A stretch of DNA of 49,251 nucleotides, from positions 1-49,251 of the forward strand of contig CALWDY010000025.1 in NCBI GenBank assembly GCA_944376825.1, given 5' to 3'. Every line of letters starts with the position of its first letter. Positions within the stretch are counted from its first letter, which is position 1. A program made the translations under genes and the position numbers. This DNA comes from an uncultured Clostridia bacterium. Its GTDB lineage: Bacteria; Bacillota; Clostridia; Christensenellales; UBA1242. A model generated the notes under the pieces. It was given only the letters and a program-made list of their open reading frames with translations, was not told the origin of the DNA and did not search any database. This document shows positions 1 to 49,251 of the stretch, piece by piece.

Positions 1-239
1 AACCCACTCACTCTTAATTTGGGTGGTATTGACACTAGCATATGCACATGGTCTGGGCACACCTCAGCTTCTATTATTTCAACTTCTTTCCATTCGCACA
101 AACTCCTTAGAATTGCCCCTATTTCTAATCTTTTTTGTCCAAAGAATACTTTTCTTCTATACTTTGGTGCAAATACTATGTGATATTTGCAATTCCAAGA
201 AGTGTGTGCTAAACTATTTATGTTTACTTGTTTAGACAT
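1..239 (-). CDS. tnpA: IS200/IS605-family transposase TnpA, C-terminus cut by window edge
   Basis: This is the N-terminal 79 residues of a Y1-type (HUH) single-strand transposase, read on the minus strand from ATG at 239. The translation has the classic family stretch AHTSWNCKYHIVFAPKYRRK followed by the HUH motif in PDHVHMLV, whose two histidines bind the metal. TnpA cuts and joins IS ends as single-stranded DNA through a tyrosine that would lie beyond position 1. A Shine-Dalgarno (AGGAG) sits just upstream. No accessory tnpB is visible. The plus-strand reading frame over the same bases is only its shadow. The family call is firm; completeness of the element cannot be judged because the window starts inside it. 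Confidence 0.93.
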   Translation of the reverse strand, partial: MSKQVNINSLAHTSWNCKYHIVFAPKYRRKVFFGQKRLEIGAILRSLCEWKEVEIIEAEVCPDHVHMLVSIPPKLRVSG

Positions 240-242
240 TTT

Positions 243-307
243 TTTCTCCTTTTGTGTTTTTTATTTTTTGTTAGACTACAAACAAAAGTTTAACACAAAA
301 GGAGAAA
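243..307 (-). repeat. Inverted repeat enclosing the tnpA ribosome binding site
   Basis: Arms TTTCTCCTTTTGTGTT (243-258) and AACACAAAAGGAGAAA (292-307) are perfect 16-bp complements. In the tnpA mRNA the arm nearest the gene contains the AGGAG, so folding would hide the ribosome site. IS200 elements are known to repress transposase translation with a 5' UTR hairpin; applying that here is inference. Confidence 0.7.
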
Positions 308-335
308 TTTTGTTCATCGGTAAACCTAAAACGAA

Positions 336-360
336 CCCCCAGACTATCTGGGGGTTTTAT
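336..360. terminator. Strong GC hairpin at the IS200 end
   Basis: CCCCCAGA-CTA-TCTGGGGG followed by TTTTAT forms an 8-bp stem. It can act as an intrinsic terminator on the plus strand and may also be the subterminal hairpin TnpA recognises at the element end. Its GC content is unusual for this DNA. Confidence 0.65.
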
Positions 361-368
361 ATTACAAT

Positions 369-403
369 AAAAAACTCACTTATTTAAAATAAATGAGTTT
401 TTT
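369..403. terminator. Intrinsic terminator after the holin-like gene
   Basis: A long hairpin of AAAACTCA..TTATTT pairing with AAATAA..TGAGTTTT, flanked by A and T runs. It lies immediately downstream of the minus-strand gene ending at 412 and could work in both directions. Confidence 0.7.
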
Positions 404-411
404 GTTGTTTT

Positions 412-846
412 TTATTTGTTTTCTAAAATCTCGCCTTCGATTTGTTTGTTTTCTTCTACAATTTCACTTTCTATTGTTTGATTTTCTTCTACAATCTCGG
501 TTTCAGGTTGTTTGTTTTCTTCTGCTGTTAAACTTTCCTCTATTTTGCTTTGCTCATCTTTTTGTTTTTTCGCATCTACATAATCTTTAATTTGTTTAAC
601 AAGTTGTTCCGATCCGCTTGCACTAAGTCCCATAAACAAGCCTGCTAAAATAGCATGAAATATGTTTTGCGTAAGAACAATGCTTGGAAAAGCATAAAAT
701 TCAACAATTGATAAAACAGCACCTAAAACAGATGATATTAAAGGCACAAAGTTTTCAAAATTTGGATACTTTTTAAATGCTACTCTTAAAACAGATACAA
801 TGGCATAAGTTAGTGCAATTGTAACTGGCATACCTATCATTTCCAT
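412..846 (-). CDS. Holin-like small membrane protein with repeated acidic tail
   Basis: A 144-residue protein. The start is taken at ATG 846 because GGAGGTT lies 4 bases upstream; a longer frame from 861 lacks such a site. The first 80 or so residues hold two or three hydrophobic segments (around MPVTIALTYAIVSVL, ISSVLGAVLSIVEF and IFHAILAGLFMGLSASG), a pattern seen in phage-holin-like proteins. The last 60 residues are charged and contain near-repeats of EIVEENKQIE. A holin would form membrane pores for export or lysis, but no endolysin gene is adjacent, so the role is open. The neighbouring IS element and broken gene suggest an accessory, perhaps phage-derived, patch. Confidence 0.55.
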   Translation of the reverse strand: MEMIGMPVTIALTYAIVSVLRVAFKKYPNFENFVPLISSVLGAVLSIVEFYAFPSIVLTQNIFHAILAGLFMGLSASGSEQLVKQIKDYVDAKKQKDEQSKIEESLTAEENKQPETEIVEENQTIESEIVEENKQIEGEILENK

Positions 847-948
847 TTCTAACCTCCACAAACCAAAATATGTTATTTTTGTGTTTTTTGTATTTAAACA
901 TTTTTTTTAAATTTACATATACTGCTATGTCGGTACAAAGAAAAATTT

Positions 949-2217
949 ATGAGCGAAATAAAAAAAGATATGTATGACCTAAATTATAGTGAAAACTTTA
1001 ATCTTGTAGACACACAAGAACAAGTAATTGATATTTCACTAGAGAACACAAAAACTGGAACATGTACAATTAATGGTACAGTTTTAGATCAAACAGGCAA
1101 TCCTGTTGAAGGTGCAACAATTAAACTTTTTGATAGCAATGGCGTGCCTTATATGCACACTCTTACTAACAGTTTGGGAAAATATAATTTTTCTGGGCTT
1201 AAAAATAACAGTTATGCCATTACTTGCGTAAAGGATAAAATTGTTTTAACTTCACCTAAAATTTATTTTTACAAGAAAACGAAATAAAAACATTTAATTT
1301 TAGTGTTGATTATAATGTTGCTTTAAATTTGTGTTGTGTTGCAGGCTTTGTATTTAAAAAAGGAACAGAAAAAGTGTTTATAAGTGATGCTAATGTTAGA
1401 CTTTTAGATTCTGTAACAAGAGAAACAATTGCTTCAACATTAAGCGCAAAAGACGGCGAGTATTTGTTTTATGATGTCCCAGAAGGTTCTTATATTCTTG
1501 TTGCTTCAAAGCACGGATATTGTACTTCTGTTGACACTCAAATTACAGCAAAAGACAACACAATTGTAAACACTGATTTATATCTTGAAATAAACCCTGT
1601 TGAAAATACAGGTACAATAAATGGTGTTGTAACTCACAATGGAACAATTGTGGCAAATGCATTTGTTGGTTTATACAAAATTGACGAAGAAACAAACAAA
1701 GAATCTTTAATTGCAACAACAAGAACAAACGCACAAGGCATATATATGTTTGGTCGAGTTGAAACTGGCAAATATAAAATTAAATCTAAATTAAATTTCT
1801 AAAATAAATGATTAAATCTTCAAAGGCAATTAAAATTAACAGCGTTAATGAAAAAGAGGCAAATTTAAATTTTGAAAATCATATTAGTGTTTGCACTTTT
1901 AAAATAAAAGTTGTTTGCAAAAAAAATTATTGTTGTAATTTTAAGTGCTTGGCTTTTAAAAATTGTTGTTTTAAAATTGTTAACAAAACTTTTTTAAATT
2001 GCAAGTGCATCACAATTCCAATAAAATTTATATTAAAAACTTTTATACTCAGCAAACATTTAAATTTGCAAGTTTAACAAATTTAAACTACAAAGAATTT
2101 TGTTTGCCCTTAGGAATTTATAGCATTTGGGTAGAATATTTAAACAAAAATACCGACAAAATAATATTTTATCCAACAACCAAAAACAGTGTTATTTTTC
2201 TTGAATTTGAAATTTAA
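949..2217 (+). pseudogene. Frameshifted gene with carboxypeptidase-regulatory-like domains
   Basis: The gene is spread over three reading frames. 949-1287 encodes an Ig-like/transthyretin-like repeat (TINGTVLDQTGNPVEGATI). Coding resumes upstream of 1329 in the next frame (ENEIKTFNFSVDYNV, then GFVFKKGTEK) through 1802, with two more such repeats. A third frame from 1808 and a fourth segment from about 1990 to 2217 follow. The first break sits in a run of five T at 1266-1270; one extra T would restore the frame. A similar T run at 1990-1995 explains the last break. Near 1802-1812 stops fall in all frames, so more than one lesion is present. Proteins of this type are usually surface or structural; the intact ancestor is not identified. 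A recent pseudogene is likeliest, sequence error possible. Confidence 0.65.
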
Positions 2218-2254
2218 AAAACACGGGAATCAATAAAGATTTCCCGTGTTTTTT
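2216..2254. terminator. Bidirectional terminator between convergent genes
   Basis: AAAACACGGGAA and TTCCCGTGTTTT form a near-perfect stem around a short loop, with A and T tracts on both sides. It separates the plus-strand decayed gene from the minus-strand gene ending at 2253. Confidence 0.85.
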
Positions 2255-3932
2255 ATTCTTTTATTAAATCAGAATCGTTAACTATATAGTGTTGTGCGTT
2301 TTTATATATAAGTGCTTGACCATCGTATAACTCTTCATATCTTGTTATACCTTTTATACAAGTAACAATGTTGCTAACTTCAAAAATGCCATCAAAATTT
2401 TTTCTTATAACATATTTATACACATCACAATATCTATTAATGTAAACATTTATACTTCCATCTTCTTGAAGATACGCAGAAACATTTTTTCCCTTTCCAA
2501 TTTCAACATAATATGTGTTATCAAACTCTGGAAAATAAACATTCATTCCATCATCTCTCCAAGCAATCATTCCATTGTATGCAATGTTTTCATCTCCAAT
2601 TTTAGCATTATTATTTTTTACTGTGGTAACGCTGTACCAGTGATCGTATAATCTTTCTCCATTATATTTTATAATTTTTGAAAAATTTCCTCTTCCTATA
2701 AATGAAATATCACCAGTTATACTTGAAGATAAAATAACTTCCGAACCATCACCAATTCCGCACGGAATAGAATCTATTACTGTTGATTTAATTGCCCAAG
2801 ACATATTTTGAGAAAGTTTTCCTTCTTCATCAAATTTTAAAGTTAGAGGTGAAAGAATATCTGATGATCTTAATGAAATAAACATAATATGATTTAAATA
2901 ACTGTCGTCAAATGCAAGTGGACCTTCCACATTTTGCAAAGCTGGTACCAAATGTATAAAATAGTAATCTTTAAGAATATTTGTTGTTTCAACTTTGTTT
3001 AACATACCCGTTCCCAACGACAGTTCTCCTCTGTTTTGAACTCCATACAACAAATAATCTGCACCTGTATTATAGGTAATGTAATATTTATCATTAAAAC
3101 ATAAAATTTTTACTGCTCTGTCTAAACCTAAAATAGTTACATTTCTCGCCGTTATTGTAATTTTCCATCTTGTAACGGTAAATGTAGTACTAAGTTGAAC
3201 TTGTGCATAAAAATAATTCAAACTTTTTTGTGGAACAAATGTTGTATAAACATCATAATAATAATTTCCATTTGTTGTGATATTTCTTAAATCAACATAA
3301 TGCTCTTCATCATTCATTATAATTTTAATATAATTGTTGACTATAGTTCCACTTACATTTCCTTCAAATTCAAATCTAATATAGATTTCTTGCGTTGGCT
3401 CACATTTAAAATGAGTTATTGGGCATATGTAATTACTTCCTGGTTTTAGATTTGGTATTATTTCAATTTGATCAACAAAATTTGTTGTTTCTGTTTGAAG
3501 CTGAGTTGGAGTTTGCCCGCCTCCGCCTTGCATTTCTTCTAAAGCCATAATTCTTGTTTGCAAGTTGTCGGCTTGTGCTTCAACTTCTTTTAAACTTATT
3601 ATAAGGTCATCAATAAAATTTTGAAAATTTGCGTGAGCATTGTTATTATCTGTAATCAAACTTTCATAACCTTGTTTGTGTAAATTAAAATTTTCATAAA
3701 GACTATTATAGTTTTGTAAAAGTTGGTTATATGCATCTTTATGGTTTGAATAGTCTGCAAGATGAGTGTCAAGTTCTGTTCCCAAATCTATTAATAGTTG
3801 CTTAATTTCTTCTAAACAATATTTGATTGCACTCATTTGAGAAGTTGTTGTCATTTGCATTGCAATTGCTTTTATTCTTTTTTCAATTTCTTCTATTTGA
3901 GTTTTTATTTTTGAAATAACTGTCTCTTCCAT
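2253..3932 (-). CDS. Large coiled-coil protein with beta-rich C-terminal region, function unknown
   Basis: 559 residues, starting at ATG 3932 behind AAGGAG. Residues 1 to about 135 are strongly helical and heptad-like (SKIKTQIEEIEKRIKAIA onward), then comes a glycine-rich hinge (MQGGGGQT). The rest has alternating polar and aromatic residues typical of beta sandwiches or propellers, with many Tyr, Asn and Thr. There is no signal peptide or membrane segment. The coiled-coil stalk, glycine hinge and beta head recall phage tail-fibre or receptor-binding proteins, but I see no diagnostic domain and no other tail genes. It lies next to a holin-like gene, which makes a prophage or tailocin remnant possible. 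Function unassigned. Confidence 0.6.
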   Translation of the reverse strand: MEETVISKIKTQIEEIEKRIKAIAMQMTTTSQMSAIKYCLEEIKQLLIDLGTELDTHLADYSNHKDAYNQLLQNYNSLYENFNLHKQGYESLITDNNNAHANFQNFIDDLIISLKEVEAQADNLQTRIMALEEMQGGGGQTPTQLQTETTNFVDQIEIIPNLKPGSNYICPITHFKCEPTQEIYIRFEFEGNVSGTIVNNYIKIIMNDEEHYVDLRNITTNGNYYYDVYTTFVPQKSLNYFYAQVQLSTTFTVTRWKITITARNVTILGLDRAVKILCFNDKYYITYNTGADYLLYGVQNRGELSLGTGMLNKVETTNILKDYYFIHLVPALQNVEGPLAFDDSYLNHIMFISLRSSDILSPLTLKFDEEGKLSQNMSWAIKSTVIDSIPCGIGDGSEVILSSSITGDISFIGRGNFSKIIKYNGERLYDHWYSVTTVKNNNAKIGDENIAYNGMIAWRDDGMNVYFPEFDNTYYVEIGKGKNVSAYLQEDGSINVYINRYCDVYKYVIRKNFDGIFEVSNIVTCIKGITRYEELYDGQALIYKNAQHYIVNDSDLIKE

Positions 3933-4024
3933 TTTTTCTCCTTTTTGGTAATTTTATATTTACATTTTTGTCAATTCAATTTTTTATGACAAATACTTTT
4001 TATTGTAATGATGTATATGTTGTA

Positions 4025-4053
4025 TTGATTTGTTGTTTTTTTTGTGCTATAAT
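4025..4053 (+). promoter_or_regulatory. Sigma-A type promoter for the 4071 operon
   Basis: TTGATT (4025-4030), a 17-bp spacer and a perfect TATAAT (4048-4053). The AGGAG ribosome site follows before ATG 4071. It probably drives the two secreted-protein genes and perhaps gltX. Confidence 0.75.
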
Positions 4054-4070
4054 AAAAATAAGGAGATTTT

Positions 4071-5018
4071 ATGTCTAAAACAAATTTTATAAATAAAAAA
4101 TTTTTAACAATATTTTTAGTATTAATTGTACTTGTAGGAGTTGGAATTGGATTGTATTTTATTTTTAAACCAAAGCCAAATTTAAAAGAACCATACAACA
4201 ACACATATTCTTTGTACCAAAATTCCACATGTGCAGATGTTATTGAATTTAATCAAGATTTATTGGATATTTTAACAAACAAAGATTTTTCAACACTAAA
4301 CGAAGAAACCGAACAACAAATAGAAATTTCTAAATATAAATATCAAATTTTTTCAAACATCTTTTCTAGTTATGAAAACATAAAAGAAACACTTTTAAAA
4401 AATTTAATTTTTTTAGAAGAAAAAGATGAATTTTATAGTTCTCAACAAAAATTAACTGAAAGTTACAACATGATACTAGACAAAAGCAACACATGCAAAA
4501 ACTATATAAATGATTATTTAAATCCAAATGTAATCGATACCTATCAAACAAATCAACTTCTTTGGCAAAAAATAAATAATTACAATAATTTTTATGATGA
4601 TTTTGCAAAAGAATTGGTTACATATTACTCTATTGTTGGTGATATTTTTAACAAATTTACCATTGATTCAATAAATGCAAACAGATATGTTAGATACAAC
4701 ATTTTAACAACTGTTAAATGGGCAGAAAACACAGCAAAATTTATAATAGATTATGATGTCTTAATCTCTCTTGATGATTTACTTGACGCATCAAACAAAT
4801 TAAACAATTTTGTAGATGTAAACATTGTTAATCCAGCAAATGAATATTTTGAAGACCTTGAATTTTATAATTATGTTTTAGATTGTTTTAACCATATAAA
4901 TTTTAATGTTTGCATAGAAGCACTAGCATGCAATAATTATATAAACTTTGCAAATAGCCTTGATGAAGATTTAACAAATTATGCTTCTATTTTGCAAAAA
5001 AATTATTTTATGGTGTAA
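4071..5018 (+). CDS. Membrane-anchored helical protein, unknown
   Basis: 315 residues with a single N-terminal membrane segment (residues about 11-32, FLTIFLVLIVLVGVGIGLYF) and a short basic cytoplasmic start, so the rest is probably outside the membrane. The outer part is rich in Asn, Tyr, Asp and Leu and looks all-helical. I recognise no family. The lipoprotein gene starts 15 bases after its stop and gltX follows, so the three are likely co-transcribed from the promoter at 4025. Both upstream products are extracytoplasmic, of similar size and similar composition, and may be distant paralogues; that is an impression, not an alignment. Confidence 0.7.
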   Translation: MSKTNFINKKFLTIFLVLIVLVGVGIGLYFIFKPKPNLKEPYNNTYSLYQNSTCADVIEFNQDLLDILTNKDFSTLNEETEQQIEISKYKYQIFSNIFSSYENIKETLLKNLIFLEEKDEFYSSQQKLTESYNMILDKSNTCKNYINDYLNPNVIDTYQTNQLLWQKINNYNNFYDDFAKELVTYYSIVGDIFNKFTIDSINANRYVRYNILTTVKWAENTAKFIIDYDVLISLDDLLDASNKLNNFVDVNIVNPANEYFEDLEFYNYVLDCFNHINFNVCIEALACNNYINFANSLDEDLTNYASILQKNYFMV

Positions 5019-5033
5019 AGAGAGAGGTAGTTT

Positions 5034-6101
5034 ATGAAAAAATTTATTAAATTATTTTCTATATGTATTATTTTAGTTTGCTCATGCATGGTTTTATTTG
5101 CTTGCAACAACGATAATGAAGACAAATTTTATGAAACTACAAACCAAAAATTTAGTACTTTTGTTAATAATGTTTGTTTAAACGAAGAATATTCAAACGG
5201 TGTTGTTTATGGAAATAATATACAAACCATTTTAAACAATATTGAAACGGGAAACTATTCTAGTTCAAACACAAAATTGGACGCTTACACTCAATTAAAT
5301 GATATATATGACAAAATTTTTGTTGTTTCATTTAAGTTTTTGGCAAACTTTAACGGCGTTTTTATAAACGCTCCACAAGAAATTCCAAATAATATGAAAA
5401 AAGATTATTTAAATTTTGAAAAAAGTTTAAAAAATGCAACAAACAAACTAAATGAGTTTGAATCTCAAATACAATATCTGGATAACCACATTGTTGGCAC
5501 AAGTGAAATCCAAGCTTCAAGTGACATTTCTTTGCAAGTGCTAAGAGAATTTAAAAGAGAATATGTTGATGTAAGTTTAGTTTTTGTTGATCTTTGTAAT
5601 GAATTTTTAAACATTTGTGAAAAATACATATATCCAAATTATTCAAGTTTTGTAAATGATGGAGAATATATAAAACTAACAGAAACTCAAATAACCAATC
5701 AAAAAACAATTGCCGTTTTTAAAAGTGCAATAAATACTTTGACACCAGCAATTGAATACTTAAACTCTTTTAATGGTGATTATGTAAAACTAAACAATGA
5801 TAGTTTTTTTGAAGTTCTGCAATACTATACAAACTTAAACACTAAAAAAGAAAACACAACAAATGTTGAAGAACTTGAACAATGGACAATTTTATATAAA
5901 AGTTATTTAAATGATGCAAAATGCTTTTATAATTGTTTAAATATAATAAGCATGGCAGATTTTGGAAGAAATTATAATTTTGACACAACAAAACTTATAG
6001 AAGAAAATTTTGAAAATTACGCATATATCAATAAAATTTTTGACTTTTCAAGCCAAAGTATTTTATTCTTATATAACAGTGTAAACACACTTTGCAATTA
6101 A
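5034..6101 (+). CDS. Putative lipoprotein, unknown
   Basis: 355 residues. The N-terminus is a lipoprotein signal peptide: basic MKK, a hydrophobic core, then the lipobox-like LFAC at residues about 21-24, so Cys24 would carry the lipid. The mature part is long, helical and Asn-rich, with no recognised domain. A clear GAGAGG ribosome site precedes ATG 5034. It sits between the membrane-anchored gene at 4071 and gltX, 16 bases from the latter. An extracytoplasmic binding or scaffold role is possible; nothing in the sequence decides it. Confidence 0.7.
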   Translation: MKKFIKLFSICIILVCSCMVLFACNNDNEDKFYETTNQKFSTFVNNVCLNEEYSNGVVYGNNIQTILNNIETGNYSSSNTKLDAYTQLNDIYDKIFVVSFKFLANFNGVFINAPQEIPNNMKKDYLNFEKSLKNATNKLNEFESQIQYLDNHIVGTSEIQASSDISLQVLREFKREYVDVSLVFVDLCNEFLNICEKYIYPNYSSFVNDGEYIKLTETQITNQKTIAVFKSAINTLTPAIEYLNSFNGDYVKLNNDSFFEVLQYYTNLNTKKENTTNVEELEQWTILYKSYLNDAKCFYNCLNIISMADFGRNYNFDTTKLIEENFENYAYINKIFDFSSQSILFLYNSVNTLCN

Positions 6102-6117
6102 AAAGGAGTTATTTTTA

Positions 6118-7782
6118 ATGGACTATAAAAAACTTGCCGAGTTGCTATATCCAGATGTTGATAAAACAATAGATTATTATTTAAAAAAATATCCAAAAAG
6201 AAATTTGCCAAATAAAGCGGAAGTAATGAGAATTGCGCCAAGCCCTACTGGATATTTGCATACTGGCCACGCATACAGTGCATTTATATCAAGAGCAACA
6301 ACAAGAAAAACAAACGGCGTGTTTTATTTTAGATTGGAAGACACTGACCAAAAAAGATTAATAGATAATGCTGGGACAATTGCATATGATATGCTTTGTT
6401 ATTACGATATGAAACCTGATGAAGGATACACCGGCGACAACAAACCTCAAATTGGGGAATACGGAAATTACATTCAATCTAAAAGATTAGACATTTATAA
6501 ATGTTTTGCAAAACATTTAGTTTCAATTGGAAGAGCATTCCCTTGTTTTTGTGAAAAGAGCGAAAATAAAGAAGACATATTAAACAAAAGGCAAGAGCAA
6601 ATAGAAAACACTGGAACAATTATAGATAAAGATGTTTGTAGAAATTTAACTTATGAACAAATTGAACAAAACATAAAAGATAAAAAGCCTTTTGCTTTAA
6701 AGTTATTGTCATGTGGAGATATAAACAAAACTTTTAAATTTCATGATTTAATAAAAGGAAATCGTGAAATAAGACAAAACACAAAGGATATTGTTTTGGT
6801 TAAAAGTAATGGTATTCCACCATATAGTTTTGCACATGTTGTTGACGATACCCTAATGGGAACAACAATTGTTGTTCGTGGAGAAGAATGGTTTCCATCT
6901 CTTGCCTCTCACCTTGAAATTTTTAATGCTTTTGGATTTAAACCACCAAAATATGCACACACCCCTGTTATTTGCAAACTAGATGAAAACTCAAATAAAA
7001 GAAAATTAAGCAAAAGAAAAGATCCAGAAGCCGATGTTAGATATTTTATTGAACAAGGATATCCTGTTGTTTCTGTTATGGAATATTTGTTAAACCTTTT
7101 AAACAGTGATTTTGAATTATGGCGTAAAAATAATGCTTTTACATCATATAAAGACTTTGATTTTAAAATAGAAAAAATAGGTTCAAACAATCCAATGTTT
7201 GACTTTAATAAATTAAATGATGTTTCAAAAAATTGCATTAGCAAATTTAACAAAGATGAAGTATATCAACAATTAACAACTTGGGCAAAGGTTTATGATA
7301 ATGATTTTTATAATATTCTAACAAAAGATGAAGATTACACAAAATTAGTGTTGAATATCGATCGCGAAAATTCTAAACCAAGAAAAGATATAGCAAAGTG
7401 GAGCGATGTTAAAAATTTATATGGCTATATGTTCAACTTATTTAACCCAAACAGTAAAAGCGACTATCAACTTGATGGTGTAGATTTACAAAAACTAAAA
7501 GAAGTTTGCTCTTGTTATATAAATGTTTACAATGAAAATGATGATAAACAGACTTGGTTTAATAACATAAAAGATATGGCAAATTCTTTGGGATATGCAA
7601 CTGATAATAAACTCTATAAAGAAAATCCACAAAACTTTAAAGGAAATGTTAGCGATGTTTGTATGTTTTTAAGAATTGCAATAACTGGGTTAAAAGACTC
7701 TCCCGATTTATACTCTATATGTTCAATATTAAAAAAAGAAAAAGTTGTTGAAATGTTAAATAAAATAAGTTTAATTAAATAA
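6118..7782 (+). CDS. gltX: Glutamyl-tRNA synthetase (atypical, extended)
   Basis: 554 residues. It charges tRNA-Glu with glutamate using ATP. The class I signatures are present: the HIGH motif as HTGH in PSPTGYLHTGH, and the KMSKS loop as KLSKR. It keeps GluRS-type sequence between them (FRLEDTDQKR, SFAHVVDD, VVRGEEWFPS). It is longer than the usual 480 to 500 residues, with about 37 extra residues before the catalytic start (VMRIAPSPTG) and an unusual C-terminal half. A GGAG site precedes ATG 6118. A GlnRS is excluded by the overall pattern and by the rarity of GlnRS in this group. Whether it is discriminating cannot be read off. Confidence 0.88.
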   Translation: MDYKKLAELLYPDVDKTIDYYLKKYPKRNLPNKAEVMRIAPSPTGYLHTGHAYSAFISRATTRKTNGVFYFRLEDTDQKRLIDNAGTIAYDMLCYYDMKPDEGYTGDNKPQIGEYGNYIQSKRLDIYKCFAKHLVSIGRAFPCFCEKSENKEDILNKRQEQIENTGTIIDKDVCRNLTYEQIEQNIKDKKPFALKLLSCGDINKTFKFHDLIKGNREIRQNTKDIVLVKSNGIPPYSFAHVVDDTLMGTTIVVRGEEWFPSLASHLEIFNAFGFKPPKYAHTPVICKLDENSNKRKLSKRKDPEADVRYFIEQGYPVVSVMEYLLNLLNSDFELWRKNNAFTSYKDFDFKIEKIGSNNPMFDFNKLNDVSKNCISKFNKDEVYQQLTTWAKVYDNDFYNILTKDEDYTKLVLNIDRENSKPRKDIAKWSDVKNLYGYMFNLFNPNSKSDYQLDGVDLQKLKEVCSCYINVYNENDDKQTWFNNIKDMANSLGYATDNKLYKENPQNFKGNVSDVCMFLRIAITGLKDSPDLYSICSILKKEKVVEMLNKISLIK

Positions 7783-7793
7783 GGCAAAATATT

Positions 7794-7834
7794 TGCACAC
7801 AACAAGATTTATAATATTTTGTTGTGTGTTTTTT
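7794..7834 (+). terminator. Terminator after gltX
   Basis: GCACACAACAA and TTGTTGTGTG pair over a loop of about 12 bases and are followed by a T run. It ends the 4071-gltX operon. Confidence 0.85.
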
Positions 7835-7840
7835 ATTGCA

Positions 7841-7933
7841 AAAAAAAATAGCGAACATTTCCGCTATGCCCCTTAAAGATGTCACATGATTATGTGACAC
7901 CTGAAATCACAAGTTGATTTCTAACTTTTTTTT
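7841..7933 (-). terminator. Three tandem hairpins ending in an intrinsic terminator
   Basis: Read on the minus strand after the small gene at 7934-8059, three stem-loops follow: GAAATC/GATTTC (7903-7921), TGTCACAT/ATGTGACA (7880-7899, perfect 8-bp arms), and ATAGCG/CGCTAT (about 7848-7867) with a run of eight or more U. The last is the terminator. On the plus strand the GAAATC hairpin is itself followed by a T run. The middle palindrome could also be a protein-binding site. Confidence 0.65.
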
Positions 7934-8059
7934 CTAATCGCAGTCTAAAAAATTGCCTACATTCCACATGCTGGAATTTCCAACATATGAATCATCATAA
8001 CCGTTGTCGAATTCTTCTTCAACATCTTCGCATTCATATTCTTCATCGTTGTATTCCAT
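7934..8059 (-). CDS. 41-residue acidic peptide, unknown
   Basis: A short gene with excellent signals: its own promoter (8085-8113), a near-perfect ribosome site (AAAGGAGGT) and a terminator. The peptide has 15 Asp or Glu and no Lys, Arg or His, giving a net charge near -15, with Cys at residues 10 and 40 and one Trp. The end reads MWNVGNFLDCD. There is no signal peptide. I recognise no family. Acidic peptides of this kind can mimic DNA, bind metal or serve as precursors of modified peptides, but no modifying enzyme is adjacent. It lies 1.2 kb upstream of dnaA, between the unknown membrane protein gene and gltX. Confidence 0.75.
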   Translation of the reverse strand: MEYNDEEYECEDVEEEFDNGYDDSYVGNSSMWNVGNFLDCD

Positions 8060-8084
8060 ATCTATAACCTCCTTTTAAGTAAGT

Positions 8085-8113
8085 ATTATAGATATTTCAA
8101 CTAAATTAATCAA
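8085..8113 (-). promoter_or_regulatory. Promoter of the acidic peptide gene
   Basis: On the minus strand: TTGATT (8108-8113), 17 bp, TATAAT (8085-8090). It shows that the peptide is transcribed independently of the upstream gene ending at 8132. Confidence 0.75.
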
Positions 8114-8131
8114 ATAATTTTGCGTATTTTT

Positions 8132-9058
8132 TTAAGCACAATACGCTGGTTTTTCAGGTGTAATCTCTTTGTCTACAATTGTTACAATCAGTTCTTGATA
8201 AGCATCTACATTTAATTTTACCCCAGCGTCAATTGTATATGTTTCGTTTCTTTCTATTTTTCTTAAATACAATGTTTCTTTTTCAATATAGTACGTCATT
8301 TTTAAAGAACTCACTGTCATGCTTTTTAAATTGCCTTCTCTTATTGCATTGTCAATATATTTTTGTGGAAGTTTGTTTACATCTAAAATAAAAGATATAA
8401 TATAATATTTTTCATTTGTTGTTCTGTCAAATTTTACCAAAGTTGCATTATCGCTTTGTGCTCTAACATTGAAAGCATCATATGCTAAATTATCATATTT
8501 AATTATTTCTTCTTTTGGCAAAACATCTTCTTCTAATAAATAATCCCAGTTTGGTATATTATCGTTGTAACTAGAAGTTTTTTTGTATTCAACATTTTGA
8601 CCACCATCATTTGAATAGAAATATCTATAATATGTTTTTCCTAAACTGCTTGTACATGAAGTATAAGTTTCTTTTAAATAATAATCACCAGAAAGTATAA
8701 TTGTTTCTGTTGCCGATTGAGTTGCTTTTCCCAAGCCAAAAATATCTGCTGTTGCCGATAAAGTAGATACTGTCTTGTACCCTTTACCATTATCCAAAAT
8801 TGCATAAGCATCTGCAACACATTTAAAGCCATTTGAATAAATAGGCACTTGTGGTTTTACTTCCTCTGGTGAGTCTGGTTGTTCATTCTCACCTTCTTCA
8901 TTATCTTCAAACATATCTTCCATATCATCCGTGCTTGTTGGATTGTCAATAATTATAGAATTATTATCTGTGTAAATTCTAAAACCTACACAACAAGACA
9001 TAATCAGTATAGAAACTATGATAATTGCAAATATTTTTCTAATTGTTTTATTTTCCAT
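8132..9058 (-). CDS. Membrane-anchored extracytoplasmic protein, unknown
   Basis: 308 residues from ATG 9058 behind AAAGGA. Residues about 9-28 (FAIIIVSILIMSCCVGF) form an N-terminal anchor; the SCC could be a weak lipobox but the fit is poor. A Glu/Asp-rich, proline-containing linker (residues about 44-72) leads to a domain of roughly 230 residues rich in Tyr, Thr and beta-like pattern, as in LolA-like or DUF-type clostridial lipoproteins that bind hydrophobic ligands. I cannot name the family. It is divergent from dnaA, separated by about 165 bases, and is the last minus-strand gene before the plus-strand core. Confidence 0.65.
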   Translation of the reverse strand: MENKTIRKIFAIIIVSILIMSCCVGFRIYTDNNSIIIDNPTSTDDMEDMFEDNEEGENEQPDSPEEVKPQVPIYSNGFKCVADAYAILDNGKGYKTVSTLSATADIFGLGKATQSATETIILSGDYYLKETYTSCTSSLGKTYYRYFYSNDGGQNVEYKKTSSYNDNIPNWDYLLEEDVLPKEEIIKYDNLAYDAFNVRAQSDNATLVKFDRTTNEKYYIISFILDVNKLPQKYIDNAIREGNLKSMTVSSLKMTYYIEKETLYLRKIERNETYTIDAGVKLNVDAYQELIVTIVDKEITPEKPAYCA

Positions 9059-9179
9059 AAAAATCCTTTCTTTTGTTTTTTACAGTAATCAACAATAAAG
9101 GTTACCATAATATTCTTTTTAAGTCAATACATCTAACCAATATTATGTAACTTATTATATAAATAAAGTTGTTTTAATG

Positions 9180-9208
9180 TTGACTTTTAGGATAACTTTT
9201 TTTATAAT
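9180..9208 (+). promoter_or_regulatory. dnaA promoter
   Basis: TTGACT (9180-9185), 17-bp spacer, TATAAT (9203-9208). The expected transcription start near 9215 falls at or after the GTG at 9214, which supports ATG 9226 as the true dnaA start. Confidence 0.8.
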
Positions 9209-9225
9209 TTATTGTGGAGAACAAT

Positions 9226-10593
9226 ATGCAAGAATTAAAACAATTGTGGGAAAAAGTTCTTTCAAAAATTGAGAGCATGGTAAGTATTGTCTCTTATGAA
9301 CTTTGGATAGAACCCATTGTTCCATTAGATTACAGAGAAAAACTTATTTTAGTGGCAAACTCGCAAACTGCAAAAAAACAACTTATTAAAAATCATTCAA
9401 AAGAACTAGCAGAATGTATTGAAAGTGTTTTTGGCAATGGAACAATGTATGAGATATTAGATCCCACAGAAAAAGAAGAATATTTGAAAAAAAACAAACC
9501 CAACGAAAACCAATCAATTGTTGAAGATGATTTGGGCGAAGAAAAATGCCTGTTTAATTCAAAGTATACATTTGATAATTTTATAGTTGGAAAGAGCAAT
9601 CAATTTTGTTACGCCGCTGCCAGAGCAGTTGCAGAAAATCCTGGTCAAAAATTAAATCCACTTTTTATTTATGGTGGAGTTGGACTTGGAAAAACTCACC
9701 TACTCCATGCAATTGGCAATTATTTAAAACAAAACAATCCAAAACTTAAAATTCAATATGTTACTTGTGAAAAATTTACAAATGACTATATAGAATCTCT
9801 TGGAACAAACAAAGAAAAAGGAACTGTAAAAGGTACTGCAGAATTTAGAGAAAAGTATAGAAATTTAGATGTGTTAATGGTTGATGATATTCAATTTATT
9901 TCAAAAAGAACAAGCACACAAGAAGAATTTTTCCATACTTTCAATGATTTGTACCAACAAAACAAGCAAATAATTATTTCATCGGATAGGCCTCCAAAGG
10001 AAATTGAAACACTTGAAGATAGACTCCGTTCTAGATTTGCAAGTGGACTTATTCAAGACATTCAAATTCCAGATTACGAAACGAGAGTTGCCATACTTAG
10101 AAAAAAAGCACAACTTGAAAGATATTTTATTGATGATGATGTAATTGAATTTATTGCTGAAAAAGTTGACACAAACATAAGAGAAATGGAAGGTCTTTTA
10201 AGTAAAGTTTACTTTTTTGCAACACTTCTTGGCAAAAAATCTGCAAGTATTGAAGAAGCAAGAGAAGCATTTAAAGAACAACTTGATGTTCAAAAAGAAA
10301 GGCTTACTCCCGAAACAATTATTCAATCTGTTTGTGATTATTATGGAATTGAATATAGTGAAATAACGGGCAAGAAAAAAACAAAAGAAATTGTAGAACC
10401 TAGAATGATTGCCATATATCTTATAAGCGACATGATGGATATTCCACTTATATCAATTGGAAGATTGTTTGGAGGAAGAGATCACACAACAATTATACAC
10501 TCCCGAGATAAGATAAATGAACTTTTAAAAAGGGACCACAAAACAAAAATGATTATCAACGATTTAAAGAAGCAAATTGGCGAAAAATGTTAA
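9226..10593 (+). CDS. dnaA: Chromosomal replication initiator DnaA
   Basis: 455 residues from ATG 9226, which has GGAG six bases upstream; a GTG 12 bases earlier gives four extra residues but has no ribosome site and lies at the predicted transcription start. DnaA binds DnaA boxes and opens the origin. Visible parts: domain I (LWEKVLSKIE), a short linker, the AAA+ domain with Walker A GGVGLGKTH and Walker B VLMVDDIQF, and the C-terminal helix-turn-helix signature GGRDHTTIIHS. Length is normal. The dnaN gene follows after 193 bases, so the usual dnaA-dnaN pair is kept. Confidence 0.98.
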   Translation: MQELKQLWEKVLSKIESMVSIVSYELWIEPIVPLDYREKLILVANSQTAKKQLIKNHSKELAECIESVFGNGTMYEILDPTEKEEYLKKNKPNENQSIVEDDLGEEKCLFNSKYTFDNFIVGKSNQFCYAAARAVAENPGQKLNPLFIYGGVGLGKTHLLHAIGNYLKQNNPKLKIQYVTCEKFTNDYIESLGTNKEKGTVKGTAEFREKYRNLDVLMVDDIQFISKRTSTQEEFFHTFNDLYQQNKQIIISSDRPPKEIETLEDRLRSRFASGLIQDIQIPDYETRVAILRKKAQLERYFIDDDVIEFIAEKVDTNIREMEGLLSKVYFFATLLGKKSASIEEAREAFKEQLDVQKERLTPETIIQSVCDYYGIEYSEITGKKKTKEIVEPRMIAIYLISDMMDIPLISIGRLFGGRDHTTIIHSRDKINELLKRDHKTKMIINDLKKQIGEKC

Positions 10594-10786
10594 AATGTTG
10601 ATAATTTAAAAAATTTATTAACAAGTTGTCCACATTCCAAAACCACAACATGGTTTAAAAATTAAATGTTTTATTGAAAATTTATACTATATATTGTATA
10701 AATTTTAAATAATAAACATTTCCACACAACCTATTAATAATACTACTATTTAAAAAATATAAAAAAAATTAAAAGGAAGCAAAAAA
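10594..10786. other. dnaA-dnaN intergenic region, possible part of oriC
   Basis: It holds one near-consensus DnaA box (TTGTCCACA, 10626-10634), a perfect palindrome with 11-bp arms (AAAATTTATAC/GTATAAATTTT, 10677-10706) and an almost pure AT stretch up to dnaN. The AT stretch could be an unwinding element and the palindrome a terminator or protein site. A full cluster of DnaA boxes is not seen here, so calling it oriC is tentative. Confidence 0.45.
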
Positions 10787-11899
10787 ATGCAAATTATTTG
10801 TGATGGATTAGATTTATCAGATGCAGTGCTTAAAGTAAGCAAAGCAATTGCAGTAAAAACAACAAATCCCATTTTAGAAGGGATAAAACTAACAGCAGAA
10901 GAAAATGAACTTACACTTTCTGCAACAGATTTAGAACTGTCAATAGAAAAGAAAATTAGAGCACAAGTAAAAGAAGAAGGTTCATGTGTTGTTCCAGGTA
11001 AGTTTTTTAGTGAATATGTTAAAAAACTTACAAATGATAAAATAGAACTTACACTAAATGACAAAAATGGATTAAATGTTAAATATTTAGACAGTGAAGG
11101 TTTTATTCAATGTTTTGCAAATGATGAATATCCTAGTTTTAACACTTTAAACAGTAATGACTATTTTGGAATAAAGAAAGTAGATTTTAAAAGTCTTATA
11201 AACAAAGCAATATTCTCTGTTGCAATTGATGATTCTAGACCAATTCTTAAAGGATGTCTTTTGGAAATTGGTAAAGATATTATTAAAGCAGTTACAAGTG
11301 ATGGATACAGATTAAGTTTAACAAGACAAGTTTTGGCTTTTTCAAATGTAGAAACAAATTGTATTGTACCAGATAAAAGTTTAAGAGAAATTGCAAAACT
11401 TTTGGATGACAGTGATGATATAATAAACATATATGTCCAAAAAAACTTTTTAATGGTAGACTTAGGAGATACTAAAATTATTACAAGACTGCTAGAAGGA
11501 GATTTTTTAAACTATAAACAAATAATATCATCTTCTTCACAAGAAACAGTTGTTACTGTTAATAAAAGCCAATTACAAGATTCTTTGGAGAGGGCTTCTC
11601 TTCTTTCAAAAATAGGACAAAACAATCTTGTAAAATTTGACATAAAAGAGGATACATTATATTTAACTTCTAATAGCGAAATAGGAAATATAAAAGAAAA
11701 AATCAATATTGTTTTAAATGGAAAAGATTTGGTTATTGCATTTAATGCTAGATATTTTTTAGAAGCATTTAGAGTAATTGATAATGAATTTGTTAAAATA
11801 AGTTTTTCATCTCCAACAAATCCATGTATAATAACTCCAATAGATGGAGAAAAAGAAGAGTTTTTATATTTAATACTTCCAGTAAGAATGATAAATTAA
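10787..11899 (+). CDS. dnaN: DNA polymerase III beta subunit (sliding clamp)
   Basis: 370 residues, normal for the clamp. It is loaded as a ring on DNA and tethers the polymerase. It has the three-domain clamp pattern, beginning MQIICDGLDLSDAVLKVSKA, with the hydrophobic-pocket region near RPILKGCLLE and the conserved C-terminal LPVRM. A ribosome site AAAAGGAA precedes ATG 10787. Instead of the usual yaaA-recF-gyrB, a terminator and then rpmH follow; recF and gyrase genes are not in the window. Confidence 0.98.
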   Translation: MQIICDGLDLSDAVLKVSKAIAVKTTNPILEGIKLTAEENELTLSATDLELSIEKKIRAQVKEEGSCVVPGKFFSEYVKKLTNDKIELTLNDKNGLNVKYLDSEGFIQCFANDEYPSFNTLNSNDYFGIKKVDFKSLINKAIFSVAIDDSRPILKGCLLEIGKDIIKAVTSDGYRLSLTRQVLAFSNVETNCIVPDKSLREIAKLLDDSDDIINIYVQKNFLMVDLGDTKIITRLLEGDFLNYKQIISSSSQETVVTVNKSQLQDSLERASLLSKIGQNNLVKFDIKEDTLYLTSNSEIGNIKEKINIVLNGKDLVIAFNARYFLEAFRVIDNEFVKISFSSPTNPCIITPIDGEKEEFLYLILPVRMIN

Positions 11900-11907
11900 A
11901 AACAAAG

Positions 11908-11938
11908 AAAACATCTCGTTTAAAGATGTTTTTTTTGT
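11908..11938 (+). terminator. Terminator after dnaN
   Basis: AACATCT and AGATGTT pair around CGTTTAA and are followed by a T run. It separates dnaA-dnaN from the rpmH operon. Confidence 0.85.
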
Positions 11939-11971
11939 TATGTAAATATAAATATAGATAAATATAATTTC

Positions 11972-12000
11972 TTGACAAAGTTTAATAACTTATATATACT
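11972..12000 (+). promoter_or_regulatory. rpmH promoter
   Basis: A consensus TTGACA (11972-11977), exactly 17 bp, then TATACT (11995-12000). The leader of about 75 bases before rpmH ends in AGGAGG. Strong promoters are expected for this operon. Confidence 0.88.
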
Positions 12001-12083
12001 AAAAACAGTTTAGTTGCAAGACTATTCTGTTTTTGTCGTGCTGTCTGCAATAAAACTACTAATAGAATAGGAGGAAAATAAAA

Positions 12084-12224
12084 ATGGCTATGAAAAGAAC
12101 TTATCAACCAAAAAAAAGAAGAAGACAAAAAGTTCACGGATTTAGAGAAAGAATGAGAACAAAATCTGGAAGAAATGTTTTAAAACGCCGTAGAAATAGA
12201 GGCCGTAAAGTTTTGTCAGCGTAA
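12084..12224 (+). CDS. rpmH: Ribosomal protein L34
   Basis: 46 residues: an extremely basic small protein of the large ribosomal subunit. The sequence [20 protein letters not shown] is diagnostic, ending in [12 protein letters not shown] 12084 is preceded by AGGAGG at nine bases; a second ATG two codons later would give the commoner MKRTYQP start. It heads the rpmH-rnpA-yidD-yidC-jag operon, driven by the promoter at 11972. Confidence 0.97.
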
Positions 12225-12240
12225 TATTTAAGAGGAAAAA

Positions 12241-12588
12241 ATGCTAAAAAAAGAAAATCGTCTAAAAAAAAATAGGCATTTTAAGTACATTTACAAGCAT
12301 GGCGAAACAAAAGTTTTAAACAAATTGAGTTTGGTATATATAAAAACAAAATTTAAAACTTATAAAGTGGGTTTTTCTGTATCAAAAAAAGTGGGCAAAA
12401 GTGTTGTGAGAAACAAAATTAAAAGGCGTCTTAGAGAGTGCTTTTTAAGTTTAAGTAATGTAATTAATAAAAAATACAATTATATATTTATTGCAAGAGA
12501 AGGCATAGATAATATGTCTTTTTTAGAAATAAAACAAAACATGATTGATATTTTAAAAAAATGTGGGTTATACAATGATAATATTTAA
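12241..12588 (+). CDS. rnpA: Ribonuclease P protein component
   Basis: 115 residues, normal length. It helps the RNA subunit of RNase P bind pre-tRNA and trim its 5' leader. The RNR-type signature is present as KSVVRNKIKRRLRE, with the N-terminal LKKNRHFKYIYKHG typical of the family. It starts 16 bases after rpmH with an AGAGG ribosome site, and its end overlaps yidD, so translation is probably coupled. Confidence 0.96.
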   Translation: MLKKENRLKKNRHFKYIYKHGETKVLNKLSLVYIKTKFKTYKVGFSVSKKVGKSVVRNKIKRRLRECFLSLSNVINKKYNYIFIAREGIDNMSFLEIKQNMIDILKKCGLYNDNI

Positions 12589-12847
12589 AATTGTGTTGTT
12601 CCCTATTTATTTAATTATGTTGTTTTGCATTTATTTATATAAATTGTTTATTTCACCCTTTTTAAAACACACATGCAGATTTTATCCTACTTGTTCAACA
12701 TATACAATTATGGCTTTGAAAGAATTTGGAGTTTTTAAAGGAACAATTTATGCTTGTAAAAGACTTATAAAATGTTCACCTTTATCAAAAGGTGGATTTG
12801 ACCCAATACCTCAAAACATAAAGGGAGACAGTAAATGGATTATTTAA
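12575..12847 (+). CDS. yidD: Membrane protein insertion efficiency factor YidD
   Basis: 90 residues. The family hallmark is present: a hydrophobic N-terminal helix, then KLFISPFLKHTCRFYPTCS and the Cys-containing segment RLIKCSPLSKGGFDPIP. YidD is a small membrane-associated protein that aids YidC insertion. I take ATG 12575 (protein start MIIFKIVLFP); a GTG at 12563 is the alternative. It overlaps rnpA by 14 bases and yidC by 13. Confidence 0.95.
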   Translation: MIIFKIVLFPIYLIMLFCIYLYKLFISPFLKHTCRFYPTCSTYTIMALKEFGVFKGTIYACKRLIKCSPLSKGGFDPIPQNIKGDSKWII

Positions 12848-13917
12848 TATCAAATTTATTAGTTCAAGTTCCAAAAGGAATGTGGGAAAGCATTATTATT
12901 GCTTTTGAAGGTCCTTTTGGTTCATTTGCACTTTCAATTATTTTACTTACAATTTGTATTAAATTTGTAATGTCGCCTATTGATTATTTTAATCGTAGGA
13001 CAAATAAAAAAATGGCTGATATGCAAAAGCGTATCCAACCTCAAATGGAAGCAATAAATAAAAAATACGCAAACGATGCAAAAATGCGAAATCAAAAACT
13101 TGGGGAACTATACCAAAAAGAAAAAATTAATCCAATTGGTTCTTGTTCAATTATGTTAATAAGCATGGTTTTAACTCTTTTAATATTTATCACATTGTTT
13201 AATGGAATGAATGCAATGGCTTCTTATAAAATTGCTGACCAATATGAAAAACTTCAAATTGCATATGTAACAGAATTTGCCGGAGATAGATTAGATTTAA
13301 ATCAAGAAGGTAAAACTGTTTATGAAATTTGTATTCCTTTCATTGAAGAAATGAATGCAATAGAAGATGAAACAACAAAAAACGAAGTTATTATAGCAGC
13401 AAATCAAAATGTTGTAGAAGTTTATAAACAAACCAAACAAGGATTTTTATGGATAGAAAACATTTGGCTTGCTGACAGTCCATTAAAAAATTCAATTCCT
13501 TCTTATGAGGAATATGCAACCGTTGCAAGACTTAGTGAAGAAGATAGAAAAAATGAAGAATATGCACAAGTTTACAATCAAATTATGGAACCTTTAAAAA
13601 CAACACAAGGAAGAGTAAATGGATACTTTATATTGGTTGTGTTATGTGCAGGTGTATCATTTTTAAATCAGTGGTTTATGATGAGAAAAATGAAAAAAGA
13701 AGGAACAAGACAATCTAGTGGGGTTGTTATGCTTATTGTAATGCCAATAATAATGCTTCTATTTGCTTTTATGTATACCACAATGTTTACACTTTATATG
13801 ATAACAGGACAAATTGTAAGTCTAATAACCATGCCACTAATAAACAAGATTGGCGATGCTGTTGATAAAAGAAAAGAAAACAAAAAAATACCTACCGATA
13901 GATTAAAAAGAATTTAA
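12835..13917 (+). CDS. yidC: Membrane protein insertase YidC/SpoIIIJ family
   Basis: 360 residues. YidC inserts membrane proteins with or without SecYEG. The first conserved membrane region is SFALSIILLTICIKFVMSPI, followed by the cytoplasmic hairpin (NRRTNKKMADMQKRIQPQME), then the second segment (IMLISMVLTLLIFITLFNG) and three C-terminal helices. Compared with Bacillus SpoIIIJ it carries a long loop of about 130 residues between helices (about residues 130-260) that seems to be an insertion. It has no lipoprotein signal. AAGGGAG precedes ATG 12835. The downstream partner is jag. Confidence 0.95.
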   Translation: MDYLISNLLVQVPKGMWESIIIAFEGPFGSFALSIILLTICIKFVMSPIDYFNRRTNKKMADMQKRIQPQMEAINKKYANDAKMRNQKLGELYQKEKINPIGSCSIMLISMVLTLLIFITLFNGMNAMASYKIADQYEKLQIAYVTEFAGDRLDLNQEGKTVYEICIPFIEEMNAIEDETTKNEVIIAANQNVVEVYKQTKQGFLWIENIWLADSPLKNSIPSYEEYATVARLSEEDRKNEEYAQVYNQIMEPLKTTQGRVNGYFILVVLCAGVSFLNQWFMMRKMKKEGTRQSSGVVMLIVMPIIMLLFAFMYTTMFTLYMITGQIVSLITMPLINKIGDAVDKRKENKKIPTDRLKRI

Positions 13918-13931
13918 ACAAGGAGGAATTT

Positions 13932-14693
13932 ATGTTAAGTGTAGAAGCAACGGGAAAAAATATAGAACAAGCAATTTCTAATGCACTTTTTGAATTAAAG
14001 GCAGTGAGAGAAGATGTTGATATAAAGATACTTGAAGAAGGCGGACTATTTAAAAAGGCAAAAGTTCTTGTGTCTATATCACCAGAAGAAGTTGAAAAAT
14101 ATGAAAAACGAGAACAATTAAAAAACAAAGAACAGGTTTCTTCAATTGTTCCATCAAAAGAAGATTTAGAGCAAGAAACAGTAAGTGCTATAGATGACAA
14201 AGATGAAGAAATAGAAGTAATTTCTTCAAACCAAAAAACAAACAAACAAGAAAAAGATATAACAAAAGCACAAAATTTCATTCAAGGTCTTTTAAATAAA
14301 ACAAGTTTAACAGGAAATGTTGAATTAACAGAGAAAGGAGATGAAATTTTTGCAAATATTGTTGGTTACAGCGATATTATAGGACATCGTGGCGAAGGTT
14401 TAAATGCACTCCAATATCTAACAAGTGTTATTGTAAGCAAAAACAATAGACATGCTAAAAAAATTAGAGTTGATTGTGATAATTATCGAGCAAGAAGAGA
14501 AAGTTCTCTAATTGCCCTTGCACAAAGAATGGCAAAAAAAGTTGAAAAAACGCATTCAAGCCTAAAATTAGAGCCAATGACTGCAAATGAAAGAAGAATT
14601 ATTCATACTGCACTTGCTGACAGTCAAACAGTTGAAACATTGTCAAAAGGCGAAGAACCTCATAGATTTTTAATCATAAAACCAAAGGATTAA
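13932..14693 (+). CDS. jag: Jag/KhpB RNA-binding protein
   Basis: 253 residues. Domain order: Jag-N (residues 1-55, ending in EEGGLFKKAKVLV), a Glu/Lys-rich linker, a KH domain with the IIGHRGEGLNALQYLT loop, and a C-terminal R3H domain with the ERRIIHTAL signature. In other Bacillota Jag (KhpB, EloR) binds RNA and affects cell elongation and sporulation. AGGAGG precedes ATG 13932. It ends the operon at a terminator. Confidence 0.96.
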   Translation: MLSVEATGKNIEQAISNALFELKAVREDVDIKILEEGGLFKKAKVLVSISPEEVEKYEKREQLKNKEQVSSIVPSKEDLEQETVSAIDDKDEEIEVISSNQKTNKQEKDITKAQNFIQGLLNKTSLTGNVELTEKGDEIFANIVGYSDIIGHRGEGLNALQYLTSVIVSKNNRHAKKIRVDCDNYRARRESSLIALAQRMAKKVEKTHSSLKLEPMTANERRIIHTALADSQTVETLSKGEEPHRFLIIKPKD

Positions 14694-14700
14694 ATAAAAA

Positions 14701-14728
14701 AATGCAAAAATAATTTTGCATTTTTTTA
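14701..14728 (+). terminator. Terminator after jag
   Basis: ATGCAAAA and TTTTGCAT pair tightly and are followed by a run of T. It closes the rpmH-jag operon. Confidence 0.85.
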
Positions 14729-14742
14729 TTGTAAAAAGATAA

Positions 14743-14771
14743 TTGTTATTTTGGAAACAAAATGATATAAT
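14743..14771 (+). promoter_or_regulatory. mnmE promoter
   Basis: TTGTTA (14743-14748), 17-bp spacer, TATAAT (14766-14771). The expected start of transcription lies at about 14778, directly at ATG 14779. Confidence 0.7.
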
Positions 14772-14778
14772 TATGTTT

Positions 14779-16110
14779 ATGAAAACAATAGCACAAATAT
14801 CAACACCACTTGGTAGTGGTGGAATTGCAATAATTAGAATTAGTGGCGACAAAGCAAAAGAAATTGCTTTTGGTGTTTTTTATGCAAAAAATTTAAATCA
14901 AGAAAATATAGAACCAAGAAAATTATATTTAGGCAATTTTAAATTAGATCAAGCAACAGAAAAATGCATGATGGTTTATTTTAAAGCCCCCTACTCTTTT
15001 ACTGGCGAAGATGTTGTTGAATTTCAAATACATGGTGGCGAGTTTTTGGCAACAAAAGTTTTACAAACTCTTTTAAATAATGGTTGCACTCTTGCAGAAA
15101 ATGGTGAGTTTTCTAAACGCGCATTTATAAACGGAAAAATGACATTAAATGATGCAGAAGCAATGATAGACATGATAAATGCAACAAGTGATGCGGAAAT
15201 AAAGGCTACAAGCCTTTTGCTGAGTGGAAAATATACAAATGAAATAAAACAAATTCAAGACCAACTTAAAGATTGTTTAGTAAATTTAGAAGTTTCAATT
15301 GATTATCCAGAACATGATGATGAATTTGAGTCTATTAGTAATGTAAAAGAAGTTTTGATGAATACAAAAAATAAAATTACAAAATTACTAAGCACTCATA
15401 AAGAGGGAGAAAAAATAAGATTTGGAATAAATGTTGCAATTATTGGAAAACCAAATGTTGGGAAAAGCAGTTTGCTTAATTGTTTAATTGGCGAAGATAG
15501 AGCAATTGTAACTGATGTTAAGGGTACCACAAGAGATGTATTAAAAGAAACAATAAATTATAAAGGAATAAAAATAAATTTTATAGATACAGCGGGCATA
15601 CGAGAAAGCCAAGATGTAGTAGAAAAAATAGGAATTGAACGAAGTAAAAAATGCATAGAACAAAGTGATATTGTTTTGTGTGTATTAGATGCTAGTGAAA
15701 ATTTAGATGAAGAAGATAAAAAACTTTTAAGTTTAACTAAAAATAAAAAAGTTGTTTATGTTTTAAATAAAACTGATAAAAGCATTGTTTTAAATATTGA
15801 AAATGCAATTTTAGTTAGTGCAAGTGAAAATAAAAATATTGATGAAATAAAAGAAAAAATAATTAATCTTGCAAAATTAAGCAAAATAGATTTTTCTCAG
15901 GTTTATATAACAAATCAAAGGCATATTGAAATTTTAAAACAAGCATTAATAGATATTGAAGACGCACTTAATTCAACTCAAACACAGTTGGCAGATATTG
16001 TTGACCAACAAACAAAAAAAGTTTGGTCAACACTTGGTAAAATTACAGGAGAAACTGAAACGGAAAGTATTATTGATGGAATATTTTCAAAATTCTGTTT
16101 AGGAAAATAA
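14779..16110 (+). CDS. mnmE: tRNA modification GTPase MnmE
   Basis: With MnmG it modifies U34 of several tRNAs (cmnm5U). 443 residues from ATG 14779 (protein start MKTIAQISTPLGSGGIAIIR, matching the family start); ATG 14773 is two codons earlier. No ribosome site is seen, and the promoter's -10 box ends eight bases before 14779, so the mRNA is probably leaderless. Motifs: G1 GKPNVGKSS, G3 DTAG, G4 NKTD, and the catalytic C-terminal FCLGK in which Cys is essential. mnmG follows at once. Confidence 0.95.
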   Translation: MKTIAQISTPLGSGGIAIIRISGDKAKEIAFGVFYAKNLNQENIEPRKLYLGNFKLDQATEKCMMVYFKAPYSFTGEDVVEFQIHGGEFLATKVLQTLLNNGCTLAENGEFSKRAFINGKMTLNDAEAMIDMINATSDAEIKATSLLLSGKYTNEIKQIQDQLKDCLVNLEVSIDYPEHDDEFESISNVKEVLMNTKNKITKLLSTHKEGEKIRFGINVAIIGKPNVGKSSLLNCLIGEDRAIVTDVKGTTRDVLKETINYKGIKINFIDTAGIRESQDVVEKIGIERSKKCIEQSDIVLCVLDASENLDEEDKKLLSLTKNKKVVYVLNKTDKSIVLNIENAILVSASENKNIDEIKEKIINLAKLSKIDFSQVYITNQRHIEILKQALIDIEDALNSTQTQLADIVDQQTKKVWSTLGKITGETETESIIDGIFSKFCLGK

Positions 16111-16115
16111 TATAA

Positions 16116-16148
16116 AGGAGAACTATCAAAAAAATAGTTAAACACATG
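16116..16148 (+). promoter_or_regulatory. mnmG ribosome site separated from the start by a small hairpin
   Basis: AGGAG (16116-16120) is 25 bases from ATG 16146, too far for normal use. Between them AACTAT (16121-16126) can pair with ATAGTT (16134-16139) over a 7-base loop, which would bring the site to a normal distance. Pairing is seen; the bridging role is inference. Confidence 0.5.
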
Positions 16149-18017
16149 GAAGCAAAAAACGATTATATTTTTGACGCAATTGTTATTGGTGCAGGACATG
16201 CCGGTTGTGAGTCTGCATTAAGTCTTGCACGCTTAAATAAAAAAACCTTACTACTCACCATAAACTTAGATGCAATAGGCTTTTTGCCTTGTAATCCAAG
16301 CATTGGTGGAACTGCAAAGGGGCATCTTGTTTGTGAAATAGACGCACTTGGCGGAGAAATGGGAGTTAATACAGATAAAAGTTCAATTCAACTTCGTATG
16401 CTAAACCTGGGTAAAGGACCAGCAGTTTACTCTTTAAGAGCACAAGTAGACAAACAACTTTATCACAATAACATGAAACGAACACTTGAAAATAATGAAA
16501 ATATTTATATTAAACAAGCAGAAGCAAAAAGTTTAATTATAGAAAATAATTCAGTAAAAGGTGTTGAAACTGTTCAAGGTGAAAAATATTATGCAAATGC
16601 AGTTGTTATTTGTACAGGAGTATATTTAAAAAGTAAAATTATAATTGGTGAATATAGTAAAGATAGTGGGCCAAATGGTTTTTTAAGAGCAGAAAATCTA
16701 ACTCAAAGTTTATTAGACAACAACATAACAATCAGGCGTTTTAAAACAGGAACACCTGCAAGAATGAATGGAAGAACAATAGACTTTTCAAAACTTGTAA
16801 CACAATTTGGTGATGAGGGAATACAAAGTTTTAGCTTTTTAACCAAAAATCAACCCAAAAATGTTTCAGTATGTTATTTAACTTATACCAATCAAACAAC
16901 CCATGATATAATACGAGCCAATTTATCAAGAGCACCAATGTATAGTGGTATAATTAAAGGCGTAGGTCCAAGGTATTGCCCTAGCATAGAAGACAAAATT
17001 GTAAGGTTTAGTGATAAAGAAAGACACCAAATATTTTTAGAACCAGAAGGTCTTTATACAAACGAAATATATGTTCAAGGTGTTTCCACTTCTCTGCCCG
17101 TTGATGTTCAAAAACAAATGTATAAAACCATCGAAGGATTAGAAAATGCACAAATTATGAGAGATGCATATGCCATTGAATATGATTGCATTGATAGCAC
17201 AAATTTAAAACCAAGTTTGGAATATAAAACAATTAACGGACTGTTTTTTGCTGGTCAAGTAAATGGAACAAGTGGTTATGAAGAAGCGGCAGCACAAGGT
17301 CTTATTGCAGGTATAAACGCAAGTAGATATTTAGAGAATAAAGAGCCTTTAATATTATGCAGAGATGAAGCATATATTGGTGTTTTGATTGATGATTTGG
17401 TTACAAAAGGAACAAATGAACCTTATAGAATGATGACTTCACGAGCAGAATATAGATTATATTTGCGTCAAGATAATGCTGATGTAAGACTTACAAAAAT
17501 AGGAAAAGAAATTGGACTTGTAACAAAAGAAAGATGGGGTGTTTTTGAAGCAAAACAAAAACAAATAAAAAAAGTTTACGAACTTTTGCAAACAAAAATA
17601 AAAATATCACAAGAATTAGAAGACTTTTATAAACTTAACAACGAGTCCATACCAACAACATCTCAAACAGTATATAAAATGATTAAAAGAAGCAATATAG
17701 ATATTTTTAAGGTTAATGAAAAATATCATTTGTTTGATGAGTTTGACAAGCGTGTTTTAGAATATGTAAACACAGAAGTAAAATTTGAAGGTTATTTAAA
17801 TCAAGAAAAGGAAGATATAAAAAAATTTAAAGAACAAGAAAATTTGTTAATCCCAAAAAATTTAGATTACAATAAAATTAAAGGTTTAAGAATAGAAGCT
17901 ACACAAAAACTTGACAAAATTAAACCGTTAAACATTGGTCAGGCTTCAAGAATTTCAGGTGTATCCCCTGCCGATATAACTATTCTTATTATGTATGTAA
18001 AAACATTGCAAAAATAA
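16146..18017 (+). CDS. mnmG: tRNA uridine-5-carboxymethylaminomethyl modification enzyme MnmG
   Basis: 623 residues, the usual size (also called GidA). FAD enzyme that works with MnmE on U34 of tRNA. The Rossmann FAD site is [17 protein letters not shown]; the family segments [24 protein letters not shown] and [14 protein letters not shown] are all present, and the C-terminal helical domain ends with [11 protein letters not shown]. The start ATG 16146 fits the family, although the ribosome site is displaced (see 16116). Confidence 0.97.
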
Positions 18018-18027
18018 AAGGAAAAAT

Positions 18028-18729
18028 ATGAAAGATATACTTAGACAATTGTTTGGCAAATATAACATTGAGTGTGATGATGAAAAATTAAATCAATTAG
18101 AAGTGTTTTATAATTTGGTTATAGAAAAAAATCAAGTTATGAATTTAACAAATATAACAAATGAAAAAGAATTTGCAATAAAAAACATATTAGACAGTAT
18201 ATTGCCAATAAACACAATAAAAGACAATGCAACGCTTGTGGATGTTGGCGCTGGTGCAGGGTTTCCTTCTATACCAATAAAAATATTAAGACCTGATATA
18301 AACATAACAATGATTGATAGTTTAAATAAGCGAGTGGATTTTTTAAAAAGTGTAATCCAAAAATTAAATTTAAAAAATATTCAAGTAATTCACACAAGAG
18401 CAGAAGACTACGCAAAAATAAAACGCGAACAATTTGATGTTTGCATTGCAAGAGCAGTTGCAAAATTAAACACATTATTAGAATATTGCTTGCCACTTGT
18501 AAAAATTGACGGTATTATGATTGCATATAAAAGTTTGAAGGCAGAAGAAGAGTTGAAAGAGTCAAAAAACGCACTTAATATTTTAGGTGGAAAAGTTATA
18601 AATTTACAAAGTGTTTTTATAAAAGAAATGGAAAGCGTGAGAGTTAATATAATAATTAAAAAAGAAAAAAACACACCGCAAATTTATCCAAGAAATAAAA
18701 ATATGGCAAAAACAAAGCCAATAATTTAA
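18028..18729 (+). CDS. rsmG: 16S rRNA 7-methylguanosine-527 methyltransferase
   Basis: 233 residues (GidB). Uses S-adenosylmethionine to methylate G527 of 16S rRNA. The SAM site is LVDVGAGAGFPSIPIKI, followed by IDSLNKRVDFL and the conserved ARAVAKLNTLLEY. AAAGGA precedes ATG 18028, ten bases after mnmG. A terminator follows. Confidence 0.96.
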   Translation: MKDILRQLFGKYNIECDDEKLNQLEVFYNLVIEKNQVMNLTNITNEKEFAIKNILDSILPINTIKDNATLVDVGAGAGFPSIPIKILRPDINITMIDSLNKRVDFLKSVIQKLNLKNIQVIHTRAEDYAKIKREQFDVCIARAVAKLNTLLEYCLPLVKIDGIMIAYKSLKAEEELKESKNALNILGGKVINLQSVFIKEMESVRVNIIIKKEKNTPQIYPRNKNMAKTKPII

Positions 18730-18737
18730 AAAAAATA

Positions 18738-18766
18738 AAAAAACTTGCAATTTTGCAAGTTTTTAT
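18738..18766. terminator. Bidirectional terminator after rsmG
   Basis: AAAAACTTGCAA and TTGCAAGTTTTT form a perfect stem with an A run upstream and a T run downstream. It separates rsmG from the convergent minus-strand pseudogene. Confidence 0.88.
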
Positions 18767-19931
18767 AATATTTTTTCGTTTGTATTTAGTAAATTTATAT
18801 TTTTTTCAAAATTATTTGTTTCTTTTGCCATTGTTTTAAAGTTTTTAAGATTTTTCTTTTTTGTTAATTTATTTGAACATTCATATATTGTGTTTTTTGT
18901 TTGGTTAGTTTGCTTTATTTCTTTTCTGTTTATCTTTATATCATCCCTAGTTAAATAATAAGATAGTACATCTTTGTCCCAATTGGAAAGTCGCTCAATA
19001 ATTTCTGCGTCAGTTAATGTTGAGTTTTTTAAAACAAACTTCAAACAATTTTCAAACATAGATATGTTTATATTTGAACTTGGATGGTTTAAACAAACTA
19101 ATAATGTTTCTATATCTTTGATGTCAATGCAATAACTTAATATACGTCTTACAATTTCATTGTCGCAATAAACATCCAAATAATTTTTTATATGCTTATT
19201 TACAAAAGGTGTTAAATCGTTTTTATTTTTTATGTTTACATTAAATTCATTTATATTTAAAAGTTTATCAATTTTATTTTTTACATTTATAGTTAAAGTT
19301 TTATATGTTTGTTGAACATGTTTGAGTGCTCTGTTATATTTTTTTCTTCTTTCTTTTTAAATTTTTCTATTTTTTTTAGACTTTTTTTAGCCCATTTATG
19401 CGCTAAAGTATTTTTTTCGTTTGTTAAAAATAACATATTGCAAAAAAATCTAACATTTTCAATTGAAAAGTCACGAGCGTCCCTTTCTTTTTTTGAAGTG
19501 TAATAATAATTTCTCAAATTAATATGTTTTATATCTAAAATGCTAAAAAGAAATGAATTAAAATTATCAAGTGGATAACCACTTTTGTTATAAACATCAA
19601 AGTCTTTTTTTATATCTTTTTCATTTGTTTTATAACAATGTCTTAATTCGTGAGAAATTGTTGTAAATGCATCAATAGGATAATTTTTGTTTATTGCATT
19701 TAAATTTAACATTATTTTATTTTTATCTGGAAAATAAGCACCTAGTATGTTTTTATTTTTTTTTACATATTCAACTTCTATTTCTTTAATATTTAAAGAA
19801 GCCAAACAGTATTTAATAAACAAAAAATTAAGTTTTTCTTTTGTTGAAACATTTATTTTTTTTTCTTTGTTTAATATGTTCCCAATTTCTTCTATAAATG
19901 ATATTTGTGTTTCATTTGCGTTTACTATCAT
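18763..19931 (-). pseudogene. Frameshifted HExxH metallopeptidase-like gene
   Basis: Two reading frames belong to one gene of about 390 codons. The first part (ATG 19931, AAGGG ribosome site) contains HELRHCYK, an HExxH zinc site, and further on KKERDARDF, where the Glu or Asp could be the third ligand. After AKKSLKKIEKFKKKEEK the frame ends at 19293, but the next frame carries on sensibly (YNRALKHVQQTYKTLTINVK) through an open stretch into 19179-18763. The break is at a run of seven A on the coding strand (19339-19345); eight would restore it. It interrupts the conserved rsmG-parA order and is on the opposite strand, which suggests insertion. The peptidase idea rests on the motif only. Confidence 0.6.
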
Positions 19932-20100
19932 TATTTACCCTTTTTTGAAAATATTTTTTTCGTAAAAATTATCTAAATACATTTTAATAAATTTGGTATA
20001 TTTTGTCAATAGTTGATAAATTTAACTACATTTAAAATTATTGATTTTTAAAGAATAAATATGTTATTATATATAATAAAATATTAGTTTAGAGGGTTTA

Positions 20101-20916
20101 ATGGGAAAGATTATTTCTTTTGCAAATCAAAAAGGCGGAGTTGGAAAAACAACAACATGTATAAATGTTGCAGCATATATTGCAGCAATGGGTAAAAAGG
20201 TTTTAATAATTGATATGGATCCCCAAGGAAACGCAACAAGTGGCGTTGGAATTGAAAAAAACAATGAACTTAAAACACTTTATAATGTTATTGATAAAGA
20301 AGTTATTGTTGATGAGGTAATTGTTCCCACTCGCATTTTTGGTTTGGATGTAATACCAGCAACGGTTGATCTTGCTGGTGCAGAAATAGATTTGGTTCAA
20401 ATGAATTCAAGAGAACATATTGTTAAAAATGCTTTAAATAGAATAAAAGATAAATATGATTTTATTTTAATTGATTGTCCTCCTTCTCTTGGGCTTTTAA
20501 CGGTAAATGCGCTTACAGCGTCTGATTCGGTTATTATTCCAATTCAATGTGAATTTTTCCCTCTTGAAGGTTTAACTCAGTTAATGAATACAATAAGACT
20601 AATTATTCATCATTTAAATCCTGAACTCAAAATAGAGGGTGTTGTGCTTACAATGAAAGACAATCGTTCAAATCTTGTTGCACAAGTTAGCGAAGAAGTT
20701 AGAAAGTTTTTTAACACAAAAGTATACGATACATATATTCCAAGAAATATAAGATTGGCGGAAGCACCAAGTCATGGTGTGCCAATACTTTTATATGACA
20801 CATCTTCAAAGGGAGCAGTTGCATATCAAAGTTTGGCAGAAGAAATTTTAGATAGAAACAAAATTAGTTATAATAAAATAACCAAAAACACAAAAATTAA
20901 ATTAAGGGGAGAATAA
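20101..20916 (+). CDS. parA: Chromosome partitioning ATPase ParA (Soj)
   Basis: 271 residues. Deviant Walker A KGGVGKTTT at residues about 11-19, Walker A' region IDMDPQGNATSG, and Walker B DFILIDCPPSLG. It binds DNA non-specifically and moves ParB-parS complexes; in Bacillus, Soj also controls DnaA. AGAGGG precedes ATG 20101. parB starts four bases after its stop. Confidence 0.96.
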   Translation: MGKIISFANQKGGVGKTTTCINVAAYIAAMGKKVLIIDMDPQGNATSGVGIEKNNELKTLYNVIDKEVIVDEVIVPTRIFGLDVIPATVDLAGAEIDLVQMNSREHIVKNALNRIKDKYDFILIDCPPSLGLLTVNALTASDSVIIPIQCEFFPLEGLTQLMNTIRLIIHHLNPELKIEGVVLTMKDNRSNLVAQVSEEVRKFFNTKVYDTYIPRNIRLAEAPSHGVPILLYDTSSKGAVAYQSLAEEILDRNKISYNKITKNTKIKLRGE

Positions 20917-20919
20917 TAT

Positions 20920-21891
20920 ATGCAAAAGAAAATGGGACTTGGAAAAGGATTAGGGGCACTATTATCAATATATGATGAAGAAGTTGAACAACTCAATCAA
21001 GAGGAAAATGCTTCTTCTTTGTCTGGAAATGACGCTTATCAAAAAGCAAAAAAAGAAGTGGGTGTTAATGAAATTGATATAAATCTTATACATCCAAATC
21101 CAAACCAACCAAGAAAAAACTTTGACCAAGAGGCGTTAAACGAACTTGCAACATCAATAAAAACTCATGGGATAATACAACCTATTGTAGTAAACAAAGA
21201 AGAAGATGGTTATATGATTATTGCCGGAGAACGAAGATGGAGAGCAAGCAAAATTGCTGGATTGGATACTGTTCCATGTGTTGTTAAAAATTATACAGAA
21301 AGACAAATTAAAGAAATTTCTATAATTGAAAATTTGCAAAGAGAAGATTTAAATCCAATTGAAGCTGCAAGAGCAATAAAGCAACTTATGGAAGAATATA
21401 ACTTTACACAAGAAACAGTTGCCGACAGAATTGGAATAAGTAGACCAAATATTGCCAACACATTAAGATTACTATCTCTTTGTCCAGAAGTCATAAAACT
21501 TGTAGAAGATAACAAATTAACTGCAGGACACGCAAGATGTTTAGTGGTTATAAGTGACCCAAAAGCACAATTAAAATTTGCTATTGCTGCATGTGATGGG
21601 AAAATAACTGTAAGAGAGTTAGAGAAACTAGTAAAACAATACATCAATCCAAAGGCAAGCACAAAAAATGCCCCACCCGAACAAAGCATGGAATTGAAAG
21701 AACTTATAAATGAAATGCAGAGAGTTTTTTCAACAAAGGTATCGGCAATTGGAAGTGACAAAAAGGGAAGAATATACATAGATTACTATTCACGAGATGA
21801 TTTGGATAGAATCGCAGAACTGCTTGAACTTTTAAAAACAAAAACATTAACTCTTAAAGATTTAAGCGAATATAACAAAAAAAGAATATAA
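20920..21891 (+). CDS. parB: Chromosome partitioning protein ParB (Spo0J)
   Basis: 323 residues. The N-terminal start MGLGKGLGALL is typical, then the CTP-binding and nuclease-like fold (IHPNPNQPRKNF, then AGERRWRASK), the central helix-turn-helix (FTQETVADRIGISRPNIANT) that reads parS, and a C-terminal dimer domain. It loads at parS and spreads as a CTP-dependent clamp. GGGGAG precedes ATG 20920. Four parS sites lie within about 310 bases after its stop. Confidence 0.96.
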   Translation: MQKKMGLGKGLGALLSIYDEEVEQLNQEENASSLSGNDAYQKAKKEVGVNEIDINLIHPNPNQPRKNFDQEALNELATSIKTHGIIQPIVVNKEEDGYMIIAGERRWRASKIAGLDTVPCVVKNYTERQIKEISIIENLQREDLNPIEAARAIKQLMEEYNFTQETVADRIGISRPNIANTLRLLSLCPEVIKLVEDNKLTAGHARCLVVISDPKAQLKFAIAACDGKITVRELEKLVKQYINPKASTKNAPPEQSMELKELINEMQRVFSTKVSAIGSDKKGRIYIDYYSRDDLDRIAELLELLKTKTLTLKDLSEYNKKRI

Positions 21892-21917
21892 CATATCATT
21901 ATTGATATGTTTTTTTA
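21891..21917 (+). terminator. Terminator after parB
   Basis: ACATATCA and TGATATGT form a stem over a short loop, then seven T. The first arm begins at the stop codon of parB. Confidence 0.8.
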
Positions 21918-21974
21918 TTTTAATATAAAAAAATGGTTTGTTTTTATTTATTTATATTTCACTTACACAAAAAA

Positions 21975-21990
21975 TGTTTCACGTGAAACA
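21975..21990. promoter_or_regulatory. parS site 1
   Basis: TGTTTCACGTGAAACA, a perfect palindrome that matches the bacterial parS consensus. ParB nucleates here. Confidence 0.95.
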
Positions 21991-22089
21991 AAACTTTGCA
22001 CAAATTATAAATGACGCATCATAAAAATTTTATTTAAAATGCTTTAACAATTAAATTTTGATTTAAGAATAAAAAATGATATGAACGAA

Positions 22090-22105
22090 TGTTTCACATG
22101 AAACA
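22090..22105. promoter_or_regulatory. parS site 2 (variant)
   Basis: TGTTTCACATGAAACA: one centre base differs from the other three copies (CACATG instead of CACGTG), which breaks the central CG pair. Confidence 0.85.
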
Positions 22106-22137
22106 TTTTGTTGTTAAAATTGTAAATTATTAATGAA

Positions 22138-22153
22138 TGTTTCACGTGAAACA
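22138..22153. promoter_or_regulatory. parS site 3
   Basis: TGTTTCACGTGAAACA, identical to site 1. Confidence 0.95.
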
Positions 22154-22185
22154 ATTAATTATTGAGTTTAATGCTAATTTCACAA

Positions 22186-22201
22186 TGTTTCACGTGAAAC
22201 A
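22186..22201. promoter_or_regulatory. parS site 4
   Basis: TGTTTCACGTGAAACA, identical to site 1. The start-to-start distances along the cluster are 115, 48 and 48 bases. Confidence 0.95.
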
Positions 22202-22446
22202 TATAATTTATTATTTATCAATTTCATTTAAATTTTTTGTTAAATATTGTATAGGACGAGACAATGGTTATCATGGCAAACAATAAAAAAATAAGTCCAC
22301 GCTTAATTTTTTTTTGTGCGAATAAATACTCGTTTTAAAACATAAAAATGCCTTAAAATTAAGATTTTTGAAAGCCCATTTTTATGGTTTTAAGATTTAT
22401 TTTTTCTTTTTGAATAAAACAAAGGTTATTATGCAATAATTATAAA
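22202..22446. other. Gap between parS cluster and cvpA with a long inverted repeat
   Basis: No convincing gene. A 24-codon frame from ATG 22264 lacks a clear ribosome site. TTAAAACATAAAAATG (22335-22350) and its complement at 22377-22393 (one bulged base) can form a 16-bp stem with a 26-base loop. It has no T tail, so it is not an ordinary terminator. Confidence 0.5.
22410..22440 (+). promoter_or_regulatory. Possible cvpA promoter with extended -10
   Basis: TG-C-AATAAT (22432-22440) is an extended -10 box; TTGAAT (22410-22415) is 19 bp upstream. The -10 ends seven bases before ATG 22447. Confidence 0.4.
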
Positions 22447-23070
22447 ATGATTATTGATGCAATAATAATTGGTTTTTTATGTTTACATTCAGCAAAAGGA
22501 TTTAAAAAAGGAATGCTTGTTTCCTTGTTCTCCATTTTGTGTTTTTTCTTATCTTTTTACTTAACTTATTTATTGTTGCCATCTTTTGTAGATATAATAA
22601 ATAAAATTTTTGAACTTGATATTAATCAAGGTTTGTATGTAAAAGATGTTGCAATTTTGAATGATTTTGTAAACAGCAATAGCAAATTATTGCTTGTTAT
22701 TAAATTCTTTTTGCACATTAATCAAAATTCGTTAAATTCTAGTGTTGCCTCTTTTGTTGTTAATGTTACTTCTTTTGTTATATTGGCAATTTTTATTAAG
22801 GGGTGTTTGAAAATTATTGCAAAAAAATTATCAACAAATTTAAAAAAATTTTTCGATGTGGGATCTTTTGATAGATTTTGTGGGCTATTTTTAGGCTTTT
22901 TTAAAGGCGTTATGATTGTTAGTATATTTTCTTTTGTAATTTTATCATTAATGGAATTTGAAGGTATAAATCAAATTTTGCAACATCAAATAGAAAGTTC
23001 TTCATTAGTAAATGTGTTTAACAGTGGAGCAATAATAATTGTAAATGTGATGGGTTATAATTTGTTTTAA
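22447..23070 (+). CDS. CvpA-family membrane protein
   Basis: 207 residues with four hydrophobic segments: residues about 1-20 (MIIDAIIIGFLCLHSAKGFKKG), 24-50, 97-117 and 145-170. The N-terminal pattern of a short helix then KGFKKGMLVSLFSI, and the later GLFLGFFKGVMIVSIFSFVIL, match the CvpA/colicin V production family, membrane proteins of uncertain role that sit near mutS2 or parB in many Bacillota. No ribosome site is visible, and the mRNA may be leaderless. A terminator follows. Confidence 0.8.
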   Translation: MIIDAIIIGFLCLHSAKGFKKGMLVSLFSILCFFLSFYLTYLLLPSFVDIINKIFELDINQGLYVKDVAILNDFVNSNSKLLLVIKFFLHINQNSLNSSVASFVVNVTSFVILAIFIKGCLKIIAKKLSTNLKKFFDVGSFDRFCGLFLGFFKGVMIVSIFSFVILSLMEFEGINQILQHQIESSSLVNVFNSGAIIIVNVMGYNLF

Positions 23071-23072
23071 AA

Positions 23073-23106
23073 ACAGCGTATAATATATTTTATACGCTTT
23101 TTGTAA
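23073..23106 (+). terminator. Terminator after cvpA
   Basis: AGCGTATAA and TTATACGCT pair around a short loop and are followed by TTTTT. Confidence 0.85.
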
Positions 23107-23232
23107 TATACACCCCTCACCAAAATATCTGGGTATTAATTTTTAAGTTTCTTGATTAACAGAATTATTCTTTATTAGTATTAGTAGTATTTTAATATAT
23201 TAAAAAAATACAAACATATATTTGGTGTATAA

Positions 23233-23467
23233 ATAGAGAATTGTGGTGTCGCGGATATTATTTTTCACACTGCAAAAAAACATAAAAGGACGATAGCCGA
23301 GCATATTGCAAATCTATTGAAAGAAAATAGAGAGATGGAGCAAATGAAAGTATTTGCAAAAAATAGAACCATTAAAATAACGAAGATTGGCAATGTTAGG
23401 ATATGCACAATTTCGTGTTGCCGATATAATAGAATTTAACTTGTCATATAAAAAAACACCAGCATAG
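23233..23467 (+). pseudogene. Short gene remnant with a frameshift
   Basis: A stretch open from 23233 to 23439 reads AKKHKRTIAEHIANLLKENR and then TIKITKIGN, with coding-like composition but no start codon before 23335. The overlapping frame from about 23396 reads GYAQFRVADIIEFN and ends at TAG 23467, as if it were the true C-terminus. I do not recognise the family. The rest of the 430-base gap (23107-23232) holds nothing I can name. Confidence 0.45.
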
Positions 23468-23484
23468 CCGATGTTTTTTATATA
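23448..23484. terminator. Terminator between the remnant and the dehydrogenase gene
   Basis: AAAAAACATCGGC and GCTGGTGTTTTTT pair imperfectly when read on the minus strand, with A and T runs outside. It lies just downstream of the minus-strand gene ending at 23504. Confidence 0.65.
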
Positions 23485-23503
23485 ATTAGTTATAAAAGTT
23501 TAA

Positions 23504-24571
23504 CTATTTAACCGATGTTTTATTTAATTTAAAATTTGGCATGTTAAAGTGATCTGTTGATATATATCCCGCAGGTGCATCAATAATATCTGGAATTCTA
23601 TTAACAATGCTTGCGCAAGTTAGTTCAACGGTTTGAGGTTTATTAACAACAATTGTTGTTGAAGGCTCTCCCTCAACTGTCCATTCATTAGAGTCAAACT
23701 CGTCTTTTGCATATACTTTCCCTATGCACTGACTTTCAATAACAATACCTTCTTGGGTTTGAGATGTAACTACGGCACTCATTCCTGTAACCATTCCCTT
23801 TTTTACATCCATTTTTAAAGTTTCACTATGCATATTCTCTTTTGCTATTTGAGGAACACAGTCTTGTTTTTGATGAGTTATATGAAGACCCAATTTTCCA
23901 GCAAGCCAACCGTTTACATTCCACATGTAACTAGGCATAAACTCTCCTGCATTTATAATTTTTTGTCTTTCCTCTTCACTGATTCTATCGGCAGATGCTA
24001 TTTGCTTGTCAAATTCATCAACAGTTAAGCCTGCACCATGCGCTTTTGCTAGTGCAATGCCATAATCTTCAACATTATAACTACTTTTGCCAACAATTTT
24101 TTTAATTTCATGAGTGGAACCTGCAATGCATGCAATAAGATTGCCCCAATAAACATCTTGATATCCACTACCTGTTATTGTGCAGTTTGTTTGTTTGCAA
24201 ATTGTATCAAGTTTATCATATAAAACAGGGTTGCTGTTTTGTGGATAAAATGCTTCTTCGCAAGTTGTTATTGCATTTACTCCATATTTTGCACAAATTT
24301 CAAGTGATGGATAAACATCTTGAAACAAACTTAATGTAGTAACTATAACAACATTTGGTCTGTGCTCTTTTAAGAAATTTTCAAATTCTGTGTGTGGTTG
24401 AACTTTTACTCCATAAGGTTTACTAGTTTCCATAACTTTTTGGATGTCTACTCCAAAAAGATTTGGATTGATATCAAATGCCCCAACAATTTCCCAGCCT
24501 TTTTCAATAACATAGCGCATAGTATATTTGCTCATTTTTCCAACACCATATTGAACAACTTTAATTTTCAT
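23504..24571 (-). CDS. NAD(P)-dependent amine dehydrogenase, diaminopentanoate dehydrogenase-like
   Basis: 355 residues. The N-terminal Rossmann fold starts VVQYGVGKMSKYTMRYVIEK, then GAFDINPNLFG, as in the DapB-fold dehydrogenases that include 2,4-diaminopentanoate dehydrogenase of the clostridial ornithine pathway. A conserved catalytic-domain segment around GSGYQDVYWGNLIA and the C-terminal GEPSTTIVV, NRIPDIIDAPAGY follow, also as in that family. None of the other ornithine-fermentation genes is adjacent, so the substrate is open. AAGGAGG precedes ATG 24571. It is a single-gene unit bounded by hairpins. Confidence 0.72.
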   Translation of the reverse strand: MKIKVVQYGVGKMSKYTMRYVIEKGWEIVGAFDINPNLFGVDIQKVMETSKPYGVKVQPHTEFENFLKEHRPNVVIVTTLSLFQDVYPSLEICAKYGVNAITTCEEAFYPQNSNPVLYDKLDTICKQTNCTITGSGYQDVYWGNLIACIAGSTHEIKKIVGKSSYNVEDYGIALAKAHGAGLTVDEFDKQIASADRISEEERQKIINAGEFMPSYMWNVNGWLAGKLGLHITHQKQDCVPQIAKENMHSETLKMDVKKGMVTGMSAVVTSQTQEGIVIESQCIGKVYAKDEFDSNEWTVEGEPSTTIVVNKPQTVELTCASIVNRIPDIIDAPAGYISTDHFNMPNFKLNKTSVK

Positions 24572-24600
24572 AATTTTCCTCCTTGTTTATATTGTGCAAT

Positions 24601-24661
24601 AAAATTATAAAAAAACAAAATAAAAAACAAAAATTTATTTTGTTTTTTATTTTTATAATTG
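24601..24661. repeat. AT-only long inverted repeat
   Basis: AAAATTATAAAAA..AACAAAATAAA and its complement TTTATTTTGTT..TTTTTATAATT flank a short spacer. It lies between the divergent dehydrogenase upstream region and the Cys-rich peptide gene and may stop minus-strand transcripts from the latter. The rest of the gap up to 24781 shows nothing clear. Confidence 0.5.
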
Positions 24662-24781
24662 AAATTATGTACGCTATGTCTTTTGTTTATAAACTAGTTA
24701 AAACAAAATATTCTTAAAACATCAAAAAAAGTATGTTTTTTTTGCTAAAAAATGGTATTTTTTTTAATTTTTTCTATATTT

Positions 24782-24961
24782 TTAAAAAAGTCTATTGTTG
24801 CAACTACAACCACAAGAATTTTGACAACCATTATTAAAACTTGGATACAAGGCTAAAAGAAGAATTAAAAGAATGTTAGAGTTTGTTGCTAAGTCTGTTC
24901 CCGTTGCCGATGCAACAACTGAAATTAAAAGTACAAGTAAAATGTCTTGCGAAAAGTTCAT
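24782..24961 (-). CDS. 59-residue hydrophobic Cys-rich peptide, unknown
   Basis: Too short for usual gene calling but with a very strong ribosome site (AAAGGAGGT) seven bases before ATG 24961. The protein has two hydrophobic stretches (ILLVLLISVVASATG and ILLILLLALYP) and a tail with four Cys in the pattern C-x3-C-x-C-x-C (NGCQNSCGCSCNNR). It is probably a small membrane protein; the Cys cluster could bind metal or be modified. It is divergent from the ArsR-type regulator at 25145, which itself has a Cys pair, so metal control of this peptide is possible. No known family comes to mind. Confidence 0.7.
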   Translation of the reverse strand: MNFSQDILLVLLISVVASATGTDLATNSNILLILLLALYPSFNNGCQNSCGCSCNNRLF

Positions 24962-25144
24962 GCTTACCTCCTTTCAACAAAAAATAGGTTTTTTTGATGT
25001 TTTCGGTCAAAATACAAAAAAAATATTTTATGATTTTTTAATATTTTGCTGATAAAATATTATTGTATTTAGAAACTTTGAAAACTATCAGTTTTATATA
25101 TGATGGCATATAAATTTATGTTACATAATTTAAAAGGAATGTTT

Positions 25145-25477
25145 ATGGATAACTATTTAATTTTATCCCCCAAGAGTAGAGCCAAAATTTTAGAATATTT
25201 GCCTTCTAGCGAAGATATTGAAAAAACAGCCTTGTATTTTCAAAATTTTAGTGATGGAACAAGATTGAAAATTATGTCTTGTTTGGCAATGTGCGATATG
25301 TGCGTGAATGACCTTTCTTTAATATTAGGAATAAATCAAACAACAATTTCTCATCAACTAAAATTGTTGAAAAGCCAAAATATTGTAAGTTATAGGCGAG
25401 ATGGTAAAATTTTGGTATATTCTTTAAACGAAAAAAAAGTGAATGACCTTATGTATTTGGCAGTTTCAAATTCATAA
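25145..25477 (+). CDS. ArsR/SmtB-family transcriptional regulator
   Basis: 110 residues from ATG 25145, which has AAAAGG seven bases upstream; the longer frame from 25100 lacks a site. It is a winged helix-turn-helix: FSDGTRLKIMSCL, then LSLILGINQTTISHQLKLLK as the recognition helix and RRDGKILVYSL as the wing. The segment MCDMCVNDLS has a C-x2-C pair at the position where ArsR/CadC sensors bind arsenic or heavy metal. It probably represses itself or the divergent Cys-rich peptide gene. A kinase gene follows after 46 bases. Confidence 0.85.
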   Translation: MDNYLILSPKSRAKILEYLPSSEDIEKTALYFQNFSDGTRLKIMSCLAMCDMCVNDLSLILGINQTTISHQLKLLKSQNIVSYRRDGKILVYSLNEKKVNDLMYLAVSNS

Positions 25478-25523
25478 GATTGACAAAATTTTGTTTGAGT
25501 GTTAGTCTATAATTAGGGAAAAT

Positions 25524-26216
25524 ATGAAAGGGAAACTCATAGTTATAGAAGGAACAGATTGTTCGGGAAAAGAAACACAAAGTAATATTTTGGTAAACAA
25601 ATTAAATGAGATTGGAATAAAAACAGAAAAATTTTGTTTTCCAAATTATCAAAGTGCAACGGGCAAAATTATTGCAGGGCCTTATCTTGGAAAAAAAGAA
25701 TATGGTGAAGGATATTTTGCCGAAGGCGCATCAAATGTAGACCCTATGGTTGCAAGTTTATATTTTGCTGCCGATAGAAAATACAATATAAAATTTATAC
25801 AAGAAAAATTAAACAATGGAATAAATGTTGTTTTAGATAGGTATGTAGATTCAAATTTGGCTCATCAAGGGGCAAAGCTAACAAGCAAAAAAGAGAAAAT
25901 AAAAATGTTTAAATTTTTAGAAAATCTGGAATATAAATTGCTTAAATTAAAAAAACCAGACATAACAATTTTTTTATATATGCCTAATGAATGTGCAAAA
26001 ATATTAAAAGCGCAAAGGGATGAAAAGCCAGATCAACATGAACAAGATGAAAATTATTTGTTAAATGCGGAAAAAACATATTTATGGTTATCTAAAAAAC
26101 ACAAATATATAAAAATAGATTGTGCTAAAAATAATTTGCCAAAAACCATTGAAGAAATTTCAAGTGAAATTTTCAAAAAAATTGAAAAAAAATTACAAAA
26201 AAACACCAAAATTTAA
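25524..26216 (+). CDS. tmk: Thymidylate kinase-like nucleoside monophosphate kinase
   Basis: 230 residues. P-loop EGTDCSGKET at residues about 9-18, the DRY motif in VLDRYVDSNLAHQGA, and a lid-like RDEKPDQHEQ. This is the pattern of dTMP kinase, which makes dTDP from dTMP, but of a divergent, slightly long type found in some Clostridia and archaea-like branches. AGGGA precedes ATG 25524. It ends at a terminator shared with the convergent gene. Confidence 0.8.
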   Translation: MKGKLIVIEGTDCSGKETQSNILVNKLNEIGIKTEKFCFPNYQSATGKIIAGPYLGKKEYGEGYFAEGASNVDPMVASLYFAADRKYNIKFIQEKLNNGINVVLDRYVDSNLAHQGAKLTSKKEKIKMFKFLENLEYKLLKLKKPDITIFLYMPNECAKILKAQRDEKPDQHEQDENYLLNAEKTYLWLSKKHKYIKIDCAKNNLPKTIEEISSEIFKKIEKKLQKNTKI

Positions 26217-26233
26217 AAATTTTGATGTTTTTT
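26200..26233. terminator. Bidirectional terminator after tmk
   Basis: AACACCAAAATTT and AAATTTTGATGTT pair with one mismatch, with A and T runs outside. It overlaps the end of tmk. Confidence 0.8.
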
Positions 26234-26235
26234 GT

Positions 26236-26895
26236 TTATTTGCTCTTTTTTTTTCGTCCTTTTATTCCAAAAACAATAGAAATAATAATTGCGCATGTTA
26301 TTAATGTGGAAATGGCAACAATTACCGAATAGTTTATTCCATTTACTTTTAGATTGATGGTTTTAATATAATATGATAATATTTCGCCATTTTCGTCTTG
26401 ATAAGATATATATGTGTATTCTTTATTTTTATCATAACCATCAAGTATTCTTACTTTTGTATCTTTTTTCAAAATTATATTTGTTTGGTTATAACTATCA
26501 GTGTTTGTGTCAAACGTGTATAAAATAGAATTATCGTTTTTAACAAGGGCATTGTAATCCAGATTTTTTTCTGGTGAGTTTATTTTGTTGTCAAGCGTGT
26601 GGGCTTTTAAAACATAAGCATAATCTGTTTTGCTGGCATCTTCCATAATTTTATATAAAGAAATTTTATAAAACATATCATCTAAAAACTCTGTGTCAAC
26701 AGTTAAAACAATGCCAATGTCTAGTTTTTTTAATATTGTACTTTTAATGTTTGGTTCATTGTATAGATTTGTTTCAATTATGGTTTTTATTTGCAGAGGT
26801 TCTTTGTTTGCAAAAGCAAAATATGATGAATTATTAAATTCAAATATTGCAAAAACAGACAAGATAAAACATAAAAATAGTATAAATTTTTTCAT
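26236..26895 (-). CDS. Secreted SH3-like protein with C-terminal membrane anchor
   Basis: 219 residues. A signal peptide (residues about 1-30, ending SYFAFA) precedes two SH3b-like repeats: ETNLYNEPNIKSTILKKL with GIVLTV and then a second around LKKDTKVRILDGY. A membrane helix (residues about 190-211) and the basic GRKKKSK tail put the protein outside the cell, anchored at its C-terminus. SH3b domains in this setting often bind cell wall. Neighbours give no further clue. Confidence 0.65.
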   Translation of the reverse strand: MKKFILFLCFILSVFAIFEFNNSSYFAFANKEPLQIKTIIETNLYNEPNIKSTILKKLDIGIVLTVDTEFLDDMFYKISLYKIMEDASKTDYAYVLKAHTLDNKINSPEKNLDYNALVKNDNSILYTFDTNTDSYNQTNIILKKDTKVRILDGYDKNKEYTYISYQDENGEILSYYIKTINLKVNGINYSVIVAISTLITCAIIISIVFGIKGRKKKSK

Positions 26896-26964
26896 GCTAT
26901 TATTATTGCAGTTTATTTTAATAAAGTCAATATTTGTTTAAGAAATTAAAACAATAACATATGT

Positions 26965-26993
26965 TTGACCATGATTTTATGAAGTGATATAAT
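26965..26993 (+). promoter_or_regulatory. prfB promoter
   Basis: TTGACC (26965-26970), 17 bp, TATAAT (26988-26993). A GAGG ribosome site follows before ATG 27006. Confidence 0.8.
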
Positions 26994-27005
26994 TTAACGA
27001 GGTTT

Positions 27006-28110
27006 ATGATGGTTATAATTGAAAATTTAAAAGAACAATTAAAAAACAGCAAAAATACACTTGAAATGATTAAGGAGTGTCTTTGACTTAACTAAATTAG
27101 AAACAGAGTTAAACGACTTAAAAAAACAACAAGAAGATCCTAATTTTTATAGTGATGCTCTAAAAACCAAAATTGTTGGGCAACAAATAAAGATTAGAGA
27201 ATTAAAGAAAGAACGCGTAAAAAAATGCGAAGAAGAAATTAGTGATTGCGAAGCAATTATTGAACTTCTTGAAATGGAAAGCGATGAAGAATTAGAAAAT
27301 CAAATTGTTGAGAAAATTAATTATTTAGAAAATGAACTTGATGATTTTAAAATTGAAACACTGTTAAAAGGAAAGTATGATTCTAACAATGCAATAATTA
27401 CTTTGCATGCTGGTGCAGGAGGAACAGAAGCACAGGATTGGACAGAAATGCTTTTTAGAATGTATCAAATGTACAGCGAAAAAAAAGGTTATTCAATAAA
27501 GGTTTTAGATGAACTTGCGGGAGATGAGGCTGGAATAAAAAGCATAACATTTATGGTGGTTGGAGATGATGCGTATGGTTATTTAAAATGTGAAAAAGGT
27601 GTTCACAGGCTTGTAAGAATTTCTCCTTTTGACTCAAATGCAAGAAGACATACAAGTTTTGCAAGTGTTGAAGTTATGCCAGAAATAGAGGAAAAGCCAG
27701 AAATTGAAATTCGCCCAGAAGATTTAAAAGTTGACACATATAGAAGTAGTGGTGCTGGTGGACAACATGTAAACAAAACGGAAAGTGCAATAAGAATAAC
27801 TCACATTCCAACGGGGTTTGTTGTTAGTTGTCAAACTGAAAGAAGTCAAATACAAAACCGTGAAACTGCAATGAAAATGCTTTATAGCAAACTAGCAGAA
27901 AAGCAAGAAGAAGAAGAGTTAAAAAAATTAAAAGATATAAAAGGCGAAATAAAAAAAATAGAGTGGGGAAGCCAAATAAGAAGCTATGTTTTTTGCCCAT
28001 ACACGCTGGTAAAAGATCATAGAACGGGCTATGAAACTTCCAACATAGATGCAGTTATGAATGGCGACATTCAACCATTTATAAATGACTATTTAATAAA
28101 AAGCAATTAG
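27006..28110 (+). CDS. prfB: Peptide chain release factor 2, with programmed +1 frameshift
   Basis: RF2 ends translation at UGA and UAA. The gene needs a ribosomal frameshift: codons 1-26 run from ATG 27006 to CTT 27081-27083, followed by an in-frame TGA (27084-27086). AAGGAG lies three bases before CTT-TGA-C, the classic RF2 autoregulatory site. Skipping T27084 continues the frame from GAC 27085 to 28110, giving about 367 residues, the normal size. The GGQ motif is in [16 protein letters not shown] caller that ignores the shift would wrongly start at 27274. tsaD follows ten bases later. Confidence 0.97.
27073..27087 (+). promoter_or_regulatory. RF2 autoregulatory frameshift site
   Basis: AAGGAG-TGT-CTT-TGA-C. 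The internal Shine-Dalgarno, the slippery CTT and the weak TGAC stop are all present with the spacing known from other prfB genes. High RF2 ends translation early; low RF2 favours the shift. Confidence 0.95.
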
Positions 28111-28120
28111 GGTAAAAAAA

Positions 28121-29173
28121 ATGGAAATAGATGAAAAACTTTATAATGATTTAAAAAATAAAAAATCAGTAAAAATATTAGCAATAGAATCTAGTTGTGA
28201 TGAAACAAGCGTTGCTATTGTTGAAAATGGTAGAAAAATTCTTTCAAATATAATTGCAACACAAATTGAAATTCACACTCGTTTTGGTGGAGTTGTTCCA
28301 GAGGTTGCGTCAAGAAATCATATAACAGCAATTTCTAATGTTTGCAATGAGGCACTAAGCAAAGCAAATTTAAAATTGGAAGATATTGACGCAATAGCAG
28401 TGACTTATGGTGCGGGGCTTTTGGGTGCACTTTTAGTTGGTGTTAGTTTTGCAAAAGGGCTTGCATATATGAGTAACAAACCATTAATAAAAGTTAGTCA
28501 CATAAGAGGGCATATTTCAGCAAACTATTTAACACATCAAGATTTAAAGCCACCTTTTGTTTGTTTGCTTGTAAGCGGTGGACATACGGCAATAGTGAAT
28601 GTAAAATCTTATACCGAACTTGAACTTATTGGCTCGACTGTTGACGATGCTGTTGGAGAGGCATTTGACAAAGTTGCAAGAGTTGTTGGACTTGGATATC
28701 CAGGCGGGCCAAAAATAGACAAAATGGCAAAAGAAGGAAATGAAAACATTGTTTTCGCACATAAAAACATTTTGGCTAATACTTATAATTTTAGTTTTAG
28801 TGGAATAAAAACTGCCGTAATAAATTATGTTCACAATTTAGAGCAAAAAAATGAAAAAATTAATGTTTGTAATGTTTGTGCAAGTTTTCAAAAAGAAGTT
28901 GTAGATGAACTTGTAAACAAAACTATCACAGCAGTTAAAAAATATAATCAAACAAAACTTGTTGTTGCTGGTGGGGTTGGTGCAAATAGCAAACTAAAAG
29001 AAGTGTTGTCCGCAGAATGTGAAAAAAATGAAATAAAATTATATACTCCAAGTTTAAATTTGTGTACTGATAATGCTGCAATGATAGGTTCACAGGCTTA
29101 TTATCAATTAATTTCAAAAAATGATTTTGCAGATTTAGATTTAACGGCAAAAGCAACTGTTGGAATAAATTAG
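28121..29173 (+). CDS. tsaD: tRNA threonylcarbamoyladenosine transferase TsaD
   Basis: 350 residues. With TsaB and TsaE it makes t6A at A37 of ANN-decoding tRNAs. The family segments are present: [16 protein letters not shown], the metal-binding [40 protein letters not shown], and [16 protein letters not shown] precedes ATG 28121. tsaB and tsaE are not in the window, so the complex is encoded elsewhere. Confidence 0.96.
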
Positions 29174-29229
29174 GCAATATATAACTAAAAAGGCAAACGC
29201 AAATAACTTTGATATTTTAATTAAATTTT

Positions 29230-29697
29230 TTAAGTGTTATAAAGGTTTACAATATGTAAGCCTTTTTTCTTTGCGTACTTATAAGCAAGTATTGCACCGC
29301 CAAAGGTTTTAGATGTGTCTATATAACAAATTAAAGTGTTTGCATTGTTAATCATTTGTTGATTACTTACAACAATTTTTCTTTTGTAGTGTACAGTTTC
29401 AATGTCATACATAACAGTTTTAACATCATCATAAAGAGTATAATTTTTTTCTGTTCCATAAATTATTGGTTTAATTTCGCTAAAAGAAGTGACAACAACT
29501 TCAATTTTAATATCTTTGTAAATTTTTCTTAATTCTCTGCAAACACACAAAGCAAGTTTGTCAAAATCTCCGTGTGTTCCCATGGTAAAAAATTTAGAGC
29601 CGTTTTCTATTTGCTTTTTTATTTCATTATAAAGTTTGGTTTTGATGTTTTTGTATTCTGTTATGTTTCGATGACCAATAAATGTAATTTTTTGCAT
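29230..29697 (-). CDS. SLOG-domain protein (DprA/YpsA-like Rossmann fold)
   Basis: 155 residues. It starts KITFIGHRNI and contains the TMGTHGDFDKLAL segment and the late NNANTLICYIDTSKTFGGA, which together mark SLOG-superfamily proteins of the DUF1273/YpsA kind, thought to bind a nucleotide ligand. Homologues are common in mobile elements and beside XRE-type regulators. Here it is divergent from three such regulators, with a pair of direct repeats in the shared upstream region. Its function is unknown. Confidence 0.7.
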   Translation of the reverse strand: MQKITFIGHRNITEYKNIKTKLYNEIKKQIENGSKFFTMGTHGDFDKLALCVCRELRKIYKDIKIEVVVTSFSEIKPIIYGTEKNYTLYDDVKTVMYDIETVHYKRKIVVSNQQMINNANTLICYIDTSKTFGGAILAYKYAKKKGLHIVNLYNT

Positions 29698-29726
29698 ATA
29701 CCCTCACATTTGTTAACAAATTATAC

Positions 29727-29775
29727 GTCATCACATTAGGCAGTAGCAAGCATTTTGTCATCAATTTAGGCAATA
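29727..29775. repeat. Two 19-bp direct repeats, candidate operators
   Basis: GTCATCACATTAGGCAGTA (29727-29745) and GTCATCAATTTAGGCAATA (29757-29775) match at 16 of 19 positions and start exactly 30 bases apart, about three helical turns. They lie between the divergent SLOG gene and the first XRE gene, so a regulator from this cluster is the likely ligand. Confidence 0.6.
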
Positions 29776-29800
29776 CTTATAAAATACTAAAAGGATTATT

Positions 29801-30220
29801 ATGTTAGATTTTATAAGTATTGTAAAAAACAATTTAAATGAACAAAATAAAACAATAGATAATCTATTTAAAGACAATGTAGTTTCTAAAAATACTTTTT
29901 ATAAATACAAGCAAAGATTTCCAAGTTTAAAAACTTTGATAAAAATTGCCAATTATTTAAAAGTTTCAATTGATTATTTATTGGAATTAAAAGATGAAAA
30001 TTGTTTTAAAAATTTTTACGTTTATAACAAAGATGTTTTTTATAAAAACTTAATTTTATTTATACAAAACAAAAAGATATCATGTAGAAAATTATGTAAA
30101 GATTTAAATTACTCAAAGGATAATATTTATCGTTGGAAGAAAGGTGTTATTCCAAGTATTAGGAATATGATAGAACTTGCAAAATATTTTGATTGTCATA
30201 TAGATGATTTATTATTATAA
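29801..30220 (+). CDS. XRE-type regulator with two helix-turn-helix domains
   Basis: 139 residues carrying two HTH_3-like units. The first is around VVSKNTFYKYKQRFPSLKTL and KVSIDYLLEL; the second around LCKDLNYSKDNIYRWKKG and CHIDDLLL. Both have the usual end in which a hydrophobic Asp-Leu-Leu helix follows the recognition helix. AAAAGGA precedes ATG 29801. Two DNA-binding heads on one chain could bridge the paired repeats just upstream. The next gene has the same build, so the two are likely duplicates. Confidence 0.72.
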   Translation: MLDFISIVKNNLNEQNKTIDNLFKDNVVSKNTFYKYKQRFPSLKTLIKIANYLKVSIDYLLELKDENCFKNFYVYNKDVFYKNLILFIQNKKISCRKLCKDLNYSKDNIYRWKKGVIPSIRNMIELAKYFDCHIDDLLL

Positions 30221-30265
30221 TATTAAAACATTTTAGAATTGTATAATAAGATATCAAAATAAAAT

Positions 30266-30304
30266 AAACAATTTGCAATAGTTTTTATTAAAAAATTAAA
30301 GTAA
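30266..30304 (+). pseudogene. 39-base remnant of an XRE gene 3' end
   Basis: AAACAATTTGCAATAG through TTAAAGTAAA repeats the last codons of the gene ending at 31202 (KQFAIDFIKKLK then stop) with one base difference. It stands alone between two double-HTH genes, so it appears to be the tail of a deleted or duplicated third copy. Confidence 0.6.
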
Positions 30305-30368
30305 ATATGCGTAAAAGATTTATAAAATGAAAAAACCCATTTTTTATTTTTGTAACAAAGGTGTTTAA

Positions 30369-30803
30369 ATGGAAGTTTTTGTAGAAAATTTAAAAGATTT
30401 AATTTGTGAAAGTGGGAAATCTTTGAGAAAATTGGCACAAGAAAGTGGAGTTTCTGTAATGCAATATAGTAGATATTTAAAAGGTTCAATTCCTACTATT
30501 GAAATAATAATTAAAATTGCTTCATATTTTGATTGCTCATTAGATTATTTGTTTGGACTAAGTGAAGATAGAAAAAATATAAAATATGATACATTTAAAT
30601 ATGAAACAACAAAATTTCTTGAAAAATATCGTAAATTATTAAAAGATAACAACACAACACATTATAAATTTATAAAAAATAGTGGATTTGATGAAAGTAT
30701 TATTAGGCATTGGGAAAAGGGGTCAATTCCAAGACTTGACATAATTTATTACATAGCAAAAAATTTGAACAGTTCTATTGATTATTTAGTTGGTAGAAGA
30801 TGA
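30369..30803 (+). CDS. XRE-type regulator with two helix-turn-helix domains
   Basis: 144 residues. The first unit is the clearest HTH_3 in the window (SLRKLAQESGVSVMQYSRYL, then DCSLDYLFGLSE); the second is THYKFIKNSGFDESIIRHWEKG followed by SSIDYLVGRR. It resembles the gene at 29801 in length and layout. AAAGG lies upstream of ATG 30369. A repressor role is usual for the family; the target is probably local. Confidence 0.75.
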   Translation: MEVFVENLKDLICESGKSLRKLAQESGVSVMQYSRYLKGSIPTIEIIIKIASYFDCSLDYLFGLSEDRKNIKYDTFKYETTKFLEKYRKLLKDNNTTHYKFIKNSGFDESIIRHWEKGSIPRLDIIYYIAKNLNSSIDYLVGRR

Positions 30804-30887
30804 TAATATTTAAAATTTAGTAAAGGGAAGCAAAACAAAATTTGGTAATAGATGTATTTTAAAAAATAAAATATACAGGAGTTTATA

Positions 30888-31202
30888 ATGAAAACCATCA
30901 AATACGATGATATTATTTCAAGAATAGGATATTTTAGGAATAAAGCCAATTTAAGTGCAAGGGAAACAAGTTTTAGATTAAATAAAGGAGAACTTTATTT
31001 AACAAGAATTGAAAACAAAAAAGTAGAATTAAAGGTTAGCACACTTTTAGAGTTAATTGATATATTTGGCATAAGTGTTTATGATTTTTTTTATTTAGGA
31101 ACAGATTACAACGAAGAAGATAAAAACATATTAGATTTATTTAATGGGTTATCAAAAGAAAACAAACAATTTGCAATAGATTTTATTAAAAAATTAAAGT
31201 AA
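30888..31202 (+). CDS. Single-domain XRE-type regulator
   Basis: 104 residues with one HTH unit (LSARETSFRLNKGELYLTRI) followed by VSTLLELIDIFGISVYDFFY and a short helical tail ending IKKLK. This layout is common in clostridial XRE repressors with a C-terminal dimer tail. CAGGAG precedes ATG 30888. It is the last of the three regulators and its 3' end is duplicated at 30266. Confidence 0.78.
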   Translation: MKTIKYDDIISRIGYFRNKANLSARETSFRLNKGELYLTRIENKKVELKVSTLLELIDIFGISVYDFFYLGTDYNEEDKNILDLFNGLSKENKQFAIDFIKKLK

Positions 31203-31239
31203 AAAGTATTCAAAAAATTTTTAAAAAACAAAAAAGTTG

Positions 31240-31268
31240 TTGACAATGTAAAAAAATAATGGTATTAT
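31240..31268 (+). promoter_or_regulatory. tRNA-Ala promoter
   Basis: Consensus TTGACA (31240-31245), 17 bp, TATTAT (31263-31268), ending 12 bases before the mature tRNA. Confidence 0.85.
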
Positions 31269-31280
31269 ATTTGAGCATAT

Positions 31281-31357
31281 GGGGGTTTAGCTCAGCTGGC
31301 TAGAGCGCCTGCCTTGCAAGCAGGAGGTCATCGGTTCGATTCCGATAATCTCCACCA
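31281..31357 (+). tRNA. tRNA-Ala (anticodon TGC)
   Basis: A 77-base sequence folds as a full cloverleaf with encoded CCA. The anticodon loop is CTTGCAA with TGC in the middle (CCTGC/GCAGG stem), the T loop is TTCGATT, and the acceptor stem has G3 opposite T70, the alanine identity pair. It stands alone, without rRNA. Confidence 0.96.
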
Positions 31358-31368
31358 TTATAAAAGAA

Positions 31369-31396
31369 TCTCTCCCTTTGGGATGGGATTTTTTTT
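31369..31396 (+). terminator. tRNA-Ala terminator
   Basis: AATCTCTCCC pairs with GGGATGGGATT (one bulge), followed by eight T. The CCCTTTGGG core recurs inverted 45 bases downstream. Confidence 0.7.
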
Positions 31397-31758
31397 ATTT
31401 ATAAAAATAAATATAGCCCAAAGGGAGAGTTTTTGAAATCACACAGGGATATACAAAAAGAAAATTAGCGCCCAGCAAACAAAAAACTTCGCAATACTTC
31501 GTTTACTGCGTAATTTACCACACAGTTATTTAGGAAACTAAACTCCTGCGTGGATAAATTACGCGAGCCTTGTCTTGCTTGTTTTTAATTTGCGAATATG
31601 AAAGTGAAAGCAAGAAGTAAGCGAATTTATTCTTTTATAATCTCCAAACAAGAGAAGTAAAATTGCGGGATAGAGAACGAAACGAGATTTTTTTAATTTA
31701 TTAAAAAAAAATCACAGCGAGAGGCTGAGTTTTTGAATTTGTAGATATTTTTGTTAGG
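31397..31758. other. Structured non-coding stretch, candidate repeat element
   Basis: No gene can be read. CCCAAAGGGAGAG (31418-31430) is the complement of part of the tRNA terminator. GCGTAATTTACCAC (31508-31521) pairs with GTGGATAAATTACGC (31550-31564) as a 14-bp stem with one bulge. A poly-A/T hairpin lies near 31690-31713, and GAGTTTTTGAA-like ends occur at both sides (about 31427 and 31728). Local GC is higher than in nearby spacers. It looks like a dispersed element or structured RNA; which one is not settled. Confidence 0.4.
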
Positions 31759-31800
31759 TTGTTTTGGTTTTGTGTGATAGACTTACTTTGTAAGGTGAAT

Positions 31801-32532
31801 ATGCAGAGATTAGATTTATATTTATATATAAATAATTTTGTAAAATCTAGAAAACAAGCACAAGACATTATTAAAGACAATGGCGTTAAGGTAAACGATA
31901 AAATTGTAAATAAGGCAAGTTTTTTGGTTGACGAAAATTGTAAAATTGAAATTATAAAAAGTTTGTGTCCTTATGTTTCAAGGGCTGGTTACAAACTTGA
32001 AGGAGCAAAAGAAAAATTTAATTTAGATTTTTTAGATAAAGTGATTTTAGATATTGGAGCATCAACCGGGGGATTTACCGATTTTTGTTTACAAAATGGT
32101 GCAAAAAAAGTTTATAGCGTTGATGTTGGAACAAACCAATTAGATGAGGGCTTAAAAAAAAATAAAAAAGTGGTAAGCATTGAAAACACAGACATAAGAA
32201 ATGTTGACCCCAATAATTATAAAGATGTAGATATAATTGTTTGTGATGTTTCTTTTATTTCGCTAACATTAATTTCACAAAAAATTGCATCAATATTAAA
32301 ACCAAATAGTTATTGTATAGTTTTAATAAAACCACAATTTGAATGTGGCAAAGAAATTGCTAATAAATTTAAAGGCATAATAAAAGATGAGAAAATACAC
32401 AAAACAGTAATAGATAAAGTTGTAAAAAACTTTAATGAAAACCATTTAATTTTAAAAAATTTAGCAAAATCAAAAATATTGGGTGGCGATGGCAATATAG
32501 AGTATGTGGCACAATTTATTAAAAGCATGTAA
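31801..32532 (+). CDS. tlyA: TlyA-family rRNA methyltransferase
   Basis: 243 residues from ATG 31801, which has AAGGTG upstream and gives the family start MQRLDLYL. Domain order: an S4 RNA-binding domain (residues 1-60) and an FtsJ-like SAM methyltransferase domain with VILDIGASTGGFTDF and VCDVSFISLTLI. TlyA methylates ribose of rRNA in mycobacteria; in Clostridia it is annotated the same way and sits near recN or spoIVB, which are not seen here. A terminator follows. Confidence 0.9.
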   Translation: MQRLDLYLYINNFVKSRKQAQDIIKDNGVKVNDKIVNKASFLVDENCKIEIIKSLCPYVSRAGYKLEGAKEKFNLDFLDKVILDIGASTGGFTDFCLQNGAKKVYSVDVGTNQLDEGLKKNKKVVSIENTDIRNVDPNNYKDVDIIVCDVSFISLTLISQKIASILKPNSYCIVLIKPQFECGKEIANKFKGIIKDEKIHKTVIDKVVKNFNENHLILKNLAKSKILGGDGNIEYVAQFIKSM

Positions 32533-32541
32533 CATTTAAAT

Positions 32542-32575
32542 TAAAAAATCAAAGTTGTACACTTTGATTTTTTAT
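32542..32575 (+). terminator. Terminator after tlyA
   Basis: AAAAAATCAAAGT and ACTTTGATTTTTT form a perfect stem with T tail. Confidence 0.88.
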
Positions 32576-32632
32576 GTTTATAACACTTAAATAAATTGTT
32601 TAAACCTTGCATAAAATAGTTTAGGAGAATTC

Positions 32633-34036
32633 TTGAAAAAACTAAAAACAGGCACAAAACTATGTTATGCAGTTGGTAATTTAGGTTATGGAACAATAGC
32701 GCAAACCATGACAACCTTTATTATGTTTTTTGGGACAAGTGTCTTGGAAATAAAAGGTTCACTTGTTGGATTGTGTGTGGCATTGTCTGCATTTTGGGAT
32801 GGACTTAGCGATCCCATTGTGGGATATTTAAGCGATTTAACTCAATCAAAATTTTGGGGAAGACGGCTTGGATATTTGTTTTTTGGAACTCTTGGAGTGG
32901 TTGTTTTTAATGTATTACTATGGAGTGTTCCAAATTCTATGAGCGAAACAGGCAAATTTTTTTGGCTTTTAATTGCACTTATAAGTTTAGAAACTGCCAA
33001 CACTTGTTTTGCAACGCCTTATGTTGCACTTGGAATAGATATCGCACCAGGGTACAATGAGCAAAGCACTCTTCAAGGATATAAAACAATATTTTTTATA
33101 ATTGGAATGGTTCTTCCAAGTGTTTTGATGATGATTTTTATGCCTAGTGGAGACCAAGGTCAACTTGTTCAGTCGGGATATGTTTATATTGCTTATTTTA
33201 CAAGTGCGTTAAGTTTGCTGTGTGGTCTTATTTGTGTGTTTGGAACATTTAAAAAAGTAAAAAGTATGCCATCATACAAAATAAAAACAAAAGAAAAAAA
33301 TGCTTTTTTTAGAATTTTTTACAATTTCTTTTTGACATTAAAACAAAAAAATTATGGTTCAATAATTATATCTTATTCTGTTGCACTAATTGCCGCTGCA
33401 TTTTTAACATCTGTTGGCATGCATCTTTTTACATATTGTTTTCATTTTAACACAACTCAAATACCAATTCTAATGACCTGCATTTTTATTGGTGCAATAA
33501 TAAGTCAGCCTTTTTGGATATATTTAAGCAAAAGAATAGATAAAAAACCAGCATTAAAATGGTCGTATTTTACAATATTAATTGGAATATTTTTTACTTT
33601 TTGGATATTTGTGTTTAGAGAGCAAATTGGTGTTAATGTTTCATTTTGGGTTGTTATGCCTTGCATGTTGTTTTGTGGTTTTGGAACGGGTGCTTTATAT
33701 TCTCTTCCAATGTCTATGTTTGCCGATAATGTAACAATGGACAAAATTAAAACGGGAGAAAATAACAGTGCAACTTACAGCGGATATATGACTTTTGCGT
33801 ATAACATTGCAAACTCGCTGGCACTACTTGTAATTGGTGTGCTTTTAGATTTAATAAAATTTGATGCGTCCGCACCTGTTCAGGCTCTTAAAGTTCAAAA
33901 CTATTTGGGAGCAATTGTTTTTGGTGGATGCGCAATTAGTATTGCTGTTGCAATGATGGTTCTTTCAAAATATAATTTAAAAAGAAGCGATATTTTAAAA
34001 CAACAACTTTTATCCAAACAAAAACGAAAAAAATAA
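32633..34036 (+). CDS. GPH-type (MelB-like) sugar or glycoside symporter
   Basis: 467 residues starting with TTG at 32633, chosen for the AGGAG seven bases upstream. About 12 membrane segments. The N-terminal KLCYAVGNLGYG and the loop DGLSDPIVGYLSDLTQSKFWGRRLGYLF, with the conserved DxxxDPxxGxxxD-type Asp residues, mark the melibiose-permease (GPH, MFS_2) family, which couples sugar uptake to Na+ or H+. No glycosidase gene is adjacent, so the substrate is unknown. Confidence 0.85.
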   Translation: MKKLKTGTKLCYAVGNLGYGTIAQTMTTFIMFFGTSVLEIKGSLVGLCVALSAFWDGLSDPIVGYLSDLTQSKFWGRRLGYLFFGTLGVVVFNVLLWSVPNSMSETGKFFWLLIALISLETANTCFATPYVALGIDIAPGYNEQSTLQGYKTIFFIIGMVLPSVLMMIFMPSGDQGQLVQSGYVYIAYFTSALSLLCGLICVFGTFKKVKSMPSYKIKTKEKNAFFRIFYNFFLTLKQKNYGSIIISYSVALIAAAFLTSVGMHLFTYCFHFNTTQIPILMTCIFIGAIISQPFWIYLSKRIDKKPALKWSYFTILIGIFFTFWIFVFREQIGVNVSFWVVMPCMLFCGFGTGALYSLPMSMFADNVTMDKIKTGENNSATYSGYMTFAYNIANSLALLVIGVLLDLIKFDASAPVQALKVQNYLGAIVFGGCAISIAVAMMVLSKYNLKRSDILKQQLLSKQKRKK

Positions 34037-34069
34037 GCGTTATACTTTTTTAATAATAAAAAAATGTGC

Positions 34070-34075
34070 TATAAT
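34070..34075 (+). promoter_or_regulatory. cca -10 box
   Basis: TATAAT ending seven bases before ATG 34082; no clear -35 box is visible. Confidence 0.5.
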
Positions 34076-34081
34076 ATGCGT

Positions 34082-35344
34082 ATGAAAACTAATGTAAAAA
34101 TTGAAGTGCCTGAAAATTTAGAAAAATTGGCAAAGTTGTTAAAAAAAAAGGCAGAACTTTTTATTGTTGGGGGTTATGTAAGAAATCAAATTCTTGGAAT
34201 TGGTGGAACAGATGTTGACCTTTGCAGTAAACTTTTGCCAGATCAACTAAAAGAATATTTAAAAGATACAAACTTTGTTGTTAAAGACAAAAATAAAAAA
34301 CTTGGAACGGTAACAATTTCTATTGGCAACGAAGTGTATGAACATACAACATTTAGAACAGAAATCTACGATGACACAGGAAGGCATTGTCCTGTTTCTG
34401 TAAATTTTGTTGATGATTTAAGGCAAGATGCAAAGCGTCGTGATTTTACAATAAACTGTTTATATTACAGCATTACAAAGCAACGAATAATAGACATTTA
34501 TTCGGGGCTGTATGACCTTGAAAATAAAACAATAAAAACAATAGAAACACCACAGTTTGTTTTTAACAATGATGGGCTTAGAATTCTTAGAATGATTAGA
34601 ATTGCATGCGAATTAAACTTTAAAATTGACAAGCAAACATACAAAACGGCAACTCTTATGTCGTATAGACTTAAAGACATAACTGGCATAAGAAAACAAA
34701 AAGAACTTTTGCTAATATTAAATGCCAAAAACAAGTATAGCGTTTCCAAAAAAAATGCACACATTAGGGCATTTGAATATTTTAATCAAATGCAACTGTT
34801 TTCGGCATTTTATAGCAGTGTTTCAAAAATAAAATTAAAAATGATTAAAAAAAGCGATGTAGATTTACTTTGTGCACTTTTAATTGATATGATAAACGCA
34901 ATAAATCCTGACTGTGTTGAATATTATTTAAAATATATGCTCGGCACAAAAGGTTTAGATTTTACAACAAAACAACAAGACTATTTAATAAATGTTGTGT
35001 GTGGATACTTTGACGCATTGAACAAATTAAACAATAAAAACTATTTTTTTAAATATTTTGACAATTTTAAAACAATTGGGAAATTTGTTGTTATAAAAAA
35101 TAGATTTTTGTTTAATAGATATAATTTCTTTTATAATTATATTTTAAATTACCATATTCCAATAACAATAAAAGACTTAAAAGTTGGGGGCGAAGAGATA
35201 AAAAAATATAAACCTAAAATGCCAAACAAGTATTATGGACAACTTTTAAAAGAACTTTTAAACAAAGTTTTTGACGGCGAAATAGAAAACACAAAAGAAC
35301 AATTAATAACGGAGATAAAAGCGTATGATTATAGAAATAATTAG
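34082..35344 (+). CDS. cca: CCA-adding tRNA nucleotidyltransferase / poly(A) polymerase family
   Basis: 420 residues from ATG 34082. The class II nucleotidyltransferase head is plain: LFIVGGYVRNQILG, then GGTDVDLCS with the catalytic Asp pair, HTTFRTE, RDFTINCLYY, and the LRILRMIRIACEL motif of the neck. It repairs or adds the tRNA 3' CCA; the tRNA here encodes CCA, so repair is likely its main role. I do not use the ATG at 34064, since it lies upstream of the TATAAT. No ribosome site is seen, so the mRNA may be leaderless. It overlaps rmuC by 20 bases. Confidence 0.9.
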   Translation: MKTNVKIEVPENLEKLAKLLKKKAELFIVGGYVRNQILGIGGTDVDLCSKLLPDQLKEYLKDTNFVVKDKNKKLGTVTISIGNEVYEHTTFRTEIYDDTGRHCPVSVNFVDDLRQDAKRRDFTINCLYYSITKQRIIDIYSGLYDLENKTIKTIETPQFVFNNDGLRILRMIRIACELNFKIDKQTYKTATLMSYRLKDITGIRKQKELLLILNAKNKYSVSKKNAHIRAFEYFNQMQLFSAFYSSVSKIKLKMIKKSDVDLLCALLIDMINAINPDCVEYYLKYMLGTKGLDFTTKQQDYLINVVCGYFDALNKLNNKNYFFKYFDNFKTIGKFVVIKNRFLFNRYNFFYNYILNYHIPITIKDLKVGGEEIKKYKPKMPNKYYGQLLKELLNKVFDGEIENTKEQLITEIKAYDYRNN

Positions 35345-36626
35345 TATTGTTTTAAGTTTTTTTGTATTAATAATTTGTGCAAGTTTAATTTTTGTTATAA
35401 AGTCAAACAAAAAACAAAGTCCAACTTTTCAACTTGACCAAATTTTAGAGCAAATAAAGCAAAGCACGCTAAATCAAAACGAATTAAATTCACAATTAAA
35501 CAATATACTTTTGCAAAACATAAAAAACTCAAATGATATGGTGTTAAGCACTATGTCAAATAATAACGGGCTTCAACTTCAACAATTAAGTGATATTTTA
35601 AACAGGTTAAATGTTGTTTTGCAAACAAATGAACAGTCAATGAAAAATGCAATAAATGTAATTGAAAATGGACTTATAAGACTTCAACAAGATAATGAAA
35701 AAAAACTTGAACAAATGCGACAAACTGTTGATGAAAAATTAAATGTAAGTTTGGAAAATAGATTAACTCAATCTTTTAATATAATAAATGAACGACTTCA
35801 ATCAGTTTACGAAGGAATAGGAGTTATGAAGCAACTTGCAACAGGAGTTGGCGACCTTAAAAAAGTTTTAAATAATGTTAAAACGCGTGGTGTGTGGGGC
35901 GAAATACAACTAGAAAATTTGCTTGAACAAATTTTAACAAAAGACCAATATCTTTGCCAAGTAAATATAAACCCAAGCAATCAAGACAGAGTTGACTTTG
36001 TTATAAAAATGCCGGGAAAAGATGATAGTGGAGAATTATATTTACCTATCGATGCAAAATTTCCAATAGAAGACTATCAGCGTTTAATTGAAGCAAGTGA
36101 GCAAGGCAGTAAAGAACAAGTTGATTTGGCTGTTAAGGGTATAGAAAGGCGAGTAAAAGAAGAAGCAAAGAAAATTAAAGAAAAATACATTCTTATTCCT
36201 AAAACAACAGATTTTGCGGTGATGTATCTGCCAATAGAAGGCATGTATGCCGAAGTTTTAAGAATTCCTGGACTATGCGAACATCTGCAACAAGAGTGTA
36301 AAGTTGTTGTGTGTGGGCCAACAACGCTTTCGGCACTGCTTAATAGTTTGCAACTTGGCTTTAAAAGTTTAACAATAGAAAAGCGTTCAAGTGAAGTTTG
36401 GAATTTGCTTAGCGTGTTTAAGCGAGAGTTTACAAAATTTGTGGATCTTCTTGCAAAAACACAAAAAAAATTAACAGAAGCATCAAACACAATAGAGTTT
36501 GCAACAAAGAAGTCAAGAACAATAGAAAGGAAGTTAAAAGATGTTGCTTCGGTAACAGATACAACTGTTGATGTTATAGATTTTCAAGATATAGGAGATA
36601 TTGCAGACAGTGATGAAGAAGAGTGA
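35325..36626 (+). CDS. rmuC: DNA recombination protein RmuC
   Basis: 433 residues. An N-terminal membrane helix (residues about 3-25, IEIISIVLSFFVLIICASLIF), a long coiled coil (about 40-160), and then the conserved RmuC nuclease-like core (TRGVWGEIQLENLLEQIL, VDFVIKMPG, LPIDAKFPIEDYQRL). RmuC limits DNA inversions in E. coli and its core is of the PD-(D/E)XK fold. It starts inside the end of cca and its end overlaps the next gene by 14 bases, so the run is one operon. Confidence 0.92.
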   Translation: MIIEIISIVLSFFVLIICASLIFVIKSNKKQSPTFQLDQILEQIKQSTLNQNELNSQLNNILLQNIKNSNDMVLSTMSNNNGLQLQQLSDILNRLNVVLQTNEQSMKNAINVIENGLIRLQQDNEKKLEQMRQTVDEKLNVSLENRLTQSFNIINERLQSVYEGIGVMKQLATGVGDLKKVLNNVKTRGVWGEIQLENLLEQILTKDQYLCQVNINPSNQDRVDFVIKMPGKDDSGELYLPIDAKFPIEDYQRLIEASEQGSKEQVDLAVKGIERRVKEEAKKIKEKYILIPKTTDFAVMYLPIEGMYAEVLRIPGLCEHLQQECKVVVCGPTTLSALLNSLQLGFKSLTIEKRSSEVWNLLSVFKREFTKFVDLLAKTQKKLTEASNTIEFATKKSRTIERKLKDVASVTDTTVDVIDFQDIGDIADSDEEE

Positions 36627-38235
36627 AGAAGTTTATTTATATTGGCTTGATAACATTTTAGACAAAAATATAAAAAAACAACTAAAAAAGTTGAAAAAAG
36701 AACAAATTTTGTCAAATTTTGCAGAAAGTTTGCATTTTGGAACGGCAGGCATGCGTGGCACAATGGAATTAGGAACAAACAATATAAACCAACTTACAGT
36801 AACAAAACTTGCGCAAAGTTTATCTTTGTATATGCAACAAAACAATCAAAAAAGCGTTGTTATATGTTTTGATACAAGAAAAAATAGTAAACAGTTTGCA
36901 GAGTTGTTTGCAAAAGTTTTAGATAAAAACAAAATTAAAGTGTATATGTTTAAAAAATTTGCGCCAACGCCATTATGTGTTTTTGCAACCACAAAATACA
37001 AGGCTGATTTTGGTGTTATGATAACTGCAAGTCATAACAATAAAACCTATAATGGAATAAAAATTTATGGTGATTTGGGAATTCAAATAAACAAAAATGT
37101 TCAAGAAGAAATATCAAACATTTTTGACAAAATTAACGAAATAGATGTATACAATGACATTTACAAGCACAAACTTTCAAAAAATGTTTCGGTTTTGTCG
37201 AGCAAAGAGATTGACGATTTTACAGTGTCGCCACAAGATAAAAACAGAAAAAATTTAAAAATTGTTTATACTCCACTAAACGGAACGGGTAAAAGAGCAG
37301 TAACAAAACTTTTAAAACAAAATGGGTTTATGTATAAAATCCCAACAAAACAAAAAAATGCAAGCGGAGATTTTAAAACTTGTCCATATCCAAATCCAGA
37401 ATTTGTTGAAGCATTCAACGAAAGTTTGATTCTTGCAAAAAAATGTGATGCCGATATAATTGTTGCAACAGATCCAGATGCAGATAGAATAGGGGTTATG
37501 GTTAAACATAATGGCGAGTATATAAAACTTTCTGGCAATGAAGTGGGTTATATATTTGCAGAAAATGCATTATGTAAAAACACAAACGAAAACAAATTTG
37601 TTGTAACAAGTGTTGTTTCAAGTCCGTTAATAGATTTAATTTGCAACAAGCATAATGCAAAATTGTTTAAAACGCTAACTGGCTTTATGAGTTTGGGCAC
37701 AAAAACATATGACCTTCAAAAAAAATATGGGGAAAATGCTTTTTGTTTGTGTTATGAGGAAAGTTGTGGATATGTGGTTAAGAATAGTTACTATGACAAA
37801 GATGGCATTTATGCAACGCTTTTAATTTGCAACATAGCCGAAACCTTAAAAAAACAAAACAAAACGCTTATAGATTTTTTAAATGAAATATATAATAAAT
37901 ATGGTTATATGGCTACAATTGGCGACAGTGTTAAATTTGATGGTAACAATAGTTTTTTAAAAATGCAAAAAATTGTAAACAACTTACGACAAAATAAACC
38001 CGATTCAATATTAAATGAAAAAATAACAAAAGTAATAGACTATCAAACAGAGAACACAGGTCTTGAAAAACAAAATTTTATAGAATATCGTGCAAAGGAT
38101 ATAATATTTATAATTAGACCCAGTGGCACAGAACCTAAATTAAAAATATATCTTTTTGTGAAAGGAGAAAAGGAAACTGCAAATTTAAAAGCACAAAAAG
38201 CATTAAAAGAAATTAAAACAAAGTTACTAAAATGA
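36613..38235 (+). CDS. Phosphoglucomutase/phosphomannomutase family (alpha-D-phosphohexomutase)
   Basis: 540 residues from ATG 36613; TTG 36601 and GTG 36610 are alternatives, and the AGGAG at 36593 does not decide. It interconverts hexose 1- and 6-phosphates through a phosphoserine. Landmarks: HFGTAGMRG, active serine in ITASHNNKTYNG, Mg loop DPDADRIGV, sugar loop CYEESCGY, and phosphate loop RPSGTEPKLK. The C-terminal half matches the longer PgcA-type enzymes. It overlaps uvrC (ATGA). Confidence 0.92.
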   Translation: MKKSEEVYLYWLDNILDKNIKKQLKKLKKEQILSNFAESLHFGTAGMRGTMELGTNNINQLTVTKLAQSLSLYMQQNNQKSVVICFDTRKNSKQFAELFAKVLDKNKIKVYMFKKFAPTPLCVFATTKYKADFGVMITASHNNKTYNGIKIYGDLGIQINKNVQEEISNIFDKINEIDVYNDIYKHKLSKNVSVLSSKEIDDFTVSPQDKNRKNLKIVYTPLNGTGKRAVTKLLKQNGFMYKIPTKQKNASGDFKTCPYPNPEFVEAFNESLILAKKCDADIIVATDPDADRIGVMVKHNGEYIKLSGNEVGYIFAENALCKNTNENKFVVTSVVSSPLIDLICNKHNAKLFKTLTGFMSLGTKTYDLQKKYGENAFCLCYEESCGYVVKNSYYDKDGIYATLLICNIAETLKKQNKTLIDFLNEIYNKYGYMATIGDSVKFDGNNSFLKMQKIVNNLRQNKPDSILNEKITKVIDYQTENTGLEKQNFIEYRAKDIIFIIRPSGTEPKLKIYLFVKGEKETANLKAQKALKEIKTKLLK

Positions 38236-40037
38236 ACCAAAAAATAAAAGAAAAACTAAAAGATTTAACCACAAAAAGTGGAGTGTATGTAATGCACTCT
38301 TCTAGTGGTGCAGTTATATATGTTGGAAAGGCTAAAAATTTAAAAAACAGAGTTAGCCAATATTTTAACAACTCGCCAAAACCAACAAAAGTTATGGCAA
38401 TGGTGGAGCATGTTGATTATTTTGAATATTTTATCACACTAAGTGAGCGTGATGCTTTTGCTCTTGAAAACAATCTAATAAAAAAATACAAACCCTTTTA
38501 CAACATACTTTTAAAAGATGATAAATCATATCCATATATAAAAGTTACAATAAAAGATGACTATCCAAGAATGGAGGTTGTAAGAAAAATAAAAAATGAC
38601 GGGGCAAAATATTTTGGCCCTTATATTTCTTCAATAAGTCCATACGCACTAATTAAAATTGTAAACATGGCATTTCCACTAAGAACATGCAAAGGTCCAC
38701 TTCCCCAAAAACCAAAAAGACCATGCTTAAACTATTCTCTGGGACTGTGCAGTGCGCCATGTAGCAGATTTGTTTCAAAAGAAGAATATAAAAAAATAGT
38801 TTATAAAGCCATGGACTTTTTAAGGGGAAACGACAATGAAATTGAAAAAATATTAACAGAAAAAATGCAACTTGCAAGCAGTATACAAAATTTTGAACGC
38901 GCTCTTGAAATTAGGGATATGATTAAAATGGTAATCGGTTTAAAACAAAAAGTTGTTGCCGATCTTCCAACAGATAAATCTATTGATGTGATTAGTTATG
39001 TAAACAATGGCATAATTGGAGCAATTTGCGTGCTTACAATAAGACATGGAAAAGTGCTTGGTGTGAAAACTCAAAGCGTTATTGATGCAAGCATAGATGA
39101 AAAAGATACATTAAGTCAGTTTATTATTCAGTATTATGCAAGGCATGAATGCCCAAAAGAGATTTTAACAAATATAGAAATTGAAGATTTAACAGAAGAA
39201 ATAGTTAAATCAAAAATAACTTGTCCCAAAAAAGGAACAAAAAATCATTTAATAAAAATGGCAACACTAAACGCAAAAGAATATTTGGAAAAAGTGGAAT
39301 TTAAAGAAAACATAGAGTATGATAAAACTGTTGGTGCACTTGAAAAATTAAAGGACAAATTAAATTTAACAAAAGTGCCAAACCGAATAGAGTGCTATGA
39401 TATATCGCACATAAGTGGAACAAATCAAGTTGCATCAATGGTTGTCTTTATTGCTGGAAAAGTTGCAAAAAATATGTATAGAAAATTTAAAATTGCAAAC
39501 TACGATAAAGGCTCAAATGATTTTGAAAGTTTAAAACAAACACTAAAAAGAAGATTAAACGAGTTAAGCGGGGATGATGTAAGTTTTAGTCAAAAACCCG
39601 ATTTGATTGTTATTGATGGGGGAAAAGGGCAATTAAGTTCAACATACGAAGTATTAAAAAGTTTTGATGTTGAAATAGATATCATTTCACTTGCAAAAAG
39701 TTTTGAAGAGGTGTTTGTTCCAAACAAAAGCCAACCTATTATGCTTAAAAGAGGTTCTAGTGAATTAAGAATTCTTCAAAATATTCGAGACGAGGCTCAT
39801 CGTTTTGCAATAACCTTTCACAGAAAATTGCGTAATAAAAGTGAAATAAAATCTCCGCTGGATGATATAAAAGGACTTGGTAAAGTGAAAAAACAAGCAC
39901 TTTTAAATCAATTTAAAACAATTGACGACATCCATAAGGCAAGCATTGAAGAGATTAATTTGGTTAAAGGAATAGACTTAAATTTGGCAATAAAAATTAA
40001 AAATTTTGTGGAAAATTTAAAAAACGAGTCTATTTAG
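38232..40037 (+). CDS. uvrC: Excinuclease ABC subunit C
   Basis: 601 residues, normal. It makes both incisions in nucleotide excision repair with UvrA and UvrB. Order: GIY-YIG nuclease (SGVYVMHSSSGAVIYVGKAK), a Cys-rich segment (RPCLNYSLGLCSAPC), the UVR motif (FERALEIRDMI), the RNase-H-like 3' nuclease (ECYDISHISGT, then LIVIDGGKGQLS) and C-terminal helix-hairpin-helix pairs (DIKGLGKVKKQALL). Translation is coupled to the mutase gene by an ATGA overlap. Confidence 0.97.
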   Translation: MNQKIKEKLKDLTTKSGVYVMHSSSGAVIYVGKAKNLKNRVSQYFNNSPKPTKVMAMVEHVDYFEYFITLSERDAFALENNLIKKYKPFYNILLKDDKSYPYIKVTIKDDYPRMEVVRKIKNDGAKYFGPYISSISPYALIKIVNMAFPLRTCKGPLPQKPKRPCLNYSLGLCSAPCSRFVSKEEYKKIVYKAMDFLRGNDNEIEKILTEKMQLASSIQNFERALEIRDMIKMVIGLKQKVVADLPTDKSIDVISYVNNGIIGAICVLTIRHGKVLGVKTQSVIDASIDEKDTLSQFIIQYYARHECPKEILTNIEIEDLTEEIVKSKITCPKKGTKNHLIKMATLNAKEYLEKVEFKENIEYDKTVGALEKLKDKLNLTKVPNRIECYDISHISGTNQVASMVVFIAGKVAKNMYRKFKIANYDKGSNDFESLKQTLKRRLNELSGDDVSFSQKPDLIVIDGGKGQLSSTYEVLKSFDVEIDIISLAKSFEEVFVPNKSQPIMLKRGSSELRILQNIRDEAHRFAITFHRKLRNKSEIKSPLDDIKGLGKVKKQALLNQFKTIDDIHKASIEEINLVKGIDLNLAIKIKNFVENLKNESI

Positions 40038-40039
40038 TG

Positions 40040-40067
40040 TTGTAAAGCATTATTATATTGGTATAAT
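40040..40067 (+). promoter_or_regulatory. Promoter of the SGNH gene
   Basis: TTGTAA (40040-40045), 16 bp, TATAAT (40062-40067), ending seven bases before ATG 40074. Confidence 0.6.
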
Positions 40068-40073
40068 ATAGAT

Positions 40074-41519
40074 ATGAATAAAAAAACTTGCATTATTTTT
40101 ATTTTTGTTTTGGCAATATTAAATTTTTATATATTGTCAAATTTTATTTATGATAAAAATAAAATTGTAAATGCAAATGTTTATACAAATTCTAACGGTA
40201 TTGCAGTTAGAGCATATGGCGATTCAATTTCGGCAGGATATGGGCTTGATGGTTATAACGACTATGTTAATAAAACAAGTTTAATTACAAAAGAGTGTTA
40301 TCCAAATGTTTTTATGCAAGAATACATTGATGTTTTTGGCGGAACAATAAAAAGTTTTGCAGTAACAGGCGATAAATCTAATAAACTTGTTGAAGATTTG
40401 GTGCCTTATATAAATAAAACAGCACAAGATTATGAAGATTTTTGCAATACAGATGTTTTTACACTTTGTATTGGAGCAAATAATATTCTTTCTATTGCAT
40501 CTGCAAATTTAGAAAAACTTTTAAAAGGTGAAATGCAAATAAGCGAGTATGAACTTTTGCTTTCACAAAGTGTTGATGCGTTTAACAGTGATTATACAAA
40601 TTATATTTTGCCAGCACTATCTATAAATAAAAACGCAATTGTTATTGCGATGACAGTTTATAATCCTTATAAATATGTAACATTTAACGATATTAAAGTA
40701 GATACTCAAGATGCTCAAAACAATTTTTTAGTAAAGTCTGTTTTGTCGGCTCTTGATCAAACATTTCAACAAGTTTTAAAAACAACAATAATTTATCTTG
40801 AAAAAATAAATGACATAATTAGACAAAATGAAAAACAAAACATTGTTGTTGTGGATGTATACAATTTGTTTGAAACTTTTACAAAAGATCAGTATAAAAC
40901 ATATATAAATGCCGATCTTTCAAAAATGACAATAACAAAAGAACTTTATCAAAGCATTGATTGGCAAAATATGCATTTTTCAAATTTATTAAAAAACTTA
41001 ACCCTATGTGCAGATCCCCATCCAACACAAAAAGGTCAAGAAGTTATTGCAAATTTTCACAAAAATAATTTTCCTGTTTTTAAGTTAAACTTGCAAACAG
41101 ATTTAACAAAAATCCAAAACGATGAACAAGATGTGTTTTTTTCAATTATAAAAGTTGGTGGAAGTGAAGACTACACTTTCAAATTGTATAAAAATATCAA
41201 AAACAATATAACACTGTTAAAAGAAACAGAAAATTACAGTTTAAATGTTAAAGCAAAAGATTTGCAAGGAGACGGATATATTTATGTGCAAATATTTGAA
41301 AACAATAAAAATGTTGGTCAAACCAATAATATAAAATATGTATATCAATTACAAAACCAGCAAGATACATCGCAAGAAGAACAAGAAATTGTTGAATTTC
41401 CTAAAAACAATAATCTTGAAAATTATGTTATTGCTGGCATAACAATGTCAGGAATAGTTGCTTTTTGCATTGTTTTGTTTGTAGTATTAAAATGTTATAA
41501 AAAAAATAATATAAAATAG
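40074..41519 (+). CDS. Membrane-anchored SGNH/GDSL hydrolase
   Basis: 481 residues with an N-terminal helix (about 4-24), a GDSL-type esterase domain and a C-terminal membrane helix (about 450-472). The SGNH blocks are visible: the nucleophile Ser in RAYGDSISAGYGL, the Asn in LCIGANN, and the Asp-x-x-His pair in ADPHPTQKG. Such enzymes act outside the cell on esters of lipids, acyl-glycans or wall polymers. A beta-rich section (about 345-425) lies between the catalytic domain and the anchor. No ribosome site is seen; the mRNA may be leaderless. Confidence 0.8.
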   Translation: MNKKTCIIFIFVLAILNFYILSNFIYDKNKIVNANVYTNSNGIAVRAYGDSISAGYGLDGYNDYVNKTSLITKECYPNVFMQEYIDVFGGTIKSFAVTGDKSNKLVEDLVPYINKTAQDYEDFCNTDVFTLCIGANNILSIASANLEKLLKGEMQISEYELLLSQSVDAFNSDYTNYILPALSINKNAIVIAMTVYNPYKYVTFNDIKVDTQDAQNNFLVKSVLSALDQTFQQVLKTTIIYLEKINDIIRQNEKQNIVVVDVYNLFETFTKDQYKTYINADLSKMTITKELYQSIDWQNMHFSNLLKNLTLCADPHPTQKGQEVIANFHKNNFPVFKLNLQTDLTKIQNDEQDVFFSIIKVGGSEDYTFKLYKNIKNNITLLKETENYSLNVKAKDLQGDGYIYVQIFENNKNVGQTNNIKYVYQLQNQQDTSQEEQEIVEFPKNNNLENYVIAGITMSGIVAFCIVLFVVLKCYKKNNIK

Positions 41520-41540
41520 TTAAAAGGAAAAAATAAGATT

Positions 41541-42509
41541 ATGGAGATAGCAGTTTCGGTTTTAGTTCTTGCCATTGCAATTTTTCTTGTTGTTAAAGGT
41601 GGAGATATATTTGTATCATCTTCATATTTGCTTGCAAAAAAAATGCATATACCCGAACTTGTTTTTGGAGCAACTTTTGTAAGTTTGGCAACAACATTTG
41701 GTGAATTGTTAATTTCAATTTTTTCAAGCATTGATGGAACAACCGATCTTGCTGTTGGAAACGCTGTTGGCTCGGCAATTTGCAATGTTGCACTTGTTTG
41801 CGGAATTGGTTTTTTGTTTATGCAATCAACACTAAAAAAGGGTGGAGTTTTAAAATATTATCTTTTAATGTTGGTAACAACATTTGTAGCAATTTGCGGA
41901 TTTTTCTTTGAGATATATATTTGGCAAGCCGTTGTGTTGCTTGTTTTTGCTGTTTTGTTTTTTGTGTTCAACTATATGGATGCCAAAACATTTTCTAAAA
42001 CATATAAAAAGGAAGATGATAACGAGAAGCATAAACCTCTTTGGCTTTTGGTTGTTTTGTTTTTATTGGGCGCAGTCGCACTTGGTGGAGGCGCATATCT
42101 TCTTGTTGATAAAGTTGAATTTTTGGCAAACGCAATAGGTGTCGGAGAGCAGTTTATTGGGCTTACAGTTGTTGCAATTGGAACAAGTTTGCCAGAACTT
42201 ACAACAATGATAACATCAATAAAAAAGAAATCTCCAGACCTTGCAATAGGAAATATTATTGGTGCAAACATTTTAAATTTGTCATTAATATTGGCAGTAC
42301 CAAGGCTTATAGCATATAATCAGGGTATGCCAATATCAAAAGAAACAGCATTTATAAGTTTGCCGTTTTGTTTAATGTTAATTTTAATGTTGACAATTCC
42401 AATGCTTGCAAAAAGAAAAACTTTTAAATGTCAAGGCATTATATTTTTGGCAACATATGGATTATATATTATTTATCTAATTTTAAACGCCGTGTTTAAA
42501 TTTTTATAA
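41541..42509 (+). CDS. CaCA-family Na+/Ca2+ (cation) antiporter
   Basis: 322 residues with about ten membrane helices in two halves. The second alpha repeat is canonical (GLTVVAIGTSLPELTTMI, then GNIIGANILNL); the first has the same layout but replaces the SLPE core by SLATTFGELL (GATFVSLATTFGELLISI, then GNAVGSAICNV). The family, including YrbG and NCX, swaps Ca2+ for Na+ or H+. Ribosome site AAAGGA sits 13 bases from ATG 41541. The altered first repeat could change ion choice. Confidence 0.88.
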   Translation: MEIAVSVLVLAIAIFLVVKGGDIFVSSSYLLAKKMHIPELVFGATFVSLATTFGELLISIFSSIDGTTDLAVGNAVGSAICNVALVCGIGFLFMQSTLKKGGVLKYYLLMLVTTFVAICGFFFEIYIWQAVVLLVFAVLFFVFNYMDAKTFSKTYKKEDDNEKHKPLWLLVVLFLLGAVALGGGAYLLVDKVEFLANAIGVGEQFIGLTVVAIGTSLPELTTMITSIKKKSPDLAIGNIIGANILNLSLILAVPRLIAYNQGMPISKETAFISLPFCLMLILMLTIPMLAKRKTFKCQGIIFLATYGLYIIYLILNAVFKFL

Positions 42510-42864
42510 TAAAACAAAATTCTACAAATATATATGCATAGTTTATGCAATAAAAAAATACAAAATATAATGATGCAACTTCCAAAATACATTATTAAAA
42601 ACTAATCGTTTAAAGTTATACCTAAAATATCAACAAAGTTGTGCACAATGTTAAACAATTAAAACACGAAATATTATAAACAAAAGTTATAAACAAATAA
42701 CTATGTGTGGAAATGTGGATAACTTAATCAAATTTATCAACTTTTAACCAAAATACGATAAAAATTTATAAATAAAGACCAAAATGAATAAATATGCAAT
42801 TGTGGAAATGTGGATAACTTTTTCACATTTTTGTTTAAAATTTTTCAATACTCTATTTAGTTAT
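42510..42864. other. Intergenic region with duplicated DnaA-box module
   Basis: TGTGGAAATGTGGATAACTT occurs at 42706-42725 and, identical, at 42801-42820. Each copy holds a perfect DnaA box (TGTGGATAA, complement of TTATCCACA) eight bases after a near-box (TGTGGAAAT). TTATAAACA-like near-boxes lie around 42674-42695, and TTGTGCACAA is at about 42638-42647. Everything else is AT-rich. No gene is present. Active DnaA binding is inference from the box sequence. Confidence 0.65.
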
Positions 42865-42893
42865 TTGACAATGGGGAACATACAATATATACT
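42865..42893 (+). promoter_or_regulatory. mrnC operon promoter
   Basis: TTGACA (42865-42870), 17 bp, TATACT (42888-42893). It starts 48 bases after the second DnaA-box module, so DnaA could influence it. Confidence 0.85.
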
Positions 42894-42926
42894 TTCTAAG
42901 AAAAAATAATTTTAGCACTGGGGCAT

Positions 42927-43328
42927 ATGGAAACACAAATACAAAATTTATCACAAAGTATATATCAAATAAATCCGCTTGTTTTGGCGTTTGTTGGTGA
43001 TAGCGTTCACACCTTGTATGTTAGACAACAAATAATAAAAGAAGCAATTCACAAATTAAACGACTATAATAAGTCATGCAATTTTTTATGCAGAGCAAAA
43101 ACACAAAGCAAAGTTTTGGATAAACTTGAACCATTGCTTTTGCCAAATGAGCAAGATATAGTAAGGCGCACAAGAAACACAAAAACGCATCACACTGCAA
43201 AAAACGCAAACTTGGTTGAATATAAAAAAGCAACGTGTTTTGAAGCACTTGTTGGGTATTTGTATCTTGTTGGGGAAAATGATAGGCTTAAAAAATTTTT
43301 AGAAATTTCAATAGAGGAAAGGAAATAA
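42927..43328 (+). CDS. mrnC: Mini-ribonuclease III
   Basis: 133 residues. A bare RNase III catalytic domain without RNA-binding domain, starting INPLVLAFVGDSVHTLYVRQ with the catalytic Asp, then YKKATCFEALVGYLYL with the metal-binding Glu. It trims 23S rRNA precursor ends in Bacillus. The mrnC-rlmB-sigH order is the usual one, but cysS is missing upstream and yacP is missing between rlmB and sigH. Confidence 0.94.
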   Translation: METQIQNLSQSIYQINPLVLAFVGDSVHTLYVRQQIIKEAIHKLNDYNKSCNFLCRAKTQSKVLDKLEPLLLPNEQDIVRRTRNTKTHHTAKNANLVEYKKATCFEALVGYLYLVGENDRLKKFLEISIEERK

Positions 43329-43330
43329 CA

Positions 43331-44050
43331 ATGATAGTAGAAGGAAAAAATGCGGTTAGAGAACTAATAAACAGCGGGGCAACAATAAACAAAATGTATG
43401 TTGAGAAAAACCTTAAAGATAATATAAGCAACGAAATAATTGCACTTGCAAAAAACAAAAATATTAGAATTGATTTTGTGCCAAGAGAAGTGCTTGACAA
43501 AAAAAGCACAACAAAACGACATCAAGGTTTTTTGTGCGATACAGTAGATTTTGCGTATTGTGATGTGGACGACATTTTAAAACACGCAGAAAATAAAGGT
43601 GAAGATCCATTTATTGTTATATTGGATGGAATAGAAGATCCACATAATCTAGGAGCAATTATAAGAACATGTGAATGTGCGGGTGTTCATGGCATAATAA
43701 TTCCAAAACACAGAGCGTGTCAAGTTAATGACACAGTAATAAAAACAAGTGCCGGGGCAACCATGAATATGCTTGTTTCAAGCGTTACAAATTTAAATAA
43801 CACAATACAATACTTAAAAAATAAAAATGTTTGGGTTTATGGGCTTGAACTTGGTGGAAAAGACATATACAAAACAAATTTAAGTGGAAGGGTTGCGCTT
43901 GTGGTTGGTAGTGAAGGCTTTGGAATAAGTAGACTTGTAAAAGAAAATTGCGATGAAATTATATCACTTCCTCAAAAAGGCAAAATCAATAGTTTAAATG
44001 CAAGTGTTGCATGCTCAATTGCTGTTTATGAAATTTTAAAGCAAAGGTAA
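43331..44050 (+). CDS. rlmB: 23S rRNA 2'-O-methyltransferase RlmB (TrmH/SpoU family)
   Basis: 239 residues. An N-terminal substrate-binding domain (VEGKNAVRELI) and the SpoU trefoil-knot domain with the three family motifs: LDGIEDPHNLGAIIRTCECAG, LVVGSEGFGISRL, and SLPQKGKINSLNASVACSI. RlmB methylates G2251 of 23S rRNA. AGGAAAGGA precedes ATG 43331, two bases after mrnC. Confidence 0.95.
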   Translation: MIVEGKNAVRELINSGATINKMYVEKNLKDNISNEIIALAKNKNIRIDFVPREVLDKKSTTKRHQGFLCDTVDFAYCDVDDILKHAENKGEDPFIVILDGIEDPHNLGAIIRTCECAGVHGIIIPKHRACQVNDTVIKTSAGATMNMLVSSVTNLNNTIQYLKNKNVWVYGLELGGKDIYKTNLSGRVALVVGSEGFGISRLVKENCDEIISLPQKGKINSLNASVACSIAVYEILKQR

Positions 44051-44052
44051 AA

Positions 44053-44658
44053 ATGGAAAATTTAAATGATGAACAATTAATAGAAAAGGCAAAAAATGGC
44101 AATGAGTTGGCATTAGATTTTTTGATGGATAGATACAAAGTTTTGGCAAGTAAAATTGCCAGAAGTTATTTTTTGGTTGGGGCCGAGTATGAAGATTTAT
44201 TGCAAGAAGCAATGATTGGGCTTTATAAAGCATATATAAGTTATAATAAAAACAACAAAGCAAGTTTTTCAACCTTTGCTAGAACATGTATAACTAGAAA
44301 TGTTCAAACAGCAGTAAAAACGGCAAACAGAAAAAAAAATCAAATTCTTAACAGTAGCATATCTCTAACAAATCAAGGTGGACTAAAAAAACAAGGCGAA
44401 ACCGAAGATGAAGAAATAAACCTTATTATTCCGTCAAATAGTTTATCACCAGATGAAAAACTAATAGAAAGTGAAAATATGCAAAATATAAAGGAAAAAA
44501 TAAAACAGGTTTTATCCAAGTTTGAACTTGATGTTTTAGTTCTATATTTACAAGGATATTCTTACACGCAAATTGCCCAAAAACTCAACTTAAACAACAA
44601 GAGCATAGACAATGCACTTTCAAGAATAAGACACAAATTAAGTTTTTTAAAAAGATAA
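44053..44658 (+). CDS. sigH: RNA polymerase sigma-H factor
   Basis: 201 residues. Sigma-70 parts: region 2 with DRYKVLASKIARSYF, DLLQEAMIGLYKA and STFARTCITRNVQTA, and region 4 with FELDVLVLYLQGYSYTQIAQ and KSIDNALSRIRHKL. The position next to mrnC and rlmB, and the match to the spo0H type, support sigma-H, which starts sporulation and stationary-phase genes. It begins two bases after rlmB. A terminator separates it from spoIIE. Confidence 0.92.
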   Translation: MENLNDEQLIEKAKNGNELALDFLMDRYKVLASKIARSYFLVGAEYEDLLQEAMIGLYKAYISYNKNNKASFSTFARTCITRNVQTAVKTANRKKNQILNSSISLTNQGGLKKQGETEDEEINLIIPSNSLSPDEKLIESENMQNIKEKIKQVLSKFELDVLVLYLQGYSYTQIAQKLNLNNKSIDNALSRIRHKLSFLKR

Positions 44659-44659
44659 A

Positions 44660-44682
44660 GCGAACAATGTTCGTTTTTTTTA
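44660..44682 (+). terminator. Terminator after sigH
   Basis: CGAAC-AAT-GTTCG and eight T. It ends the mrnC-rlmB-sigH operon. Confidence 0.85.
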
Positions 44683-44760
44683 TTAAATTTTTTATCTTAA
44701 AATAATAATTGTTCTTGCAAAAAATGTATAAAAAAAAAGAAAATAAAATTAGTTTTATTT

Positions 44761-44770
44761 TACGACAAAA
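44761..44770 (-). promoter_or_regulatory. Possible Spo0A box before spoIIE
   Basis: TACGACA, reverse complement TGTCGTA, matches six of seven bases of the 0A-box core TGTCGAA about 75 bases upstream of spoIIE, a gene controlled by Spo0A in Bacillus. One near-match in AT-rich DNA is weak evidence. Confidence 0.3.
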
Positions 44771-44842
44771 ATATAGTATAAATTATAAATTATTTTTACC
44801 ATTTTTTTTTAATTCACATTTATTATTATGTCGAGGTGAATT

Positions 44843-47143
44843 ATGGAAAAAGTTTATAGTCAAGAAAATAAATTGTTTACAGTTTGCAAATATATTTTAT
44901 TTTTTATGGTGTTTTATTTATTGCAAAAAGCACAAATTAATGGAATAATTAATCCATTTAGTTTTGGAATATATTTTGCTCTTATTTGGTGCAATCAAAA
45001 CATTTTAATTTTGTCGCCACTTTATATTGCGTCAAGTTATTTAAATAATTTTATTTTATATGATTTATATTCGGCTATTGCAACTTGCCTTATTATGATT
45101 ATAATTTATGGAGTGCATCTTAAACTAAAAAAGCCAATAAAACCAATGTATATGCTTTTATATGCGCTAATAAGTCAGGCAGTTTATGTTTTTTTAAAAA
45201 TATATAGTGGAACAATCTGGTGGATAGTTTTTGTTGAACTTGTTTTTGGGCTTTTGTATATGTTTGCGTGCATGAAAGTTTTTGAAAGTTTAATTGTAAG
45301 AGGAATTACACGAAAATTTACATTAATTCAAACAATTTGTCTGGGTGCATTTTTTGCAAGTTTGACTTGCGGGCTTAGAGCAATAACTGTTTTTGATTTT
45401 GATTTTGCAAAATTGTTTTTAGCATTTGTAGTTATTTTTTCAACTCTTATTTTACCAATACTAGAAAGTGCACTTTTAACAATGGTGTTTTCGGCAGGAA
45501 CCCTACTTTATGATAACAATGCATATTTGGTTGCACCTATAATAATTTGGTGGCTGGTTTGTTCTTGTTTTAGGGGGCGACACAAAATTTTTGCTATTTT
45601 AAGTTTAATTGTAACAGAACTTATGTGTGTTTTTTATTTTGACTTTTACTACACAACTTCTTTTATAACATTTTTGCCGTGTATAATAAGTGGGGTTGTG
45701 GCATTGTGTATTCCAAAATCGTATTATCAAACATTGGCAGAAACCTATAATTCAAGTTTTGTAAACAGAAGTTTAGAAACTATAATAAATAGAAATAGAA
45801 ATAACATACATAAAAGACTTTTAAAACTTTCACAAGTGTTTGGCGAGATGGACAAAGTTTTTAGAAGCATGATAAAAGGAAAAGAAAGTGAAAACGAACT
45901 AAAATCACTTTTGGTTACCGAAATAAAAAGCAAACTCTGTGCATCTTGTCCAGAAAAAAACAGATGCCATAAAACATATGGGGATGAAACAAATTCAATA
46001 CTTATCAATCTTGCAAACATTGCTTTTGAAAAAGGAAGAATAACACTTTTAGATATTCCAAGTGTTCTTACTGGTAGATGTTTTAAAGTTAATCAACTAG
46101 TTTATACAATAAACGACTTGATTGAACAATACAAAAGTTATGCTTCGCTTCTGGGAAGCATAGATGCAAGCAAAGTTTTAATTGGAGAGCAGTTGTATGG
46201 AGTAAGTGGAGTATTAAAAGATCTTGCAAAAGATGTGGGAAAAAATGTTGTGTTTGATAACGGGCTTGAAAAAGAAATCATAGATGAACTTGTTTATAAT
46301 GACATAATATGTAGCGATGCTATTGTGTATCATGAAAATCAAAATGTTGTTTCATGTGTTTTGGAAGTTAGAAAAGAAGATAGTTTAAAAAGCAAAATAA
46401 ACAGCATTGTCTCAAAAGTTTGCAGAACAAAAATGCTTGTTGAAACAGATGAATCAAGTCCTCATGCAGGATGGCAAATTTTAAATTTAAAAACAGCACC
46501 AAAATATGACATTATTTTTGGAACAAGCGCTCATACAAAATCTTCATCAACAAAAAGTGGAGATACTTATTCTATAATAAGAATAGAAGATGGAAAAATT
46601 TTAATGGCACTTTGCGATGGAATGGGTAGTGGCGAAAAAGCAGAACGAACAAGTCAAACGGCAATATCTCTTGTTGAAAATTTCTATAAGGCTGGGTTTG
46701 AAAGTGATATAATACTTTCTAGTGTAAACAAGTTTTTATCATTGGGAAGCACCGATGTGTTCTCGTGTTTAGATATGGCAATAATTGACTTAAAAAATGG
46801 CAGTGCCGACTTTATTAAACTTGGAGCAACAAATGGATACATAAAACATGGAGACACCATAAGTGTTATAGAGTGTAATGCGCTTCCTCTGGGGATAATA
46901 TCAAACGCCACTCCAACAATAAAAACAACAATGCTTCACAGTGGGGATATGGTTGTGATATGTACCGATGGTGTAACGGATAGTTTTGCCAGTGATGAAG
47001 AGATGACGGATTATGTAAACAATATAAATTCGCTAAACCCACAAGAAGTTGCAGATTTGCTAATGGATAAAGCACTTGAAAACAATCATCAAACTGCACT
47101 TGATGATATGACAATCATAGTGGCAAAAATTTTTGCTAGATAA
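44843..47143 (+). CDS. spoIIE: Stage II sporulation protein E (PP2C phosphatase)
   Basis: 766 residues. The N-terminal third has about ten membrane helices, then a central region with a Cys pair segment (CASCPEKNRCHKTYG), and a C-terminal PP2C phosphatase domain with the metal-binding Asp residues in ALCDGMGSGEKAE and ICTDGVTDSF. SpoIIE dephosphorylates SpoIIAA to release sigma-F in the forespore. The ribosome site GAGGTGA precedes ATG 44843. The gene proves the organism has the sporulation program, or did recently. Confidence 0.95.
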   Translation: MEKVYSQENKLFTVCKYILFFMVFYLLQKAQINGIINPFSFGIYFALIWCNQNILILSPLYIASSYLNNFILYDLYSAIATCLIMIIIYGVHLKLKKPIKPMYMLLYALISQAVYVFLKIYSGTIWWIVFVELVFGLLYMFACMKVFESLIVRGITRKFTLIQTICLGAFFASLTCGLRAITVFDFDFAKLFLAFVVIFSTLILPILESALLTMVFSAGTLLYDNNAYLVAPIIIWWLVCSCFRGRHKIFAILSLIVTELMCVFYFDFYYTTSFITFLPCIISGVVALCIPKSYYQTLAETYNSSFVNRSLETIINRNRNNIHKRLLKLSQVFGEMDKVFRSMIKGKESENELKSLLVTEIKSKLCASCPEKNRCHKTYGDETNSILINLANIAFEKGRITLLDIPSVLTGRCFKVNQLVYTINDLIEQYKSYASLLGSIDASKVLIGEQLYGVSGVLKDLAKDVGKNVVFDNGLEKEIIDELVYNDIICSDAIVYHENQNVVSCVLEVRKEDSLKSKINSIVSKVCRTKMLVETDESSPHAGWQILNLKTAPKYDIIFGTSAHTKSSSTKSGDTYSIIRIEDGKILMALCDGMGSGEKAERTSQTAISLVENFYKAGFESDIILSSVNKFLSLGSTDVFSCLDMAIIDLKNGSADFIKLGATNGYIKHGDTISVIECNALPLGIISNATPTIKTTMLHSGDMVVICTDGVTDSFASDEEMTDYVNNINSLNPQEVADLLMDKALENNHQTALDDMTIIVAKIFAR

Positions 47144-47146
47144 CAT

Positions 47147-47173
47147 TTGACAAAAAAACATATATTATATAAT
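47147..47173 (+). promoter_or_regulatory. Possible promoter after spoIIE
   Basis: TTGACA (47147-47152), 15 bp, TATAAT (47168-47173). The spacer is short. It precedes the small frame at 47182 by nine bases. Confidence 0.45.
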
Positions 47174-47181
47174 CTATTTGC

Positions 47182-47268
47182 ATGAAAAAACTAATTTATA
47201 CTCTAATTATAACATTTATATGTTTTGCAATTATGCTAACATCGTTTATTATTTTGTGTGTAACATAA
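47182..47268 (+). CDS. Candidate 28-residue membrane peptide
   Basis: MKK followed by about 22 hydrophobic residues (LIYTLIITFICFAIMLTSF and on) and ending CVT. It has a promoter-like sequence just upstream and a terminator just downstream, but no ribosome site, so it would be leaderless. It could be a small membrane or toxin-like peptide, or a chance frame. The promoter and the lone terminator are the reasons for listing it. Confidence 0.35.
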   Translation: MKKLIYTLIITFICFAIMLTSFIILCVT

Positions 47269-47302
47269 AAAAACTACTATGTAATTAATAGTAGTTTTTT
47301 TG
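47267..47302. terminator. Bidirectional terminator between spoIIE region and scfB
   Basis: AAAAAACTACTA and TAGTAGTTTTTTT form a perfect stem over a loop of about nine bases. It serves both converging transcripts. Confidence 0.88.
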
Positions 47303-48676
47303 CTTTATATTTTCTCTTGCAACTTGCATCATTATTGCGCATTCAATTCTTTTTTTAAACAGTTTGCAACCATATTCATAAACACCTGTAATATCGCCTG
47401 TTGCATGGTATGCATTAGCGGCACACCCACCACTGCAATAAAGTTTTGCCCAGCAAGATGCACAATCTTTTCTTGCATATGCGTTACAATTTTTAAATTT
47501 ATTTACCAAATCTACATTTGTTATGCCATCGTAAATATTGCCTAAACTATAATTATTGTCGCCAACAAATTGATGACAAGGGAAAAGTTCTCCCCATGGT
47601 GTTACAGCCATATATTCTGTTCCACTTCCGCATCCACTTATTCTTTTATATATGCAAGGTCCGTTTTTTAAATCTAACATATAGTGGTAGAAGGTGAAAG
47701 GTCGACCTTCCTTTTCTCTTTTTAACATTTCTTTTGCCAAAATTTCGTATTGTTCATATAAAATTGGCAAGTCTTCTTCTGTTAGTGCATATGGATCTTT
47801 TGGACTACACACAACAGGTTCCATGCTAAGCTCTGTAAAGCCAAGGTCTGCCATGTGAAAAATATCTTTTGTAAAATCTGTGTTGTTGTGGGTAAATGTT
47901 CCACGAACATAATAATTTTTGTTGCCACGCTTTTTAACAAAATCTAAAAATTTTGGAATAATTATGTCATACGATCCCTTACCAGAAACCGTTTTTCTTA
48001 AATTGTCGTGGATTTCTTTTCTTCCATCCAAACTTAAAACAACATTATGCATTTCTTTATTGGCAAAATCTATAACATCATCATTTATGCTCATTCCATT
48101 TGTTGTTAGTGTAAACCTAAAATTTTTGCCTTTTTCCTTTTCTATGTTTCTTGCATATTCAACAATTTTTTTAACAACATCAAAATTGAGTAGTGGTTCA
48201 CCGCCAAAAAAGTCAACTTCAAGGTTTCTTCTTGTTCCACTGTTTTCAATCAAAAAATCTATAGCACGCTTTCCAACTTCATAACTCATAATGGCACGCT
48301 CGCCGTGATATTTTCCTTGACTTGCAAAGCAGTATTGGCAGTTAAGGTTACAAGTGTGTGCAACATGCAAACAAAGTGCTTTAACAACTGTGTTTCTATT
48401 TTTAAAATCAAATGCCTTGCCTTTAAAGGTATCTTGTGTGAAAAGTTGTTTGCTTTTTTTTAGTTCTTCAATATCACAAAAAACATCATCAATTTCTTGA
48501 CTTGTTACAGTTTTATCATTTTTATATTTTTCAAGCATTTTTAATTTTATTTCTTCTTTTGGCGTGTTTTCATAAAGTGAAATGATGTCATATGCAAGGT
48601 CATCAACTGTGTGTACACTGCCACTAAATACATCTATTACAATATTGTATCTATTTAATTTATATTGGTGTATCAT
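47285..48676 (-). CDS. scfB: Radical SAM maturase of the SCIFF peptide
   Basis: 463 residues from ATG 48676, which has GGAG five bases upstream; the frame is open to 48763 but the extra part covers the leader hairpins. It forms thioether links between Cys and other residues of the precursor peptide. The radical SAM cluster is HTCNLNCQYCFA (Cys-x3-Cys-x2-Cys); a SAM-site FGGEPLLNF follows. The C-terminal SPASM domain is Cys-rich (PCIYKRISGCGSG, LFPCHQF, DCASCWAKLYCSGGCAAN) and would bind two more Fe-S clusters. The N-terminus (residues 1-90) is the RiPP recognition-like part. scfA lies 107 bases upstream. Confidence 0.95.
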   Translation of the reverse strand: MIHQYKLNRYNIVIDVFSGSVHTVDDLAYDIISLYENTPKEEIKLKMLEKYKNDKTVTSQEIDDVFCDIEELKKSKQLFTQDTFKGKAFDFKNRNTVVKALCLHVAHTCNLNCQYCFASQGKYHGERAIMSYEVGKRAIDFLIENSGTRRNLEVDFFGGEPLLNFDVVKKIVEYARNIEKEKGKNFRFTLTTNGMSINDDVIDFANKEMHNVVLSLDGRKEIHDNLRKTVSGKGSYDIIIPKFLDFVKKRGNKNYYVRGTFTHNNTDFTKDIFHMADLGFTELSMEPVVCSPKDPYALTEEDLPILYEQYEILAKEMLKREKEGRPFTFYHYMLDLKNGPCIYKRISGCGSGTEYMAVTPWGELFPCHQFVGDNNYSLGNIYDGITNVDLVNKFKNCNAYARKDCASCWAKLYCSGGCAANAYHATGDITGVYEYGCKLFKKRIECAIMMQVARENIKQKNYY

Positions 48677-48699
48677 TTTTTCTCCATAGTAATCAAAAT

Positions 48700-48772
48700 A
48701 AAAATGCCGAAAAGAAAACTCAACGACATTCAATAAAAATGCCGAAAAGAAAACTTTCGGCATAATTTTTTT
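48700..48772 (-). terminator. Hairpin with a duplicated arm between scfA and scfB
   Basis: On the minus strand ATGCCGAAA pairs with TTTTCGGCAT over GTTTTC and is followed by a U run, a terminator-like hairpin after scfA. The 3' arm and loop (AGTTTTCTTTTCGGCATTTT) occur again 35 bases later, before scfB. The 5' arm can thus pair with either copy. Confidence 0.7.
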
Positions 48773-48783
48773 TGTGCCTTAAA

Positions 48784-48933
48784 TTAGTCTGCACAATTTT
48801 CGCATTTTTGGTTTGCAACACCACATGATGTTTTGCATGCTGATTGGCAAGATGTTTGACATTCGCCACAACCACATGTTGAAAGGTCTTGATCTACTAA
48901 TTTTCTTGTGTTTAATGTTTGTATTCTTCTCAT
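48784..48933 (-). CDS. scfA: SCIFF ribosomally made peptide precursor, eight Cys
   Basis: 49 residues, too short for many gene callers. It starts MRRIQTLNTRKLV and has the family core CGECQTSCQSACKTSC and the later NQKC. Six Cys (22, 25, 29, 33, 37, 44) occupy the usual spacing; two extra Cys lie at 20 and 47. SCIFF peptides are found in nearly all Clostridia and are linked by ScfB; their role is unknown. AAGGAG precedes ATG 48933 and a consensus promoter is at 48960. scfB follows on the same strand. Confidence 0.95.
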   Translation of the reverse strand: MRRIQTLNTRKLVDQDLSTCGCGECQTSCQSACKTSCGVANQKCENCAD

Positions 48934-48959
48934 GATAATCTCCTTATAATAATCATTTT

Positions 48960-48988
48960 ATTTTATAAACAAAAAAAAATTTTGTCAA
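48960..48988 (-). promoter_or_regulatory. scfA promoter
   Basis: On the minus strand: TTGACA (48983-48988), 17 bp rich in T, TAAAAT (48960-48965). Confidence 0.75.
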
Positions 48989-49056
48989 CTTTTTATAAAA
49001 CATTTAATTTATTATGGCAGTTACAAAAATGTTTCGTCAAACACAGTATTAATAAT

Positions 49057-49065
49057 TTATCCACA
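49057..49065 (+). promoter_or_regulatory. Perfect DnaA box
   Basis: TTATCCACA, the consensus box, alone in the scfA-49219 intergenic region. A single 9-mer can arise by chance in AT-rich DNA. Confidence 0.45.
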
Positions 49066-49114
49066 ATATCAAATAAAAAAACAAACCAAAAATTTACTAA
49101 ACACACAAAAATGC

Positions 49115-49145
49115 TTGACACGACGGGGGGGGGGTATCCTATTAT
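49115..49145 (+). promoter_or_regulatory. Promoter with a ten-G tract in its spacer
   Basis: Consensus TTGACA (49115-49120) and TATTAT (49140-49145) are separated by 19 bp that include ten consecutive G (49125-49134). Losing two G would give the ideal 17. The tract is extraordinary in DNA this AT-rich and sits where slippage would change promoter strength for the gene at 49219. Confidence 0.65.
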
Positions 49146-49218
49146 TAGTTATACAATATATACATTTTTATATGGCAAGTTGTTCACAATATATGTATAA
49201 AAAATAAAAGGAGAAGAG

Positions 49219-49251
49219 ATGAGAAAAAAGAGCAAACTTTTTTTAAGCATG
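49219..49251 (+). CDS. Start of a gene cut by the window end
   Basis: ATG 49219 follows AAAAGGAG at a good distance. Only 11 codons are seen, MRKKSKLFLSM, a basic start leading into hydrophobic residues that would suit a signal peptide. If so the product is exported or on the surface, which would fit a phase-variable promoter. Confidence 0.6.
   Translation, partial: MRKKSKLFLSM

Follow-up and report, generated by a model that had tools for sequence, protein, structure and literature searches.

The promoter at the end of the contig

The window, a stretch of 49,251 nucleotides from an uncultured Clostridia bacterium of the order Christensenellales, ends where its contig (C25) ends, and its last features are a promoter and the start of a gene, all on the forward strand and assigned by direct reading. 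The -35 box, TTGACA (49115-49120), which recurs at the tracts of the genus, is followed by CGAC, by a homopolymer of ten G (49125-49134), by TATCC and by a candidate -10 box, TATTAT (49140-49145), which leaves a spacer of 19 bp (49121-49139). A ribosome-binding site, AGGAG (49209-49213), precedes the ATG at 49219, where a surface-protein gene starts (MRKKSKLFLSM..., 49219-49251) and is cut by the contig end. A reading of the sequence alone had placed the G10 run between these two boxes at this spacing and had seen no comparable run elsewhere in the window. Both observations hold, as no other run of at least seven G or C exists on either strand. The four heptamer matches found all lie within the run, against a mean of 0.25 in dinucleotide shuffles, and none of 100 shuffles reached four.

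This arrangement suggests a sigma-A-type promoter with a slippage-prone G tract inside the -35/-10 spacer. Gain or loss of Gs at replication would alter the distance between the two boxes, the altered spacing would change promoter strength, and the outcome would be a heritable and reversible variation in the expression of a signal-anchored surface protein. We consider it likely that poly-G slippage in the spacer works in this way as an on/off switch for the gene. The sequence-only reading had taken TATTAT as the -10 box. This hexamer is indeed present at 19 bp, but another candidate, TATCCT (49135-49140), abuts the tract and gives a spacer of 14 bp. With TATTAT, the 17-bp optimum needs a G8 tract, and G10 therefore predicts a weak or OFF state; with TATCCT, the optimum would be G13. 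The idea that slippage would carry the spacer through the optimum gains support, as a predicted switch, from the recurrence of the tracts, their length differences and their length floor at nine, even if it needs G8 when TATTAT is used. Together with the position of the -10 boxes and the class of the controlled genes, these results also support the proposal that the locus is a candidate phase-variable surface-protein promoter.

The reading frame opened at 49219 runs off the contig. The last 117 bp of the window are identical to the last 117 bp of contig C21, and overlaps of 59 bp join the tails of both either to C21 at its start or to C9 at its end. The gene is thus probably one of two paralogues, and would continue as G000:C21:27 (504 aa) or as G000:C9:23177 (379 aa); the assembly is compatible with either, and we cannot say which. 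Both candidate continuations begin MRKKSKLFLSMASMVLTVALFCFGVYAALGVSYTISGSVVYQVKDVFVNIQTSLY, and a scan of the two against NCBIfam gave no match. On its other side, the promoter adjoins a ranthipeptide pair on the reverse strand (47285-48676 and 48784-48933), consisting of a radical SAM maturase (TIGR03974) and a SCIFF peptide (TIGR03973), both above their cut-offs.

Recurrence of the tract and class of the downstream genes

The promoter carries the only such tract in the window, but three more promoters of this kind exist in the genome and many across the order. The window's genome (G000, 1.05 Mb) contains five tracts of at least ten G, on contigs C17 (11), C21 (14), C24 (12), C25 (10, the window) and C33 (11). 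Four of the five have TTGACA 1-4 bp upstream and TATCCTATTATTAG downstream, and these four lead to paralogues of one N-terminal family, which has 14 matches in this genome. The motif TATCCTATTATTAG is conserved 3' of the tract in every tract-bearing family copy of G000 and of its relative G001, and a -10-like hexamer abuts the tract in most relatives. The tract-less paralogues that we read in G000 often have ordinary -35/-10 promoters, such as TTGACT-18-TATAAA and TTGACA-17-TAGTAT. In three of the tract-less copies (L079, L147 and L148), repeated or inverted motifs, among them ACAAATGTGTT and TCACAAAGTGATG, lie across the promoters and may bind ordinary regulators.

Across the genus, 72 tracts of at least nine G occur in 14 of 17 genomes, with lengths from 9 to 21, and 59 of the 72 have a -35 box within 10 bp upstream (0-10 bp, at most one mismatch). 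Readable downstream DNA (190 bp or more, or a match to the family) is available for 36 of these 59, and 34 of the 36 precede the signal-anchored N-terminal family; the remaining 23 reach the end of their contigs. The members of the family have the promoter and the N-terminus in common and differ in the remainder, which often consists of BspA-type leucine-rich repeats: Pfam LRR_5 (PF13306) exceeded its gathering score in six of nine family proteins. No part of the alignment of 13 proteins was sufficiently conserved to scan the collection with, and the scan relied on six N-termini that are closer to one another. In the predicted structure of the first 225 residues (pLDDT 84), a helix leads into a beta-rich domain. 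Structural searches with this domain returned nothing convincing (best Foldseek E-value 7.5e-4 at a TM-score of 0.17; best VIA match Z 6.8, with an rmsd of 3.5 over 119 residues), and we therefore assign no family from structure. Since each tract-bearing paralogue has its own tract, a population would show a combinatorial mix of surface proteins.

A TA...T hexamer matching at least five of the six positions of TATAAT begins no more than 14 bp past the tract at 76 of 100 readable loci, compared with 34 of 400 control windows taken 25-70 bp further downstream. Measured to the best hexamer, most spacers in the genus have 19-21 bp, and most of those from other genera 15-21 bp. The many long spacers of the genus imply either that most copies are in the OFF state or that the -10 assignment is off. 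The homopolymer sits between the -35 and -10 boxes, as assigned by sequence, in the manner of promoters of the porA, tp0126 and fetA type.

The genes under these promoters are mostly surface genes, with some exceptions: the signal-anchored family within the genus, and an excess of lipoproteins elsewhere. By a crude regular expression for the lipobox, applied to loci hand-picked from lists with their product disregarded, a lipoprotein is predicted downstream of the tract at 29 of 57 loci of other genera, against 13 of 161 other open reading frames there (Fisher p 4.6e-11). At 18 of the 57 loci the downstream gene has no signal by a simple rule, and some of these, including aldolase-like and isomerase-like genes, look cytosolic.

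In the order, 91 of 396 genomes and 36 of 142 genera have TTGACA followed within 0-9 bp by nine G, and the reversed-pattern control was near zero there with the exception of one genome (G367). In a search of 391 genomes of the class, 5 of the 19 belonging to the order were positive, compared with 4 of the other 372. A poly-C tract occupies the same place in 27 of the 396 genomes of the order, none of them among those sampled from the window's genus. TTGACA-linked runs of six or more G numbered 64 in eight genomes, and 59 of them had at least nine, a floor not expected if run lengths simply tailed off. It is fairly probable that, throughout this mostly uncultured order, dozens of genes for lipoproteins and BspA-like surface proteins are switched independently of one another by poly-G and poly-C spacer promoters and form an order-wide phase-variable set, with up to about 13 tracts in reduced genomes.

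Tract-length differences and competing explanations

The sequence-only reading had proposed comparing tract length among related genomes. We found no tract-bearing orthologue of the window locus, upstream homology ending at least about 90 bp short of the -35 box in G021, G001 and G003, and the comparison was therefore made at other loci of the relatives, between genomes or between copies, from assembly sequences. Tract length does differ at single loci with conserved flanks. The clearest case opposes L055 (genome G024) and L070 (G005), which share 99.54% identity across 4814 bp, with 20 mismatches and a single gap; this gap is the tract itself, G12 in one and G10 in the other, and the flanks align without gaps over 641 and 4161 bp. 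A third relative (L062) has G14 and 93% identity upstream. Similarly, L152 (G002) with G7 and L076 (G011) with G12 differ by two mismatches in the 310 bp downstream, and L075, also of G011 and G12, is 96.8% identical to L152 across 440 bp, upstream side included. Several family promoters of G002 have runs of only six or seven G, with spacers of 15-19 bp. Two paralogues of G108 have G11 and G12 within flanks that are 95-97% identical. Beyond these differences, we infer that Gs would be gained and lost within a population, that this would affect transcription and that the switch would have a biological role.

One genome departs from this pattern. In G118, of genus g63, nine of ten listed tracts are exactly G9, paralogues included, which suggests stability or constraint there, so that the evidence for instability comes from the window's genus and a few further cases. 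Loss of mismatch repair could be ruled out as a cause of slippage in the genus, because MutS is present in 16 of its 17 genomes; slippage is thus not raised in this way.

The G run might instead be a fixed regulatory element, either a regulator's binding site or a spacer preferred by a sigma factor, in which length does not act as a switch. The uniformity of G118 fits this idea, as do the tracts of genus g28, mostly G9-G10, and the -35/-10 distances of mostly 15-20 bp outside the window's genus. Yet, it is at odds with the range of 9 to 21 within that genus and with the G7/G12 and G12/G10 pairs at near-identical loci. The poly-C tracts found in the same place also speak against it, as tracts made of either G or C are better explained by an effect of length than by a sequence-specific protein site. 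We regard a fixed element as unlikely and the slippage switch as the better explanation.

Long G runs can form quadruplexes, and the tract could be mainly a recombination hot spot, as a G-quadruplex or breakage site, that drives the exchange of cassettes among paralogues. This potential speaks for such exchange, as do the paralogues with a common promoter and N-terminus and differing C-termini, but it accounts poorly for the placement of the tract between the -35 and -10 boxes, for its presence at lipoprotein genes of other families or for the poly-C forms. As the main function of the tract, recombination is very improbable, although it could operate in addition to the promoter switch.

The notion that the tracts are sequencing or assembly artefacts draws on their frequency near contig ends and on the degraded look of the sequence after some very long ones, but as regards the existence of the tracts it is already contradicted by the same arrangement, with exact flanks, in independently assembled genomes and by the near-zero reversed-pattern control, and is extremely improbable. 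The lengths of homopolymers in metagenome-assembled genomes are consensus values, and single lengths above about 15 are doubtful; at contig ends such lengths deserve little trust, given the degraded sequence that follows them. Five contigs of relatives (L027, L052, L061, L069 and L072) stop 45-90 bp past long G runs, in sequence that looks degraded, and the tracts themselves seem to break assemblies.

Related systems and tracts away from a -35 box

Multigene families with one promoter homopolymer per gene have a counterpart in the surface lipoproteins (vlp) of Mycoplasma hyorhinis, a member of the Mollicutes in which the homopolymer is poly-A. The claim that tracts of this kind are switches in other bacteria is borne out by three precedents. 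The porA promoter of Neisseria meningitidis has poly-G in the -35/-10 spacer, as in the window, with an optimum at 17 nt (PMC7864442); it drives a single outer-membrane gene of a Gram-negative pathogen, whereas here many genes of a Clostridia order are concerned. The tp0126 gene of Treponema pallidum, a spirochaete gene for an OmpW homologue, likewise has poly-G between the boxes and is best expressed at a distance of 17 nt (PMC7864442). The fetA promoter of Neisseria gonorrhoeae has its homopolymer in the same spacer, as poly-C of 10-14 across strains (PMC5320596), in contrast with the G of the window and like the poly-C in other genera of the order.

Two further systems resemble ours in other respects. 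Phase-variable BspA-like surface proteins were inferred from metagenomic reads in Candidatus Mycoplasma girerdii (PMC5476646), but there the repeats are tandem, mostly dinucleotide, and alter the reading frame instead of promoter spacing. In Bifidobacterium breve, a Gram-positive gut commensal, a sortase-dependent pilus is switched by slippage between G9 and G12, in a tract that lies inside the coding sequence; the same work raised G-quadruplex formation as a sequencing concern (PMC9187656). The mechanism is thus already known from porA and tp0126, while the host group, the scale and the gene set appear to be new; a limited open-access search found no literature combining Christensenellales and phase variation. 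If our interpretation is correct, a major uncultured group of Clostridia varies its surface by promoter slippage throughout an order, with a bearing on interactions with hosts and phages and on strain diversity. The idea can be checked directly in existing metagenomic reads, and it carries a warning that metagenome-assembled genomes break at, or misstate, poly-G loci of this type.

A few long G runs lie away from any -35 box. The fifth tract of the window's genome (L009, G000:C17:13030-13040, minus strand, G11) is 2 bp before the ATG of a gene of 225 aa (MEKLKKILLISSL...), where it covers the ribosome-binding region; its effect could instead be on translation. In L034 (G021:C24), two G9/G10 tracts about 1 kb apart each lie 65 bp 5' of a gene whose product resembles type IV pilins at its N-terminus (MEYHNNKFLGFTLPEVLITIVIIGV). 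Finally, a G17 run in L029 (G009:C4) stands 158 bp ahead of a reading frame starting MAKIAIVGASGVVGRTVLDIL, which we take to resemble aspartate-semialdehyde dehydrogenase.
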